This document shows positions 1-45,438 of a stretch of 45,438 nt of DNA, in pieces. Position 1 is the stretch's first letter, and every line of letters begins with the position of its first letter. Made by a program: the position numbers and the translations under genes. This DNA comes from Pseudomonadota bacterium (lineage in GTDB: Bacteria; Pseudomonadota; Gammaproteobacteria; Xanthomonadales; Xanthomonadaceae), in NCBI GenBank assembly GCA_018241125.1, contig JAFEEL010000035.1, positions 1-45,438 on the forward strand, read 5' to 3'. Under the pieces are notes generated by a model, which did not search any database, was not told the origin of the DNA, and was given only the letters and a program-made list of their open reading frames with translations.

Positions 1-10
1 CCCTGCAAGT

Positions 11-92
11 GTCATCCCGAACGCAGTGAGGGATCTGCTGTCTGCTTTCTCTGGCTAGGCACAAGCAGATCCTTCGCTGCGCTCAGGATGAC
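11..92. repeat. Inverted pair of a dispersed ~29-bp repeat
   Basis: The left arm (11-39) begins GTCATCCCGAACGCAGTGAG. The right arm (64-92) is its near-perfect reverse complement, so the pair could form a stem of about 29 bp around a 24-nt loop. Related arms recur at 7101-7127 and 24763-24850, so this is a dispersed family. It lies downstream of ptsI. No coding potential is seen. Confidence 0.8.
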
Positions 93-99
93 AGCATGA

Positions 100-125
100 G
101 GGAGCAGGGAGCAGGGAGCAGGGAG
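100..125. repeat. Short heptamer array (GGGAGCA)
   Basis: Three perfect copies of GGGAGCA plus a partial fourth. The same unit forms the large array at 38640-38767. No gene is evident between position 1 and the end of ptsI at 256. Confidence 0.8.
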
Positions 126-192
126 GCGTGACAGCGCGAATCGTTATTCGTGCTTCGCTTGTCCCTCTTCCCTCTACCGGAAACAGTTAGCC

Positions 193-274
193 GGTAGCCG
201 GTAACCGAAAAGCGATCGATCGCCGCACCCAGAACCCAAGACTTCCGGCTACCGGCTACCGGCTACCAGCTACC
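193..274. repeat. Heptamer clusters GGTAGCC / GGCTACC in inverted orientation
   Basis: GGTAGCC and GGTAACC lie at 193-206. Four units of the reverse complement (three GGCTACC and one AGCTACC) lie at 247-274. The second cluster runs into the 3' end of ptsI, so the last few residues and the stop codon of enzyme I are written in repeat sequence. A perfect 12-bp palindrome, GCGATCGATCGC (212-223), sits between the clusters. Confidence 0.7.
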
Positions 275-2013
275 GGCTCACGATCTTTTCCCTCACCCTT
301 GCTCCAAGCCATCCACCGCTCGATCTGGGCACGATCCTTGGCACGCAGCAAGGAGCGTGCGCGGCGACGCAACGCCTGCAAATCGCTTTCGCGCACGGCT
401 TGCCGGACCTCGAGCAGCGTCGATGGATGCAGGCTGAAATCCGTCAGTCCCAGTGCCAGCAGCAAGCGTGTGTAACGGGCGTCGCCGGCCATTTCGCCGC
501 ATACCGCGACCGGCAGATCGTGCTTGCCGCCGACCGCGATGACCTCGCGCAGCAGGCGCACGAAGGCCGGGTGCAGGGGCGAATACAAGCCGGCGATGGC
601 GTCGTTGCCGCGATCTGCGGCCAGCGTGTACTGCATCAAATCGTTGGTGCCGATCGAGATGAAATCGAGCTGGTCGGCCAGGCCGGCCAAGGCCAGCGCC
701 GCGGCAGGCACCTCGATCATCGCGCCGATCTCGAACTGGTCGGCGATCTCGTGGCCTTCCGTGCGCAGCTCGCGCGCCAGTTCGGCGATCAGTGCCCGAA
801 CCGCCACCATTTCCTCGCGACAGCTCACCATCGGTACGAGGATGCGCAGCGAGCCATAACCCGATGCGCGCAAGATCGCGCGCAACTGGGTGGCGAACAA
901 CGGCAGTCGCGCCAGCGACAGACGCACGCCGCGCAGGCCCAGCGCCGGGTTGGGTTCGGACGCCAGCGCCACGCCCGCGCCGTCGGCCTTGTCGGCACCC
1001 AGATCCAGCGTGCGGATCGTCGCCGGGCGCCCGGTCATGCCCAGCACGAGGTCGCGATAGGCGCGAAACTGTTCTTCTTCGTCGGGTAACTGGTTGCGCT
1101 GAAGGAACAGGAACTCGGTCCGGTACAGACCGATCCCGGCCGCGCCCAGCGCGTGCGCCTGCGCCACGTCCTGCCGCGATTCGGCGTTGGCGTACAGGCG
1201 GATTTCCACCCCGTCGCGGGTACGGGTTTCCGCTCGTCGCAGCTTCTGCAGGCCGCGACGTTCGCGCGCCAGCTCCTGCCGACGCACGCGGAACCGCCGC
1301 AGATCGCCGGCATCTGGCTCGCAAATGACCTCGCCGCTGCTGCCATCGACCATCAGCGCGGCACCCTCGTCGATCTGCGCCAGCGCCTCGTGGGCGCTGA
1401 CCACCAACGGCATGTGCAGGCTGCGGGCGAGGATGGCGGTGTGCGAAAGCGTGCTGCCCCCGGCCGTGACGATCGCGGTCACGCCGCGCGCCTGCAATTG
1501 CGCCAACTCGGCCGGTCCGACGCTCTCGGCGACCAGGATTTCACCGGCGATACCAGCCGGCGCTTCGCCGGTGCCGCGGTGCAGTGCCGCACGGACGCGA
1601 CCGACGACGTGCTCGATGTCTTCGCGTCGGCTGCGAAAATACGGGTCGTCCATGCCCTCGAATACCGCCACCAGCTTGTCGCGCTGCAGCTTGAGCGCGT
1701 ACTCGGCGCCGTAGTGCCCGGTGCGCACCAGCACATCCAGACCGTTGAGCAGCTCGGGGTCGTCCAGGATCAGCGCGTGGATGTCGAGGAACTCGCCAAG
1801 CTCGTGCGCCAACGCGCCGTGCAGGCGTTCGCGCAAGGCATTGAGCTCGCCGCGCGCGGCATCCAGCGCGCAATGCAGGCGAGCGACTTCCGCCTCGACC
1901 TGTGCATGCTCGATGACCTGCTCGCGGGTGTCGGCGGCATGGGCGATGCGCAGGCGGGCGCGACCGAGCGCGATGCCGCGCGATGCGCCCTGGCCGGCCA
2001 GCGCCTGCCGCAT
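256..2013 (-). CDS. ptsI: PEP-protein phosphotransferase (PTS enzyme I)
   Basis: Enzyme I takes phosphate from PEP onto a histidine and passes it to HPr in the cytoplasm. The 585-aa product has the usual family length. The phosphohistidine segment GGSTLSHTAILARS lies near residue 190. The C-terminal PEP-binding barrel contains the VCGEMAGD segment with its conserved cysteine. I chose the ATG at 2013 because it overlaps the ptsH stop by one base and begins with typical enzyme I sequence; reading further upstream would only add ptsH antiframe and repeat-encoded residues. It is the last gene of the rpoN-to-ptsI operon. The final residues (EPVAGSR) are encoded by heptamer repeat DNA. No EIIB or EIIC is seen in the window, so the phosphorelay is probably regulatory. 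Confidence 0.95.
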   Translation of the reverse strand: MRQALAGQGASRGIALGRARLRIAHAADTREQVIEHAQVEAEVARLHCALDAARGELNALRERLHGALAHELGEFLDIHALILDDPELLNGLDVLVRTGHYGAEYALKLQRDKLVAVFEGMDDPYFRSRREDIEHVVGRVRAALHRGTGEAPAGIAGEILVAESVGPAELAQLQARGVTAIVTAGGSTLSHTAILARSLHMPLVVSAHEALAQIDEGAALMVDGSSGEVICEPDAGDLRRFRVRRQELARERRGLQKLRRAETRTRDGVEIRLYANAESRQDVAQAHALGAAGIGLYRTEFLFLQRNQLPDEEEQFRAYRDLVLGMTGRPATIRTLDLGADKADGAGVALASEPNPALGLRGVRLSLARLPLFATQLRAILRASGYGSLRILVPMVSCREEMVAVRALIAELARELRTEGHEIADQFEIGAMIEVPAAALALAGLADQLDFISIGTNDLMQYTLAADRGNDAIAGLYSPLHPAFVRLLREVIAVGGKHDLPVAVCGEMAGDARYTRLLLALGLTDFSLHPSTLLEVRQAVRESDLQALRRRARSLLRAKDRAQIERWMAWSKGEGKDREPVAGSR

Positions 2014-2282
2014 CAGCTCCCCTCGTCGAAGTTGCGCGCGAACAGCGCGGCGCCGGCTTCCAGAGCGGCCGCTTCGTCGGCGCCATTGGTGCGCAAGGTC
2101 ACCTTGCTGCCAACGCCTGCGGCCAGCAGCAGCACGCCCATGATGCTCTTGGCGTTCACCTCGCGGCCGTTGCGAACCAGGAACGCTTCGCAACGAAACC
2201 CCGAGAGCACTTGCACCAGTTTGGCGGAGGCGCGGGCGTGCAGACCGAGCTTGTTGGTGATGGTGATTTCGCGTTCGAGCAT
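2013..2282 (-). CDS. ptsH: Phosphocarrier protein HPr
   Basis: The 89-aa HPr carries phosphate from enzyme I to EIIA. The active-site His15 lies in NKLGLHARAS and the regulatory Ser46 in NAKSIMG. The latter is the site phosphorylated by HPr kinase, whose gene lies in the same operon, so both inputs to HPr are encoded here. The ATG at 2282 gives the standard HPr N-terminus. The frame stays open upstream only because the heptamer array (2292-2463) lacks stops in that frame; that extension is not credible. The stop overlaps the ptsI start. Confidence 0.95.
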   Translation of the reverse strand: MLEREITITNKLGLHARASAKLVQVLSGFRCEAFLVRNGREVNAKSIMGVLLLAAGVGSKVTLRTNGADEAAALEAGAALFARNFDEGS

Positions 2283-2291
2283 TGGATTGCC

Positions 2292-2463
2292 GGGAGACGG
2301 GAGACGGGAAGCGGGAAGCGGGAAGCGGGAAGCGGGAAGCGGGGAGCGGGAAGCGGGAAGCGGGAAGCGGGAAGCGGGGAGCGGGGAGCGGGGAGCGGGA
2401 AACGGGAAGCGGGAAGCGGGAAGCGGGAAGCGGGAAGCGGGAAGCGGGAAGCGGGAAGCGGGG
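2292..2463. repeat. Heptamer tandem array, about 24 copies (GGGAAGC)
   Basis: The plus strand reads GGGAAGC repeatedly, with GGGGAGC and GGGAAAC variants, for about 172 bp. It lies between the EIIA gene and ptsH inside the operon. The operon mRNA therefore carries C-rich, G-poor repeats (GCUUCCC), while the template strand carries G3-N4-G3 tracts that fit the G-quadruplex pattern. The array keeps several frames open on both strands, producing artefactual extensions of ptsH and ptsI. Confidence 0.95.
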
Positions 2464-2506
2464 GCGCTTCTCACCAATCACGAATCACAATTCACCAATC
2501 ACCGCC

Positions 2507-2899
2507 TCACCCATCATCCATCACCGCGCCGTTGCGCGCACCACTGGCGGCGATCTTTGCCAGTTCATCCAGATCGCATTCGGCGTGGTTGAGCACGCGC
2601 AGCAGCATCGGCAACGACAGCCCCGCGATGCGCCGGGCCGGAGTGCCCAACTGTGCCAGAATTCGCGCCAGCCGGCTCGGCGAGGCGCCGTACAGGTCGC
2701 TCAGCAGCAGCACGCCGTCGCCGCCATCGACTTTGCGCAGGGCGGCGCTTGCCAGCGGCAGGGCGGTGTCGAGGGGGGCGTCGAAGGCCAGCTCGAACGC
2801 ACCGACCGCCAGCGGCAGCTTGCCGAGCAGGCGTTCGGCCACCGCCCGGTGCGCCTGACCGATCCCTTCGTGGGTGATGAGCAACACGCCGACCGCCAT
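2507..2899 (-). CDS. PTS mannose/fructose-type EIIA domain protein
   Basis: This 130-aa single-domain protein resembles the IIA domain of mannose-family PTS. The expected phospho-acceptor His10 lies in GVLLITHEGIG, and a second family motif, LLLSDLYGASPS, lies near residues 64-75. It would take phosphate from HPr. No IIB, IIC or IID genes are nearby, so it probably acts in regulation rather than sugar uptake, as proposed for similar operons in other proteobacteria. The ATG at 2899 lies two bases after the rapZ stop, which supports translational coupling. The heptamer array separates it from ptsH. Confidence 0.88.
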   Translation of the reverse strand: MAVGVLLITHEGIGQAHRAVAERLLGKLPLAVGAFELAFDAPLDTALPLASAALRKVDGGDGVLLLSDLYGASPSRLARILAQLGTPARRIAGLSLPMLLRVLNHAECDLDELAKIAASGARNGAVMDDG

Positions 2900-2901
2900 G
2901 T

Positions 2902-3798
2902 TCACTCCAACTCGCGGTGGAAGGTCAGGACATCCTCGCGCCCGCCCTCGCGCACGTGCGCGGCCATGCGCTCGGCGAGGTACACCGATCGATGGCGACC
3001 GCCGGTGCAGCCAAACGCGATCGTGACGTAGCTGCGGGTGCCGCCCTCGAAGTGTGGCAGCCACTCGTCCAGAAAGGTGGCGATCTGCGTGAGGAAGCGT
3101 TGCACGTCGGGCTGCGCGTCGAGGTAGTCGCGCACAGCCGCGTCACGCCCGGACAGCGGTCGCAGCCGTGCATCCCAGTAAGGATTCGGCAATACCCGCG
3201 CATCGAACACGAAATCGGCATCGGCCGGTAGCCCGCGCTTGTAGGCGAAGGACTCGAACAATACCGACAATCCGGGGGTGGACTGCATCTCCAGTTCGGT
3301 GATGACCTGCCGGCGCAACTGGTGCACGTTCAGCTCGCTGGTATCGATCACGCGATCGGCCAGAGCGCGCACCGGCGCCATCTTCCTGCGCTCCAGCGCG
3401 ATGGCGTCGGCCAGCGGCACGCCGCCGCGGCTGAGCGGATGCCGGCGGCGGGTATCGGAATAACGCTTGAGCAGCACCTGATCGCTGGTGTCGAAGAACA
3501 CCAAACGGTGGTCGAAGCCTTCCGCGCCAACCGCCGACAGCCACTCGGGCATCTGTCCCATCTCGATGTCGCGATTGCGCACGTCGATGCCTACCGCCAG
3601 CCGGCGATGGGTGTGGTTGCGGGCGAGCACCGAGCGCACGAACTCCGGCAGCAGTGCCGCCGGCAGGTTGTCCACGCAGTTGAAATCCAGGTCCTCCAGC
3701 GTGCGCAACGCCACCGACTTGCCCGAACCGGACAGCCCGCTGAGCACGATCAGCATCGGCTTTTCGCCCACCGGTGCGGGGCCGTCCTCGGTATTCAT
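2902..3798 (-). CDS. rapZ: RNase adapter protein RapZ
   Basis: RapZ is a cytoplasmic P-loop protein. In enteric bacteria it binds small RNAs and directs RNase E to GlmZ, controlling glucosamine-6-phosphate synthase. The product is 298 aa, with Walker A GLSGSGKS at residues 21-28 and the C-terminal family segment [14 protein letters not shown]. The ATG at 3798 overlaps the hprK stop in an ATGA arrangement; an internal start at Met15 would also keep the P-loop. It sits in the operon with hprK, EIIA and ptsH, as is common in Gram-negatives. Whether it acts on small RNAs here cannot be told from the window. Confidence 0.93.
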
Positions 3799-4748
3799 GC
3801 GCCGTCCCCGTGTTGCAGGAATTGCGTGTGGCGGGCGAGGAACGCGGCGCCCGGGTCGATGCCCTTGATGCGCAGGATGTGCAAGCGCGCGGCCGCCTCG
3901 GTGAGCACCGCCAGGTTGCGCCCGGCGGCGACCGGCAGGGTGATCTGCGGCACGTCCAGATCCAGCACGCGGCGGCTGCCGACATCGCCGGTCAGGCGTT
4001 CCATGCCATCGGTGGCGGCGTCGCTGGCCCGCAGCCGCTGCAAGTGCACGATCAGGCGCAGGTACTTGTTGCGCTTGATCGCGGTGTCGCCGAACATTTC
4101 ACGGATGTTGAGCACGCCCAAGCCGCGCAGCTCCAGCAGGTCCTGCAACAAGTCCGGGCAGGTGCCGTCGAGCACGTCGGGCGCGATCTGGGTGAACTGC
4201 GGGGCGTCGTCGGCGACCAATCGGTGGCCACGGGTGATCAGTTCCAGCGCCAGTTCGCTCTTGCCCGAACCCGACTCGCCGGTGATGAGCACGCCGATCG
4301 AGTAGATCTCCATGAATACGCCGTGCAAGGTGAGCTGCGGCGCCAGTGCGCGGGCGAGGTGATACTGCAGTTGGTTGAGCAGTTCGTGCCCGCGCAGTGG
4401 CGATACCCACAGCGGCGTGCTGGCATCTTCGGCGGCCTCGCGCAAATCCGGCGGGCAGGCCTGACCCTTGCTGATGATCAGCGCCAGCGGGCTGAAGTTG
4501 ACGATTTTTTGCAGGGTCTCCCAGCGCAGTCGCGCATCCAACCCGTCCAGCCAGGCCAGCTCCTCGCTGCCGAGAATCTGCACGCGGTTGGGGTAGATGA
4601 TGTTGAGATAGCCCGCCAGCGATGGCCGCCGCGGGGTGGTGGCGGTGGCGTCCACGAAACGGTGCTCGCCGCTCTGGCCGCCGACACGGCGCAGGGACAA
4701 GCGCTCGCGGAGTTGCTCGAACAAGTCGCGGGCGGAAATCCGGTTCAT
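3795..4748 (-). CDS. hprK: HPr kinase/phosphorylase
   Basis: HprK phosphorylates or dephosphorylates HPr on Ser46. The 317-aa product has the P-loop [12 protein letters not shown] near residues 150-160 and the family signature region [16 protein letters not shown]. The N-terminal half matches the usual non-catalytic domain of the family. It overlaps rapZ by four bases. No strong Shine-Dalgarno is visible before the ATG at 4748. A strong hairpin (4797-4820) lies just upstream. A substrate HPr with Ser46 is encoded three genes downstream. Confidence 0.93.
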
Positions 4749-4796
4749 GGGCTTGATCGCCCGTCGGTGTCCGCGGCCGGTCGGGACGCGCGCCTC

Positions 4797-4820
4797 GCCG
4801 CACCCCGGTCGGGGTGCGGC
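4797..4820. other. Perfect hairpin between hpf and hprK
   Basis: GCCGCACCCC and GGGGTGCGGC flank a 4-nt loop, giving a perfect 10-bp GC-rich stem in the 108-bp gap between hpf and hprK. No U-tract follows on the transcribed strand, so it is not a canonical terminator. It could be a processing or stabilising element; that is inference. Confidence 0.6.
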
Positions 4821-4856
4821 ATGCTCGGGCCGGGGTGGCTGTCGAACGGCATCCGA

Positions 4857-5183
4857 TCAGCCAAAGCTCTCGTTGCGCGCCGGTGCGTCGGCGCGGTGGT
4901 GGCGGGCCTGCTTGCCCTTGTGCTTGTCGAGCATGCGATCGAGCTTGTCGGCGAGCAGGTCGATCGCGGCGTACATGGTGTCGGCTTCGCACTCGGCGAA
5001 GTGGGTGGCGCCGGGGGTGACGATCTTGGCGTCCACCTTGTGCAGCGGCTTGGAGATCCGGAGCGTCACGTGGATGTCCAGATCCCCGTCGGCATATCGC
5101 GCGAGGCGCTCGAACTTGGCGTTCACGTAGTCCCGCAGTGCCGCGGTGACCTCGATCTGATGGCCGCTGGTTTCGATGCGCAT
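4857..5183 (-). CDS. hpf: Ribosome hibernation promoting factor (short HPF)
   Basis: This 108-aa protein belongs to the HPF/YfiA family, which binds the 30S decoding region and promotes 100S ribosome formation in stationary phase. It starts MRIETSGHQIEVTAALRDYV and contains the family core with KFERLARY and HVTLRI. The length matches the short HPF type, without the extra C-terminal dimerisation domain. A strong Shine-Dalgarno (AGGAGG) sits seven bases before the ATG at 5183. It follows rpoN by 135 bp, the usual neighbour order in proteobacteria. Confidence 0.93.
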   Translation of the reverse strand: MRIETSGHQIEVTAALRDYVNAKFERLARYADGDLDIHVTLRISKPLHKVDAKIVTPGATHFAECEADTMYAAIDLLADKLDRMLDKHKGKQARHHRADAPARNESFG

Positions 5184-5318
5184 GTCGATCCTCCTGCTGT
5201 GGGTTTTTCGGCGCGTATGCGCGCCATGCCCAGAGTCGCAAGTTTCGGGCCGCGGGGGAAGGGGTAGGCGATGGGCGGGTCGGTCCGGTTCACGGTTCCG
5301 GCCCGCGCCCGAACCCCT

Positions 5319-6764
5319 TCAGGAGGGCCGTTGGCGCTCGTGCGAAGGCGCGATGCGTAGTATTTCCCGATATTTGGCCACCGTGCGGCGCGCCACCGGG
5401 ATGCCAGCGGCATTCAGATCGTCTGCCAGGCGCGCGTCGGACAGGGGTCTGCGCGCATCTTCGGCCTCCACCAACCGACGGATCATCGCCTGAATGGCGG
5501 TGCTGGATGCCGCCTCGCCGTCGGCGTTGGCGATCCCCGAGGAAAAAAAATGCTTGAACTCGAAGGTGCCGCGCGGGGTGTGCAGGTATTTGCGGGTGGT
5601 GGCGCGGGAAATCGTGGACTCGTGCAGCCCCAGTTCGTCGGCGACCTCGCGCAAGGTCAACGGGCGCATCGCTTCCGGGCCGTAGTCGAGAAAGCCGGTC
5701 TGCTGGCGGACGATCGCGCGGGCCACCCGCAGCACGGTATCGGCGCGGGTCTGCAGGCTCTTGAGCAGCCAGCGCGCCTCCTGCAGACGACCGCGCAGAT
5801 AGGCCGCATCGGTGCCGCTGGCGGTGCTCAACAGCGCTTCGTAGTGCCGACTGATCGCCAGCGCCGGCATGCGGTTGCCCGCCAGTGCCACATGCCACGC
5901 GCCGCATTGCCGGTAGGCCACGCAGTCCGGCTGCACGTACTCGGGCGCGGCGGAGGCCATGCGGCCGCCGGGGCGTGGGTCGAGCGAGCGCAACAATGCC
6001 ACCGCTGCGTGCACGACCGCAGGATCGGCGCCCAAGCGGGCGGCGAGCCGCTCGGGGCCGGCCTTGGCCAGAGTGTCGAGGTGGCCGTCGGCGACCTGCC
6101 GTGCCAGCGCCAGTCCCGGCGTATCGGGCGCCAGCATCGACAACTGCACTGCCAGGCACTCGGACAATCGGGTGCAGGCCACTCCGATCGGATCGAAGCG
6201 CTGAATGCGGTGCAACACGGCGTTCACTTCCTCGCTGCGCGCATCGATCTCGGGCAACAGCCCGGCACGGATGCTCTCCGGCGATTCGGTCAGGTAACCA
6301 TCCTCGCCCACCGCCTCGATCAACGCCACGCCGATGGCGCGCTCGCGGGGAGTCATCGGCGTCAGGTGCAGTTGCCACAGCAAGTGATCGAGCAGGGTGT
6401 CGGGTGCGGCCGGCTGCTCGAACGTGCCATCGTCCTCGCCGCGCCCGCCGGGGGAATGATCGTGCCGACTGGCATAGTCTGCCGCGTCCCATTCCGACGA
6501 CTCGACGCTTGTGTCGCTTGCGTCGGCGCCGGGATCGGCCACCGTGTCCTGCGCGGGCGCCGTGTCGCCCGTTGGCGTCGCTGGCGTCACCGTCGCGCCC
6601 ACGTCGGCGTCGTCTGCGCGCTCCAGCAAAGGGTTGCTTTCCAGCGCCAGATTCACTTCGTCTTCCAGTTCTGTCGCCGACAGCCCGAGCAGGTGGATCG
6701 CCTGCCGCAGCGCCGGCGTCAGGGCGAGGTGCTGGCCGAGTTGGGGGGACAGGGTGGGTTTCAT
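5319..6764 (-). CDS. rpoN: RNA polymerase sigma-54 factor
   Basis: Sigma-54 directs RNA polymerase to -24/-12 promoters that need enhancer-binding activators. The product is 481 aa. Region I is Gln/Leu-rich (QLGQHLALTPALRQAIHLLGLSA is its start in the sequence). An acidic region II follows, then a helix-turn-helix near EVADELGLHESTISRA, and the RpoN box ARRTVAKYRE near the C-terminus. I chose the ATG at 6764, which begins MKPTLSPQLG, over a start 21 codons upstream because the extra residues do not resemble the family. It is the first gene of the PTS operon and diverges from the asnB leader, so their promoters share 6765-6891. Confidence 0.95.
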   Translation of the reverse strand: MKPTLSPQLGQHLALTPALRQAIHLLGLSATELEDEVNLALESNPLLERADDADVGATVTPATPTGDTAPAQDTVADPGADASDTSVESSEWDAADYASRHDHSPGGRGEDDGTFEQPAAPDTLLDHLLWQLHLTPMTPRERAIGVALIEAVGEDGYLTESPESIRAGLLPEIDARSEEVNAVLHRIQRFDPIGVACTRLSECLAVQLSMLAPDTPGLALARQVADGHLDTLAKAGPERLAARLGADPAVVHAAVALLRSLDPRPGGRMASAAPEYVQPDCVAYRQCGAWHVALAGNRMPALAISRHYEALLSTASGTDAAYLRGRLQEARWLLKSLQTRADTVLRVARAIVRQQTGFLDYGPEAMRPLTLREVADELGLHESTISRATTRKYLHTPRGTFEFKHFFSSGIANADGEAASSTAIQAMIRRLVEAEDARRPLSDARLADDLNAAGIPVARRTVAKYREILRIAPSHERQRPS

Positions 6765-6855
6765 GGGGCACGACGGGTCGAAGCATGAATCATGCCGTTT
6801 TCGCGGTGAAGACGCGACCGCTGGCATGGTTCTGGAGGATGCCGGTCGCGGCGCA

Positions 6856-6872
6856 GTTGCGCCTTGCGCAAC
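6856..6872. promoter_or_regulatory. 17-bp perfect palindrome upstream of the asnB leader ORF
   Basis: GTTGCGC, CTT, GCGCAAC is a perfect inverted repeat. It lies 19 bases before the leader ATG, in the divergent rpoN/asnB intergenic region. It could be an operator for a dimeric regulator or a 5' RNA hairpin. Which regulator would bind is unknown. Confidence 0.5.
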
Positions 6873-6891
6873 AAACGGGCACGATCACCGC

Positions 6892-7008
6892 ATGCCCCGC
6901 ATCCCCGCCAACGCCTCCACTGCCAGCGCCTTGCTCGGTGCGGGCATTCGCGCGTGCGCCGGCAATTGCAATCGCAATAATCCCCGCCGCCCGCAGGACG
7001 GCGATTAG
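6892..7008 (+). CDS. Putative Asn-rich leader peptide of asnB
   Basis: This 38-codon ORF precedes asnB. Codons 25-30 read Asn-Cys-Asn-Arg-Asn-Asn (6964-6981), and all four Asn codons are AAT, an AT-rich choice in very GC-rich DNA. A hairpin followed by six T's begins five bases later, and a second intrinsic terminator follows at 7041-7068. This layout matches the ribosome-mediated attenuators of his, thr, leu and trp operons: ribosome stalling when charged Asn-tRNA is scarce would alter RNA folding and allow readthrough into asparagine synthetase. There is no strong Shine-Dalgarno before the ATG, so translation of the ORF is inferred from its composition and position. Confidence 0.72.
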   Translation: MPRIPANASTASALLGAGIRACAGNCNRNNPRRPQDGD

Positions 7009-7021
7009 CGCGCGGTTTTTT
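6987..7021 (+). terminator. Leader hairpin 1 with T6 tract (asnB attenuator)
   Basis: CCGCCCGC (6987-6994) pairs with GCGCGCGG (7008-7015) with one mismatch, followed by TTTTTT (7016-7021). The leader stop codon TAG (7006-7008) lies at the base of the 3' arm, so a ribosome reaching the stop would mask this hairpin. Confidence 0.55.
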
Positions 7022-7040
7022 CAAGCGTAGCGGTCCCCGA

Positions 7041-7068
7041 AACCTGCACCGACACGTGCGGGTTTTTT
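7041..7068 (+). terminator. Leader hairpin 2, intrinsic terminator before asnB
   Basis: AACCTGCAC (7041-7049) and GTGCGGGTT (7056-7064) form a 9-bp stem with one G-T pair and a 6-nt loop, ending in a run of six T's. No upstream gene is transcribed in this direction, so a terminator here makes sense only as control of asnB itself. Confidence 0.8.
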
Positions 7069-7100
7069 GTTGCGCGTGGTGGTGGCTGGTGAAGCGAAAA

Positions 7101-7127
7101 CAGATCCCTCGCGGTGCTCGGGATGAC
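7101..7127. repeat. Single arm of dispersed repeat in the asnB 5' region
   Basis: CAGATCCCTCGCGGTGCTCG followed by GGATGAC is one arm of the family seen at 11-92 and 24763-24850. It sits between the second leader terminator and the asnB start. The remaining bases to 7216 are pyrimidine-rich and show no further feature. Confidence 0.7.
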
Positions 7128-7216
7128 AACGAAACCGGCCTTCCTGATTTCCGACCCTCTTCCGTCATTCCTCATTCCTCATTCCCATTCTCCATTTCCC
7201 ACCCCGCAGGTGCCCC

Positions 7217-8923
7217 ATGTGCTCGATCCTCGGAGTTTTCGACTTCCGTCCCGGCGCGGACATCTCCCCGTTGCGCCCGCTGGCGTTGTCGATGTCGGCG
7301 CAGCAGCGCCACCGCGGCCCGGACTGGAGCGGCGTGCACGTCGATCCGTCGGCCATCCTCGTGCACGAGCGGTTGGCCATCGTCGATCCAGCCGGCGGCA
7401 GCCAGCCGCTGCGCTCGGCCGACGGCCGGCTGGTGCTGGCGGTGAACGGGGAAATCTACAACCACCACGCACTGGAAGCCGGGCTGGCCGCGCCGTATGC
7501 GTTCCAGAGTGGATCGGACTGCGAAGTGCTCAACGCGCTATACGCGCAGCATGAGGACATCGGCGCGTGGCTGGACGAGATCAACGGCATCTTCGCGTTC
7601 GCGCTGTGGGACCGCGACGCGCGGCGGGTGGTGATCGCGCGCGATCCGCTCGGCGTGTGCCCGCTGTATTGGGGCCACGACCACGAGGGCCGGCTATGGG
7701 TCGCATCGGAGATGAAAGCCATCGCCCGGCTGTGCGAGGACGTCACCGCGTTCCCGCCGGGGCACTGCTACGACAGCGCCAGCGGCGTATGCACGCGCTA
7801 TTACACGCGCACGTGGCGCGATTACGACGCGGTCGCCGGGGTGGAGGTTTCGCCGCAGGCCTTGCGCGAGGCGTTCGAGGCCGCGGTGCACCGGCAGATG
7901 ATGAGCGACGTGCCGTACGGCGTGCTGCTCTCGGGTGGGCTGGATTCGTCGCTGGTGGCCGCTTGCGCGGCACGCTTCGCACGCCGGCGCATCGAGGACG
8001 ACGACGCCAGCGAGGCGTGGTGGCCGCGCCTGCATTCGTTCGCCATCGGGTTGGCAGACTCGCCGGATCTAGCCGCGGCACGCATCGCCGCCGACGCCTT
8101 GGGCACCGTGCATCACGGTTTCACCTACACGTTCGAGGAGGGGCTGGACGCGCTGCCGGAGGTGATCCGCCACATCGAGACGTATGACGTGACCACCATC
8201 CGCGCCTCCGTGCCGATGTACCTGCTGGCGCGGCGGATCAAGGCGATGGGCGTGAAGATGGTGCTCTCGGGCGAGGGCAGCGACGAGATCTTCGGCGGCT
8301 ACCTGTATTTCCACAAGGCGCCCGATGCGCGCGCCTTCCACGACGAACTGGTGCGCAAGCTCGACGCGCTGCATTCCTACGACTGCCTGCGTGCCAACAA
8401 GTCGATGATGGCCTGGGGCGTGGAGCCGCGCGTGCCCTTCCTCGACGTGGCTTTCCTCGATGTGGCCATGCGCATGGACGCCGCGCACAAAATGGTGCGT
8501 GCGCGTTCGTCATCCAGTGGGGATGGCCGCCGCATCGAAAAAGCGCTGCTGCGCGAGGCCTTCGCCGGCTACCTGCCCGATTCCATCCTGTGGCGGCAGA
8601 AGGAGCAGTTCAGCGACGGCGTGGGCTACGGCTGGATCGACGGCTTGAAAGCGCACGCCGATGTGCACGTGAGCGATCGCGAGTTCGCCGCCGCGCCCGC
8701 ACGCTTTCCCGTCAACACCCCGCAGACCAAGGAGGCGTATTTCTACCGCGCGATCTTCGAGCGCCACTTCCCTGGCGACGCCTGCGCGCGCACCGTGCCC
8801 GGCGGCAAATCCATCGCCTGCTCGTCGCCCGCCGCGATCGCCTGGGATGCGGCATTCGCAACCGCTGCCGACCCATCGGGCCGGGCGGTGGCGGGAGTGC
8901 ATGCCGACGCGTTGCCGGCGTAG
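7217..8923 (+). CDS. asnB: Asparagine synthase (glutamine-hydrolysing)
   Basis: AsnB makes asparagine from aspartate, ATP and glutamine amide nitrogen. The product is 568 aa. It starts MCSILGVFD, giving the class II amidotransferase Cys after Met removal. The N-terminal glutaminase domain spans about residues 1-190. The synthetase domain carries the ATP-pyrophosphatase loop LSGGLDSS near residues 238-245 and GEGSDEIFGGY downstream. The length is close to the E. coli enzyme. Position 7217 is the only start that preserves the catalytic Cys2. A long leader with an Asn-rich ORF and two terminators precedes it. It converges on the flotillin-like gene. Confidence 0.95.
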   Translation: MCSILGVFDFRPGADISPLRPLALSMSAQQRHRGPDWSGVHVDPSAILVHERLAIVDPAGGSQPLRSADGRLVLAVNGEIYNHHALEAGLAAPYAFQSGSDCEVLNALYAQHEDIGAWLDEINGIFAFALWDRDARRVVIARDPLGVCPLYWGHDHEGRLWVASEMKAIARLCEDVTAFPPGHCYDSASGVCTRYYTRTWRDYDAVAGVEVSPQALREAFEAAVHRQMMSDVPYGVLLSGGLDSSLVAACAARFARRRIEDDDASEAWWPRLHSFAIGLADSPDLAAARIAADALGTVHHGFTYTFEEGLDALPEVIRHIETYDVTTIRASVPMYLLARRIKAMGVKMVLSGEGSDEIFGGYLYFHKAPDARAFHDELVRKLDALHSYDCLRANKSMMAWGVEPRVPFLDVAFLDVAMRMDAAHKMVRARSSSSGDGRRIEKALLREAFAGYLPDSILWRQKEQFSDGVGYGWIDGLKAHADVHVSDREFAAAPARFPVNTPQTKEAYFYRAIFERHFPGDACARTVPGGKSIACSSPAAIAWDAAFATAADPSGRAVAGVHADALPA

Positions 8924-8949
8924 TCGCGGATGGCCAGTGCCTCTTCGCA

Positions 8950-8967
8950 GGGGCGGCGAGCCGCCCC
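8950..8967. terminator. Hairpin between convergent asnB and flotillin-like genes
   Basis: GGGGCGGC and GCCGCCCC form a near-perfect GC stem in the 55-bp gap between two convergent genes. It probably serves as a bidirectional terminator. No T-run follows on the plus strand, so the assignment is tentative. Confidence 0.5.
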
Positions 8968-8978
8968 CGCGCGTCGCC

Positions 8979-11030
8979 TTATGCCGTCGGCGTGGGCTTG
9001 CCGTCGGCCACGGCCTTGGCGGCCTGACGATCCTTGAGCATGTTGCCGAGCATCGCGCCCAGTAGCCCGCCCATGCCTTCGCCGCCGCCGGCGACCACGT
9101 CCGGCACGATCTTCACGTTGCCCTTGGCGAACGCTTCGGCCACCTGCACGAAGGCGTAGTTGCTGGCATCCATCACCGCCACCTTCAAGCGCACCACCTC
9201 GGCCTCGGCGCTGCCGACCGCCTTGATCTTCGAGCCTTCGGCGTCGCCGATCACGCGCAGTACCCCGGCGTCGGCTTCGGCGTTGATGGTCTTGGAGCGC
9301 GCCGCGCCCTCGGCGGTTTTCACCGCCGCGTCGGCCTCGTAGCCGGCGATCTGCACCTTGCGCTCGGCGTCCACCACGCGCGCCTGGGTGTCGGCCAGCG
9401 CGGTCGCCTGTTGCAGCTCCTGACGCACGCCCTGGGCTTCGCGCTGGGTCTGATAGGTGACGCGCTCCTGCTCGGCGATCTTGCGGTCGGTCAGGGTGCG
9501 CATCAGGTCGTCGGGCGGCACGATGTCGCCGATCAGCGTATCGACCGCGCCGACGTTGTATTCCTTGAGTGCCGCGCCGATCGCGTCCTTGGCGTCGGAC
9601 TGGCGGGTGGTGCGATTTTTCAGGAAGTCGATGATGTCGCTGCCCTGCGCGGCGTTGCGGAAGTAGTTGCCGATGGTCGGCTCCAGCACCTGGGTGACCA
9701 GCGCGCTCATGTCGCCGAAGCGGGCGATCACCTTGGGCGCATCGTTGCGCGGGATGTGGATGATCTGCGACACGTCGAGGTTGAACTTGAAGCCGTCGGC
9801 CGAGCGCACCGTGATCGTGGACAGGTTGGCATCGAGCTTGTGCGCCTCCGACTTGCCGGTGGCCCAGTTCAGCACCACGTTCGCGGTTGGCACATTGACC
9901 ACCTTGTGGGTGTACGGGTTGATCGGGTACTTGCCCGGGTCGAGCGCGTCGATCCACACGCCCTTCTCGCCCTTGCTGACGAGATTGCCGTGCTTGAAGG
10001 TGTCGCCGGTGACGTCCTTGCCTTCCTTGCCGACGTACGCAATCACCACGCCCACGTTGGCGATCGGCACCAGGGTCATGTCCACGACTTCCACGCTGGC
10101 GAACTGCGGGTTGAGGAAGTAGCGGCCGGCCAGCAGCACCTGTTCCTGCAGGCCCTTGCAGCCGCCGTGGGCGATGAAGGCGTCGGGGTCCTGAAACATG
10201 TTGTGGCCCTCGACCACGCCGCCGGCGATCTCGCCGGCCGGCAATGGCGCGCCTTCCTTCACGGTGACGATGCCGATCTTGTTGTCGGGCACCTCGACCA
10301 CGTTCTCGAGCTTCACGCTGAACAGTGCCGGGTTGATGCGGTAGGTGCCCGGCGGGATGACCCGCGCCTGCGGGCCGCGCTCGCCGCCTCTTTCATAGAA
10401 CGCCTTGGCGTCCTGATACAGATCGCAGTCCACGCCCTTGGCGATCACGTGGCCGACCGGCAGCGGGTTGCCGTCGTTGGCCTGCACCACGCCGAGCTTG
10501 CCTTGCGGCACGTCGGTGGCATCGTACAGGCCGACATCGAACAACAGCGGGTTGATGCGGAACGAGCCGGGCGGAATCACCTTCATCTGCGGGCCGCGTT
10601 CGCCGGCGTTGGTGAGGAAGGCGCGGGCGTCCTGGAAGTAGTCGCAGTCCACGTCGCGGGCGATGATGCGCCCGCGCGGCAACGGCTTGCCGTCGGCGGC
10701 CTGCACCACGCCGATCTTGCCCTGCGGGATCACCGTGAACTTGACCACGTCGATGGCGTACTGCCACGGCCACAGCCCCATGTGCAGGCCCGGAGCGAGG
10801 GTATCGGCCTGAAAGCCGGCCTCACCTGCCAGCGCGATGATCTGGCCGTCCGGCAGGCTGCGCTTGCTGCCGAAAATGACGAACTTCTTGGTGACCGCGC
10901 CGATGCTGTCATCGGGCACGATGATGATGCCGAACAGCCACAGAATGGCTTTCCAGAAGATCACCGCCGCAATGAAGGCGATGCCACCGGCGATCGCGAA
11001 CGGGTGGGTCAGCAGGGTGTCGAAGTTCAC
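8979..11030 (-). CDS. SPFH/flotillin-like protein with tandem N-terminal modules
   Basis: This 683-aa protein has a hydrophobic N-terminal segment (about residues 11-37). Roughly 65-75-residue modules follow at 101-166, 174-239 and 248-313, each carrying a V(P)xGK(I/L)G(I/V)V start and a PPG-(S/T)-(F/Y)-R-IN-P-LF-V end in the best copies; diverged copies flank them. An SPFH/Band 7 domain covers about residues 380-510. An Ala/Glu/Gln-rich coiled coil follows (about 515-630), then a Gly-rich tail. SPFH proteins form membrane-associated oligomers. The start is a GTG at 11030, chosen because GGAG lies seven bases upstream; the ATG nearby is in another frame. No NfeD-type partner is adjacent, and the function is unknown. 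Confidence 0.85.
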   Translation of the reverse strand: MNFDTLLTHPFAIAGGIAFIAAVIFWKAILWLFGIIIVPDDSIGAVTKKFVIFGSKRSLPDGQIIALAGEAGFQADTLAPGLHMGLWPWQYAIDVVKFTVIPQGKIGVVQAADGKPLPRGRIIARDVDCDYFQDARAFLTNAGERGPQMKVIPPGSFRINPLLFDVGLYDATDVPQGKLGVVQANDGNPLPVGHVIAKGVDCDLYQDAKAFYERGGERGPQARVIPPGTYRINPALFSVKLENVVEVPDNKIGIVTVKEGAPLPAGEIAGGVVEGHNMFQDPDAFIAHGGCKGLQEQVLLAGRYFLNPQFASVEVVDMTLVPIANVGVVIAYVGKEGKDVTGDTFKHGNLVSKGEKGVWIDALDPGKYPINPYTHKVVNVPTANVVLNWATGKSEAHKLDANLSTITVRSADGFKFNLDVSQIIHIPRNDAPKVIARFGDMSALVTQVLEPTIGNYFRNAAQGSDIIDFLKNRTTRQSDAKDAIGAALKEYNVGAVDTLIGDIVPPDDLMRTLTDRKIAEQERVTYQTQREAQGVRQELQQATALADTQARVVDAERKVQIAGYEADAAVKTAEGAARSKTINAEADAGVLRVIGDAEGSKIKAVGSAEAEVVRLKVAVMDASNYAFVQVAEAFAKGNVKIVPDVVAGGGEGMGGLLGAMLGNMLKDRQAAKAVADGKPTPTA

Positions 11031-11043
11031 GGTGATGCTCCAT

Positions 11044-11605
11044 TGAAATGAACGTGGCGTGGAACGGGATTTGCAGGTGCGGGTTGGCGCGCGCCATGCG
11101 GACGTTGCGGTCGATCCAGCACCGGCGGTCGCTACGGGCGTAGCGGTGCGAGGGCCGTCATCGGTGCCGCGAACGCGCGGTATTGGTGGACTGCTGGATC
11201 GGGCGATGAACGGGAAGTGGCGCGGTCGCTCTGGATCGCGCGGCCGACTACGTCGGAGGACGCCGCGGAAGCGGCTCAGGGAAGGTGCACCTCGGTGTGT
11301 AGGAGGACGGCGGCACGGACGCCGCCGGGCCGCGGGCGCGATGGCGATGCGGCGGTCGTGGATGAATCACCGGAGCGGGCAGGGCCAGGCATCCGGTCGA
11401 TGACGTATTGGGCGGAGCGATGTTGCTGCAAGTCGGAGGCCCGAAAAATCACGGCGGCATCATAAAGCAAGCGCCCGTGCGCATTGCAAGCTTATCGGTG
11501 CATCGCGATGGACGGCGTTGTGCAATGTTATCTGGTTACCGGGCGCGGTTTTGCCGGCTCGAACGCGGCGTCGGCCTCGCGGGTAGAATGCGCGGCGGCG
11601 ATTCC
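11044..11605. other. Intergenic region without a recognisable gene
   Basis: About 560 bp separate the divergent flotillin-like gene and the first TonB_C-like gene. Reading frames here are short or mirror GC bias, and none resembles a known family. A TAGAAT (11584-11589) could be a -10 element for the downstream gene, but no matching -35 is convincing. Confidence 0.5.
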
Positions 11606-11647
11606 GGAGAGGATCGTGACAAAGAAGGAGAGGATCGTGACACAGAA
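11606..11647 (+). repeat. 21-bp tandem duplication of Shine-Dalgarno and start codon
   Basis: Positions 11606-11626 and 11627-11647 differ at one base. Each contains GGAGAGGATC followed by GTGACA. The repeat is 21 bp, so the two GTG codons (11616 and 11637) are in the same frame, seven codons apart, and either could start the downstream protein. Confidence 0.8.
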
Positions 11648-12398
11648 TTCCTTGCGTCGTGGGTTGGGTGGCTTGGTGCTGGCGCTGAGCGCGTGCGGTA
11701 GCACGTGGGCAGCGAACGGGCCGATCGATTTCAGCCGCACGGCGCGCCTGGCGCTGGATGCCAATGGCAAGGTGGATTCGCTCGTGTTCGACGACGCCAA
11801 GCCGGGCTTCGCCAAGGTGGATGCGCGGCTGGAGTCGGTGATCCGGCAATGGGCGTTCGTGCCCGGTTCGATCGACGGCAAGCCGATGCCGACGCAGACG
11901 ACGTTGAGCGTGAAGCTCAAGGCTACGCCGGACGGACATGGCGACTATGCGGTCACCCTACTCGATGCGCAGACGGGTGCTGGCGTCGTCGTCATGTCAG
12001 CGCCCACATATCCCATGCACCAACTGGCAGATGGAAATGAAGCGGTGATGAGTCTTGCAGTGACGATCGATCAGCGCGGTGTTCCCGAGGACATTCAGGT
12101 CGATCGGATTGACACGGATGGGTCTAGGCAGGAGTTCGAGACGGCCGCGATTACCCAAATGAAGACATGGCGATTTCGACCAGAGACGGTGGGTGGTCAT
12201 CCATTGACGGAACATCTGCACGTACCAGTGACGTTTTGCGTGAGCACAGGTTTCGGCCACGGGCCCTGTCAGCACTATGCCAAGCAGTTGGAGGCGACGG
12301 CGAAGAACGGTGAAGATCACGTCGTTACGCTGGATGGCCAAACCAAACTGTTGACCCAAGTTGCCGGAACCACTTTACGCCCGGCGGCCGTCCAGTAG
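11637..12398 (+). CDS. Secreted TonB C-terminal-like domain protein, copy 1
   Basis: The 253-aa product starts at a GTG preceded by AAGGAGAGG. It has a likely signal peptide ending near STWAA. Two TonB_C-like half domains follow. The first includes IRQWAFVPGSIDGKPMPTQT; the second has ITQMKTWRFRPETVGGHPL. There is no N-terminal anchor plus Pro-rich spacer as in a true TonB, so this is a periplasmic or exported relative of unknown role. It ends with TKLLTQVAGTTL, shared with copy 2. DNA of the first half is about 97% identical to copy 2, while the middle has diverged. An alternative in-frame GTG lies at 11616. Confidence 0.75.
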   Translation: MTQNSLRRGLGGLVLALSACGSTWAANGPIDFSRTARLALDANGKVDSLVFDDAKPGFAKVDARLESVIRQWAFVPGSIDGKPMPTQTTLSVKLKATPDGHGDYAVTLLDAQTGAGVVVMSAPTYPMHQLADGNEAVMSLAVTIDQRGVPEDIQVDRIDTDGSRQEFETAAITQMKTWRFRPETVGGHPLTEHLHVPVTFCVSTGFGHGPCQHYAKQLEATAKNGEDHVVTLDGQTKLLTQVAGTTLRPAAVQ

Positions 12399-12434
12399 CG
12401 ATAGCAAAACCAGCTGGACACGCAGAGGAAGCGA

Positions 12435-12713
12435 TCAGGCCACGTCGCGTGCCGCTTGTTCGATTAGTTTCGCGGGGACGCCGCGCTTGCGCAGTGCTTC
12501 GGCCAGCCGCGCGGCGGGGCCGAACACATGCGCTGCCTCGTCGTGGCGCAAGCCTTCGCTGACATAGGCCTTGAGCAGCGCCTGATAGCCACTCATGCCC
12601 TTGAGCGGCGCGATGGCCTTGAGCGAGTCGATCACGTCCTGCGGGATACGCAGGGTGACCGAAGTCATCTTGCGATCCTTGGTAAGCCTCGTCTTGAGTT
12701 TGTCAGGAATCAT
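12435..12713 (-). CDS. brnA: BrnA-like antitoxin
   Basis: This 92-aa protein has a ribbon-helix-helix-like region (TSVTLRIPQDVIDSLKAIA) near residues 16-34 and a C-terminal helical part. BrnA antitoxins bind DNA and neutralise the BrnT ribonuclease. The ATG at 12713 overlaps the end of the toxin gene by 11 bases, and toxin-before-antitoxin order is typical of brnTA. The module lies between the two TonB_C-like paralogues and faces the opposite way. The family call rests on the partner and on gene order as much as on the sequence. Confidence 0.75.
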   Translation of the reverse strand: MIPDKLKTRLTKDRKMTSVTLRIPQDVIDSLKAIAPLKGMSGYQALLKAYVSEGLRHDEAAHVFGPAARLAEALRKRGVPAKLIEQAARDVA

Positions 12714-12996
12714 AGGTTCGGCGCTCTTGGGTGGTGGCTTTTCTGGCTGACACGATGCGGATGCAAGCATGTTCGAACTGCACGTGCACGACGAACAGCA
12801 ACCGTCCTTGGGTGTCGTAGCCGATCACGGCATCGCGGCTTTCCTCGTTGCGACCGGCATCCACCAAGTGCAAGAACGGATCGAAGAACGCCTGCGCAGC
12901 TTGCTCGAAGCCGACGCCGTGCTTGCGTTCGTTGCGGCGCGCTTTGGCGGCGTCCCAGACGAAGACGACGGCGTTCAACTCGTAGCGATCGTCCAT
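12703..12996 (-). CDS. brnT: BrnT-family toxin
   Basis: This 97-aa protein fits BrnT, a RelE-fold endoribonuclease toxin. Family features seen are FVWDAAKARRNERKHGVGFEQA near the N-terminus, a central FDP segment, and the C-terminal IRIVSARKATTQERRTY, where Arg and Tyr residues resemble the family's active region. The ATG at 12996 gives the usual length. It is followed by and overlaps brnA. Such modules are usually autoregulated; the short AT-rich gap 12997-13060 may hold the promoter. Confidence 0.85.
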   Translation of the reverse strand: MDDRYELNAVVFVWDAAKARRNERKHGVGFEQAAQAFFDPFLHLVDAGRNEESRDAVIGYDTQGRLLFVVHVQFEHACIRIVSARKATTQERRTYDS

Positions 12997-13107
12997 GTGA
13001 TTATATTCTGTCTGTGTAATGGCAATGTCAATACACGTGGTGGATTGTGGCCGAGGTGCGCGTGGCGGCATTGCTATGATGTGCGTCAGCAAACACATGG
13101 ATGGACG

Positions 13108-13878
13108 ATGACAAAGTTTTCGTGGCGCGGATTGGTGTTCATGGTGATGGCCCTGTTTGCCGGCGGGAGCGCGCTGGCGGGCAACGGGCCGATCGATTTC
13201 AGCCGCACGGCGCGCCTGTCGCTGGATGCCAATGGCAAGGTGGATTTGCTCGTGTTCGACGACGCCAAGCCAGGCTTCGCCAAGGTGGACGCGCGACTGG
13301 AGTCGGCGATCCGGCAATGGGCGTTCGTGCCCGGTTCGATCGACGGCAAGCCGATGCCGACGCAGACGACGTTGAGCGTCGAGTTGCGGGCGACGCCGGA
13401 GGGTAACGGTGACTATGCCATTAACGTGCTCGGTGCCACGACTGGCTTGGCGTTCCAAAGCGTGAAGCCGCCGGAATATCCAAGCAGTGCGATGCAGCGC
13501 GGTTGCGAAGGGATCATCACGGTGCGAGTGGACGTGGATGGCACCGGCGCGCCCACGCAAACATGGGTTGAGAGCAGCGATGCGGATTGCATGAAGCCCC
13601 ATCTGGAGGCTGCGGCGCTGACCGCTGCAAAACAATGGCGTTTCAACGTCGAAACGGTTGGCGGACACCGGATGGCGGATCAGGCGCGAGTGCCTGTCGA
13701 GTTCTGCCTCGGCATAAGTCATGGCACATGCGCACGTTGGGCGAAACAGGTTGCCGATAGCGAGCATGGCAGCGGTACTCCAGCCAGCAGCAACATGCAC
13801 ATCACCAGCATCAACAGCCAAACCAAGCTGCTCACCCAGATCGCCGGCACCACTTTGCCCGCACCGGCTGTGCCGTAG
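13108..13878 (+). CDS. Secreted TonB C-terminal-like domain protein, copy 2
   Basis: This 256-aa paralogue of the gene at 11637 has a signal peptide ending near GGSALA. The segment after it (from GNGPIDFSRTARL) is almost identical to copy 1 over 197 bp (13183-13379 against 11715-11911, six differences by eye). The second TonB_C-like domain (AAALTAAKQWRFNVETVGG) is clearly different. The last 15 or so residues are again similar. The ATG at 13108 was chosen because the signal peptide starts there. The role is unknown. The duplicate pair suggests recent gene duplication or conversion around the brnTA module. Confidence 0.78.
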   Translation: MTKFSWRGLVFMVMALFAGGSALAGNGPIDFSRTARLSLDANGKVDLLVFDDAKPGFAKVDARLESAIRQWAFVPGSIDGKPMPTQTTLSVELRATPEGNGDYAINVLGATTGLAFQSVKPPEYPSSAMQRGCEGIITVRVDVDGTGAPTQTWVESSDADCMKPHLEAAALTAAKQWRFNVETVGGHRMADQARVPVEFCLGISHGTCARWAKQVADSEHGSGTPASSNMHITSINSQTKLLTQIAGTTLPAPAVP

Positions 13879-13890
13879 CGATCAGTTACC

Positions 13891-13949
13891 CCGTTCGTGG
13901 TGATGCGTTGACCGAGGCCGCAGGCCGAGGCCGCGATCGAACCACGCCC
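13891..13949. repeat. Dispersed repeat beginning CCGTTCGTGGTGA
   Basis: This element starts CCGTTCGTGGTGA and ends GCGATCGAACCACG. A related copy lies at 36761-36816. The ends are partly inverted, so it can fold. The rest of the gap to the response regulator (14133) shows no gene. Confidence 0.7.
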
Positions 13950-14132
13950 TCCGGCCAACCGGCAATGAAACGATTTCACCCCGTGTGCCGCCGTTGGCGT
14001 TTTCGATGCGCCCCGCTTGCGCAACGATGGGGTGACGGTCGATGATCGCTTCTTGGAAACGGGCCGTCCGGCCCGGTGCGGCCGATCGTGCTGATCGGTC
14101 GTGACCGGCGTTGGGCGGTACGGGGGGGACGC

Positions 14133-15320
14133 ATGAACGATGAAGCCAGCGCGCCGACGCGGGTGATGTTCGTCGACGATTCGAAGGTGATGCTGAAAAC
14201 GGCGTCGAAGATTCTCAGCGCCGAATTCGAAGTCGTCACCGCGGTCGATGGCGACGATGCCTGGGGCAAGCTCGAAAACGATCACTCGGTGCAGGTGCTG
14301 TTCACCGACATCAACATGCCCAACACCGACGGCTACGCGCTGCTGGGCAAGGTGCGCACGTCCGACGATCAGGGCCTGTCGGCGATGCCGGTGATCTTGG
14401 TCACCGGCGCCGACGACGACGACACCGCGCGCCAGCGCGCGCTCGAGCGTGGCGCGACCGATTTCATCAACAAGAAGTTCCTGAGTACCGAGCTGTTGCC
14501 GCGTGCCCGCGCGCACGCCAAGTACCAGCGCATCACCTTGCAGTTGCAGGCGGCCACGCGACTGGACACGCTCACCGGGTTGGCCAACGAGGAAGGCTTC
14601 GTGGCCCGCCTCGAACAGGATATCGCCTACGCGCGCCGGCATGCGCAGGGCCTGGCGCTGATGCGGGTGGAAATCGGCGATCTGGATGCGATCGTGCGCA
14701 ACTGCCCGCACGCGATGGTCGAGCAGATCATCGCGTTGGTGGCCGGCCTGATCCGCAAGCGCGTGCGCGAGGAGGACACCGCCGGGCGCGTGGGCATGGG
14801 TGCGTTCGCGATCTCGCTGCCGGGTGGCCACCGCAAGGGCGTGGAGGCGATGGCGGCGTTCCTGCACGACAAGGCGGCGCATGCGTTGGCGATCGACGGG
14901 CAGGCCATCGCCATCCGCCTGATCACCGCGGTGGTCAGCACCGACGAGGGCATGTGGGCCAGCACCATCGACGCGCTCAACCGCAGTCAGGCCGCGCTGG
15001 ATCACGTGCGCGGGCCGCGCGCGGCGCACGCCGCACCGGCTGCCTCCGAACCGGTCACGCCCGCGCCGATCGCCGCTGCGGCCCCGGCGAAGACGACCGA
15101 AAAGATCGCCGTCACCGCACCGACCGCTGCACCCGAACCGGCGCCTACGCCCGAGCCGGCCACCGCCGACACGCAGTGGAACGAAACCCTGCGCCAGTTG
15201 CCGCCGCGCCAGCGCGCACCGGTGCCACGTCGAGCCCATCCATTGCAGGCGATGGGGAGCTTTTTCGCGTCGTTGGGGGCGGTGCTGCGCGGGTGGTGGT
15301 CGCGATGGTTCGGGAAATGA
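14133..15320 (+). CDS. Response regulator with degenerate GGDEF domain
   Basis: The 395-aa product has an N-terminal receiver domain (about residues 8-125) with acidic residues at 15-16, the phosphoacceptor Asp59 in LFTDINMP, and a conserved Lys near NKKF. A GGDEF-like domain follows (about 135-285), recognisable by RLDTLTGLANEEGF. Its catalytic signature is replaced by GMGAF in RVGMGAFAISLPGG, so diguanylate cyclase activity is unlikely. A Pro/Ala-rich linker leads to a hydrophobic, Trp-rich C-terminal tail. The ATG at 14133 follows a G-rich stretch. The gene at 15400 follows after 79 bp and may act with it. Confidence 0.85.
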   Translation: MNDEASAPTRVMFVDDSKVMLKTASKILSAEFEVVTAVDGDDAWGKLENDHSVQVLFTDINMPNTDGYALLGKVRTSDDQGLSAMPVILVTGADDDDTARQRALERGATDFINKKFLSTELLPRARAHAKYQRITLQLQAATRLDTLTGLANEEGFVARLEQDIAYARRHAQGLALMRVEIGDLDAIVRNCPHAMVEQIIALVAGLIRKRVREEDTAGRVGMGAFAISLPGGHRKGVEAMAAFLHDKAAHALAIDGQAIAIRLITAVVSTDEGMWASTIDALNRSQAALDHVRGPRAAHAAPAASEPVTPAPIAAAAPAKTTEKIAVTAPTAAPEPAPTPEPATADTQWNETLRQLPPRQRAPVPRRAHPLQAMGSFFASLGAVLRGWWSRWFGK

Positions 15321-15399
15321 CCGCGGTCCAGCGTGATCGGGCGGTCGGCACGGCAACGCCGCGCCGGGGCGTCGAAGCGATGGCGATCCGGATACTCCG

Positions 15400-16365
15400 T
15401 TGACCGCCCGCACGCACGCGGACAACCGCTGGACGATCCGCTGCGTCGGGGTGGGCGAGGACGAGGAGGCGCGCTTGCGCCTGTTGCTGCGGTCGGCCAG
15501 CAAGCAGGTCACGCAGGAATGGATGATGGTGGCCGAAGACGAGGCGGACTTGTTGCTGGTGGATCGGCGTGCCGGCAGTGATCCGGCGTGGTTGGCGGAT
15601 GCCATTGCCAACGGGGCGACATGCGCGGCGTTGCTCGATGCCGAGGACCCGGTGCCCGGTGACCGCCACCTGCGCCGACCCTTCGCGGTCGATTCGTTGG
15701 TGGCGGTGCTGCGGGAGGTCGGCGGCGAGCACGCGCCGGCATTGACCGACGTTGTGCCAGACTCCATCGCGCCAGCGCTTGCGGCTTCGCCAGATGCGGC
15801 ACCTGTGCCTGTGCCCGCGCGGCCCGTCGTTGCCACGACGGCCGACGACGCCACCCATTCGCTGATGTATTTCCTGCCCAAGCGCGTGCTCGGTGGGCCG
15901 GCGCGGATTGCGCTGGCCGATACGCCGGTGCTGGTGCTCGATCCGGAGGCGCGCAAGTTCTGGGCGCCGGCCAGTCTGCTGGCGTTGGAGCCGTACGCGC
16001 GGCAACCGTTGCGCTTCGGGGATTGGGAAAAACTGTCGCCCGAGGGTTTCGCGCAGGCCTGCGTCGGCGTCGCCGAACGCCCGACCCTGCTGCTGACCTG
16101 GATGGACGCCTACATCCACTCCGGCGGGGTGCTTTCGAGGCGGCTCGACCCGAATGGCGACTACAGCATCACCCGGCGGCTGGACCTGGCCAACGACTAT
16201 CCGCACGCGCTGCGCGTGAGCGCGCAGATGAGCCGGCCGCGCAAGCTCGACGCCATCGCGCGGGCCTGCGGCGTGGGCCTGCCGGAAGTGCACGACGTGG
16301 TGAACGCTTACGATGCCATCGGATTTCTGGAATACACCCGAGCCGCTGCGCCGCCAAGGCGTTGA
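15400..16365 (+). CDS. Hypothetical protein downstream of response regulator
   Basis: I do not recognise a named family. The 321-aa product begins at a TTG. Residues about 12-105 alternate hydrophobic and charged segments like a degenerate receiver domain (ending LRRPFAVDSLVAVL). An Ala/Pro-rich linker follows. The C-terminal half contains DPNGDYSITRRLDL and a final helical part, KLDAIARACGVGLPEVHDVVNAYDAIGFLE, that could be a helix-turn-helix-like module. Proximity to the response regulator suggests a signalling role. The exact start is uncertain. Confidence 0.6.
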   Translation: MTARTHADNRWTIRCVGVGEDEEARLRLLLRSASKQVTQEWMMVAEDEADLLLVDRRAGSDPAWLADAIANGATCAALLDAEDPVPGDRHLRRPFAVDSLVAVLREVGGEHAPALTDVVPDSIAPALAASPDAAPVPVPARPVVATTADDATHSLMYFLPKRVLGGPARIALADTPVLVLDPEARKFWAPASLLALEPYARQPLRFGDWEKLSPEGFAQACVGVAERPTLLLTWMDAYIHSGGVLSRRLDPNGDYSITRRLDLANDYPHALRVSAQMSRPRKLDAIARACGVGLPEVHDVVNAYDAIGFLEYTRAAAPPRR

Positions 16366-16367
16366 TG

Positions 16368-16394
16368 TTGCGACGCAGCAAAAGCGTGTATGAT
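16368..16394 (+). promoter_or_regulatory. Possible sigma-70 promoter upstream of the RNA helicase
   Basis: TTGCGA (16368-16373) and TATGAT (16389-16394) are spaced 15 bp. If used, the helicase mRNA would have a 5' untranslated region of about 255 nt, as seen in some cold-induced helicase genes. The remaining stretch to 16656 contains no supported gene. Confidence 0.4.
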
Positions 16395-16656
16395 GGCGCG
16401 TCTGCGCCGTGCGGCTGGCATTCCCGCCCGGTCTTCCGACATCCATGCGATCGTACCGTGCCGTCGTTTCGACGGGAACGCGCGATCGCGATGTCCGGCC
16501 GTCACCACTGGTGCATGGCGCAGACCGGGGCATGCACGAAGCGGCCTCGATCCATTCGTCTCTCGCAAGCGCGGTTCATCGGGAACGCTTCGAGCAGGAA
16601 AGCCAGCGCGCCTTCGCGGGCACTCGGCTCGATCCTGATCTATCCGGAGCGTTCCA

Positions 16657-18006
16657 ATGTCATTCGAAACCCTGGGCCTCGCGGCCCCGCTGGTGCGCGC
16701 GCTCGGCGACCTGGGCTACACCGCGCCGACCGCCGTCCAGTGCGAAGCCATCCCGGTCGTGCTGGCCGGCCGCGACCTGATCGCCACCGCGCAAACCGGC
16801 ACCGGCAAGACTGCCGCCTTCGCGCTGCCGATCCTGCAACGATTGTTCGTCGATGCGCCGGCCACTGCGCCGCTCGCACGCGGCCCGCGCAAGGTGCGCG
16901 CGCTGGTCATCACCCCCACCCGCGAACTGGCCGCGCAGGTGCACGAGTCCTTCCGCGACTACGGCCGCCACCTGCGTGTGTCGGCCACGACGATCTACGG
17001 CGGCGTCGGCATGGGCGCCCAACTCGACGCCTTGCGTCGCGGCGTGGACGTGCTGATCGCAACGCCCGGACGCTTGATCGACCACATCCAGCGCCGCAGC
17101 GTGGATCTGTCGCAGGTCGAAGTGCTGGTGCTCGATGAGGGCGACCGCATGCTCGACATGGGCTTTTTGCCGGCGATCCGCACGATCCTCAACGTCCTGC
17201 CGAAGCAACGTCAGACGGTGTTGTTCTCGGCGACCTTCGACGATCCGATCCGCGCGCTGGCCGCGCAATTCCTGCGTGATCCGGCCGAGGTGCAGTGCGC
17301 GCCGCGCAACTCGGTCGCCACCACCGTGACCCACCGCGCGCATCCGGTCGACGCCGAGCGCAAGCGCGATCTGCTGCTGCACCTGCTGGCCGCCGATAGC
17401 CGCCGGCAGACGCTGGTGTTCGGTCGCACCAAGCATGGTTCCGACCGATTGGCCAAGCAGTTGGAAGCCGCCGGCCACCGCGCCGCGGCGATCCACGGCA
17501 ACAAGAGTCAGAACGCGCGCCTGAAGGCGTTGCGCGATTTCAAGGACGGGCGCATCACCATCCTCGTCGCTACCGACATCGCCGCGCGTGGGCTGGACAT
17601 CGAGTCGCTGCCGTGCGTGATCAACTTCGACTTGCCGATGGTGGCCGAGGACTACGTGCACCGCATCGGCCGCACCGGTCGCGCCGGTGCCGAGGGCTTG
17701 GCGTTGTCGCTGGTGTCGCCGGAAGAAGGCGGTCTGCTGCGGCAGATCCAGCGCTTGCTCAAGCAGGACGTGGAGATGGTGACGGTCGATGGCTACGCGC
17801 CGTCGCGCCCGATCCGCATGGGCCACGACGCGCCTGCGCTGCCGCGCGCTGGGCGTCCGAGCGGCCAGCAGCCGCCGCGCAAGCACAACCGACGTCCGCA
17901 CGCCGCCGCGCAACGGCCCGCGCACGCCGGGCCGAAGGGCGGGCACGGACAGGGCCGTCGCGACGGCCGCAACGACGGGCGGTTTGGCAACAATCCGACG
18001 CGGTGA
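16657..18006 (+). CDS. DEAD-box ATP-dependent RNA helicase, RhlE-like
   Basis: The 449-aa helicase has the Q motif region near residues 3-33, motif I AQTGTGKT (45-52), PTRELAAQ, motif III SAT, and motif VI HRIGRTGRAG. Motif II, normally DEAD, reads DEGD (residues 160-163; 17134-17145), an Ala-to-Gly change. The two RecA domains end near residue 370. A basic, Gly/Arg/His-rich tail follows, typical of RhlE-type proteins that bind RNA. GGAG lies nine bases before the ATG. Such helicases assist ribosome maturation or RNA turnover, especially in the cold. The gene ends just before a REP array. Confidence 0.92.
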   Translation: MSFETLGLAAPLVRALGDLGYTAPTAVQCEAIPVVLAGRDLIATAQTGTGKTAAFALPILQRLFVDAPATAPLARGPRKVRALVITPTRELAAQVHESFRDYGRHLRVSATTIYGGVGMGAQLDALRRGVDVLIATPGRLIDHIQRRSVDLSQVEVLVLDEGDRMLDMGFLPAIRTILNVLPKQRQTVLFSATFDDPIRALAAQFLRDPAEVQCAPRNSVATTVTHRAHPVDAERKRDLLLHLLAADSRRQTLVFGRTKHGSDRLAKQLEAAGHRAAAIHGNKSQNARLKALRDFKDGRITILVATDIAARGLDIESLPCVINFDLPMVAEDYVHRIGRTGRAGAEGLALSLVSPEEGGLLRQIQRLLKQDVEMVTVDGYAPSRPIRMGHDAPALPRAGRPSGQQPPRKHNRRPHAAAQRPAHAGPKGGHGQGRRDGRNDGRFGNNPTR

Positions 18007-18027
18007 TGCGCGCCGGGCGCGATTGCT

Positions 18028-18343
18028 TTCGTGGGAGCGGCTTCTAGCCGCGAGAGGATTCAATCGGGCCGGGGACGGCCCTCCCACAGAGGAAACGGTT
18101 GTTGTGGAAGTTGCCTCTGTGGGAGCGACTTGACCAGCCTTCGGCTGTTGACAGCGAGCCGCGACGAGGATTCAATCGGGCCGGGGACGGCCCTCCCACA
18201 GTGGAGCCGGCTGTTGTGGGGGTTGCTCTTGTGGGAGCGGCTTCTAGCCGCGACGAGGATTCGATCGGGCCGCGGACGGCCCTCCCACAGTGGAAACGGC
18301 TGTTGTGGGGGTTGCTCTTGTGGGAGCGGCTTCTAGCCGCGAC
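18028..18343. repeat. REP/BIME array, three and a half units
   Basis: Units start GTGGGAGCGGCTTCTAGCCG and end GGCCCTCCCACAG, so each is bounded by GTGGGAG and its inverse CTCCCAC. Starts lie near 18029, 18119, 18231 and 18321. The second unit has a variant stem (TTGACCAGCCTTCGGCTG). The array lies between the convergent helicase and methyltransferase genes, a usual site for such elements. REP sequences of this kind are spread by RAYT transposases; none is in the window. Confidence 0.88.
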
Positions 18344-18357
18344 AAAAGCAACAGCGA

Positions 18358-19200
18358 TCAGCGCCGTGTCGCCAGCACCCCATCCAGCGCCAGCCGCGCC
18401 GTGAACCCGGATTTCTCCAGCCGCCGCGCCACCTCGCGCGGCACGTCACGGCCGCTGGTGAGTTTGTTCGGGCTGCCGGTGTAGTGAAAGAGTTTGCCGC
18501 CACGGCGCAGCACGCGCGCGAGCTGGTCATAAAACACCTGCGCATACAGTTCGCCGGCGATCCCGAAACGCGGCGGATCGTGCAAGATCGTATCCACGCT
18601 GGCATCGCCCATCGCCGTGATCGCCTGTGCCACGTCGGCATGTCGCAGTTGCAGGCGACCGCCGGTGGCCGGGTCGTCGGCGTCCGGCGACCACGGGTTG
18701 AGCGTGCGCAGCCACAGCACGCTTTCGTTTTTCTCGAACGAATCGACACGCGCCGCCCCGGCTTGCAGGCAGCACGCGGCGAAATAGCCCAGGCCGCCGC
18801 AGGTATCCAGCACGATCTTGCCGCGCGGCTGAATCAGCGCCACCTTGGCGCGCGCATCCTCGAACGGAGAAACCTTCGCGGTCGGCAGCATCTTGATGCC
18901 GTCGATCTCGAACGTCGGCGCGCCCCAGTGCGTGGGTACCAGTTTGATCAACGAACCGGCGAAGCGCGCCACCGGCGCGAAGCCGTCGCCGTCCCAGTGG
19001 CAGATGCTGCGATCCTTCAGCGGCGGCGGATACCGATAGCGATGCCCGCGCCACGTCCACCCATCGGCGTGCAGCAGCGCCGTGTCTTGCGTGCGCCCCA
19101 AGTCCAGCGAGCCGATCCATTGGCTGTGCCCGGCATCGCGCGCGGCACATAGCGCCGATGCGGATTCTCGTAGCAGCAACGGCCCAGAGTATCGTGCCAT
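18358..19200 (-). CDS. SAM-dependent methyltransferase of archaeal COG2521 type
   Basis: The 280-aa product has a class I SAM-binding motif, LDTCGGLGYFA, then FEKNESVLWLRTLNPWS, and a catalytic-region motif, ILHDPPRF. It continues LYAQVFYDQLARVLRRGGKLFHYTGSP. From memory, this chain of motifs matches the family called predicted archaeal methyltransferase (COG2521) better than common bacterial methyltransferases. The N-terminal 100 residues resemble a separate small domain. I chose the ATG at 19200 with GGATCGAG upstream; 19215 is an alternative. The substrate is unknown. The next gene upstream encodes a POT transporter on the same strand. Confidence 0.72.
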   Translation of the reverse strand: MARYSGPLLLRESASALCAARDAGHSQWIGSLDLGRTQDTALLHADGWTWRGHRYRYPPPLKDRSICHWDGDGFAPVARFAGSLIKLVPTHWGAPTFEIDGIKMLPTAKVSPFEDARAKVALIQPRGKIVLDTCGGLGYFAACCLQAGAARVDSFEKNESVLWLRTLNPWSPDADDPATGGRLQLRHADVAQAITAMGDASVDTILHDPPRFGIAGELYAQVFYDQLARVLRRGGKLFHYTGSPNKLTSGRDVPREVARRLEKSGFTARLALDGVLATRR

Positions 19201-19258
19201 CTCGATCCGCTGCATCAGGCGGAGGGCAGGCCGCTGAAGAACATCGACGCGGCGCGCT

Positions 19259-20797
19259 TCACTTCGCCGGCACCACCGCCACCGGCGCATCGTCGGTGGG
19301 CGTGTCCTTGTCCTTGATCAGTCGGCGCAGAAGTGGAATCAACAGCGCCAGCACGACGCCGACCGCCACGCTGCCCCAGCCCAACTGTGCGAACAATGTG
19401 GCGTACGCCGGATTGGTAGCCTGTGCGGTGGTACCGGTGGGCTCGGGGATCATCCCGGAAAAATCGCCGGCAAACAGCGATGCCACCCCGGTCACCAGCA
19501 TCCACGCGCCCATCATGGTGCCCTGGTACTGCCGCGGGGCGAGCTTGCCGATCATCGCGTAGCCGATTGGCGAGATCAGCAGCTCGCCGACGCTTTGCAG
19601 CAGATAACTGCCCAACAGCCAACCAAAGGCGACGATGCCTTCGGGATTGGCGAAGCGGATGCCGGCAGGGAGGGCCAGAAAGCCCGCGCCCATCAGCAGC
19701 AGCGACACGGCGAACTGGCTGGGGATGTCGATCGCCCAGCCGTGCGCGCGCAGGCGGTTGAACCATGCCGCCAGCAGCGGCCCGCCGACCACGATCACCA
19801 CGGTGTTGATGTTCTGGATCCACTGCGGCGCGACGACATACCCAAATGCATGCAGATCGACGTTGTTGACCGCGAACACCTGCAAGCCACTGGGTGCCAT
19901 CTGGTAGAGCGCCCAGAACACCAGCGAGCCGATGGTAAGGATCAGGTAGGCCCACATGTTGTTGCGTTCCAGACGGTCGGGATGGCGCAGCGTGAGCACG
20001 ATCAACGCCAATGCGACCATCGCGCAGATCCATTTCACCAGGGTTTCGGTCGGGCCCGGGTGCAGCAACAAAAACCATACCAGCGGCACCAGCAGCACGA
20101 GGATGGCCACGCCGGCGGCGAAGCGCCAGCCAAACTCGCGTCGCCCCGCATCCAGCAGCGGCGTGTCGCGGTCGGCCAGCGTGCGCCAGTTGCCCAGCGC
20201 AAACACGATGGCGAGAAAGTTGCCCAGCGTGGCGAACAGGAACAGGCGCGTGTAGTCCTCGCTCAACTGGTAATGCCCGGCGACCGTGAAGCCGACGAAG
20301 AAGCCAAGGTTCATGCCGGCGTAATTCCACAAGAACGCGCCCTCGCGGCGTGGATCCTCCGGCGTGTAGCGCTGGGTGAGCATCATGTTGACGCAGGTGA
20401 CGTTGAGCCCGCTGCCGGTGAGGAACAACGCCAGCCCCCAGTACAAGCCCGCCGCGCTACCCAGCGAGATCAGCCAGCAACCGACGACCTGCAGCGCCAT
20501 GCCGCCGACGAACAGGTTGCGATTGCTCAAAAAGCGCCCGCCCAGATAACCTCCGAACAGGTGCAGGCCGTAGTTGAAGGCGCCGAACACGCCCATGATC
20601 GCGGTCGCTTCCTTGGCGGAAAAATGCAGGTGCCGGGTGGCATACAGCACCAGGGTCGAATACAGCACCGCGTAGCCCAGGGTCGAAACCATCTGGATGA
20701 AAAACAACGCGACCGCACCGTCGGCGGCATGGGTGTGCGTGCGCAGGGTCCGGAACAAGGGGCTATCTCCATGAGCGGCGGGCGGCCGCGCGGGCAT
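19259..20797 (-). CDS. POT/PTR-family peptide transporter (divergent)
   Basis: This 512-aa membrane protein has at least 12 predicted hydrophobic segments. POT-like features include AIMGVFGAFNYGLHLFGGYL, FLWNYAGMNLGFFVGF and the C-terminal ISPIGYAMIGKLAPRQYQGTMMG. POT proteins import di- and tripeptides with protons. The first helix reads FFIQMVSTLGYAVLYSTLVLY, so the usual ExxERFxYY proton-coupling motif is missing. The protein therefore belongs to a divergent branch, and its coupling or substrate may differ. The ATG at 20797 starts a Pro-rich stretch; a later start is possible. Confidence 0.82.
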   Translation of the reverse strand: MPARPPAAHGDSPLFRTLRTHTHAADGAVALFFIQMVSTLGYAVLYSTLVLYATRHLHFSAKEATAIMGVFGAFNYGLHLFGGYLGGRFLSNRNLFVGGMALQVVGCWLISLGSAAGLYWGLALFLTGSGLNVTCVNMMLTQRYTPEDPRREGAFLWNYAGMNLGFFVGFTVAGHYQLSEDYTRLFLFATLGNFLAIVFALGNWRTLADRDTPLLDAGRREFGWRFAAGVAILVLLVPLVWFLLLHPGPTETLVKWICAMVALALIVLTLRHPDRLERNNMWAYLILTIGSLVFWALYQMAPSGLQVFAVNNVDLHAFGYVVAPQWIQNINTVVIVVGGPLLAAWFNRLRAHGWAIDIPSQFAVSLLLMGAGFLALPAGIRFANPEGIVAFGWLLGSYLLQSVGELLISPIGYAMIGKLAPRQYQGTMMGAWMLVTGVASLFAGDFSGMIPEPTGTTAQATNPAYATLFAQLGWGSVAVGVVLALLIPLLRRLIKDKDTPTDDAPVAVVPAK

Positions 20798-20934
20798 GCG
20801 CGTGCGGCGCCGGCAGCATATACGAGCCGGCGCTTGCGCAAGCGCACATCGTGTTCGGATTTTGCTCGTCGATCAACGGCATCGACGTGAAGCGTCGCCT
20901 GGCTTCGTGCGGGCGACAGCCATGAACCGGCGCT

Positions 20935-21597
20935 TCACAAGGAGAGCTTTTGCAGGCTCAAGGCGGAGGTGTACAGCGACGTGACGCCCTCTTCGATGAA
21001 ACCGGGTTGCTCGGCGAGAATGTTCTGTTGTTCCAGTCGCGCCACCTTCCACGTTGCGCCCAGCCGCACGCGAACGTCGCTTTCACCCACCGAAAACGGC
21101 GGCCCGGATTTCTCGTGCGACGGGTACTCGAGGGTGACCAGCAACCCCCGGCATTGCACCGGCAGCCGCGCGTACACCTGGCGCACATAGGTGTCGCGCA
21201 TCGAGGGCGGCAGCGCGATCATCGCGGCGCGATCGAACACCGCCTTGCAACTGGTGAGCAAGGCGCTGTTCAAGGCGAAGGCATCCCCCTGGATCAAATC
21301 GATCGAACCGGCGCGGTGGTGGATGCCGTTGGCGTCGGTGCTGATCTCCGGTTCGATCCCGCGCTCGACGAAATACTGTTCGATCGCCAGCGGCGAGATT
21401 TCCACCCCGATCACCTTGTGGCCGCGCTCGGCCAGCCAGTCCATGTCGCGGCTCTTGCCGGCCAGCGGCACCAGCACGGTGCAGCCGGGCAGCGCCTGCA
21501 CGGCGTTCCAGTGCTGCTCCAGCAGCGGCGTGACCCGCTTTTGATGGAAGCCGATGCGGCCTTCCTGCCAGCGTTGTTTCCAGAATCCGGACTCCAT
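20935..21597 (-). CDS. tpm: Thiopurine S-methyltransferase
   Basis: The 220-aa protein matches the bacterial TPMT family. It starts MESGFWKQRWQEGRIGFHQ, then has the SAM-binding segment VLVPLAGKSRDMDWLAERGHKVIGVE and a later RAAMIALPPSMR. Bacterial TPMTs methylate thiopurines in vitro and are linked to selenium and tellurium methylation in pseudomonads. The ATG at 21597 starts the conserved N-terminus. The TA genes lie upstream on the same strand, and the 137-bp gap to the POT gene holds nothing recognisable. Confidence 0.93.
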   Translation of the reverse strand: MESGFWKQRWQEGRIGFHQKRVTPLLEQHWNAVQALPGCTVLVPLAGKSRDMDWLAERGHKVIGVEISPLAIEQYFVERGIEPEISTDANGIHHRAGSIDLIQGDAFALNSALLTSCKAVFDRAAMIALPPSMRDTYVRQVYARLPVQCRGLLVTLEYPSHEKSGPPFSVGESDVRVRLGATWKVARLEQQNILAEQPGFIEEGVTSLYTSALSLQKLSL

Positions 21598-21690
21598 CAG
21601 TGTCTGCTCCGAATGAAGGCAAAGATCAAGCAAGGGTTTGGCGTCGGCGCCCACTTGCCGGCGGTGTGCAGTCCTCGCCAATCGGCATGG

Positions 21691-22089
21691 TCATGGCACG
21701 ACCACCTGCTTGCCAAGCGCCGATGCTTTCGCCAGTCGCGCATCGCGGGTCACCAGCGTGGCCTTGAGCAATCGCGCCAGGATGACGTAGGCCGCGTCGT
21801 AGGCGGTCAGGTTGTTGCGCAACGACGAGATGCCGTCGATCAGAGTGTCATGGCCGTACTTGCGGATGCGCAGTGCGCGCATCAGCGCCGGCAGGTCGGC
21901 GCTGCGACTGGGCGGTATCGCGCCGGACTGGTCGAGCTTGCGCAGCGCATGCAGCACCTCGATGTCGATCAGCTCCGGTGCCGTCAGCACGGTATCGGGC
22001 GCCCACAACACATCCTCCAGCGGCTGCGGCCGGAAGCGGGCGAGCAGATCGACCACGACCGACGCATCCACGACCAGGATGCGGCTCAC
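21691..22089 (-). CDS. PIN-domain toxin (VapC/FitB-like)
   Basis: This 132-aa PIN-domain protein starts with VVDASVVVDLL, giving the first acidic residue. Other family acidic positions lie at IEVLHAL and TAYDAAYVILARLLKATLVTRDARLAK. PIN toxins are Mg-dependent ribonucleases that often cut tRNA or rRNA. The start is a GTG at 22089, ten bases after the stop of the small upstream antitoxin gene; no closer ATG fits the conserved N-terminus. Confidence 0.88.
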   Translation of the reverse strand: MSRILVVDASVVVDLLARFRPQPLEDVLWAPDTVLTAPELIDIEVLHALRKLDQSGAIPPSRSADLPALMRALRIRKYGHDTLIDGISSLRNNLTAYDAAYVILARLLKATLVTRDARLAKASALGKQVVVP

Positions 22090-22099
22090 GATGTGGCGC

Positions 22100-22330
22100 T
22101 CACGTCGCGTCGCGTTCGCGGCGCACGAGGGCCGCCGACGATTTTTTCATCGCGAATGGTTCTGCCGCAGCCAGGCGCGCCTTGAGTTCGGCTTCCGACG
22201 GCACTGCCGCCAAGGCGACGAGATCGGCGAGGATGAGATCGCTCAGGCTCTTCCCGGCCAGCGCGGAGCGCGCCTTGAGCACACGATGCACCTTGTCGGG
22301 GACGTTGCGGATCTGGATCATGACGGGCAT
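22100..22330 (-). CDS. Antitoxin of PIN-domain toxin pair (FitA/VapB-like)
   Basis: The 76-aa protein starts MPVMIQIRNVPDKVHRVLKARSAL. This is a ribbon-helix-helix DNA-binding region like FitA or Arc-type antitoxins, followed by a helical toxin-binding tail. GAGGATCC lies just before the ATG at 22330. It precedes the toxin gene by ten bases, the usual antitoxin-first order. The complex probably autoregulates the pair. Confidence 0.82.
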   Translation of the reverse strand: MPVMIQIRNVPDKVHRVLKARSALAGKSLSDLILADLVALAAVPSEAELKARLAAAEPFAMKKSSAALVRRERDAT

Positions 22331-22440
22331 GTGAGGATCCTCGTTGCATGTGCACCGCATGCTAGCATGTGGCACGCACTTTGGTTCATCGGCAGCGTTC
22401 GGGGCTCGGGCTCCTCCGCGAGTGGCCGACTGCGAATGGT

Positions 22441-24687
22441 TTACTCCACACCCAGCCCGTCGATCTTCTGCCAGCCGCGCGGCAGCAAGCTGCCACGGGT
22501 TGCGCGCGCGCCGGCCCAGGCGTCGAGTTCCTTCCACGACAAGCGCATCGGTGCGCGCTGGCCGCTGTAGACCAGCAACGTGCCGCCGTCGGGGATCGCG
22601 GCCACCGCCGCCACTCGTTCGGTGCCGAGCTTGGCGCGCGGGATTTCGATCAGCTTGTTGCCCTTGCCTTTGTCCAACTCGGGCAGGTCGGCAACCGCGA
22701 ACACCAGCAGGTGCCCCGCGCTGGTGATGACGGCGAGGCGATCGCTGGTCGGGTCTTTCACCAACGCCGGGGCGAGCACGCGCGCACCGTCGGGCACGGT
22801 GAGCATGGTCTTGCCGGCTTTTTGCCGGTTGACGAGGTTCTCGAAGCGGGTGAGGAAACCGTAGCCGAAACTCGACGCGAGCACGAGGCGGGTGTCGGCT
22901 TCGCCAGCCACGAGTGCTTGGAAGTGCGTGCCGGGCGCCGGTGTGAAGCGGCCGGTCAGCGGTTCGCCATTGCCGCGCGCCGAGGGCAGGGTGTGCGCGA
23001 GCGCCGAGTAACTGCGGCCGGCCGAATCCAGAAACGCGACCTGCTGCGTGCTGCGTGCATGCACGGCTTGCAGCAAGCCATCGCCCTCGCGGTAACCCAG
23101 CTCGGCGGCATTGACTTCGTGGCCCTTGGCCGCGCGCACCCAGCCTTTTTCCGACAGCACCACGGTGACCGGTTCGCTGGCCACCAGTTCGGTTTCCGAA
23201 ATCGCCTGCGCGGCGGCGCGGGCAACGATCGGGGAGCGCCGGGTATCGCCGAACTTTTTGGCGTCGGCCAGCAGTTCGTCCTTGATGAGTTTTTTCAGCC
23301 GCGCCTTGGAGCCGAGCGTGTTCTGGATCTGCGTGCGCTCGGCCGCCAGCTCGTCCTGCTCACCGCGGATCTTCATTTCCTCCAGCCGCGCCAGTTGCTT
23401 GAGCTTGGTTTCCAGAATGTAGTCGGCTTGTTCGGCGTCGAGCGAAAAGCGCTGCATCAGCACCGGCTTGGGTTCGTCCTCGCTGCGGATGATGCGGATG
23501 ACTTCGTCGAGGTTGAGGAAGGCGATCAGCAAGCCCTCCAGCAGGTGCAGCCGACGCTCGACCTTCGCCAGCCGGTGTTCGAGGCGGCGGCGCACGGTGG
23601 AGGTGCGGAACTCCAGCCACTCGGTGAGCAGGCGTTTGAGGTCCTTGACCTGCGGGCGGCCGTCCAGGCCGATCACGTTGAGGTTGACGCGGTAACTGCG
23701 CTCCAGATCGGTGGTCGCGCACAGGTGACCCATCAGGCCGTCGATGTCCACCCGGTTGGAGCGTGGAATCAGCACGATGCGGGTGGGATTGGCGTGGTCG
23801 GATTCGTCGCGCACGTCTTCCAGCCACGGCAGCTTCTTGGCGCGCATCTGCTGCGCGATCTGCTCGATCACCTTGCCCGGCGAGACCTGCCACGGCAGCG
23901 CGGTGATCACGATGTTGCCGTTCTCGCGTGCGTACACGGCGCGGGCGCGCACGCTGCCGCCGCCGGTCTCGTAGACCGCACGCAGCTCGGTACGCGGGGT
24001 GATGATCTCGGCCGCGGTCGGATAGTCGGGCCCGAGCACGTGCTCGCACAGGTCGCGCACGGTGGCGTCGGGGTCGTCGAGCAGGCGCACGCAGGCGCTG
24101 ACGATCTCGTTGAGGTTGTGCGGCGGCACGTCGGTGGCCATGCCCACCGCAATCCCGGTGGTGCCATTGAGCAGCAGGTGCGGCAGCCGCGCCGGCAGCC
24201 AGGTGGGTTCTTCCAGCGTGCCGTCGAAGTTGGGCGTCCAATCCACCGTGCCGTGCGCCAGTTCGCCCAGCAGCACCTCGGCGATCGGCGTGAGCTTGCA
24301 CTCCGTGTAGCGCATCGCCGCGAACGATTTGGGGTCGTCCGACGAGCCGAAGTTGCCCTGCCCGTCGATCAACGGGTAGCGATACGAAAACGGCTGCGCC
24401 ATCAGCACCAGCGCCTCGTAGCAGGCGCTGTCGCCGTGCGGGTGGTACTTGCCGATCACGTCGCCGACCGTGCGCGCGGATTTTTTCGGCTTGGCGCCGG
24501 CGTTCAGTCCCAACTCGCTCATCGCGAACACGATGCGCCGCTGCACCGGCTTGAGGCCATCGCCGAGGAAGGGCAGGGCGCGGTCGAGGATCACGTACAT
24601 CGAGTAATCGAGATAAGCGCGTTCGACGTATTCGCGCAGTGGCGCTTGTTCGAAACCGTGGAAGCTGGCGCGGGCAGAGGAGGTCAT
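22441..24687 (-). CDS. parC: DNA topoisomerase IV subunit A
   Basis: ParC with ParE decatenates replicated chromosomes. The 748-aa product starts [20 protein letters not shown]. The catalytic Tyr127 lies in [11 protein letters not shown]. The quinolone-resistance region [15 protein letters not shown] keeps Ser87 and Glu91, which align with E. coli ParC Ser80 and Glu84, so no classical resistance change is present. The C-terminal domain is a degenerate beta-pinwheel. The length matches ParC rather than GyrA, and no GyrA box is evident. The ATG at 24687 was chosen because upstream residues do not match the family and include a dispersed repeat. Confidence 0.95.
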
Positions 24688-24762
24688 CGGCAGTCGTCGG
24701 GTCAATGCAATGGGAAATGATACGAAACCGGGTGGCGGTTGGCGCGATCCATCACGGGAGTT

Positions 24763-24850
24763 GTCATTCCGAACGCGGCGAGGAATCCGCTGGCGCTGTT
24801 GCCGTGGATCATGCGGGGAGCAGCAGACCCTTCGCCTTGCTCGGGATGAC
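24763..24850. repeat. Inverted pair of dispersed ~29-bp repeat
   Basis: GTCATTCCGAACGCGGCGAG begins the left arm (24763-24791). The right arm (24822-24850) ends TCGGGATGAC and is largely its reverse complement. This is the same family as 11-92. It sits between the divergent parC and marR genes. The rest of that gap holds the marR promoter. Confidence 0.8.
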
Positions 24851-24904
24851 AGTCGGGGGTTGCAGGGATGACAGGCCGGCATCGGCAGTCGATGCCGCGG
24901 CGCT

Positions 24905-24939
24905 AGTTGCCTTGACAACTATTTTTCAAGCAGTAGAAT
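24905..24939 (+). promoter_or_regulatory. marR promoter with overlapping inverted repeats
   Basis: TTGACA (24912-24917) and TAGAAT (24934-24939) are spaced 16 bp, a good sigma-70 promoter. Two inverted repeats overlap the -35 region: AGTTG/CAACT (24905-24909 and 24916-24920) and CTTGA/TCAAG (24911-24915 and 24926-24930). These are likely operator sites for the MarR protein encoded next. Confidence 0.78.
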
Positions 24940-24947
24940 GCGCGGCC

Positions 24948-25385
24948 ATGAAACCTGCCGGGAAACACACTGCTGCCAACATCTGTCTGCTGGTACGCCA
25001 GGTGCGCGACGGGCTGGCGCGCTGGATCGAACAGGATCTGGCCGCCCACGGGCATCCGCTCAACCTCAGTCAGTTCCTCGTCCTGCGCAAGCTGGACCTG
25101 CTCGGGCCGATGTCGGCCATCGACCTGTCGCGCGCCATCGACCACAACCCGGGTGCGATGACCCGCCTGCTCGACCGACTGGAGGAGCAAGGCTACCTGC
25201 GGCGTGCGCCGGTGGCCGGCGACCGCCGCGCCCTGCGCATCGAGTTGACCTCAGCCGGCACCGCGTTGTCCGGGCAGTTGCGCGCCAGCGCCGAACGTGC
25301 CGCCGCGCATGCCCTGCGCAATTTGACCGCAGCCGAGCGCGAGCAGTTCGTCGGCTTGCTCGAACGCGTCCACGCCTCCTTGTGA
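24948..25385 (+). CDS. MarR-family transcriptional regulator of efflux operon
   Basis: This 145-aa MarR-type winged-helix protein has the DNA-binding region SAIDLSRAIDHNPGAMTRLLDRLEEQGYLRRAPVAGDRRALRIELT (residues about 60-103), including the DxR wing motif. Such regulators usually repress their own operon and release DNA when a drug binds. The ATG at 24948 lies nine bases after the -10 box, so the 5' leader must be very short or absent. The outer membrane factor gene follows after five bases, with emrA and emrB beyond, which defines its likely targets. Confidence 0.92.
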   Translation: MKPAGKHTAANICLLVRQVRDGLARWIEQDLAAHGHPLNLSQFLVLRKLDLLGPMSAIDLSRAIDHNPGAMTRLLDRLEEQGYLRRAPVAGDRRALRIELTSAGTALSGQLRASAERAAAHALRNLTAAEREQFVGLLERVHASL

Positions 25386-25390
25386 ATCCG

Positions 25391-26947
25391 ATGACCACTG
25401 CCATCAGTCAAACCTTGCCAAAGGGTGCGCGCAGCGGCCCGTCGCCTCTGCTGCGCCCGCTCGCCACCGCCGTGCTGGCCGTCGCGCTGGCCGGCTGCGT
25501 GAGCACGCGCGGCTTGCAGCCGCAGGCAACACTGGCTGCGCCCGAGCGCCTGCAAGTCAGCAACACGCTCGCCGGCGCGACCCTCACGCCCGCCGCGTGG
25601 CCGCAAACCGATTGGTGGAAGTCGCTGGGTGACGCGCAACTCGATGCCCTGGTGAGCCAAGCGCTCGCCGGCAACCCATCCATCGCCGCGGTGGATGCGC
25701 GCGTGCGCATGGCACAGGCGCAGGCAGGCGAACAAGATGCTGCGCGCAAGGCGAAAATCGGCGCGCAGGCGCAGTATTCGGGCTTGGCTATCCCCTCGAC
25801 GCTGGCGCCGCCACCGTTCGGCGGCCACTATCTGGCCGCCCACATCTGGACGCTCGGCGGCAGCTATTCGCCCGACCTGTGGGGCGGCCACCGCGCCACG
25901 TGGGAAGCGGCGGTCGATCAGGCGCACGCCGCGCAGATCGATGCGCAATCGGCGCGCCTGACGCTGGCCGCTGGCATCGTGCAGGTCTATGCCGAACTGG
26001 CGCACACGGCCGATCTGCAGGCGCTGACGAAACAAGAGGTCGAGCGGGCGGATGCCGTGCGCGCGCTCACCGGACAGCGGGTCAAGGCCGGCATCGACAA
26101 CGACTTCCAACTGCGTCAGGCCGATGCGGCGGTGGCGCTGGCGCAGCGCTCGATCGCAACGGTACGCGAGCAAGACGCGCAACTGCGCGCGCAACTGGCC
26201 GCCTTGCTCGGGCAGGGGCCGGATCGCGGACTGGCAATCGTTGCGCCCGCGTCGCTGCCAATCGCACCGCTGGGCGTTCCCGATGACCTGCCCAGCGGCT
26301 TGCTGGCGCGCCGCCCGGATATCGTGGCCGCGCGTTGGCGCGTCGAAGCCGCTGCACGTGGCATTGCGGCGATGAAGGCGCAGTTCTATCCCAACATCAA
26401 CCTCAGTGTTTCGGCGGGGTTGGCGTCGAACTCGCTGACGACGCTGTTCGAGGCGCCGGCGCGCTTTGCGCAACTCGGGCCGTCGCTGTCGCTGCCGATC
26501 TTCGACGGCGGCCGCCTGCGCTCTGGGCTGGCGCAGCGCGATGCCGCCTTCGATGCGGCGATAGCGCAGTACGACCAGACGCTGGTCGATGCCATGCACG
26601 AGGTCGCCGCGCAGGTGATCGCGGTACGCGGGATCGATGCGCAACTGGCTTCGCAGCAACAGGCGCGCGATGCCGCCCGGGCGGGCTACGAGCTGGCGAC
26701 GCAACGCTATCGCGGCGGTCTGGCCGGGCGTCTGGACGTGCTGGCGGTGCAGCAATCGCTGTTGCGTTCGGACGAACAAATCATCGACCTGCGCGCGCAG
26801 CGTTTCGCGGCGAGCGTGCAACTGGCGCAGGCGCTGGGCGGTGGTTTCCACGCCGACGGCGAACTGAGCCCGCCCACTGCCGCGCCCGACACGCAACTTG
26901 CCCGCAAGCCGTTCTTCGCACCCGCCGAACCCGCCCCCGCGCACTGA
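25391..26947 (+). CDS. Outer membrane efflux lipoprotein, NodT/OprM-like
   Basis: The 518-aa protein has a lipoprotein signal peptide with lipobox LAGC (Cys36). Two outer membrane efflux repeats typical of TolC-like channels follow (about residues 70-275 and 285-480). It would form the outer membrane duct for the EmrAB-type pump encoded downstream. The ATG at 25391 is five bases after marR; a GTG at 25382 overlapping the marR stop is an alternative. The C-terminus is Pro-rich. A heptamer array lies between it and emrA. Confidence 0.92.
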   Translation: MTTAISQTLPKGARSGPSPLLRPLATAVLAVALAGCVSTRGLQPQATLAAPERLQVSNTLAGATLTPAAWPQTDWWKSLGDAQLDALVSQALAGNPSIAAVDARVRMAQAQAGEQDAARKAKIGAQAQYSGLAIPSTLAPPPFGGHYLAAHIWTLGGSYSPDLWGGHRATWEAAVDQAHAAQIDAQSARLTLAAGIVQVYAELAHTADLQALTKQEVERADAVRALTGQRVKAGIDNDFQLRQADAAVALAQRSIATVREQDAQLRAQLAALLGQGPDRGLAIVAPASLPIAPLGVPDDLPSGLLARRPDIVAARWRVEAAARGIAAMKAQFYPNINLSVSAGLASNSLTTLFEAPARFAQLGPSLSLPIFDGGRLRSGLAQRDAAFDAAIAQYDQTLVDAMHEVAAQVIAVRGIDAQLASQQQARDAARAGYELATQRYRGGLAGRLDVLAVQQSLLRSDEQIIDLRAQRFAASVQLAQALGGGFHADGELSPPTAAPDTQLARKPFFAPAEPAPAH

Positions 26948-26997
26948 TCGCCCCGGCGCGCCCATCGCTTGCGCTGCCCACGTTCGCTTACTGCTCA

Positions 26998-27175
26998 CCG
27001 CTCCCAGCTCTCCGCTCACGGCTCACCGCTCCCAGCTCACCGCTCCCTGCTCACCGCTCCCTGCTCACCGCTCCCTGCTCACCGCTCCCTGCTCACCGCT
27101 CCCTGCTCACCGCTCCCTGCTCCCTGCTCACGGCTCCCCGCTCACGGCTCCCCGCTCACCGCTCACCGCTCCCCG
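26998..27175. repeat. Heptamer array of alternating units, about 25 copies
   Basis: The plus strand alternates CTCACCG and CTCCCTG, with variants CTCACGG, CTCCCAG and CTCCCCG. On the minus strand the units read GGGAGCG and GTGAGCA, so this array belongs to the same GGNAGCN-like family as the others. It occupies most of the 269-bp gap between the outer membrane factor gene and emrA, inside the operon. The operon mRNA is again C-rich and G-poor here, as in the PTS operon. Confidence 0.95.
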
Positions 27176-27216
27176 CTTTCTGTCCTCTGTCCTCCGTCTT
27201 CTGTCCTCTGACTGCC

Positions 27217-28440
27217 ATGTCCGACCCCAATCCTGCTCCCGCCGCGCCCGCACCCAAACCCCGCCGCCGCAGCGCCGCGCTGCGCTGGCTGATGATCGCG
27301 CTGATCCTGGTGGCCGTCGGCTGGAGCCTGTGGTATTTCCTGATCGGACGCTGGCACGAATACACCGATGACGCCTACGTCGGCGGCAATGTGGTGCAGG
27401 TCACGCCCTTGGTGCCGGGCACGGTGACGCGCATCGGCGCCGACGATGGCAACCTCGTACGCGCCGGGCAGGTGCTGGTGCAGATGGATTCCAACGACGC
27501 GCAGGCGGCGCTGGCACAGTCCGAAGCGGCGCTGGCGCGCACCGTACGGCAGGTGCGCGGGGTGTACAACGGCATCGACAGCGCACAGGCGATCCTGGCC
27601 ACGCGCAAGGCCGATCTGGAGCGCGCGAAGGCCGACTTCGCACGGCGGCAGAACCTTGCCGGCAGCGGTGCGGTCTCGGTGGAGGAGCTGGCGCACGCGC
27701 GCGCCGCGCTGGATGCCGCGCAAGCCGCCGTCGATGCCGCCGGCCAGCAATACGCCGGCAACCGCGTGCTGGTGACCGATGCCGGCGTGGCCGCCCAGCC
27801 CGATGTGCAGGCCGCCGCCGCCGCGGTGCGTCAGGCGTACATCAACAACGCGCGCACCACCATCGTCGCGCCAGTCGGCGGCTACGTGGCACGTCGTGCG
27901 GTGCAACTGGGACAACGCGTGCAGCCCGGGACCCCGCTGCTGGCAGTGGTGCCGCTGGAGCAAGTGTGGGTGGACGCCAACTTCAAGGAAACCCAGTTGC
28001 GCGACATGCGTCTGGGCCAACCGGTAGCGCTGGAGTCGGACCTGTACGGTGACGACGTGCGCTACAGCGGTCGCGTGGTCAGCCTCGGCATCGGCACCGG
28101 CAGCGCGTTCTCGCTGCTGCCGGCGCAGAACGCCAGCGGCAACTGGATAAAAATCGTGCAGCGCCTGCCGGTGCGCATCGCTCTGGATCCCGAGCAGGTG
28201 CGCAAGCATCCGCTGCGTATCGGCCTGTCGATGGCAGTGGACGTGGACTTGCACCACGGCGGCGCGACCCTGCCCGACAAGCCCGTGGGCGCGCCGATCC
28301 TGAGTACCGACGTGTACGAGAAGCAACTTGGCGAGGCCAATGCGCTGGTGGCCGGGATCATCGCCGAGAACCTGCACGGAGCGACGCCCGCGCAAGCGGC
28401 GAGCAAAGCGCCGACGGCGCCCGCGCTGGCCACGCGCTGA
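27217..28440 (+). CDS. emrA: EmrA-like membrane fusion protein
   Basis: This 407-aa periplasmic adaptor has a cytoplasmic Pro/Arg-rich start, one membrane helix (about residues 23-43), the EYTDDAYVGGNVVQVTPLVPGTV strand region, a lipoyl/biotinyl-like half, an alpha-helical hairpin (about 100-200), and a C-terminal beta domain with VWVDANFKETQL. This is the EmrA/HlyD layout. It links the EmrB exporter to the outer membrane lipoprotein. The ATG at 27217 follows the repeat array directly, with no evident strong Shine-Dalgarno. Confidence 0.92.
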   Translation: MSDPNPAPAAPAPKPRRRSAALRWLMIALILVAVGWSLWYFLIGRWHEYTDDAYVGGNVVQVTPLVPGTVTRIGADDGNLVRAGQVLVQMDSNDAQAALAQSEAALARTVRQVRGVYNGIDSAQAILATRKADLERAKADFARRQNLAGSGAVSVEELAHARAALDAAQAAVDAAGQQYAGNRVLVTDAGVAAQPDVQAAAAAVRQAYINNARTTIVAPVGGYVARRAVQLGQRVQPGTPLLAVVPLEQVWVDANFKETQLRDMRLGQPVALESDLYGDDVRYSGRVVSLGIGTGSAFSLLPAQNASGNWIKIVQRLPVRIALDPEQVRKHPLRIGLSMAVDVDLHHGGATLPDKPVGAPILSTDVYEKQLGEANALVAGIIAENLHGATPAQAASKAPTAPALATR

Positions 28441-28466
28441 TCGACGACGCTCCGAAACCGCCCCCC

Positions 28467-30020
28467 ATGTCTGCCGTCGCCGCCGCCCCCGCGGAGAACT
28501 TTCGTCCGCCCAGCCTCGCCCTGTCCACGCTGGGGCTGTCGCTGGCGACGTTCATGCAGGTGCTCGACACCACCATTGCCAACGTCTCGCTGCCCACCAT
28601 CGCCGGAAATCTCGGTGCAAGTGCTTCGCAAGCAACGTGGGTCATCACCTCGTTCGCGGTCAGCAACGCCATCGCGCTGCCGTTGACCGGCTGGCTGAGC
28701 AAGCGCTTCGGCGAAGTGCGGATTTTCGTCACCGCGACGTTGATGTTCTCGTTGGCGTCCTTGCTCTGCGGGCTGGCCGCGAGCATGGGCCTGCTGGTGG
28801 TGGCGCGCGCCTTGCAGGGTTTCGTCGCCGGCCCGATGTACCCGCTCACGCAAAGCCTGCTGGTGTCGATCTACCCGCGTGAAAAACGCGGCATGGCATT
28901 GGCCCTGTTGGCGATGGTGACGGTGGTGGCGCCCATCGCCGGCCCGATCCTTGGCGGCTGGATCACCGACAACTACAGCTGGCCGTGGATCTTCTTCATC
29001 AACATACCGATCGGCATCTTTGCCAGCACGGTGGTACGCACGCAGTTGGCCGAACGACCCGACCCGACCGAGCACGCACCCATCGACTACGTCGGTCTGG
29101 TGACCCTGGTGATCGGCGTGGGCTGCCTGCAAGTGCTGCTGGATCTGGGCAACGACGACGACTGGTTCCATTCCACCCGCATCGTGGTGTTGGCGATCGT
29201 CTCGGCCATCGCGCTGATCGTTTTCCTGATCTGGGAGCTGACCGACGAGCACCCGTTGGTGGACTTGAGCCTGTTTCGACACCGTAATTTCCGGGTCGGC
29301 ACGATCGCCCTGATCGTGGCCTATGCAGCGTTTTTCTCGGTCGGCCTGTTGATGCCGCTGTGGTTGCAGCGCGATCTGGGCTATACCTCGATCTGGGCCG
29401 GCTTGGCGACCGCGCCGATCGGCATCCTGCCGGTGTTCCTGGCGCCGTTGGTGGGCAAGTACGCCGGCCGCTTCGACCTGCGTCTGGTCGCCAGCATCGC
29501 CTTCATCGCCATGGCGATTACCAGCTTCGTGCGCGCCGATTTCAACCTCGAAGTGCCCTTCAGCGAGGTCGCCGGCATCCAGCTGTTCATGGGCATCGGG
29601 GTGGCGCTGTTCTTCATGCCGGTGCTGACCATCCTGCTGTCGGATCTGGATGGCCGCGAGATTGCTTCGGGCTCGGGTCTTGCCACCTTCCTGCGCACGC
29701 TCGGCGGCAGCTTCGCGGCCTCCATCACCACCTTCCTCTGGTACAACCGCACGGAAGTGCACCACGCGCAGTTGACCGAGCACATCAGCGCTTACAATCC
29801 CGATACCTACAATGCGGTGTTGTCGTACGGACAAGGCGACGTGCAGCGCGGTGCGGCGATGATGGATTACATGATCACCCATCAGGCCTCGCAGATCGGC
29901 TTCAACGAGATTTTCTGGGGCCTGGGATGGGCGTTTTTGCTCATCATCGGCCTGCTGTGGTTCGCCAAGCCACCATTCGGTGCCGGCCCGGGTGCGGCAG
30001 CCGGTGGCGGCGGGCACTGA
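28467..30020 (+). CDS. emrB: EmrB-like MFS drug exporter (DHA2, 14 TMS)
   Basis: This 517-aa inner membrane protein of the DHA2 family has QVLDTTIANVSLPTIAGNLG in the first helix (motif D1) and GWLSKRFGEVRIF (motif A). Motif C-like VAPIAGPILGGWITDNYSWPWIFFINIPIG lies near residues 155-185. About 14 hydrophobic segments are seen. It uses the proton gradient to expel hydrophobic drugs. It lies 26 bp after emrA and ends the marR-emr operon. Confidence 0.93.
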   Translation: MSAVAAAPAENFRPPSLALSTLGLSLATFMQVLDTTIANVSLPTIAGNLGASASQATWVITSFAVSNAIALPLTGWLSKRFGEVRIFVTATLMFSLASLLCGLAASMGLLVVARALQGFVAGPMYPLTQSLLVSIYPREKRGMALALLAMVTVVAPIAGPILGGWITDNYSWPWIFFINIPIGIFASTVVRTQLAERPDPTEHAPIDYVGLVTLVIGVGCLQVLLDLGNDDDWFHSTRIVVLAIVSAIALIVFLIWELTDEHPLVDLSLFRHRNFRVGTIALIVAYAAFFSVGLLMPLWLQRDLGYTSIWAGLATAPIGILPVFLAPLVGKYAGRFDLRLVASIAFIAMAITSFVRADFNLEVPFSEVAGIQLFMGIGVALFFMPVLTILLSDLDGREIASGSGLATFLRTLGGSFAASITTFLWYNRTEVHHAQLTEHISAYNPDTYNAVLSYGQGDVQRGAAMMDYMITHQASQIGFNEIFWGLGWAFLLIIGLLWFAKPPFGAGPGAAAGGGGH

Positions 30021-30081
30021 GCGGCTGCAACATGCGGACGCGGCGCACGGCGCCATGCTTGTCCACTTCCGGAGCGGAGCT

Positions 30082-31962
30082 ATGATGCACAAGATCGTGT
30101 TGTTTCCCTTGCTCGCCGCTTTCGCCATGGCCACCGCGCACGCCCAAGTCCCACCGCCGCAGGATGTGCCGTATCCGGGCGCCATCGCGATCCACGTGGA
30201 TGCCACCGACCTCGGGCAGCGTGTCTTCAAGGTCGATGAAACCGTGCCGGTGCAGACCGGGCCGCTGACCTTGCTGTTTCCGCGCTGGCTGCCGGGCAAC
30301 CACGCGCCCAGCGGGCCGATCGACAAGATCGCCGGCATCGTCGTCACCGGCAACGGCCAGCGGCTTGCATGGAAACGCGATCCGCTGGACGTGTACGCCT
30401 TCCACATCGACATCCCGTCGGGCGTTTCCAGTATCCAGGTGCAGTACCAATACCTCACGCCGACCGACGGGTCGCAAGGGCGGGTGGTGATGACGCCCAA
30501 CATGCTCAACCTGCAATGGAATGCAGTGGTGCTGTATCCGGCCGGACACTACGCCAGCCGCGTCGACTACGACGCCAGCGTGACTTATCCGAGCGGATGG
30601 ACGGCGTTCTCCGCGCTGGATGTCGATCGCCACGACGGCGACACCACGCATTATCGACGCGTACCGCTGGACATCCTCGTCGATTCACCCGTGTACGCCG
30701 GGCGCTACGCCAAGGTCTACGACCTGGCGCCGGGAGCGAAGGTGCCGGTGCGACTGGACGTGATCGCCGATGCGGCCAAGTATCTCGACGCCAAGCCCGA
30801 GCATCTGGCCCAGCACCGCGCACTGGTCAAGCAGGCGCTGGCATTGTTCGGCGCGCAGCACTACGACCACTACGACTTCCTGTTCTCGCTGTCCGAGCAG
30901 ATGGGCGGCAACGGATTGGAGCACCAGCGCTCCAGCGAAGACGGCGAGGGCGTGGACTACTTCAGCGACTGGGATCCGAAAGTCGGCAGCTCCGACCTGC
31001 TCGGTCACGAGTACACGCACTCGTGGAACGGCAAGTACCGCCGTCCCGCCGACCTGTGGACGCCCAACTACAACGTACCCATGCAGGACAGCCTGCTGTG
31101 GGTGTACGAAGGCCAGACGCAGTACTGGGGCAATGTGCTGACCGCGCGCTCTGGTCTGCGCCCGCCGGAAGCCTCGCGCGATGCGCTGGCGGCGGTGGTG
31201 GCCACCTACACCGATGGTCGCCCGGGTTTGTCGTGGCGGGACATCCAGGACACCACCAACGACCCGATCATCGCCCAGCGCCGGCCCAAGCCCTACACCA
31301 GCTGGCAGTTGCGCGAGGACTACTACAGCGGCGGGCAGTTGATCTGGCTGGCGGTGGATGCACACATCCGCACGCTCAGCGGCGGTCGCAAGTCGCTGGA
31401 CGATTTCGCGCACGGCTTCTTCGGCGTCGACGACGGCGTGTGGAAATCGCAGAACACCTACGCCTTCGCCGATGTCGTGGCCGCGCTGGACAAGGTGCAG
31501 CACGCCGACTGGAGCACGTTCCTGCGCGAGCGGCTGGATGGCAAGACGCCGATCACCGGCGGCATCGAGGCCGCCGGCTGGAAGCTGGTCTATACCGACG
31601 AGCGCTCGGCGCTGGCGCGCAAGGACAAGTCCGGCACGCAGGATTTCTTCTATTCGCTGGGCTTCTACGCCGACAAGAACGGCAAGCTCACTGAAGTGCG
31701 CTGGGACAGTCCGGCGTTCAATGCCGGTCTGGGCACCGGCATGACCATCATGGCCGTCAACGACATCGCGCTGGGCAAGGACACGCTGGCCGACGCGGTC
31801 AAGGAAGCCAAAACCGACAAGGCGCCGATCCGCCTGCTCGTCAAGGATTTCGACCGCTTCCGCACGCTGAGCATCGACTACCACGACGGCCTGCGCTACC
31901 CGCACCTGCAACGCATCGAGGGCAAGCCCGACCTGCTGTCGAAGATCTTCGCGGCCCGCTAG
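30082..31962 (+). CDS. M61-family metallopeptidase with PDZ domain
   Basis: The 626-aa exported peptidase has a signal peptide ending near ATAHA. The zinc motif HEYTH lies at residues 309-313, and the downstream glutamate is in LLWVYEGQTQYW (about residue 343). This fits M61 (glycyl aminopeptidase-like) enzymes, which release N-terminal Gly or Ala in the periplasm. A PDZ-like domain covers about residues 500-600. GGAGCGGAGC precedes two successive ATG codons (30082 and 30085). The gene follows emrB by 61 bp and may be separately transcribed. Confidence 0.92.
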   Translation: MMHKIVLFPLLAAFAMATAHAQVPPPQDVPYPGAIAIHVDATDLGQRVFKVDETVPVQTGPLTLLFPRWLPGNHAPSGPIDKIAGIVVTGNGQRLAWKRDPLDVYAFHIDIPSGVSSIQVQYQYLTPTDGSQGRVVMTPNMLNLQWNAVVLYPAGHYASRVDYDASVTYPSGWTAFSALDVDRHDGDTTHYRRVPLDILVDSPVYAGRYAKVYDLAPGAKVPVRLDVIADAAKYLDAKPEHLAQHRALVKQALALFGAQHYDHYDFLFSLSEQMGGNGLEHQRSSEDGEGVDYFSDWDPKVGSSDLLGHEYTHSWNGKYRRPADLWTPNYNVPMQDSLLWVYEGQTQYWGNVLTARSGLRPPEASRDALAAVVATYTDGRPGLSWRDIQDTTNDPIIAQRRPKPYTSWQLREDYYSGGQLIWLAVDAHIRTLSGGRKSLDDFAHGFFGVDDGVWKSQNTYAFADVVAALDKVQHADWSTFLRERLDGKTPITGGIEAAGWKLVYTDERSALARKDKSGTQDFFYSLGFYADKNGKLTEVRWDSPAFNAGLGTGMTIMAVNDIALGKDTLADAVKEAKTDKAPIRLLVKDFDRFRTLSIDYHDGLRYPHLQRIEGKPDLLSKIFAAR

Positions 31963-32130
31963 CATTCGCCGCGTCTGCGGGCCTGATCCGACCGCCTTCG
32001 TGGGCGCAGGTCAAGACCGCGACGCATGGCGACATCGCCGGATCGGTGCATGTCTGGACCGGGTGCTTTGCAGCGCGCCATCGTGCTGCCAGACTGCACG
32101 ACGATTCTCGCCAAACGGAGCGCCGCGACG

Positions 32131-33135
32131 ATGGATTCATCGCGCAAGATCGCCATCGCCACCTATCTGATCACCGGATTTGCCCTGCTGGCGGCAGTGC
32201 CGCTGCACCTGCTACCGGCGCTGATCGCCGGCTTGCTGGTTTATACGGTGGTCGCCAACATCGCCCCGCGGCTCGAACGCAAACTGCCGGGCATGGCGTG
32301 GCGGCAACTCGTGGTCGCCGGGTTGGGTGCGCTGGTGGTGGCCGTATTGGCCGCAGCGATCGTCGGCGCGGTCGCCCTTGCGCGCGCGGAGTTGTCCGGG
32401 CCGGACGCCTTGCCGGATCGGCTCATGCCGATCATCGACCGTGCCCGCGAACAGCTGCCGCCGTCGGTCGTGCAGCGCCTGCCGGTGAGCAGTGACGACC
32501 TGCGCGCCAGTATCGGCGCGCTCGCCCGCCAGCACTCCGAGCAGTTGCAAACGGCCGGCAAGAACACCTTGCTGGTGTTCGGGCGCATCCTGATCGGCCT
32601 GATCATCGGCGCGCTGGTGGCGCTGGCGCACGAGCGGGGCGCAGCGCCGGGCGGCCCGCTGCAGCACGAGTTGACGCGGCGCTGCCGACGCTTGGGGCGA
32701 TCATTCCGCGACATCGTGTTCGCGCAGGGCAAGATCGCCGCGATCAACACCGTATTCACGATGCTGTTCCTGCTGGTCGCCATGCCCATCGCCGGCCTGC
32801 ACCTGCCACTGGCCAAAACGCTGGTGATCGTCACCTTCTTCGTCGGACTGCTGCCGGTGGTCGGCAACCTGATTTCCAATACCCTGATCGTGATCTCGGC
32901 GTTGTCGGTGTCGCTGGGTGCAGCAATCGCGGCACTGGTGTTTCTGGTGCTGCTGCACAAGCTGGAATACTTCCTCAACGCGCGCATCGTCGGCGACCAG
33001 ATCCGTGCCCGTGCGTGGGAAATCCTGCTGGCGATGCTGGTGCTCGAAGCGGCCTTCGGCATGGCCGGTGTGGTGGCGGCGCCGATCTACTACGCTTACC
33101 TGAAGTCCGAGTTGAAGGCGGAAGGATTGATTTGA
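32131..33135 (+). CDS. AI-2E family permease
   Basis: This 334-aa membrane protein has about seven hydrophobic segments and the family pattern: two N-terminal helices, a soluble periplasmic-like stretch (about residues 85-150), then QGKIAAINTVFTMLFLLVAMPIAG and the C-terminal LVLLHKLEYFLNARIVGDQI. The family includes TqsA/YdiK and Na+/H+ antiporter-like members, so the substrate is unclear. GGAG lies ten bases before the ATG at 32131. It converges on the ABC exporter gene with a 25-bp gap. Confidence 0.85.
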   Translation: MDSSRKIAIATYLITGFALLAAVPLHLLPALIAGLLVYTVVANIAPRLERKLPGMAWRQLVVAGLGALVVAVLAAAIVGAVALARAELSGPDALPDRLMPIIDRAREQLPPSVVQRLPVSSDDLRASIGALARQHSEQLQTAGKNTLLVFGRILIGLIIGALVALAHERGAAPGGPLQHELTRRCRRLGRSFRDIVFAQGKIAAINTVFTMLFLLVAMPIAGLHLPLAKTLVIVTFFVGLLPVVGNLISNTLIVISALSVSLGAAIAALVFLVLLHKLEYFLNARIVGDQIRARAWEILLAMLVLEAAFGMAGVVAAPIYYAYLKSELKAEGLI

Positions 33136-33160
33136 AGCGCCGATCCTGGATGACTTGCGT

Positions 33161-35017
33161 TCACGAAACCGGCACCTGCTGCGCTTTCTCCTCATCGCGC
33201 CGCTGCTGCAACTGCAACTGCCACATCGCCGCGTAGGCGCCGCCCTTGTCCAGCAGTTCGGTGTGAGTGCCGCGCTCGACGATGCGGCCGGCGTCCATCA
33301 CGAGGATTTCGTCAGCGCCCATCACCGTCGACAGCCGGTGCGCGATCACCAGCGTGGTGCGGCCCACCGCGATGCGGTCGAGTTCGGACTGGATGGCTTG
33401 TTCGGATTGCGAATCCAGCGCCGAGGTGGCCTCGTCGAAAATCAGGATGGCCGGGTTCTTCAGCAGGGCGCGGGCGATCGCCACGCGCTGCTTTTCGCCG
33501 CCCGAAAGCTTCAGGCCACGTTCGCCGACCTGCGTTTCGTAGCCGTCGGGCAGGGAGGCGATCAACTCGTGGATGTGCGCGGCGCGCGCTGCCGCCTCGA
33601 CTTCTTCGCCGCTTGCGCCCGGGCGACCATAGTGGATGTTGTAGTAGATCGACTCGTTGAACAGCACGGTGTCTTGCGGAACGATGGCGATGGCTGCGCG
33701 CACCGAGGCCTGCGTGCAGTCGCGCACGTCGCGCAGATCGCCGGCCGTGTCGGAAATCGCGATCCGCCCGGCGTCCACGTCGTAGAAGCGGTACAGCAGG
33801 CGCGCCAGGGTGGATTTGCCCGAGCCCGAATGGCCGACCACCGCCAGCGTGCCGCCCGGCGCAATGGCGAAGCTCACGTCGTGCAGGATGGTGCGGCGCG
33901 GATCGTAGCCAAAGCGCACATCCTCGAAGGCCACGCGGGGCATGTGTGTGTGCAATGGCACGGCATCGGCGCGGTCGGCCACGTCCTGCTTCTGGTCGAG
34001 CAGGCCGAACAGGCGTTCGAGATTGGTGAACGCTGCCTTGACCTCGCGGTACATCATGCCCAGCAGGTTCAGTGGCGCCGACAGTTGCAGCAGGTAGGCG
34101 TTCACCAACACCAGGTCGCCGACCGTCATGCTGCCGGCGACCACGCCGGCGGCGGCGCGCCACATCATCGCGGTCACCCCGAGGGCGATAATCGCGCTCT
34201 GCCCGAGGTTGAGCACCGCCAGCGTCTTGCGCGCCTTGACGTTGGCGTTTTCCAGATGCACGAGGCTGGCATCGTAGCGGCGCGCTTCGTGCTCCTCGTT
34301 GCCGAAATACTTCACTGTCTCGTAGTTGAGCAGCGAATCGACCGCCCGCTCGTTGGCGCGAGTGTCGGCCTCCACCGATGCGCGGTAGAAGCGCGTGCGC
34401 CAGTCGGTGATGGTGAAGGTGAACACCGAGTAGGCGATCAAGGTGGCCAACGTGATGCCGGCAAACAGCCAGTCGTAGTTCCACACCAGCACCGCGGTGA
34501 CCAGCGCGACTTCGACGATGGTCGGCAAGATCGTGTACAGCGACCAGTCGAGCAGGTCGGAGATCGCGCTGCCGCCGCGCTCGACATCGCGTGCCACCCC
34601 GCCGGTGCGCCGCCCGAGATGGAAGCGCAGCGACAGCGCGTGCAGGTGGCGAAACACCTGCAAGGTGACCTGCCGCGACACCCGCGCCATCACCCGCGCG
34701 AACACCACCTGCCGCAGCTCGGTGAACAAGGTCACGGCGATCCGCGAGCCGCCATAGGCAACCAGCAGTGCGACCGGCAGTGCCAGCACGACATGGCCCG
34801 CGTGCGCCGCGCCCAGTCCATCGACCAGCGCCTTGAGCAGCATCGGCACGACGAGGTTGGCAAGCTTGCCGAGCAACACCAGCGCCAGTGCCAGCACGAT
34901 CCGCCCGGCGTAGGGCTTGAGAAATGGCAGCAGGTCGCGCAGCACCTGCGCCTCGCTGCGCGCATGCGCGGGCTTGGCGACCGGGGCGTCGCCGCTGGCT
35001 TGGAGGTCGGTGGTCAT
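33161..35017 (-). CDS. ATM1-type ABC exporter (fused TMD-NBD)
   Basis: The 618-aa half-transporter has six N-terminal membrane helices and an NBD with Walker A GHSGSGKST, signature LSGGEKQR and Walker B ILIFDEATSALD. NYETVKYFGNEEHEARRY and the RRTGGVARDVERG segment are typical of the Atm1/HMT1 group, which exports glutathione-linked compounds or heavy-metal conjugates. It would work as a homodimer in the inner membrane. The ATG at 35017 follows GGAGG. No regulator is adjacent. Confidence 0.92.
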   Translation of the reverse strand: MTTDLQASGDAPVAKPAHARSEAQVLRDLLPFLKPYAGRIVLALALVLLGKLANLVVPMLLKALVDGLGAAHAGHVVLALPVALLVAYGGSRIAVTLFTELRQVVFARVMARVSRQVTLQVFRHLHALSLRFHLGRRTGGVARDVERGGSAISDLLDWSLYTILPTIVEVALVTAVLVWNYDWLFAGITLATLIAYSVFTFTITDWRTRFYRASVEADTRANERAVDSLLNYETVKYFGNEEHEARRYDASLVHLENANVKARKTLAVLNLGQSAIIALGVTAMMWRAAAGVVAGSMTVGDLVLVNAYLLQLSAPLNLLGMMYREVKAAFTNLERLFGLLDQKQDVADRADAVPLHTHMPRVAFEDVRFGYDPRRTILHDVSFAIAPGGTLAVVGHSGSGKSTLARLLYRFYDVDAGRIAISDTAGDLRDVRDCTQASVRAAIAIVPQDTVLFNESIYYNIHYGRPGASGEEVEAAARAAHIHELIASLPDGYETQVGERGLKLSGGEKQRVAIARALLKNPAILIFDEATSALDSQSEQAIQSELDRIAVGRTTLVIAHRLSTVMGADEILVMDAGRIVERGTHTELLDKGGAYAAMWQLQLQQRRDEEKAQQVPVS

Positions 35018-35223
35018 GGGCTGGATGTGAGGATCGCCGGGGCCGGTTCAAGGCGCAAGACGGCAAACCCTGCGCCATCGGGAACTGGAAAAAGCCGGCA
35101 TGGTTGAGGATTTTGCCGGTTGCCATGCGTCTGGGGTAATCCCTCGCCCATCGGGAGTAGGTACCGAAGGCGGGGGAGGGAAAGCCGTCACTCGTCGCCA
35201 ATTCATGGCATCGTGCGAGCCCT

Positions 35224-35267
35224 TCCCTCATCCGCCCTGCGGGCACCTTCTCCCGGATGGAGAAGGA
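35224..35267. repeat. Dispersed repeat CCCTCATCCGCCCTGCGGGC
   Basis: This element begins CCCTCATCCGCCCTGCGGGC and continues into ACCTTCTCCC. A related, partly inverted segment lies at 35141-35181 (CCCTCGCCCATCGGGAG to GGGGGAGGG). Repeats like this are scattered in many proteobacterial genomes. The 283-bp gap between the divergent ABC and MFS genes shows no other feature. Confidence 0.6.
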
Positions 35268-35300
35268 ATTGCCGGTGTGCCCAAGCATCCACCCCGTTCC

Positions 35301-36602
35301 ATGCGCTCCGATCTTTCCGTCTCCCGCAACCGCTTGGCCTTCATGCTCGGCGGGCTGGCGATGTTCGGCCCGTTCTCCATCGACACCTTTTTTCCGGCGT
35401 TTGCCGCGATGGCGAAGGATTTTGGGGTCGGCCAGGTGGCGATGCAGCAGACGATCAGCGTGTACCTGCTCGCCTACGCGGCCGCCTCCTTGTTCCACGG
35501 CGCGTTGTCGGATGCCTACGGCCGCCGTCGCGTGATCCTGTCGGGCTTGAGCGTGTTCGCGCTGGCCTCGGTGGGCTGCGCATTGTCGTCCACGCTGGGC
35601 ATGCTGCTGGCGTTTCGCGCGGTGCAGGGCGCGTCGGCGGGCGTGGGTTTGATCGTCGGGCGCGCGGTGATCCGCGACTGCCTGCACGGCCACGACGCGC
35701 AGAAGTTGATGAGCCACGTGTCGATGGTGTTTTCCATCGCCCCGGCGATCGCACCGATGGTCGGCGGTGCCATTCTGGGCTGGACCGGCTGGCACGGCAC
35801 GTTCTGGTTCCTCGTGTTGTTCGCCATCGCGTTGTGGCTGGCGACCTTCTTCGCCTTGCCCGAGACACACCGGCGCGAGGATCGCATCGCGTTTCATCCG
35901 GAGACGCTGCTGGCCGGCTACAAGGCGATGCTTGGCAATGGCGCGTTCGTGAAACTGGCGCTGGCCGGTTCGATGAACTTCAACGCGCTGTTCCTGTACA
36001 TCGCCTCGGTGCCGGTGTTCGTGCCCGAGCTGCTGGGATTGGACGAGCACCAGTATGCGTGGTTCTTCGCGCCGACCATCGCCGGGATGATGCTCGGCGC
36101 GTTCGCGTCCGGGCGCATGGCGGGGAAGGTCGATGGGCTGCGCATGGCCAACCTGGGCTGGATCGTCGGCGGTCTGGCGGGCGCCGGCAACATCGCGTTC
36201 AACCTGTGGGCCAGCGACCTGCACCCGCTGCGCTTGCACTGGCTCGGCGCCGACCTGCTGCTGCCGCTGGCGGTGCTGCCGATCGCCGCCACCGCGTTCG
36301 GTATCGCGCTGGTGTTCCCGATCCTCACCCTGGCGCTGCTGGACATGTATCCGCAACGGCGCGGTGGTGCCTCGTCTGCACAGGCGTTCATCGGATTGAT
36401 CCTCAATGCCATCGTCGCCGGCGTGATCGCTTCGGCGGTCGCGCCGGCGCACGGCGTGCATCTGGGATTGCGGTTGGCAGCGACCGCGGCCGCCTTCACC
36501 TTGGTCGGCTGGTTGCTCTGGCGCGGGCATGCTCACCGGGGCACGCCGGTTGCCGAAGTGCCGAACGAACCCGCCATGCTGGCAGCGGCCGAGGAGATTT
36601 GA
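35301..36602 (+). CDS. Bcr/CflA-type MFS multidrug exporter
   Basis: The 433-aa inner membrane protein has 12 hydrophobic segments. It shows the DHA1 pattern, with FSIDTFFPAFAAMAKDFG in the first helix, motif A GALSDAYGRRRVIL, and motif C-like APAIAPMVGGAILGWTGWHGTFW. Bcr/CflA relatives export bicyclomycin, chloramphenicol or sulfonamides. The ATG at 35301 has no clear Shine-Dalgarno; upstream residues in frame come from the dispersed repeat and are not family-like. Confidence 0.9.
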   Translation: MRSDLSVSRNRLAFMLGGLAMFGPFSIDTFFPAFAAMAKDFGVGQVAMQQTISVYLLAYAAASLFHGALSDAYGRRRVILSGLSVFALASVGCALSSTLGMLLAFRAVQGASAGVGLIVGRAVIRDCLHGHDAQKLMSHVSMVFSIAPAIAPMVGGAILGWTGWHGTFWFLVLFAIALWLATFFALPETHRREDRIAFHPETLLAGYKAMLGNGAFVKLALAGSMNFNALFLYIASVPVFVPELLGLDEHQYAWFFAPTIAGMMLGAFASGRMAGKVDGLRMANLGWIVGGLAGAGNIAFNLWASDLHPLRLHWLGADLLLPLAVLPIAATAFGIALVFPILTLALLDMYPQRRGGASSAQAFIGLILNAIVAGVIASAVAPAHGVHLGLRLAATAAAFTLVGWLLWRGHAHRGTPVAEVPNEPAMLAAAEEI

Positions 36603-36760
36603 GCCGGTGCCGCGTACTACCCAGCCCGTTCGTGGCCACGCGCGATGGTGCGTGGTTCGACACGGGCCGGCTCGAACGGAGCCTGCCCTGAGCTTGCCGA
36701 AGGGTTCTCGACCGGCCCGGCTCACCACGAACGGTGACTTGCTGGCCGCGATCGAGATTT

Positions 36761-36816
36761 CCGTTCGTGGTGAGGCGCGGAGCGAGGGCGTAGCCCGAGG
36801 CCGCGATCGAACCACG
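36761..36816. repeat. Dispersed repeat beginning CCGTTCGTGGTGA, copy 2
   Basis: It has the same ends as the element at 13891-13949, with a variant middle. Inverted fragments of related sequence (CTCACCACGAACGG, 36721-36734) lie just upstream. The whole gap 36603-36841 between convergent genes is made of such repeat DNA. Confidence 0.7.
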
Positions 36817-36841
36817 GCCCGAACGTCAAGCGATCAACCAG

Positions 36842-38185
36842 TCACTGGCCCGAGTGCAATGGCACTCCGGATCCTGCGCGCCCCCGGCGCATCCAGAAAT
36901 ACACCGGCAATCCGGCCAACAACAGGGCACCGCCCCACAGCAACGCCTGCGCGCCGGCGCCCCACAATGCCCACAGCGCATACGCGGCGCCGAGCGCGCC
37001 GACCAGCGCCAATGCCGCCGTGCTCCCGGGGATCGACACCCCGCGTTGCAGCAAGCGCAGCACCGCCAGCGCACACAGCAGGTACATCACCAGGGTCGCG
37101 GTGGTGGACAGCAGGATCATGAAGTTGAACACCGCCACCAGCGACTTGCCGTAGTTCATCGCCAACATCGCCGAGGTCAGCGCGCTGTTCAGGCACAGCG
37201 CCGCGATCGGCGTGCCGCGCGACGAATCGCGCCCCAGACGGGCAGGGAACAGCCCGGCGCGGGCGAGGTAGGCGGTCAGTTGCGCGTTGAGGAACACCCA
37301 GCCGTTGAGCGCGCCGATGCAGCTGATCGCCGCGAACAAAGCCACCCAGTGCGCGCTGGCGCTGCCGAAGAACGGCGCGACGGCGTCGGCGAACGGGGCG
37401 TGCGACTTGCCCAGTTGTGCCGCCGGCACCAGCACCATCACCGTGGTCGAGGTGAGGATGTAGAGCGCTGCGGCCAGCGCGACTCCGAACAAGCTGGCGC
37501 GCGGTATCGTTCGCTCGGGATCGGCGATGGTCGGGGCGACGATCGCTGCCGACTCGAAGCCATTCAGTGCCCACAGGGTCAGGGTCGCCGCCGCGGTGAT
37601 ATCGGCCAGCCGGAATGGCGTGGTCGTGAGTGCGGCGACGTGGGTGCCGGCGTGCGTGCTGGCGTGATCGCTGAGCAACAGCCACAGGCCCAGTCCGGCG
37701 ACCGCCAGCAAGGGGATTATTTTCAACACGGTGGAAACCACTTGCACCCGGCTGGCGGCGTGCACGCCCCAGGCGTTGATCGTGGTGAGGATCCAGATCA
37801 GCGCCAGCGTCGCCCACGGCGCGATGCGCGGGTCGGCCAGTGGCGGCAGCGCATCGCTGAGGTAGCTGATCGCGCCGGTGGCCAGCGCGACGTTGCCGAT
37901 CCAGTTGGAGATCCAGTAGCTCCACACCACCACGAACGACACCGGCGCACCGAACGCGGCGGCCGTGTAGTCCTGTGGCCCGCCGGCGCGCGGGAAGGCG
38001 CGGCTGAGCGCGGCGAACACCAGTGCCAGCGTCATCGAGCCGGCCGCGGTCAGCAGCCAGCCCCACAGCGCGTTCATGCCGTAGGGCGCCAGCGAGGCCG
38101 GCAGCAGGAAAATCCCTGAGCCGATGATGTTGCCGACCACCAGCGCCACGCAGGCCCAGAAGCCGAGTTTGCGCGTTTCGTTCAT
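36842..38185 (-). CDS. APC-superfamily amino acid permease
   Basis: This 447-aa permease has 12 hydrophobic segments. The first helix carries the APC motif GNIIGSGIFLLPASLAPYG. FALSRAFPRAGGPQDY-type sequence and LWALNGFESA (helix 6) resemble AdiC/CadB-type antiporters. It likely exchanges or takes up amino acids or amines; the substrate is not evident. A small DUF1304 gene lies 18 bp upstream on the same strand. Confidence 0.88.
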   Translation of the reverse strand: MNETRKLGFWACVALVVGNIIGSGIFLLPASLAPYGMNALWGWLLTAAGSMTLALVFAALSRAFPRAGGPQDYTAAAFGAPVSFVVVWSYWISNWIGNVALATGAISYLSDALPPLADPRIAPWATLALIWILTTINAWGVHAASRVQVVSTVLKIIPLLAVAGLGLWLLLSDHASTHAGTHVAALTTTPFRLADITAAATLTLWALNGFESAAIVAPTIADPERTIPRASLFGVALAAALYILTSTTVMVLVPAAQLGKSHAPFADAVAPFFGSASAHWVALFAAISCIGALNGWVFLNAQLTAYLARAGLFPARLGRDSSRGTPIAALCLNSALTSAMLAMNYGKSLVAVFNFMILLSTTATLVMYLLCALAVLRLLQRGVSIPGSTAALALVGALGAAYALWALWGAGAQALLWGGALLLAGLPVYFWMRRGRAGSGVPLHSGQ

Positions 38186-38203
38186 GGCGATGGCGTGGTC
38201 GAT

Positions 38204-38569
38204 TCAGCGTGCGATGAAAGTGACGGCCAGCGCGGCAATGGCCGGCAGGCCCTGCACCCACAGGATGCGCAGCTTCACGCTGTACGCCCCGTACAACGCG
38301 GCCACGATCACGCAGACGAGGAAGAAATACTTGAGCTGCAACGCGACTGCGGCGTCCGGGTGCAGCAGGCCCCAGACCAGTCCGGCCACGAGAAAACCGT
38401 TGTACAGGCCTTGGTTGGCCGCCAGCGATTTGCTGGCTTGCGCAAACTCGGCGGTCAATCCGAACACGCGCCGCGTGGAGGGTTGGGTCCACGCGAACAT
38501 TTCCAGGTACAAGAAATACAGGTGTTCCAACGCAACCAGGGCCACCAGGGCCGTTGCCAGCATCTGCAT
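38204..38569 (-). CDS. DUF1304 family membrane protein
   Basis: The 121-aa protein has four hydrophobic segments. It matches DUF1304 with LVALEHLYFLYLEMFAW, NQGLYNGFLVAGL and VKLRILWVQGLPA. The family function is unknown. The ATG at 38569 gives the typical N-terminus; the frame upstream stays open only because of the heptamer array. It may form an operon with the APC permease. Confidence 0.88.
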   Translation of the reverse strand: MQMLATALVALVALEHLYFLYLEMFAWTQPSTRRVFGLTAEFAQASKSLAANQGLYNGFLVAGLVWGLLHPDAAVALQLKYFFLVCVIVAALYGAYSVKLRILWVQGLPAIAALAVTFIAR

Positions 38570-38639
38570 GACGATGTCCCCTGACCCGTGGCGCGGGCGT
38601 TGGCGGATGATGGGCACAGACGGGGCGAGTGGGCAAGGG

Positions 38640-38767
38640 CGGGAGCAGGGAGCAGGGAGCAGGGAGCAGGGAGCAGGGTGCAGGGTGCAGGGAGCAGGGT
38701 GCAGGAAGCAGGGAGCAGGGAGCAGGGAGCAGGGAGCAGGGAGCAGGGAGCAGGTAGCCGGAAGCCA
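38640..38767. repeat. Heptamer array, about 17 copies (GGGAGCA)
   Basis: The main unit is GGGAGCA, with GGGTGCA variants and a GGTAGCC then GGAAGCC end, so one array contains the unit types of the other loci. It fills much of the divergent gap between the DUF1304 gene and radA, where promoters should lie. The plus strand carries repeated G3-N4-G3 tracts. A GATAAT (38798-38803) downstream could be the radA -10 box. Confidence 0.95.
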
Positions 38768-38834
38768 AAGCGGTCTCCTGCCCTGCGACCGATCGCGGAT
38801 AATCTGCGCATCCCCGACGCATGTGCCGCAGCCC

Positions 38835-40211
38835 ATGGCCAAGCAAAAATCTGCCTACGTGTGCTCCGAATGCGGGGCCGATTACAGCAAGTGGCAGGGC
38901 CAGTGCGAGGCCTGCGGGGCGTGGAACACGCTGGCGGAAGTCGCGCTCGGCCCGCCCGCCGGGCAAGGCGCGAAGGCACCCGCACGCAGCGGTTACGCCG
39001 GTGCCGATGCGGCGAAGGTGGTGCCGCTGCACACCGTGGGCGAGGTCGAGGAAACACGCACGCTCACCGGCATCGGCGAGTTCGACCGCGTGCTCGGCGG
39101 TGGTCTGGTCGAAGGCTCGGTGGTGCTGGTCGGCGGCGATCCGGGTATCGGCAAATCCACCTTGCTGTTGCAGGCGCTGGCGTCGCTGGGTTCGCGGCTG
39201 TCCGGTTTGTACGTCACCGGCGAGGAAAGCCTGCCGCAGGTCGCCGCACGCGGACGCCGCCTTGGATTGACGCTCGACGGCCTGCACGCGCTGGCTGAAA
39301 CCTGCGTCGAGCGCATCCTCGCGCAAGCGCACGCAACCAAACCCAAACTCATCGTCGCCGATTCCATCCAGACCCTGTGGAGCGAGCAACTGGCCGCCGC
39401 GCCCGGTTCGGTGTCGCAGGTGCGCGAGACCGCCGCGCGGCTGGTGCGCTACGCCAAGGAGTCGGGCACGTCGGTGTTTCTCGTCGGCCACGTCACCAAG
39501 GAAGGCGGCATCGCCGGCCCGCGCGTGCTCGAACACATGGTCGATGCGGTGCTGTATTTCGAAGGCGAATCCGGCTCGCGTTTTCGCGTGCTGCGTGCAT
39601 TCAAGAACCGCTTCGGCGCGGTCAACGAGCTGGGCGTGTTCGCGATGGGCGATCGTGGCCTGCGCGAAGTGCCCAATCCGTCGGCGATATTTTTGTCCGG
39701 CGCCGGCACGCCGCAATCGGGCTCGGTGGTGATGGTGACCCGTGAAGGCACGCGCCCGCTGCTGGTCGAGGTACAAGCGCTGGTCGATCACTCGCCGCTG
39801 GCCAATCCACGCCGCGTTACCCTCGGGCTGGAGCAAAACCGTCTGGCGATGTTGCTGGCCGTGCTGCATCGCCACGGCGGCGTGGGCGTGTTCGATCAGG
39901 ACGTGTTCGTCAACGTCGTCGGCGGCATCCGCGTGCAGGAAACCGCCGCCGATCTTCCGGTGCTGCTGGCGGTGCTCAGTTCGCTACGCGATCAGCCACT
40001 TCCAGAAAAAACCATTGCCTTCGGCGAAGTCGGCCTGTCCGGCGAAATCCGCCCCGTGCCCAATGGCGAGGAACGCCTGAAAGAAGCCGCGCACCACGGC
40101 TTCAAGCGCGCGATCGTGCCCAAGGCCAACGCGCCAAAGAAGGGGCGGGTGGGCGAAATGGACGTGGTCGGCGTGGAGCGATTGGCGCAGGCGTTGGAAC
40201 AGGCGAAGTAG
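38835..40211 (+). CDS. radA: DNA repair protein RadA
   Basis: RadA is a hexameric RecA-like helicase that extends recombination intermediates. The 458-aa protein has the N-terminal C4 zinc finger CSECGADYSKWQGQCEACG (residues 10-28) and Walker A GDPGIGKST. The RadA-specific FKNRFG motif lies near residue 257. A C-terminal Lon-like domain contains GEVGLSGEIRPVPNGEERL. The ATG at 38835 starts the conserved MAKQKSAYVCSECG. It stands alone downstream of the heptamer array. Confidence 0.95.
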   Translation: MAKQKSAYVCSECGADYSKWQGQCEACGAWNTLAEVALGPPAGQGAKAPARSGYAGADAAKVVPLHTVGEVEETRTLTGIGEFDRVLGGGLVEGSVVLVGGDPGIGKSTLLLQALASLGSRLSGLYVTGEESLPQVAARGRRLGLTLDGLHALAETCVERILAQAHATKPKLIVADSIQTLWSEQLAAAPGSVSQVRETAARLVRYAKESGTSVFLVGHVTKEGGIAGPRVLEHMVDAVLYFEGESGSRFRVLRAFKNRFGAVNELGVFAMGDRGLREVPNPSAIFLSGAGTPQSGSVVMVTREGTRPLLVEVQALVDHSPLANPRRVTLGLEQNRLAMLLAVLHRHGGVGVFDQDVFVNVVGGIRVQETAADLPVLLAVLSSLRDQPLPEKTIAFGEVGLSGEIRPVPNGEERLKEAAHHGFKRAIVPKANAPKKGRVGEMDVVGVERLAQALEQAK

Positions 40212-40320
40212 CGGTTTGCGTCGGGCCATCGAAATTTTTTCTCGTCATCGCGGCGAATGCGGAACTCATTTCGCCAAGTGTGAATTTCGCCCGGCGCATT
40301 GAAGCATCCGCGCCTTTCGG

Positions 40321-40689
40321 CTATTTGCGCCGATGTACCGCGGTGGGCTTCATTGCATCGACGGTTGCCCTGCGCCGCTTGCGTGGCTTGTCGGTGCCTT
40401 CCCCCAGCAGCGACTCCCATTGGGCCGTCACGTCCGCGAAGCTGCTGCCCAGCGCCGACGCGTAGTCCCGCAACTCCACCACGTCGAGCCGGCGGATGCC
40501 CTGCTCGACGTTGCTCACGAAGTTCTGGTTGACGCCGAGCCGCTCCGCCAGCTCGACTTGCCGCAGATTCAGGCGCACCCGCAGGTTCTTGAGCAGCTCG
40601 ATGAGGGCCAGGTTTTCCTGGCGATGAAGGCTCTTGCGCACGGTTCGCTTGTCCCGTCGGGGCAGGCGAAATACTCGGAGCAATGCCAC
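40321..40689 (-). CDS. XRE-family HTH regulator
   Basis: The 122-aa protein has a helix-turn-helix at about residues 43-63 (RQVELAERLGVNQNFVSNVEQG), typical of Cro/C1-type regulators. A basic C-terminal tail follows. The start is a GTG at 40689; an internal GTG near codon 17 is an alternative, because conserved sequence begins around KSLHRQENLALIELL. It is divergent from the zinc-ribbon/GYF cluster, and a palindrome lies in the shared promoter region, so it probably controls both sides. Confidence 0.82.
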   Translation of the reverse strand: MALLRVFRLPRRDKRTVRKSLHRQENLALIELLKNLRVRLNLRQVELAERLGVNQNFVSNVEQGIRRLDVVELRDYASALGSSFADVTAQWESLLGEGTDKPRKRRRATVDAMKPTAVHRRK

Positions 40690-40691
40690 TA

Positions 40692-40718
40692 TTTACGAAT
40701 ATCAGATATTAGTATAAC
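40692..40718. promoter_or_regulatory. Divergent promoter with 13-bp palindrome AATATCAGATATT
   Basis: AATATC, A, GATATT (40698-40710) is a perfect inverted repeat. It sits between TTTACG (40692-40697) and TATAAC (40713-40718), which could be the -35 and -10 of the rightward cluster. On the other strand TATACT (40711-40716) could be the -10 for the regulator. The island is AT-rich compared with its flanks. It is a good candidate operator for the XRE protein. Confidence 0.65.
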
Positions 40719-40801
40719 GTCGATCATGTGCTCGCAGGCGTGTCGCCGCGCCAACGGGCTTGCTGCTTGCCATCGCGCGTATTGCGGCCACAGGGGGCGT
40801 C

Positions 40802-42205
40802 ATGTTTTGTGGGAAATGTGGGGGAGCCATCTCGCTTGGGGCACGGTTCTGCCCCAAATGCGGCCAAGCGGTCGTCGCTTCATCGCCGCCAGCTACGCCG
40901 CCATCATCGATGCCACAACCGTTGCCGCAGGCTGCGCCGCCGCCACCGCCACCTCCGCCACCTCCGCCACCGCCACCGCCGCCACCGCCGCCGCCGCCAC
41001 CGCCACCACCACCACCACCGCCGCCACCACCACCGCCGCCACCGTCACCGCCACCGCCACCGCCTCAGGGTTTGTTTCCGCAGCAGACACTCCCGACGGC
41101 AAGCAACCTGCATGCGCCGGCGCGAAGCGGCTCTCTCACGCCGTTGTGGATCGGATTGGGAGCCGTGCTGGTTGTCGGCTTGGCCGGCGGCGGCTATTGG
41201 TACTGGACGCATCGCGCCTCGGCGACCGACGCGGAGGCTGTCGCGAGCGCAGCGAATACTTCATCGAGCCATGCTCCCGCCAGCACCGCCACAGCAAGCC
41301 CCGCTGCGACGCCAACATCAACCACGTCCGGTTCAGCAGCTTCGCCGGCGCAGGATGCAACGGCGACCGCGCCCGACATCGGCTCGATCGCCGTCAAGGA
41401 CATTGCCTTCGATCAATACAAGGCTGACGTCTATGCCGGCTCAACGGTGCTTCCCGACTTCGATGGGGCACAGAAGCAGTACCGGGAATATCGCACCCGC
41501 ATCACCGAGGGTGCCAAGTTGGGCGTGAACTTCGCGGGCCACTATGCCCTCGTCACGTTCGGCTGCGGCTCCGGCGGCTGCCTGACCGGCTACGTGGTCG
41601 ATGAAACCAACGGCGGCGTCAGCGAGTTGGGCTTCGGTGGCGAAACCCAGATGTATCTCAACATTGATGCCAAGCCAGGCAGCAACCTGCTGAAGGCCAG
41701 TTACTACGACGGCAAAGCCTGCCGTCTGGAAGCCGCCGTGTGGGACGGCACCCATTTCAAGACCATCGCCAGACAGTCAAGCGCGCCGGCTGCGGACGAC
41801 AGCTTTGGGTCGGATTGCCCGCAGATAGGAGATACCGCGACCAGCGCGGTGGCCTCCGCGGAGGGTGACGCGTCCGCTGCACAGGCGGCGGAGCAGACGC
41901 CCGCCCAACAACAACCCACCACGCCAGCTACCTCACTATCGCCCAGCTTCGATTGCACGAAGGCCCGATCCTACTCCGAGACGACCATCTGCAACGACCC
42001 GGAGTTGGCGAGGCTGGACATCGAATTGGCCGGAATCTATCGACAGGCCAAGGCGCGCGCGACCGACAAGGCCGCATTCCGTCGCCAAACCGAGGCGGCA
42101 TGGCAGTGGCGGGAGACGAATTGCCACGATCGGCAGTGCCTTGTCGATTGGTACACACAACGCAAGGCGGCGCTTGAGCAAGGCATGGGAGGCCAAGCTC
42201 CCTAG
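40802..42205 (+). CDS. Zinc-ribbon, polyproline, membrane protein with LprI-like domain
   Basis: The 467-aa protein starts MFCGKCGG and has a four-Cys zinc ribbon (CGKCG...CPKCG, residues 3-21). Residues 46-81 are 36 consecutive prolines, then Ser and six more prolines. A membrane helix follows at about 115-134. The outer part has a Ser/Thr/Ala-rich stretch, then a conserved domain (FDQYKADVY through GVNFAGHYALVTFGCGSGGC). It ends in an LprI-like domain with four Cys (DCTKARSYSETTICND...NCHDRQC), a family that includes lysozyme inhibitors. The N-terminus should be cytoplasmic. It is first in the four-gene cluster. The precise function is unknown. Confidence 0.82.
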   Translation: MFCGKCGGAISLGARFCPKCGQAVVASSPPATPPSSMPQPLPQAAPPPPPPPPPPPPPPPPPPPPPPPPPPPPPPPPPPPPSPPPPPPQGLFPQQTLPTASNLHAPARSGSLTPLWIGLGAVLVVGLAGGGYWYWTHRASATDAEAVASAANTSSSHAPASTATASPAATPTSTTSGSAASPAQDATATAPDIGSIAVKDIAFDQYKADVYAGSTVLPDFDGAQKQYREYRTRITEGAKLGVNFAGHYALVTFGCGSGGCLTGYVVDETNGGVSELGFGGETQMYLNIDAKPGSNLLKASYYDGKACRLEAAVWDGTHFKTIARQSSAPAADDSFGSDCPQIGDTATSAVASAEGDASAAQAAEQTPAQQQPTTPATSLSPSFDCTKARSYSETTICNDPELARLDIELAGIYRQAKARATDKAAFRRQTEAAWQWRETNCHDRQCLVDWYTQRKAALEQGMGGQAP

Positions 42206-42358
42206 AAGACACGAACCGAACCGGCGGCTGGCAGCACGCGCCAATCGACTGTGCATGCGCAATTACATCAATGGGTTGCCGTCATGTTGCCGATCGCAAC
42301 TGGACCGTCGCCAAGTCCCCGGAAGTATGAAATTTCCAACCGATGAAGGAGAAACGCA

Positions 42359-42979
42359 ATGGCTGAATTTCAGTGGTCGTTCGTCGATGTCAACGGCGCG
42401 CAACAGGGGCCCGGTCCAGCAAGTGCGCTGCGGGATGCGCTTGCGCGCGGCGCACTGCGGATGGACAGCATGGTTTGGCGCGAGGGGTTGGGCCAATGGG
42501 TGTCCTTGCAGCAGGTTGCCGCCGAAGTGGGCTTGGGCAATGCACCGCCGCCGCCGCCGAACATGGTTCCGCAAGTGGGTACTGCCGGGGGAGGGATGAA
42601 TGCGTTCATCCCGTTGGCGGTCGCCGCTGGCGTTGCCCTGATCTGCGGGGTGATGACAGGGCCTGCTGGTTTCATGAAGTCATTCGTGACTTCCAGCATG
42701 GCATGGGTGTATTGGGATGCGACCCAGAACAAGATCGGAAAGATCAATGGTGCAACCGGATTTTTCAACATGCCGGCGGGTGGTTGGGCGGCACTGGCAT
42801 GGCTTCTGTGGATCGTCGGATTTCCGGCGTACCTTGCCAAGCGCAATGACTTGATTGAGCGTGCCAAGGCGAATCCCGTCACGCCGGCCTCCCGCAGTAT
42901 GGTTCTCGGATTTTTGATCGTGATCGCGGTGTTTGGCACGCTTGCAGGCATGGTACACACGGCAGCCGAATCGAGCTGA
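42359..42979 (+). CDS. GYF_2-domain membrane protein, copy 1
   Basis: This 206-aa protein has an N-terminal GYF_2 domain (about residues 4-58: FVDVNGAQQGPGPASALRDA to VWREGLGQWVSLQ). A short PPPPP linker and two or three membrane helices follow. Eukaryotic GYF domains bind proline-rich peptides, and both flanking genes encode proline-rich proteins. AAGGAG precedes the ATG at 42359 by eight bases. The function is unknown; an adaptor role is inferred. The gap from the previous gene (42206-42358) shows no other feature. Confidence 0.8.
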   Translation: MAEFQWSFVDVNGAQQGPGPASALRDALARGALRMDSMVWREGLGQWVSLQQVAAEVGLGNAPPPPPNMVPQVGTAGGGMNAFIPLAVAAGVALICGVMTGPAGFMKSFVTSSMAWVYWDATQNKIGKINGATGFFNMPAGGWAALAWLLWIVGFPAYLAKRNDLIERAKANPVTPASRSMVLGFLIVIAVFGTLAGMVHTAAESS

Positions 42980-43102
42980 TGGGTCAGAACTGCCGATTGC
43001 TTGCCGCACACGACAGGCGGCTGTGCGTGCACGCCGTGGAAGGGCTGTTCCGATGGCGCAGCCCTGTTCGTTGAGTTGAATCCAGACGCGGAGGAGGAAC
43101 CA

Positions 43103-43804
43103 ATGTTTTGCACTGGGTGTGGTACGCAGCTACCTGAAGGAACACGCTTTTGCACGCATTGCGGCGCAGCGACCGGTGCGGAGAAAGTTGAAATGGCATC
43201 GGCACCGAAGAATGAGACGCCGGCGCCACATCAACCTCCACCTCCATCGGCATCGGTACCGCCACCACCTCCTTCTCCTCCACCTGCGCCGTCACCGGCT
43301 GGTGCCGGCGCGCAAGCTGCGGGTAATGAGATCGTCGGCACCCTCAAGCAGGGCGTCTCGGCGCTCGCCGATGCCAAATCGCGCGACGAAGCGCTCAACA
43401 GCGTGAAACAGGGCATTTCGACACTGAAGGGTGCGAAGTCGGCTGACGACGTTGCCCGCACACTGAAAGCGAATCCGCCGTTGATGGCGGCGGGCGCCGG
43501 AGCCGTCGTTCTGCTGATTGTGGTGCTGTTCTTCCTGATGCATGGGCTGTCGGGCGGCCTGCCTTCCTGTGGCGATTCGGATGTCAAGGACACCCTCAAG
43601 AAGCTCCTCGATGAAAACGGCGCTGGAGGGGGCAAGTTCGGCGATGTCCATGAAGAGTCGTACAACTCGAAAACCGAAACGCGATCCTGCAAGGTAGTGA
43701 TCTCTGTGGGGGGATCCGATGATGCGGCCACGATCCATTACACGGTGGAATGGGGGGACAAGAAGGCAGGAAAATTTGTCGTGGGCATCCAACCCGCAGA
43801 TTGA
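43103..43804 (+). CDS. Zinc-ribbon, proline-rich membrane protein
   Basis: The 233-aa protein repeats the layout of the cluster's first gene. It has a zinc ribbon CTGCG...CTHCG (residues 3-21) and a proline-rich linker (about 44-66, including PPPPPSPPP). A helical region with repeated KQG(V/I)S segments spans about 75-120, followed by a membrane helix (about 127-147) and an outer domain with two Cys (SCGDSDVK, RSCKVV). A strong Shine-Dalgarno, GGAGGAGGA, precedes the ATG at 43103. The outer domain is not recognised. Confidence 0.78.
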   Translation: MFCTGCGTQLPEGTRFCTHCGAATGAEKVEMASAPKNETPAPHQPPPPSASVPPPPPSPPPAPSPAGAGAQAAGNEIVGTLKQGVSALADAKSRDEALNSVKQGISTLKGAKSADDVARTLKANPPLMAAGAGAVVLLIVVLFFLMHGLSGGLPSCGDSDVKDTLKKLLDENGAGGGKFGDVHEESYNSKTETRSCKVVISVGGSDDAATIHYTVEWGDKKAGKFVVGIQPAD

Positions 43805-43935
43805 GCGGCGACCGCGGCGGGCTAGCGAGCATCCGACCGGCGATCCGATTCGATCGGCTGCGGTATCGTCGGGTTTGAACTGTGTCGATGTGGTCTTGGG
43901 TCGTGAGCCTGCGTCGTGGCTCAGACGAGGAGTAG

Positions 43936-44535
43936 ATGATGCCTGACCCATCGTGGTTCTACGCCGATCCCACCGGCACACAGCAGGGTCCGGTCGATGC
44001 CGCGTTTTTGCGCGACGCGATCCAGCGCGGGTCTCTTGGGCCGAACGTCAAGGTTTGGCGCGATGGGCTGGGAGGTTGGGTTCCCTTTCAGCAGGTCGCT
44101 GGGGAGTTTGGCATCGATCGCAACGACGCCGGGTGGGTTTCGAATCAGCATCCAGCAGGTGGAGCCTCGGCGAACGCGCCGGGTGCCCAAGCGGGGGGCA
44201 GCGCGAGTGCGGTGCGAGAGCTGCACTCCGGTTTGGGGGTGGCGGCATTCATCACCGCCTGCTTCGCTGCCGTGCTGAGCTTGGTGCTCATCGTCATCGC
44301 CGCGGTGATGGAGACGTCCACGCCCGGATGGAGTACCGGAAACACCCCCGGAGCAAACGCTGCGGGGTTGGCTGTGGTGGTGAACTGGGCCATGTGTGCG
44401 CTCGCCATCGGCTTGGCCATCGGCGGCTTTTTCCAGAAAAACCGCAAGGACGTCTTTGCGATCGCTGGCTTGGTCATTGCCGTGGTGACGGTCGTTGTCT
44501 GGATTGCCTCGGTGATCGCGGGCACAGCGGAATGA
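43936..44535 (+). CDS. GYF_2-domain membrane protein, copy 2
   Basis: The 199-aa protein has a GYF_2 domain (about residues 7-60: WFYADPTGTQQGP to VWRDGLGGWVPFQQ), an Ala/Gly-rich linker, and about three membrane helices (about 95-120, 135-160, 170-195). GAGGAG lies shortly before two adjacent ATGs (43936 and 43939). It is the last gene of the cluster. The 131-bp gap before it has no recognisable promoter. Its role is unknown; pairing with the proline-rich neighbours is inferred. Confidence 0.8.
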   Translation: MMPDPSWFYADPTGTQQGPVDAAFLRDAIQRGSLGPNVKVWRDGLGGWVPFQQVAGEFGIDRNDAGWVSNQHPAGGASANAPGAQAGGSASAVRELHSGLGVAAFITACFAAVLSLVLIVIAAVMETSTPGWSTGNTPGANAAGLAVVVNWAMCALAIGLAIGGFFQKNRKDVFAIAGLVIAVVTVVVWIASVIAGTAE

Positions 44536-44626
44536 GCCCGCCGGCATGCACCAACAGAGGCCCTGCCAAACTGCTGCCACCGATCGCCTATGATGCGCGC
44601 AAGCACGGCATCGAGAGCGGTTGCCC

Positions 44627-44847
44627 ATGCGACTGGCAGAACAACTCAGGGAGGCGGTTTTCGCTTTCGCGAAGCGCGGCATCGCCGTTGCGCTGATCGG
44701 TGGGCTGGCTCTGGCTGCCCATCACGTCGTGCGCGGTACACGCGACATTGATTTCCTCGGCGACGGCGACGATGGCGACCGCCTGCACGAGGTTCTGCTC
44801 GGGTTGGGCTACCGTTGCATCCATCGCAGCGCCGATGCGGCCAACTA
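44627..44847 (+). pseudogene. Nucleotidyltransferase-like gene truncated by an IS
   Basis: The first 74 or so codons read as a nucleotidyltransferase of the AbiEii/MNT-like fold: IAVALIGGLALAAHHVVRGTRDIDFL contains the GG...RxTxDIDF pattern. Homology stops at ADAANY, where IS630-type DNA begins, so only the N-terminal part remains in the window. The rest may lie beyond the right edge of the IS. A TTG six bases upstream is an alternative start. Related proteins act as antitoxin-linked or resistance nucleotidyltransferases, but this one is probably inactive. Confidence 0.72.
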
Positions 44848-45438
44848 CTGTAGTGCTTCGTTATTCTTTGAACCAAGGCGTCGATTGGCACGGATGACTT
44901 TCTGCAGGATGTCGTTGGCCTTGGCGGTCCAGACGAAAGGTTTGGGATTGCCGTTGTGCAAGGCGATGTACTCCTCGATGGCCGCGATCAATTCGGGAAC
45001 GCTGTGGAAGACGCCACGCTCGAGGCGGTCCGTGGTGATGCTGCGGAAGAAGCGCTCGACCATGTTGAGCCAGGAGGCCGAGGTTGGCGTGAAGTGCATC
45101 TGGAAGCGCGGATGCTTCTCCAGCCACGCCTGCACGTTGGGATGCTTGTGGGTGGCGTAGTTGTCGCAGATCAGGTGCAGATCCTTGTCTTTTGGCGTTT
45201 CGCGGTCGATCTTGCGCAGGAACTTCAACCACTCGATGTGACGGTGGCGTTGCTGGCATTGCGCAATGACCTGGCCATCGAGCACGTTGAGCGCGGCAAA
45301 CAGCGTGGTGGTGCCATTGCGCTTGTAGTCGTGGGTCATCGTCGCAGCGCGACCCTTCTTCATCGGCAAGCCCGGCTGGGTGCGGTCCAGCGCCTGCACC
45401 TGGCTCTTCTCGTCGCAGCACAGCACGAGGGCGTGCTC
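44845..45438 (-). CDS. IS630-family transposase, C-terminal part (5' end outside window)
   Basis: About 197 residues of a DDE transposase are present. [18 protein letters not shown] holds the first Asp, [14 protein letters not shown] the second, and [18 protein letters not shown] the catalytic Glu, the IS630/DDE_3 pattern. The frame is open to the window edge, so the gene starts upstream, beyond 45438. The stop (TAG, 44847-44845) overlaps the TA that probably marks the target site. The N-terminal helix-turn-helix domain is not in the window. Confidence 0.92.
44848..45438. mobile_element. IS630-family insertion sequence, one end only
   Basis: The element seems to start at CTGTAGTGCTTCG (44848), just after a TA dinucleotide (44846-44847). 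IS630 elements insert at TA and duplicate it. The transposase fills the visible part. The far end lies outside the window, so the terminal inverted repeat cannot be checked. Confidence 0.7.

Follow-up and report, generated by a model that had tools for sequence, protein, structure and literature searches.

An asparagine-specific ribosome-mediated transcription attenuator probably controls asnB

The region from 6892 to 7068 in front of the asparagine synthase gene asnB very probably functions as a ribosome-mediated transcription attenuator responding to the charging of tRNA-Asn; we put the probability of this reading at about 0.93. Positions are those of the window, namely the whole stretch of 45,438 nucleotides that was analysed. 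An asparagine-specific attenuator of asnB had been proposed in a preliminary description of the window, and the idea is supported by the present analysis, although its details have changed to one terminator and a GCAGG/CCTGC antiterminator. Comparison of the related loci backs the Asn codons, the terminator or a terminator-like hairpin, the pairing of the leader end (region 2) with the terminator 5′ arm (region 3), the geometry of these elements, and the promoter spacing.

The gene under the proposed control, asnB (7217–8923, plus strand), encodes asparagine synthase B: the protein matches the equivalog model NF006949 with 830 bits (cut-off, 499), and no second match to it was found in its own genome at E ≤ 0.001. 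The gene upstream of the leader is rpoN (5319–6827, minus strand). As had been stated, it is transcribed away from asnB, and thus the hairpin described below is not there to end rpoN. On the minus strand from 3795 to 6827, rpoN is clustered with an HPF/YfiA-family gene and an HPr kinase gene, and this cluster adjoins asnB. The leader itself is an Asn-rich ORF of 38 codons on the plus strand, running from the ATG at 6892 to the TAG stop codon at 7008 and encoding the peptide MPRIPANASTASALLGAGIRACAGNCNRNNPRRPQDGD. The earlier reading of an Asn-Cys-Asn-Arg-Asn-Asn run in which all four Asn codons are AAT was borne out: the putative regulatory codons AAT TGC AAT CGC AAT AAT occupy 6964–6981, with Asn at 6964, 6970, 6976, and 6979. 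Outside the run, Asn is encoded a fifth time, by AAC at 6910.

Conservation in relatives had been named as a test of the attenuator, and both the Asn codons and the asnB-proximal hairpin were found to recur: an Asn-rich ORF (at least three Asn in 12 codons) and a hairpin lie within 500 bases upstream of the gene in 104 of the 108 asnB upstream regions. The loci, 110 in total, consist of 30 from the window's genome and its relatives and 80 named ones (Lysobacter, Luteimonas, Thermomonas, Arenimonas, Xanthomonas, Pseudoxanthomonas, Stenotrophomonas, Dyella, Luteibacter, Rhodanobacter, Dokdonella, and others); the two sets overlap, and some genomes are present twice (e.g., L012/L039, L013/L040, and L022/L065). 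L020 and L068, which have 6 bases upstream at a contig edge, were left out, as was L028 (a false ORF) before the structure counts, and removal of the duplicates from the 104 leaders gave 100 distinct ones. At one further locus (L011), the attenuator (stretch L230) was located 356 nt upstream behind inserted DNA, and this displacement explains why it was missed there. The genome concerned (G001) belongs to the same genus as the window. No leader was found within 500 bases at L028, L091, and L097, where the AsnB identity is 77–78% (L028 and L097) or 81% (L091).

We also scored 60 further upstream regions of the order by the presence of an ORF with at least four Asn. Such an ORF was found in 11 of the 12 regions of family f12 and 7 of the 9 of family f1, these counts referring to the ORF alone, with the hairpin seen by eye in L166, L171, L176, and L177. 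It was found in none of the 18 regions scored in f9, one of 17 in f7 (L128), and neither of the single regions of f5 and f10; L137 and L145 were unscored because the start-codon rule failed, the start of L149 is doubtful, and L121 is short. Three Asn are present in L119, L124, and L127 (f7) and in L151 (f9), and L119, when inspected by eye, had no leader. L128, whose leader encodes MFAIYNTINTTNNRLLRSAGSF, also has a terminator, and a GCGGG/CCCGC antiterminator can be made out there by eye. Five f1 genomes without the leader (L158 and L178, and, by eye, L186–L188) have a divergent AsnB, with 62–66% identity to the query. In the class, 5 of 321 genomes, the window's own included, have an AsnB at E ≤ 1e-190, and the one of these outside the family, G316 (L185), has no leader by eye. 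The families that carry the leader are, we take it, the Xanthomonadaceae and Rhodanobacteraceae. Plant pathogens, opportunists, and biocontrol bacteria are among the members of this group.

In the 100 distinct leaders, 607 AAC or AAT triplets are in the reading frame, while the other two frames contain 8 and 4 (12 in total). This confinement to the frame indicates selection on the amino acid and not on the bases. Furthermore, of the 77 asnB upstream windows that reach at least 400 bases among the 80 named loci, 72 contain a short ORF with at least four Asn per 12 codons, as against 4 of 1040 control windows taken from the flanks of the same loci; on the reverse strand, none of the 77 contains one. 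In the leaders of the named loci, AAT accounts for 234 of the 477 Asn codons, as compared with 91 of 727 in their asnB genes (Fisher p = 4e-44). That the sensitivity of an attenuator depends on which synonymous codon is used is argued in PMC1183508; low structure around the codons is an alternative reason for the AAT preference. The leader ORFs are 20–63 codons long (median 31, the longest being probably overcalled), and their sequence and length drift except in the Asn run and in the C-terminal codons that form region 2. N-R-N motifs are present in 66 of the 100 leaders, and the Arg codon is CGC at 73 of 74 such sites; for the Xanthomonas-type leaders, folds offer the suggestion, and only that, that this CGC could pair with region 2.

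Two terminators had been assigned to the region following the ORF. The second was confirmed as real, while the first, a hairpin at 6987–7021, is not a terminator. The real one has the structure GAAACCTGCAC-CGACAC-GTGCGGGTTTT at 7039–7066 (plus strand), with its T-tract reaching 7068. Its 5′ arm (region 3, GAAACCTGCAC, 7039–7049) contains CCTGC (7043–7047), which can pair with either region 2 or region 4, and its 3′ arm plus T-tract (region 4, GTGCGGGTTTTTT, 7056–7068) was assigned from the hairpin fold and the comparison. In alignment A1, which comprises 55 of the 104 loci picked for typical geometry and whose percentages consequently lean upward, 99.5% of the cells of the terminator helix are paired, and the helix covaries. 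By the rule used for T-richness, 96 of the 104 hairpins are followed by a T-rich tract and 8 are not, one of the latter (L092) being misplaced.

As to the rejected hairpin, the fold of 6980–7025 gave a z value of −0.36, no better than shuffled sequences, and the T6 run at 7016–7021 (plus strand) that had been taken for its tract is the window's own: a T run of six occurs here in 1 of the 104 leaders, and 74 of the 104 have no T run longer than one between the stop codon and the terminator. The local hairpin made up of CGCCGCC and GGACGGCG (6985–7003, plus strand) is probably a 1:2 protector hiding region 2 and not a terminator. For the stretch of the second hairpin (7022–7070), z was −1.23, modestly better than the shuffles; the fold of 6892–7075 was unremarkable (z, −1.21), and a consensus terminator scan of the window listed no plus-strand terminator. 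Single-sequence fold and terminator statistics are thus uninformative here, and the case for the attenuator rests on comparison.

The antiterminator consists of GCAGG (region 2, 6993–6997, plus strand), located within the last leader codons, and CCTGC at 7043–7047. This pairing, which is conserved and covarying, was absent from the earlier proposal. In A1, the five pairs of the core are formed in 54, 53, 55, 55, and 53 of the 55 loci, and the middle one is G-C in 45 and A-U in 10, and is broken in none. The covariation score of the 2:3 pairing was 0.170, as compared with 0.094 for the shuffles (0 of 500) and 0.001–0.094 for slid registers; two of the five pairing measures in A1 were no better than the shuffles (both-sided change, 236 of 500; pair types, 481 of 500). 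The outer pairs are weaker, holding in 17, 26, and 31 of 55 loci and in 42 of 53. Ten loci carry U at the middle position of the 5′ arm; in all 10, region 2 has A, while the terminator has only a U-G wobble in 8. Since the A of region 2 is retained at the terminator's expense, the 2:3 pairing looks selected in its own right. When the arms were exchanged between loci, the mean energy was −17.3 kcal/mol for own arms and −14.6 kcal/mol for those of other loci, with a median rank of 21% and a rank in the best 5% in 12 of 98; owing to the conserved core, an arm from another locus is frequently almost as good a match. Shuffled region-2 segments paired as well as the real ones in 6.8% of cases. In the window, region 2 forms only five pairs (−9.4 kcal/mol) and is weaker than the terminator (−15.0 kcal/mol), so that the switch must be kinetic. 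The antiterminator folds suggested previously are to be replaced by this pairing: GGTTT (7014–7018) can pair with AAACC (7040–7044) in the window, but on visual inspection no row of A1 other than the window's has GGTTT there, and the pairing of CGCGCG (6949–6954) with the 3′ arm of the rejected hairpin is absent from the minimum-energy folds.

A generic sigma-70 scan placed a putative promoter of the leader on the plus strand, with the −35 element TTGCGC (6857–6862), a 17-nt spacer, and the −10-like element CACGAT (6880–6885), the last of which ends 6 nt before the leader ATG. In 97 of the 104 loci, the end of the −10 element in the best such site within 60 nt is 6 nt (66 loci) or 7 nt (31 loci) from the leader ATG; the promoter-based choice of that ATG allowed 6–8 nt and the wider scan reused the ATGs so chosen, which is relevant to these numbers where several in-frame ATGs exist. 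Unlike the distance to the leader ATG, that to the asnB ATG is scattered. Base −1 of the leader ATG is C in 92 of 96 cases, and Shine-Dalgarno-like tetramers precede 25 of the 104 leader ATGs (24%, somewhat over the background of 14%) as against 100 of the 104 asnB ATGs. Judging from these sequence features, the transcript would start at or immediately beside the A of 6892, and the leader is probably leaderless. Leader ORFs that begin at the transcript 5′ end are reported in PMC7298713 and PMC8079986 for S. meliloti trpL and for leuL, trpL, ilvL, and thrL of S. lividans. These resemble the Asn leader in that presumed leaderless state and differ from it in the amino acid (Trp, Leu, Ile, or Thr) and in belonging to an alpha-proteobacterium or an actinobacterium. 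As the transcript seems to begin at the leader's own ATG, the system would offer a compact test of ribosome-RNA polymerase coupling on leaderless messages.

The positions of the Asn codons, region 2, and the stop codon are related in a regular manner. The first paired base of region 2 is 8–11 nt past the last Asn codon in 67 of the 100 leaders (11 nt in the window), and region 2 starts 10–20 nt ahead of the stop codon in 80 of the 100. A ribosome stalled with the last Asn codon in its A site is assumed to cover 12 nt, counted from that codon's first base; its edge would then lie just short of region 2 or overlap it by 1 base, while a ribosome at the stop codon would cover region 2. Folding of the RNA left exposed by a ribosome stalled on Asn gave region 3 a median of 7.6 upstream pairs, with at least four in 97 of the 100 leaders. 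With the ribosome at the stop codon, the same model gave medians of 11.6 terminator pairs and 2.5 residual upstream pairs, with at least four upstream pairs in 24 of the 100. In 25 leaders of the Lysobacter type, one of them the window's, a 1:2 helix in an adjacent register has 162 of its 175 cells paired, as compared with 44–101 cells in slid registers; the folding model did not predict a 1:2 protector in most of the 100 leaders, a median of 2% of region 2 being paired upstream.

For the events in the cell, namely the start site, translation, stalling, and termination, we infer the following course. Transcription would begin at the A of the leader's start codon or next to it, with a ribosome trailing RNA polymerase along the leaderless transcript. 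With ample asparagine, this ribosome would clear the Asn codons, get to the stop codon, and cover region 2; region 3 would then pair with region 4, and transcription would end at about 7068. When Asn-tRNA is scarce, the ribosome would stall at the Asn codons and its front edge would lie just short of region 2, which, being free, would pair with region 3; no terminator would form, and asnB would be transcribed.

Among the competing explanations, the one that survives best, though we regard it as very improbable, is that the hairpin is an ordinary terminator or a spacer, that asnB has its own promoter downstream of it, and that the ORF is a chance Asn-rich frame. The 148 nt between the terminator T-tract and asnB in the window would give room for such a promoter, and the spacer from the hairpin to the asnB ATG ranges from 25 to 308 nt across the loci. 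However, this spacer is at most 50 nt in 51 of 103 loci, and the 25–36 nt found in 16 of the 103 leave scant space for a separate promoter. In addition, rpoN is divergent and therefore is not ended by the hairpin, and the Asn codons are frame-specific and rare in the controls, unlike those of a chance frame. Part of the spacer in the window is occupied by a dispersed genomic repeat (7091–7134, plus strand), which is inserted between the terminator and asnB and has 18 other matches in its own genome at E ≤ 0.001; by eye, it was not seen in the short terminator-asnB spacers of the relatives.

Even less probable is that the product of the ORF is a small, functional Asn-rich protein whose gene happens to lie in front of asnB, the RNA structure being incidental. 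The position of the ORF is indeed conserved, and leader peptides can act in trans, as described for peTrpL in PMC7298713. Nevertheless, the drift outside the Asn run and the region 2 codons and the covariation of region 2 with the terminator arm both argue against such a protein, as does the finding that no leader peptide scored above the cut-off in NCBIfam (four scanned) or Pfam (three scanned). A different sensor, such as a T-box, a riboswitch, or a protein-binding leader, would also act through an alternative antiterminator, but such control of the terminator is just as hard to credit: no Rfam gathering match was found in 12 related loci and no T-box covariance-model match in these or in the window, only 60 nt separate the leader stop codon from the end of the T-tract in the window, the stretch from stop codon to terminator is poorly conserved in A1, and the best of the only three Rfam matches in the window, all sub-threshold, is itself a leader-peptide attenuator (Thr_leader, RF00506; 18.8 bits against a threshold of 55).

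Attenuation by a translating ribosome, the reading preferred here, places the Asn leader beside known systems. The Thr operon leader (RF00506) and the classical his, trp, leu, and phe attenuators share with the Asn leader mutually exclusive 2:3 and 3:4 helices, regulatory codons, and a terminator of the same shape. The Asn leader is unlike RF00506 and the his, trp, leu, and phe types in its Asn codons, in its few Shine-Dalgarno-like tetramers, and in the location of region 2 mostly within the ORF. It is therefore a new amino-acid specificity of known ribosome-mediated attenuation and not a new mechanism. No earlier description of an asparagine attenuator was found in the open-access literature searched; a comparative survey of proteobacterial attenuators was reportedly made by Vitreschak et al. 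in 2004.

A covariance model of the leader end and the terminator, with the structure given for the terminator only, was used to search 60 genomes. Among the matches listed, 27 of the 28 with at least 46 bits adjoin asnB, many of them being the model's own source sequences and so matching by construction, and the 28th is on a fragment of G033; apart from this fragment, no locus away from asnB scored at least 46 bits among the matches listed. Ten stretches with weaker matches were examined, and they turned out to be three ilv leaders, six other terminators or chance matches, and one displaced asnB attenuator (L230). L222, L225, L226, L228, L229, and L231 were rejected as further Asn attenuators, since they have no Asn-rich ORF. 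L223, L224, and L227 have Ile/Leu/Val-rich leader peptides and terminators upstream of ilvC/ilvD-type genes (gene identity by eye). By eye, these ilv attenuators are similar to the Asn leader in having a run of cognate codons (e.g., ILVVVLI), a GC-rich terminator, and a complementary segment at the ORF end, and they differ in the codons, which are those of Ile, Leu, and Val, and in the genes, which are those of branched-chain biosynthesis. They score 34–40 bits with the Asn model, and a shared origin is possible.

The window's genome has AsnS and one AsnB, and no match to GatB or AsnA was found in it. Asn-tRNA is therefore expected to come solely from free asparagine there, and the sensor would thus read the product of AsnB directly. 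In 40 relatives, AsnS was found above the cut-off in 38, GatB in 8, and AsnA in 1. None of the eight genomes with GatB (G037, G040, G042, G045, G046, G048, G049, and G050) has a close AsnB (E ≤ 1e-150), and among these 40 genomes of the order the GatB and AsnB routes to Asn-tRNA seem to exclude each other. Two genomes of the same family, G006 and G015 (99 and 95% complete), have AsnS, and AsnA, GatB, and a close AsnB match are absent from them; these may possibly be asparagine auxotrophs.

A broader proposition, for and against which we see the odds as evenly balanced, is that the Asn-specific leaderless attenuator is the conserved control of asnB in the Xanthomonadaceae and Rhodanobacteraceae, has been retained where Asn-tRNA apparently can be obtained only by way of AsnB (no GatB and no AsnA), is tuned by the otherwise rare AAT, is planned like the ilv attenuator of the lineage, and has been transferred jointly with asnB, as one unit, to at least one myxobacterium record. 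With the attenuator, asparagine would join the amino acids sensed by leader-peptide attenuators, control of the asparagine supply would be predicted for the group, and a short ORF could be named in 100 distinct leaders and probably in many more genomes.

The myxobacterium record is that of Nannocystis pusilla (L092, about 2230–4180), which has an asnB 80% identical, an Asn-rich leader (with a GTG start by eye), and a hairpin. For three ORFs neighbouring this asnB, the other 79 named loci gave no match, which suggests that the gene and the switch were transferred together; alternatively, the record may reflect contamination. The asnB of a Holophagales MAG (L091) is 87% identical to that of L092 and has no leader, and, by eye, an upstream ORF ends close before it.
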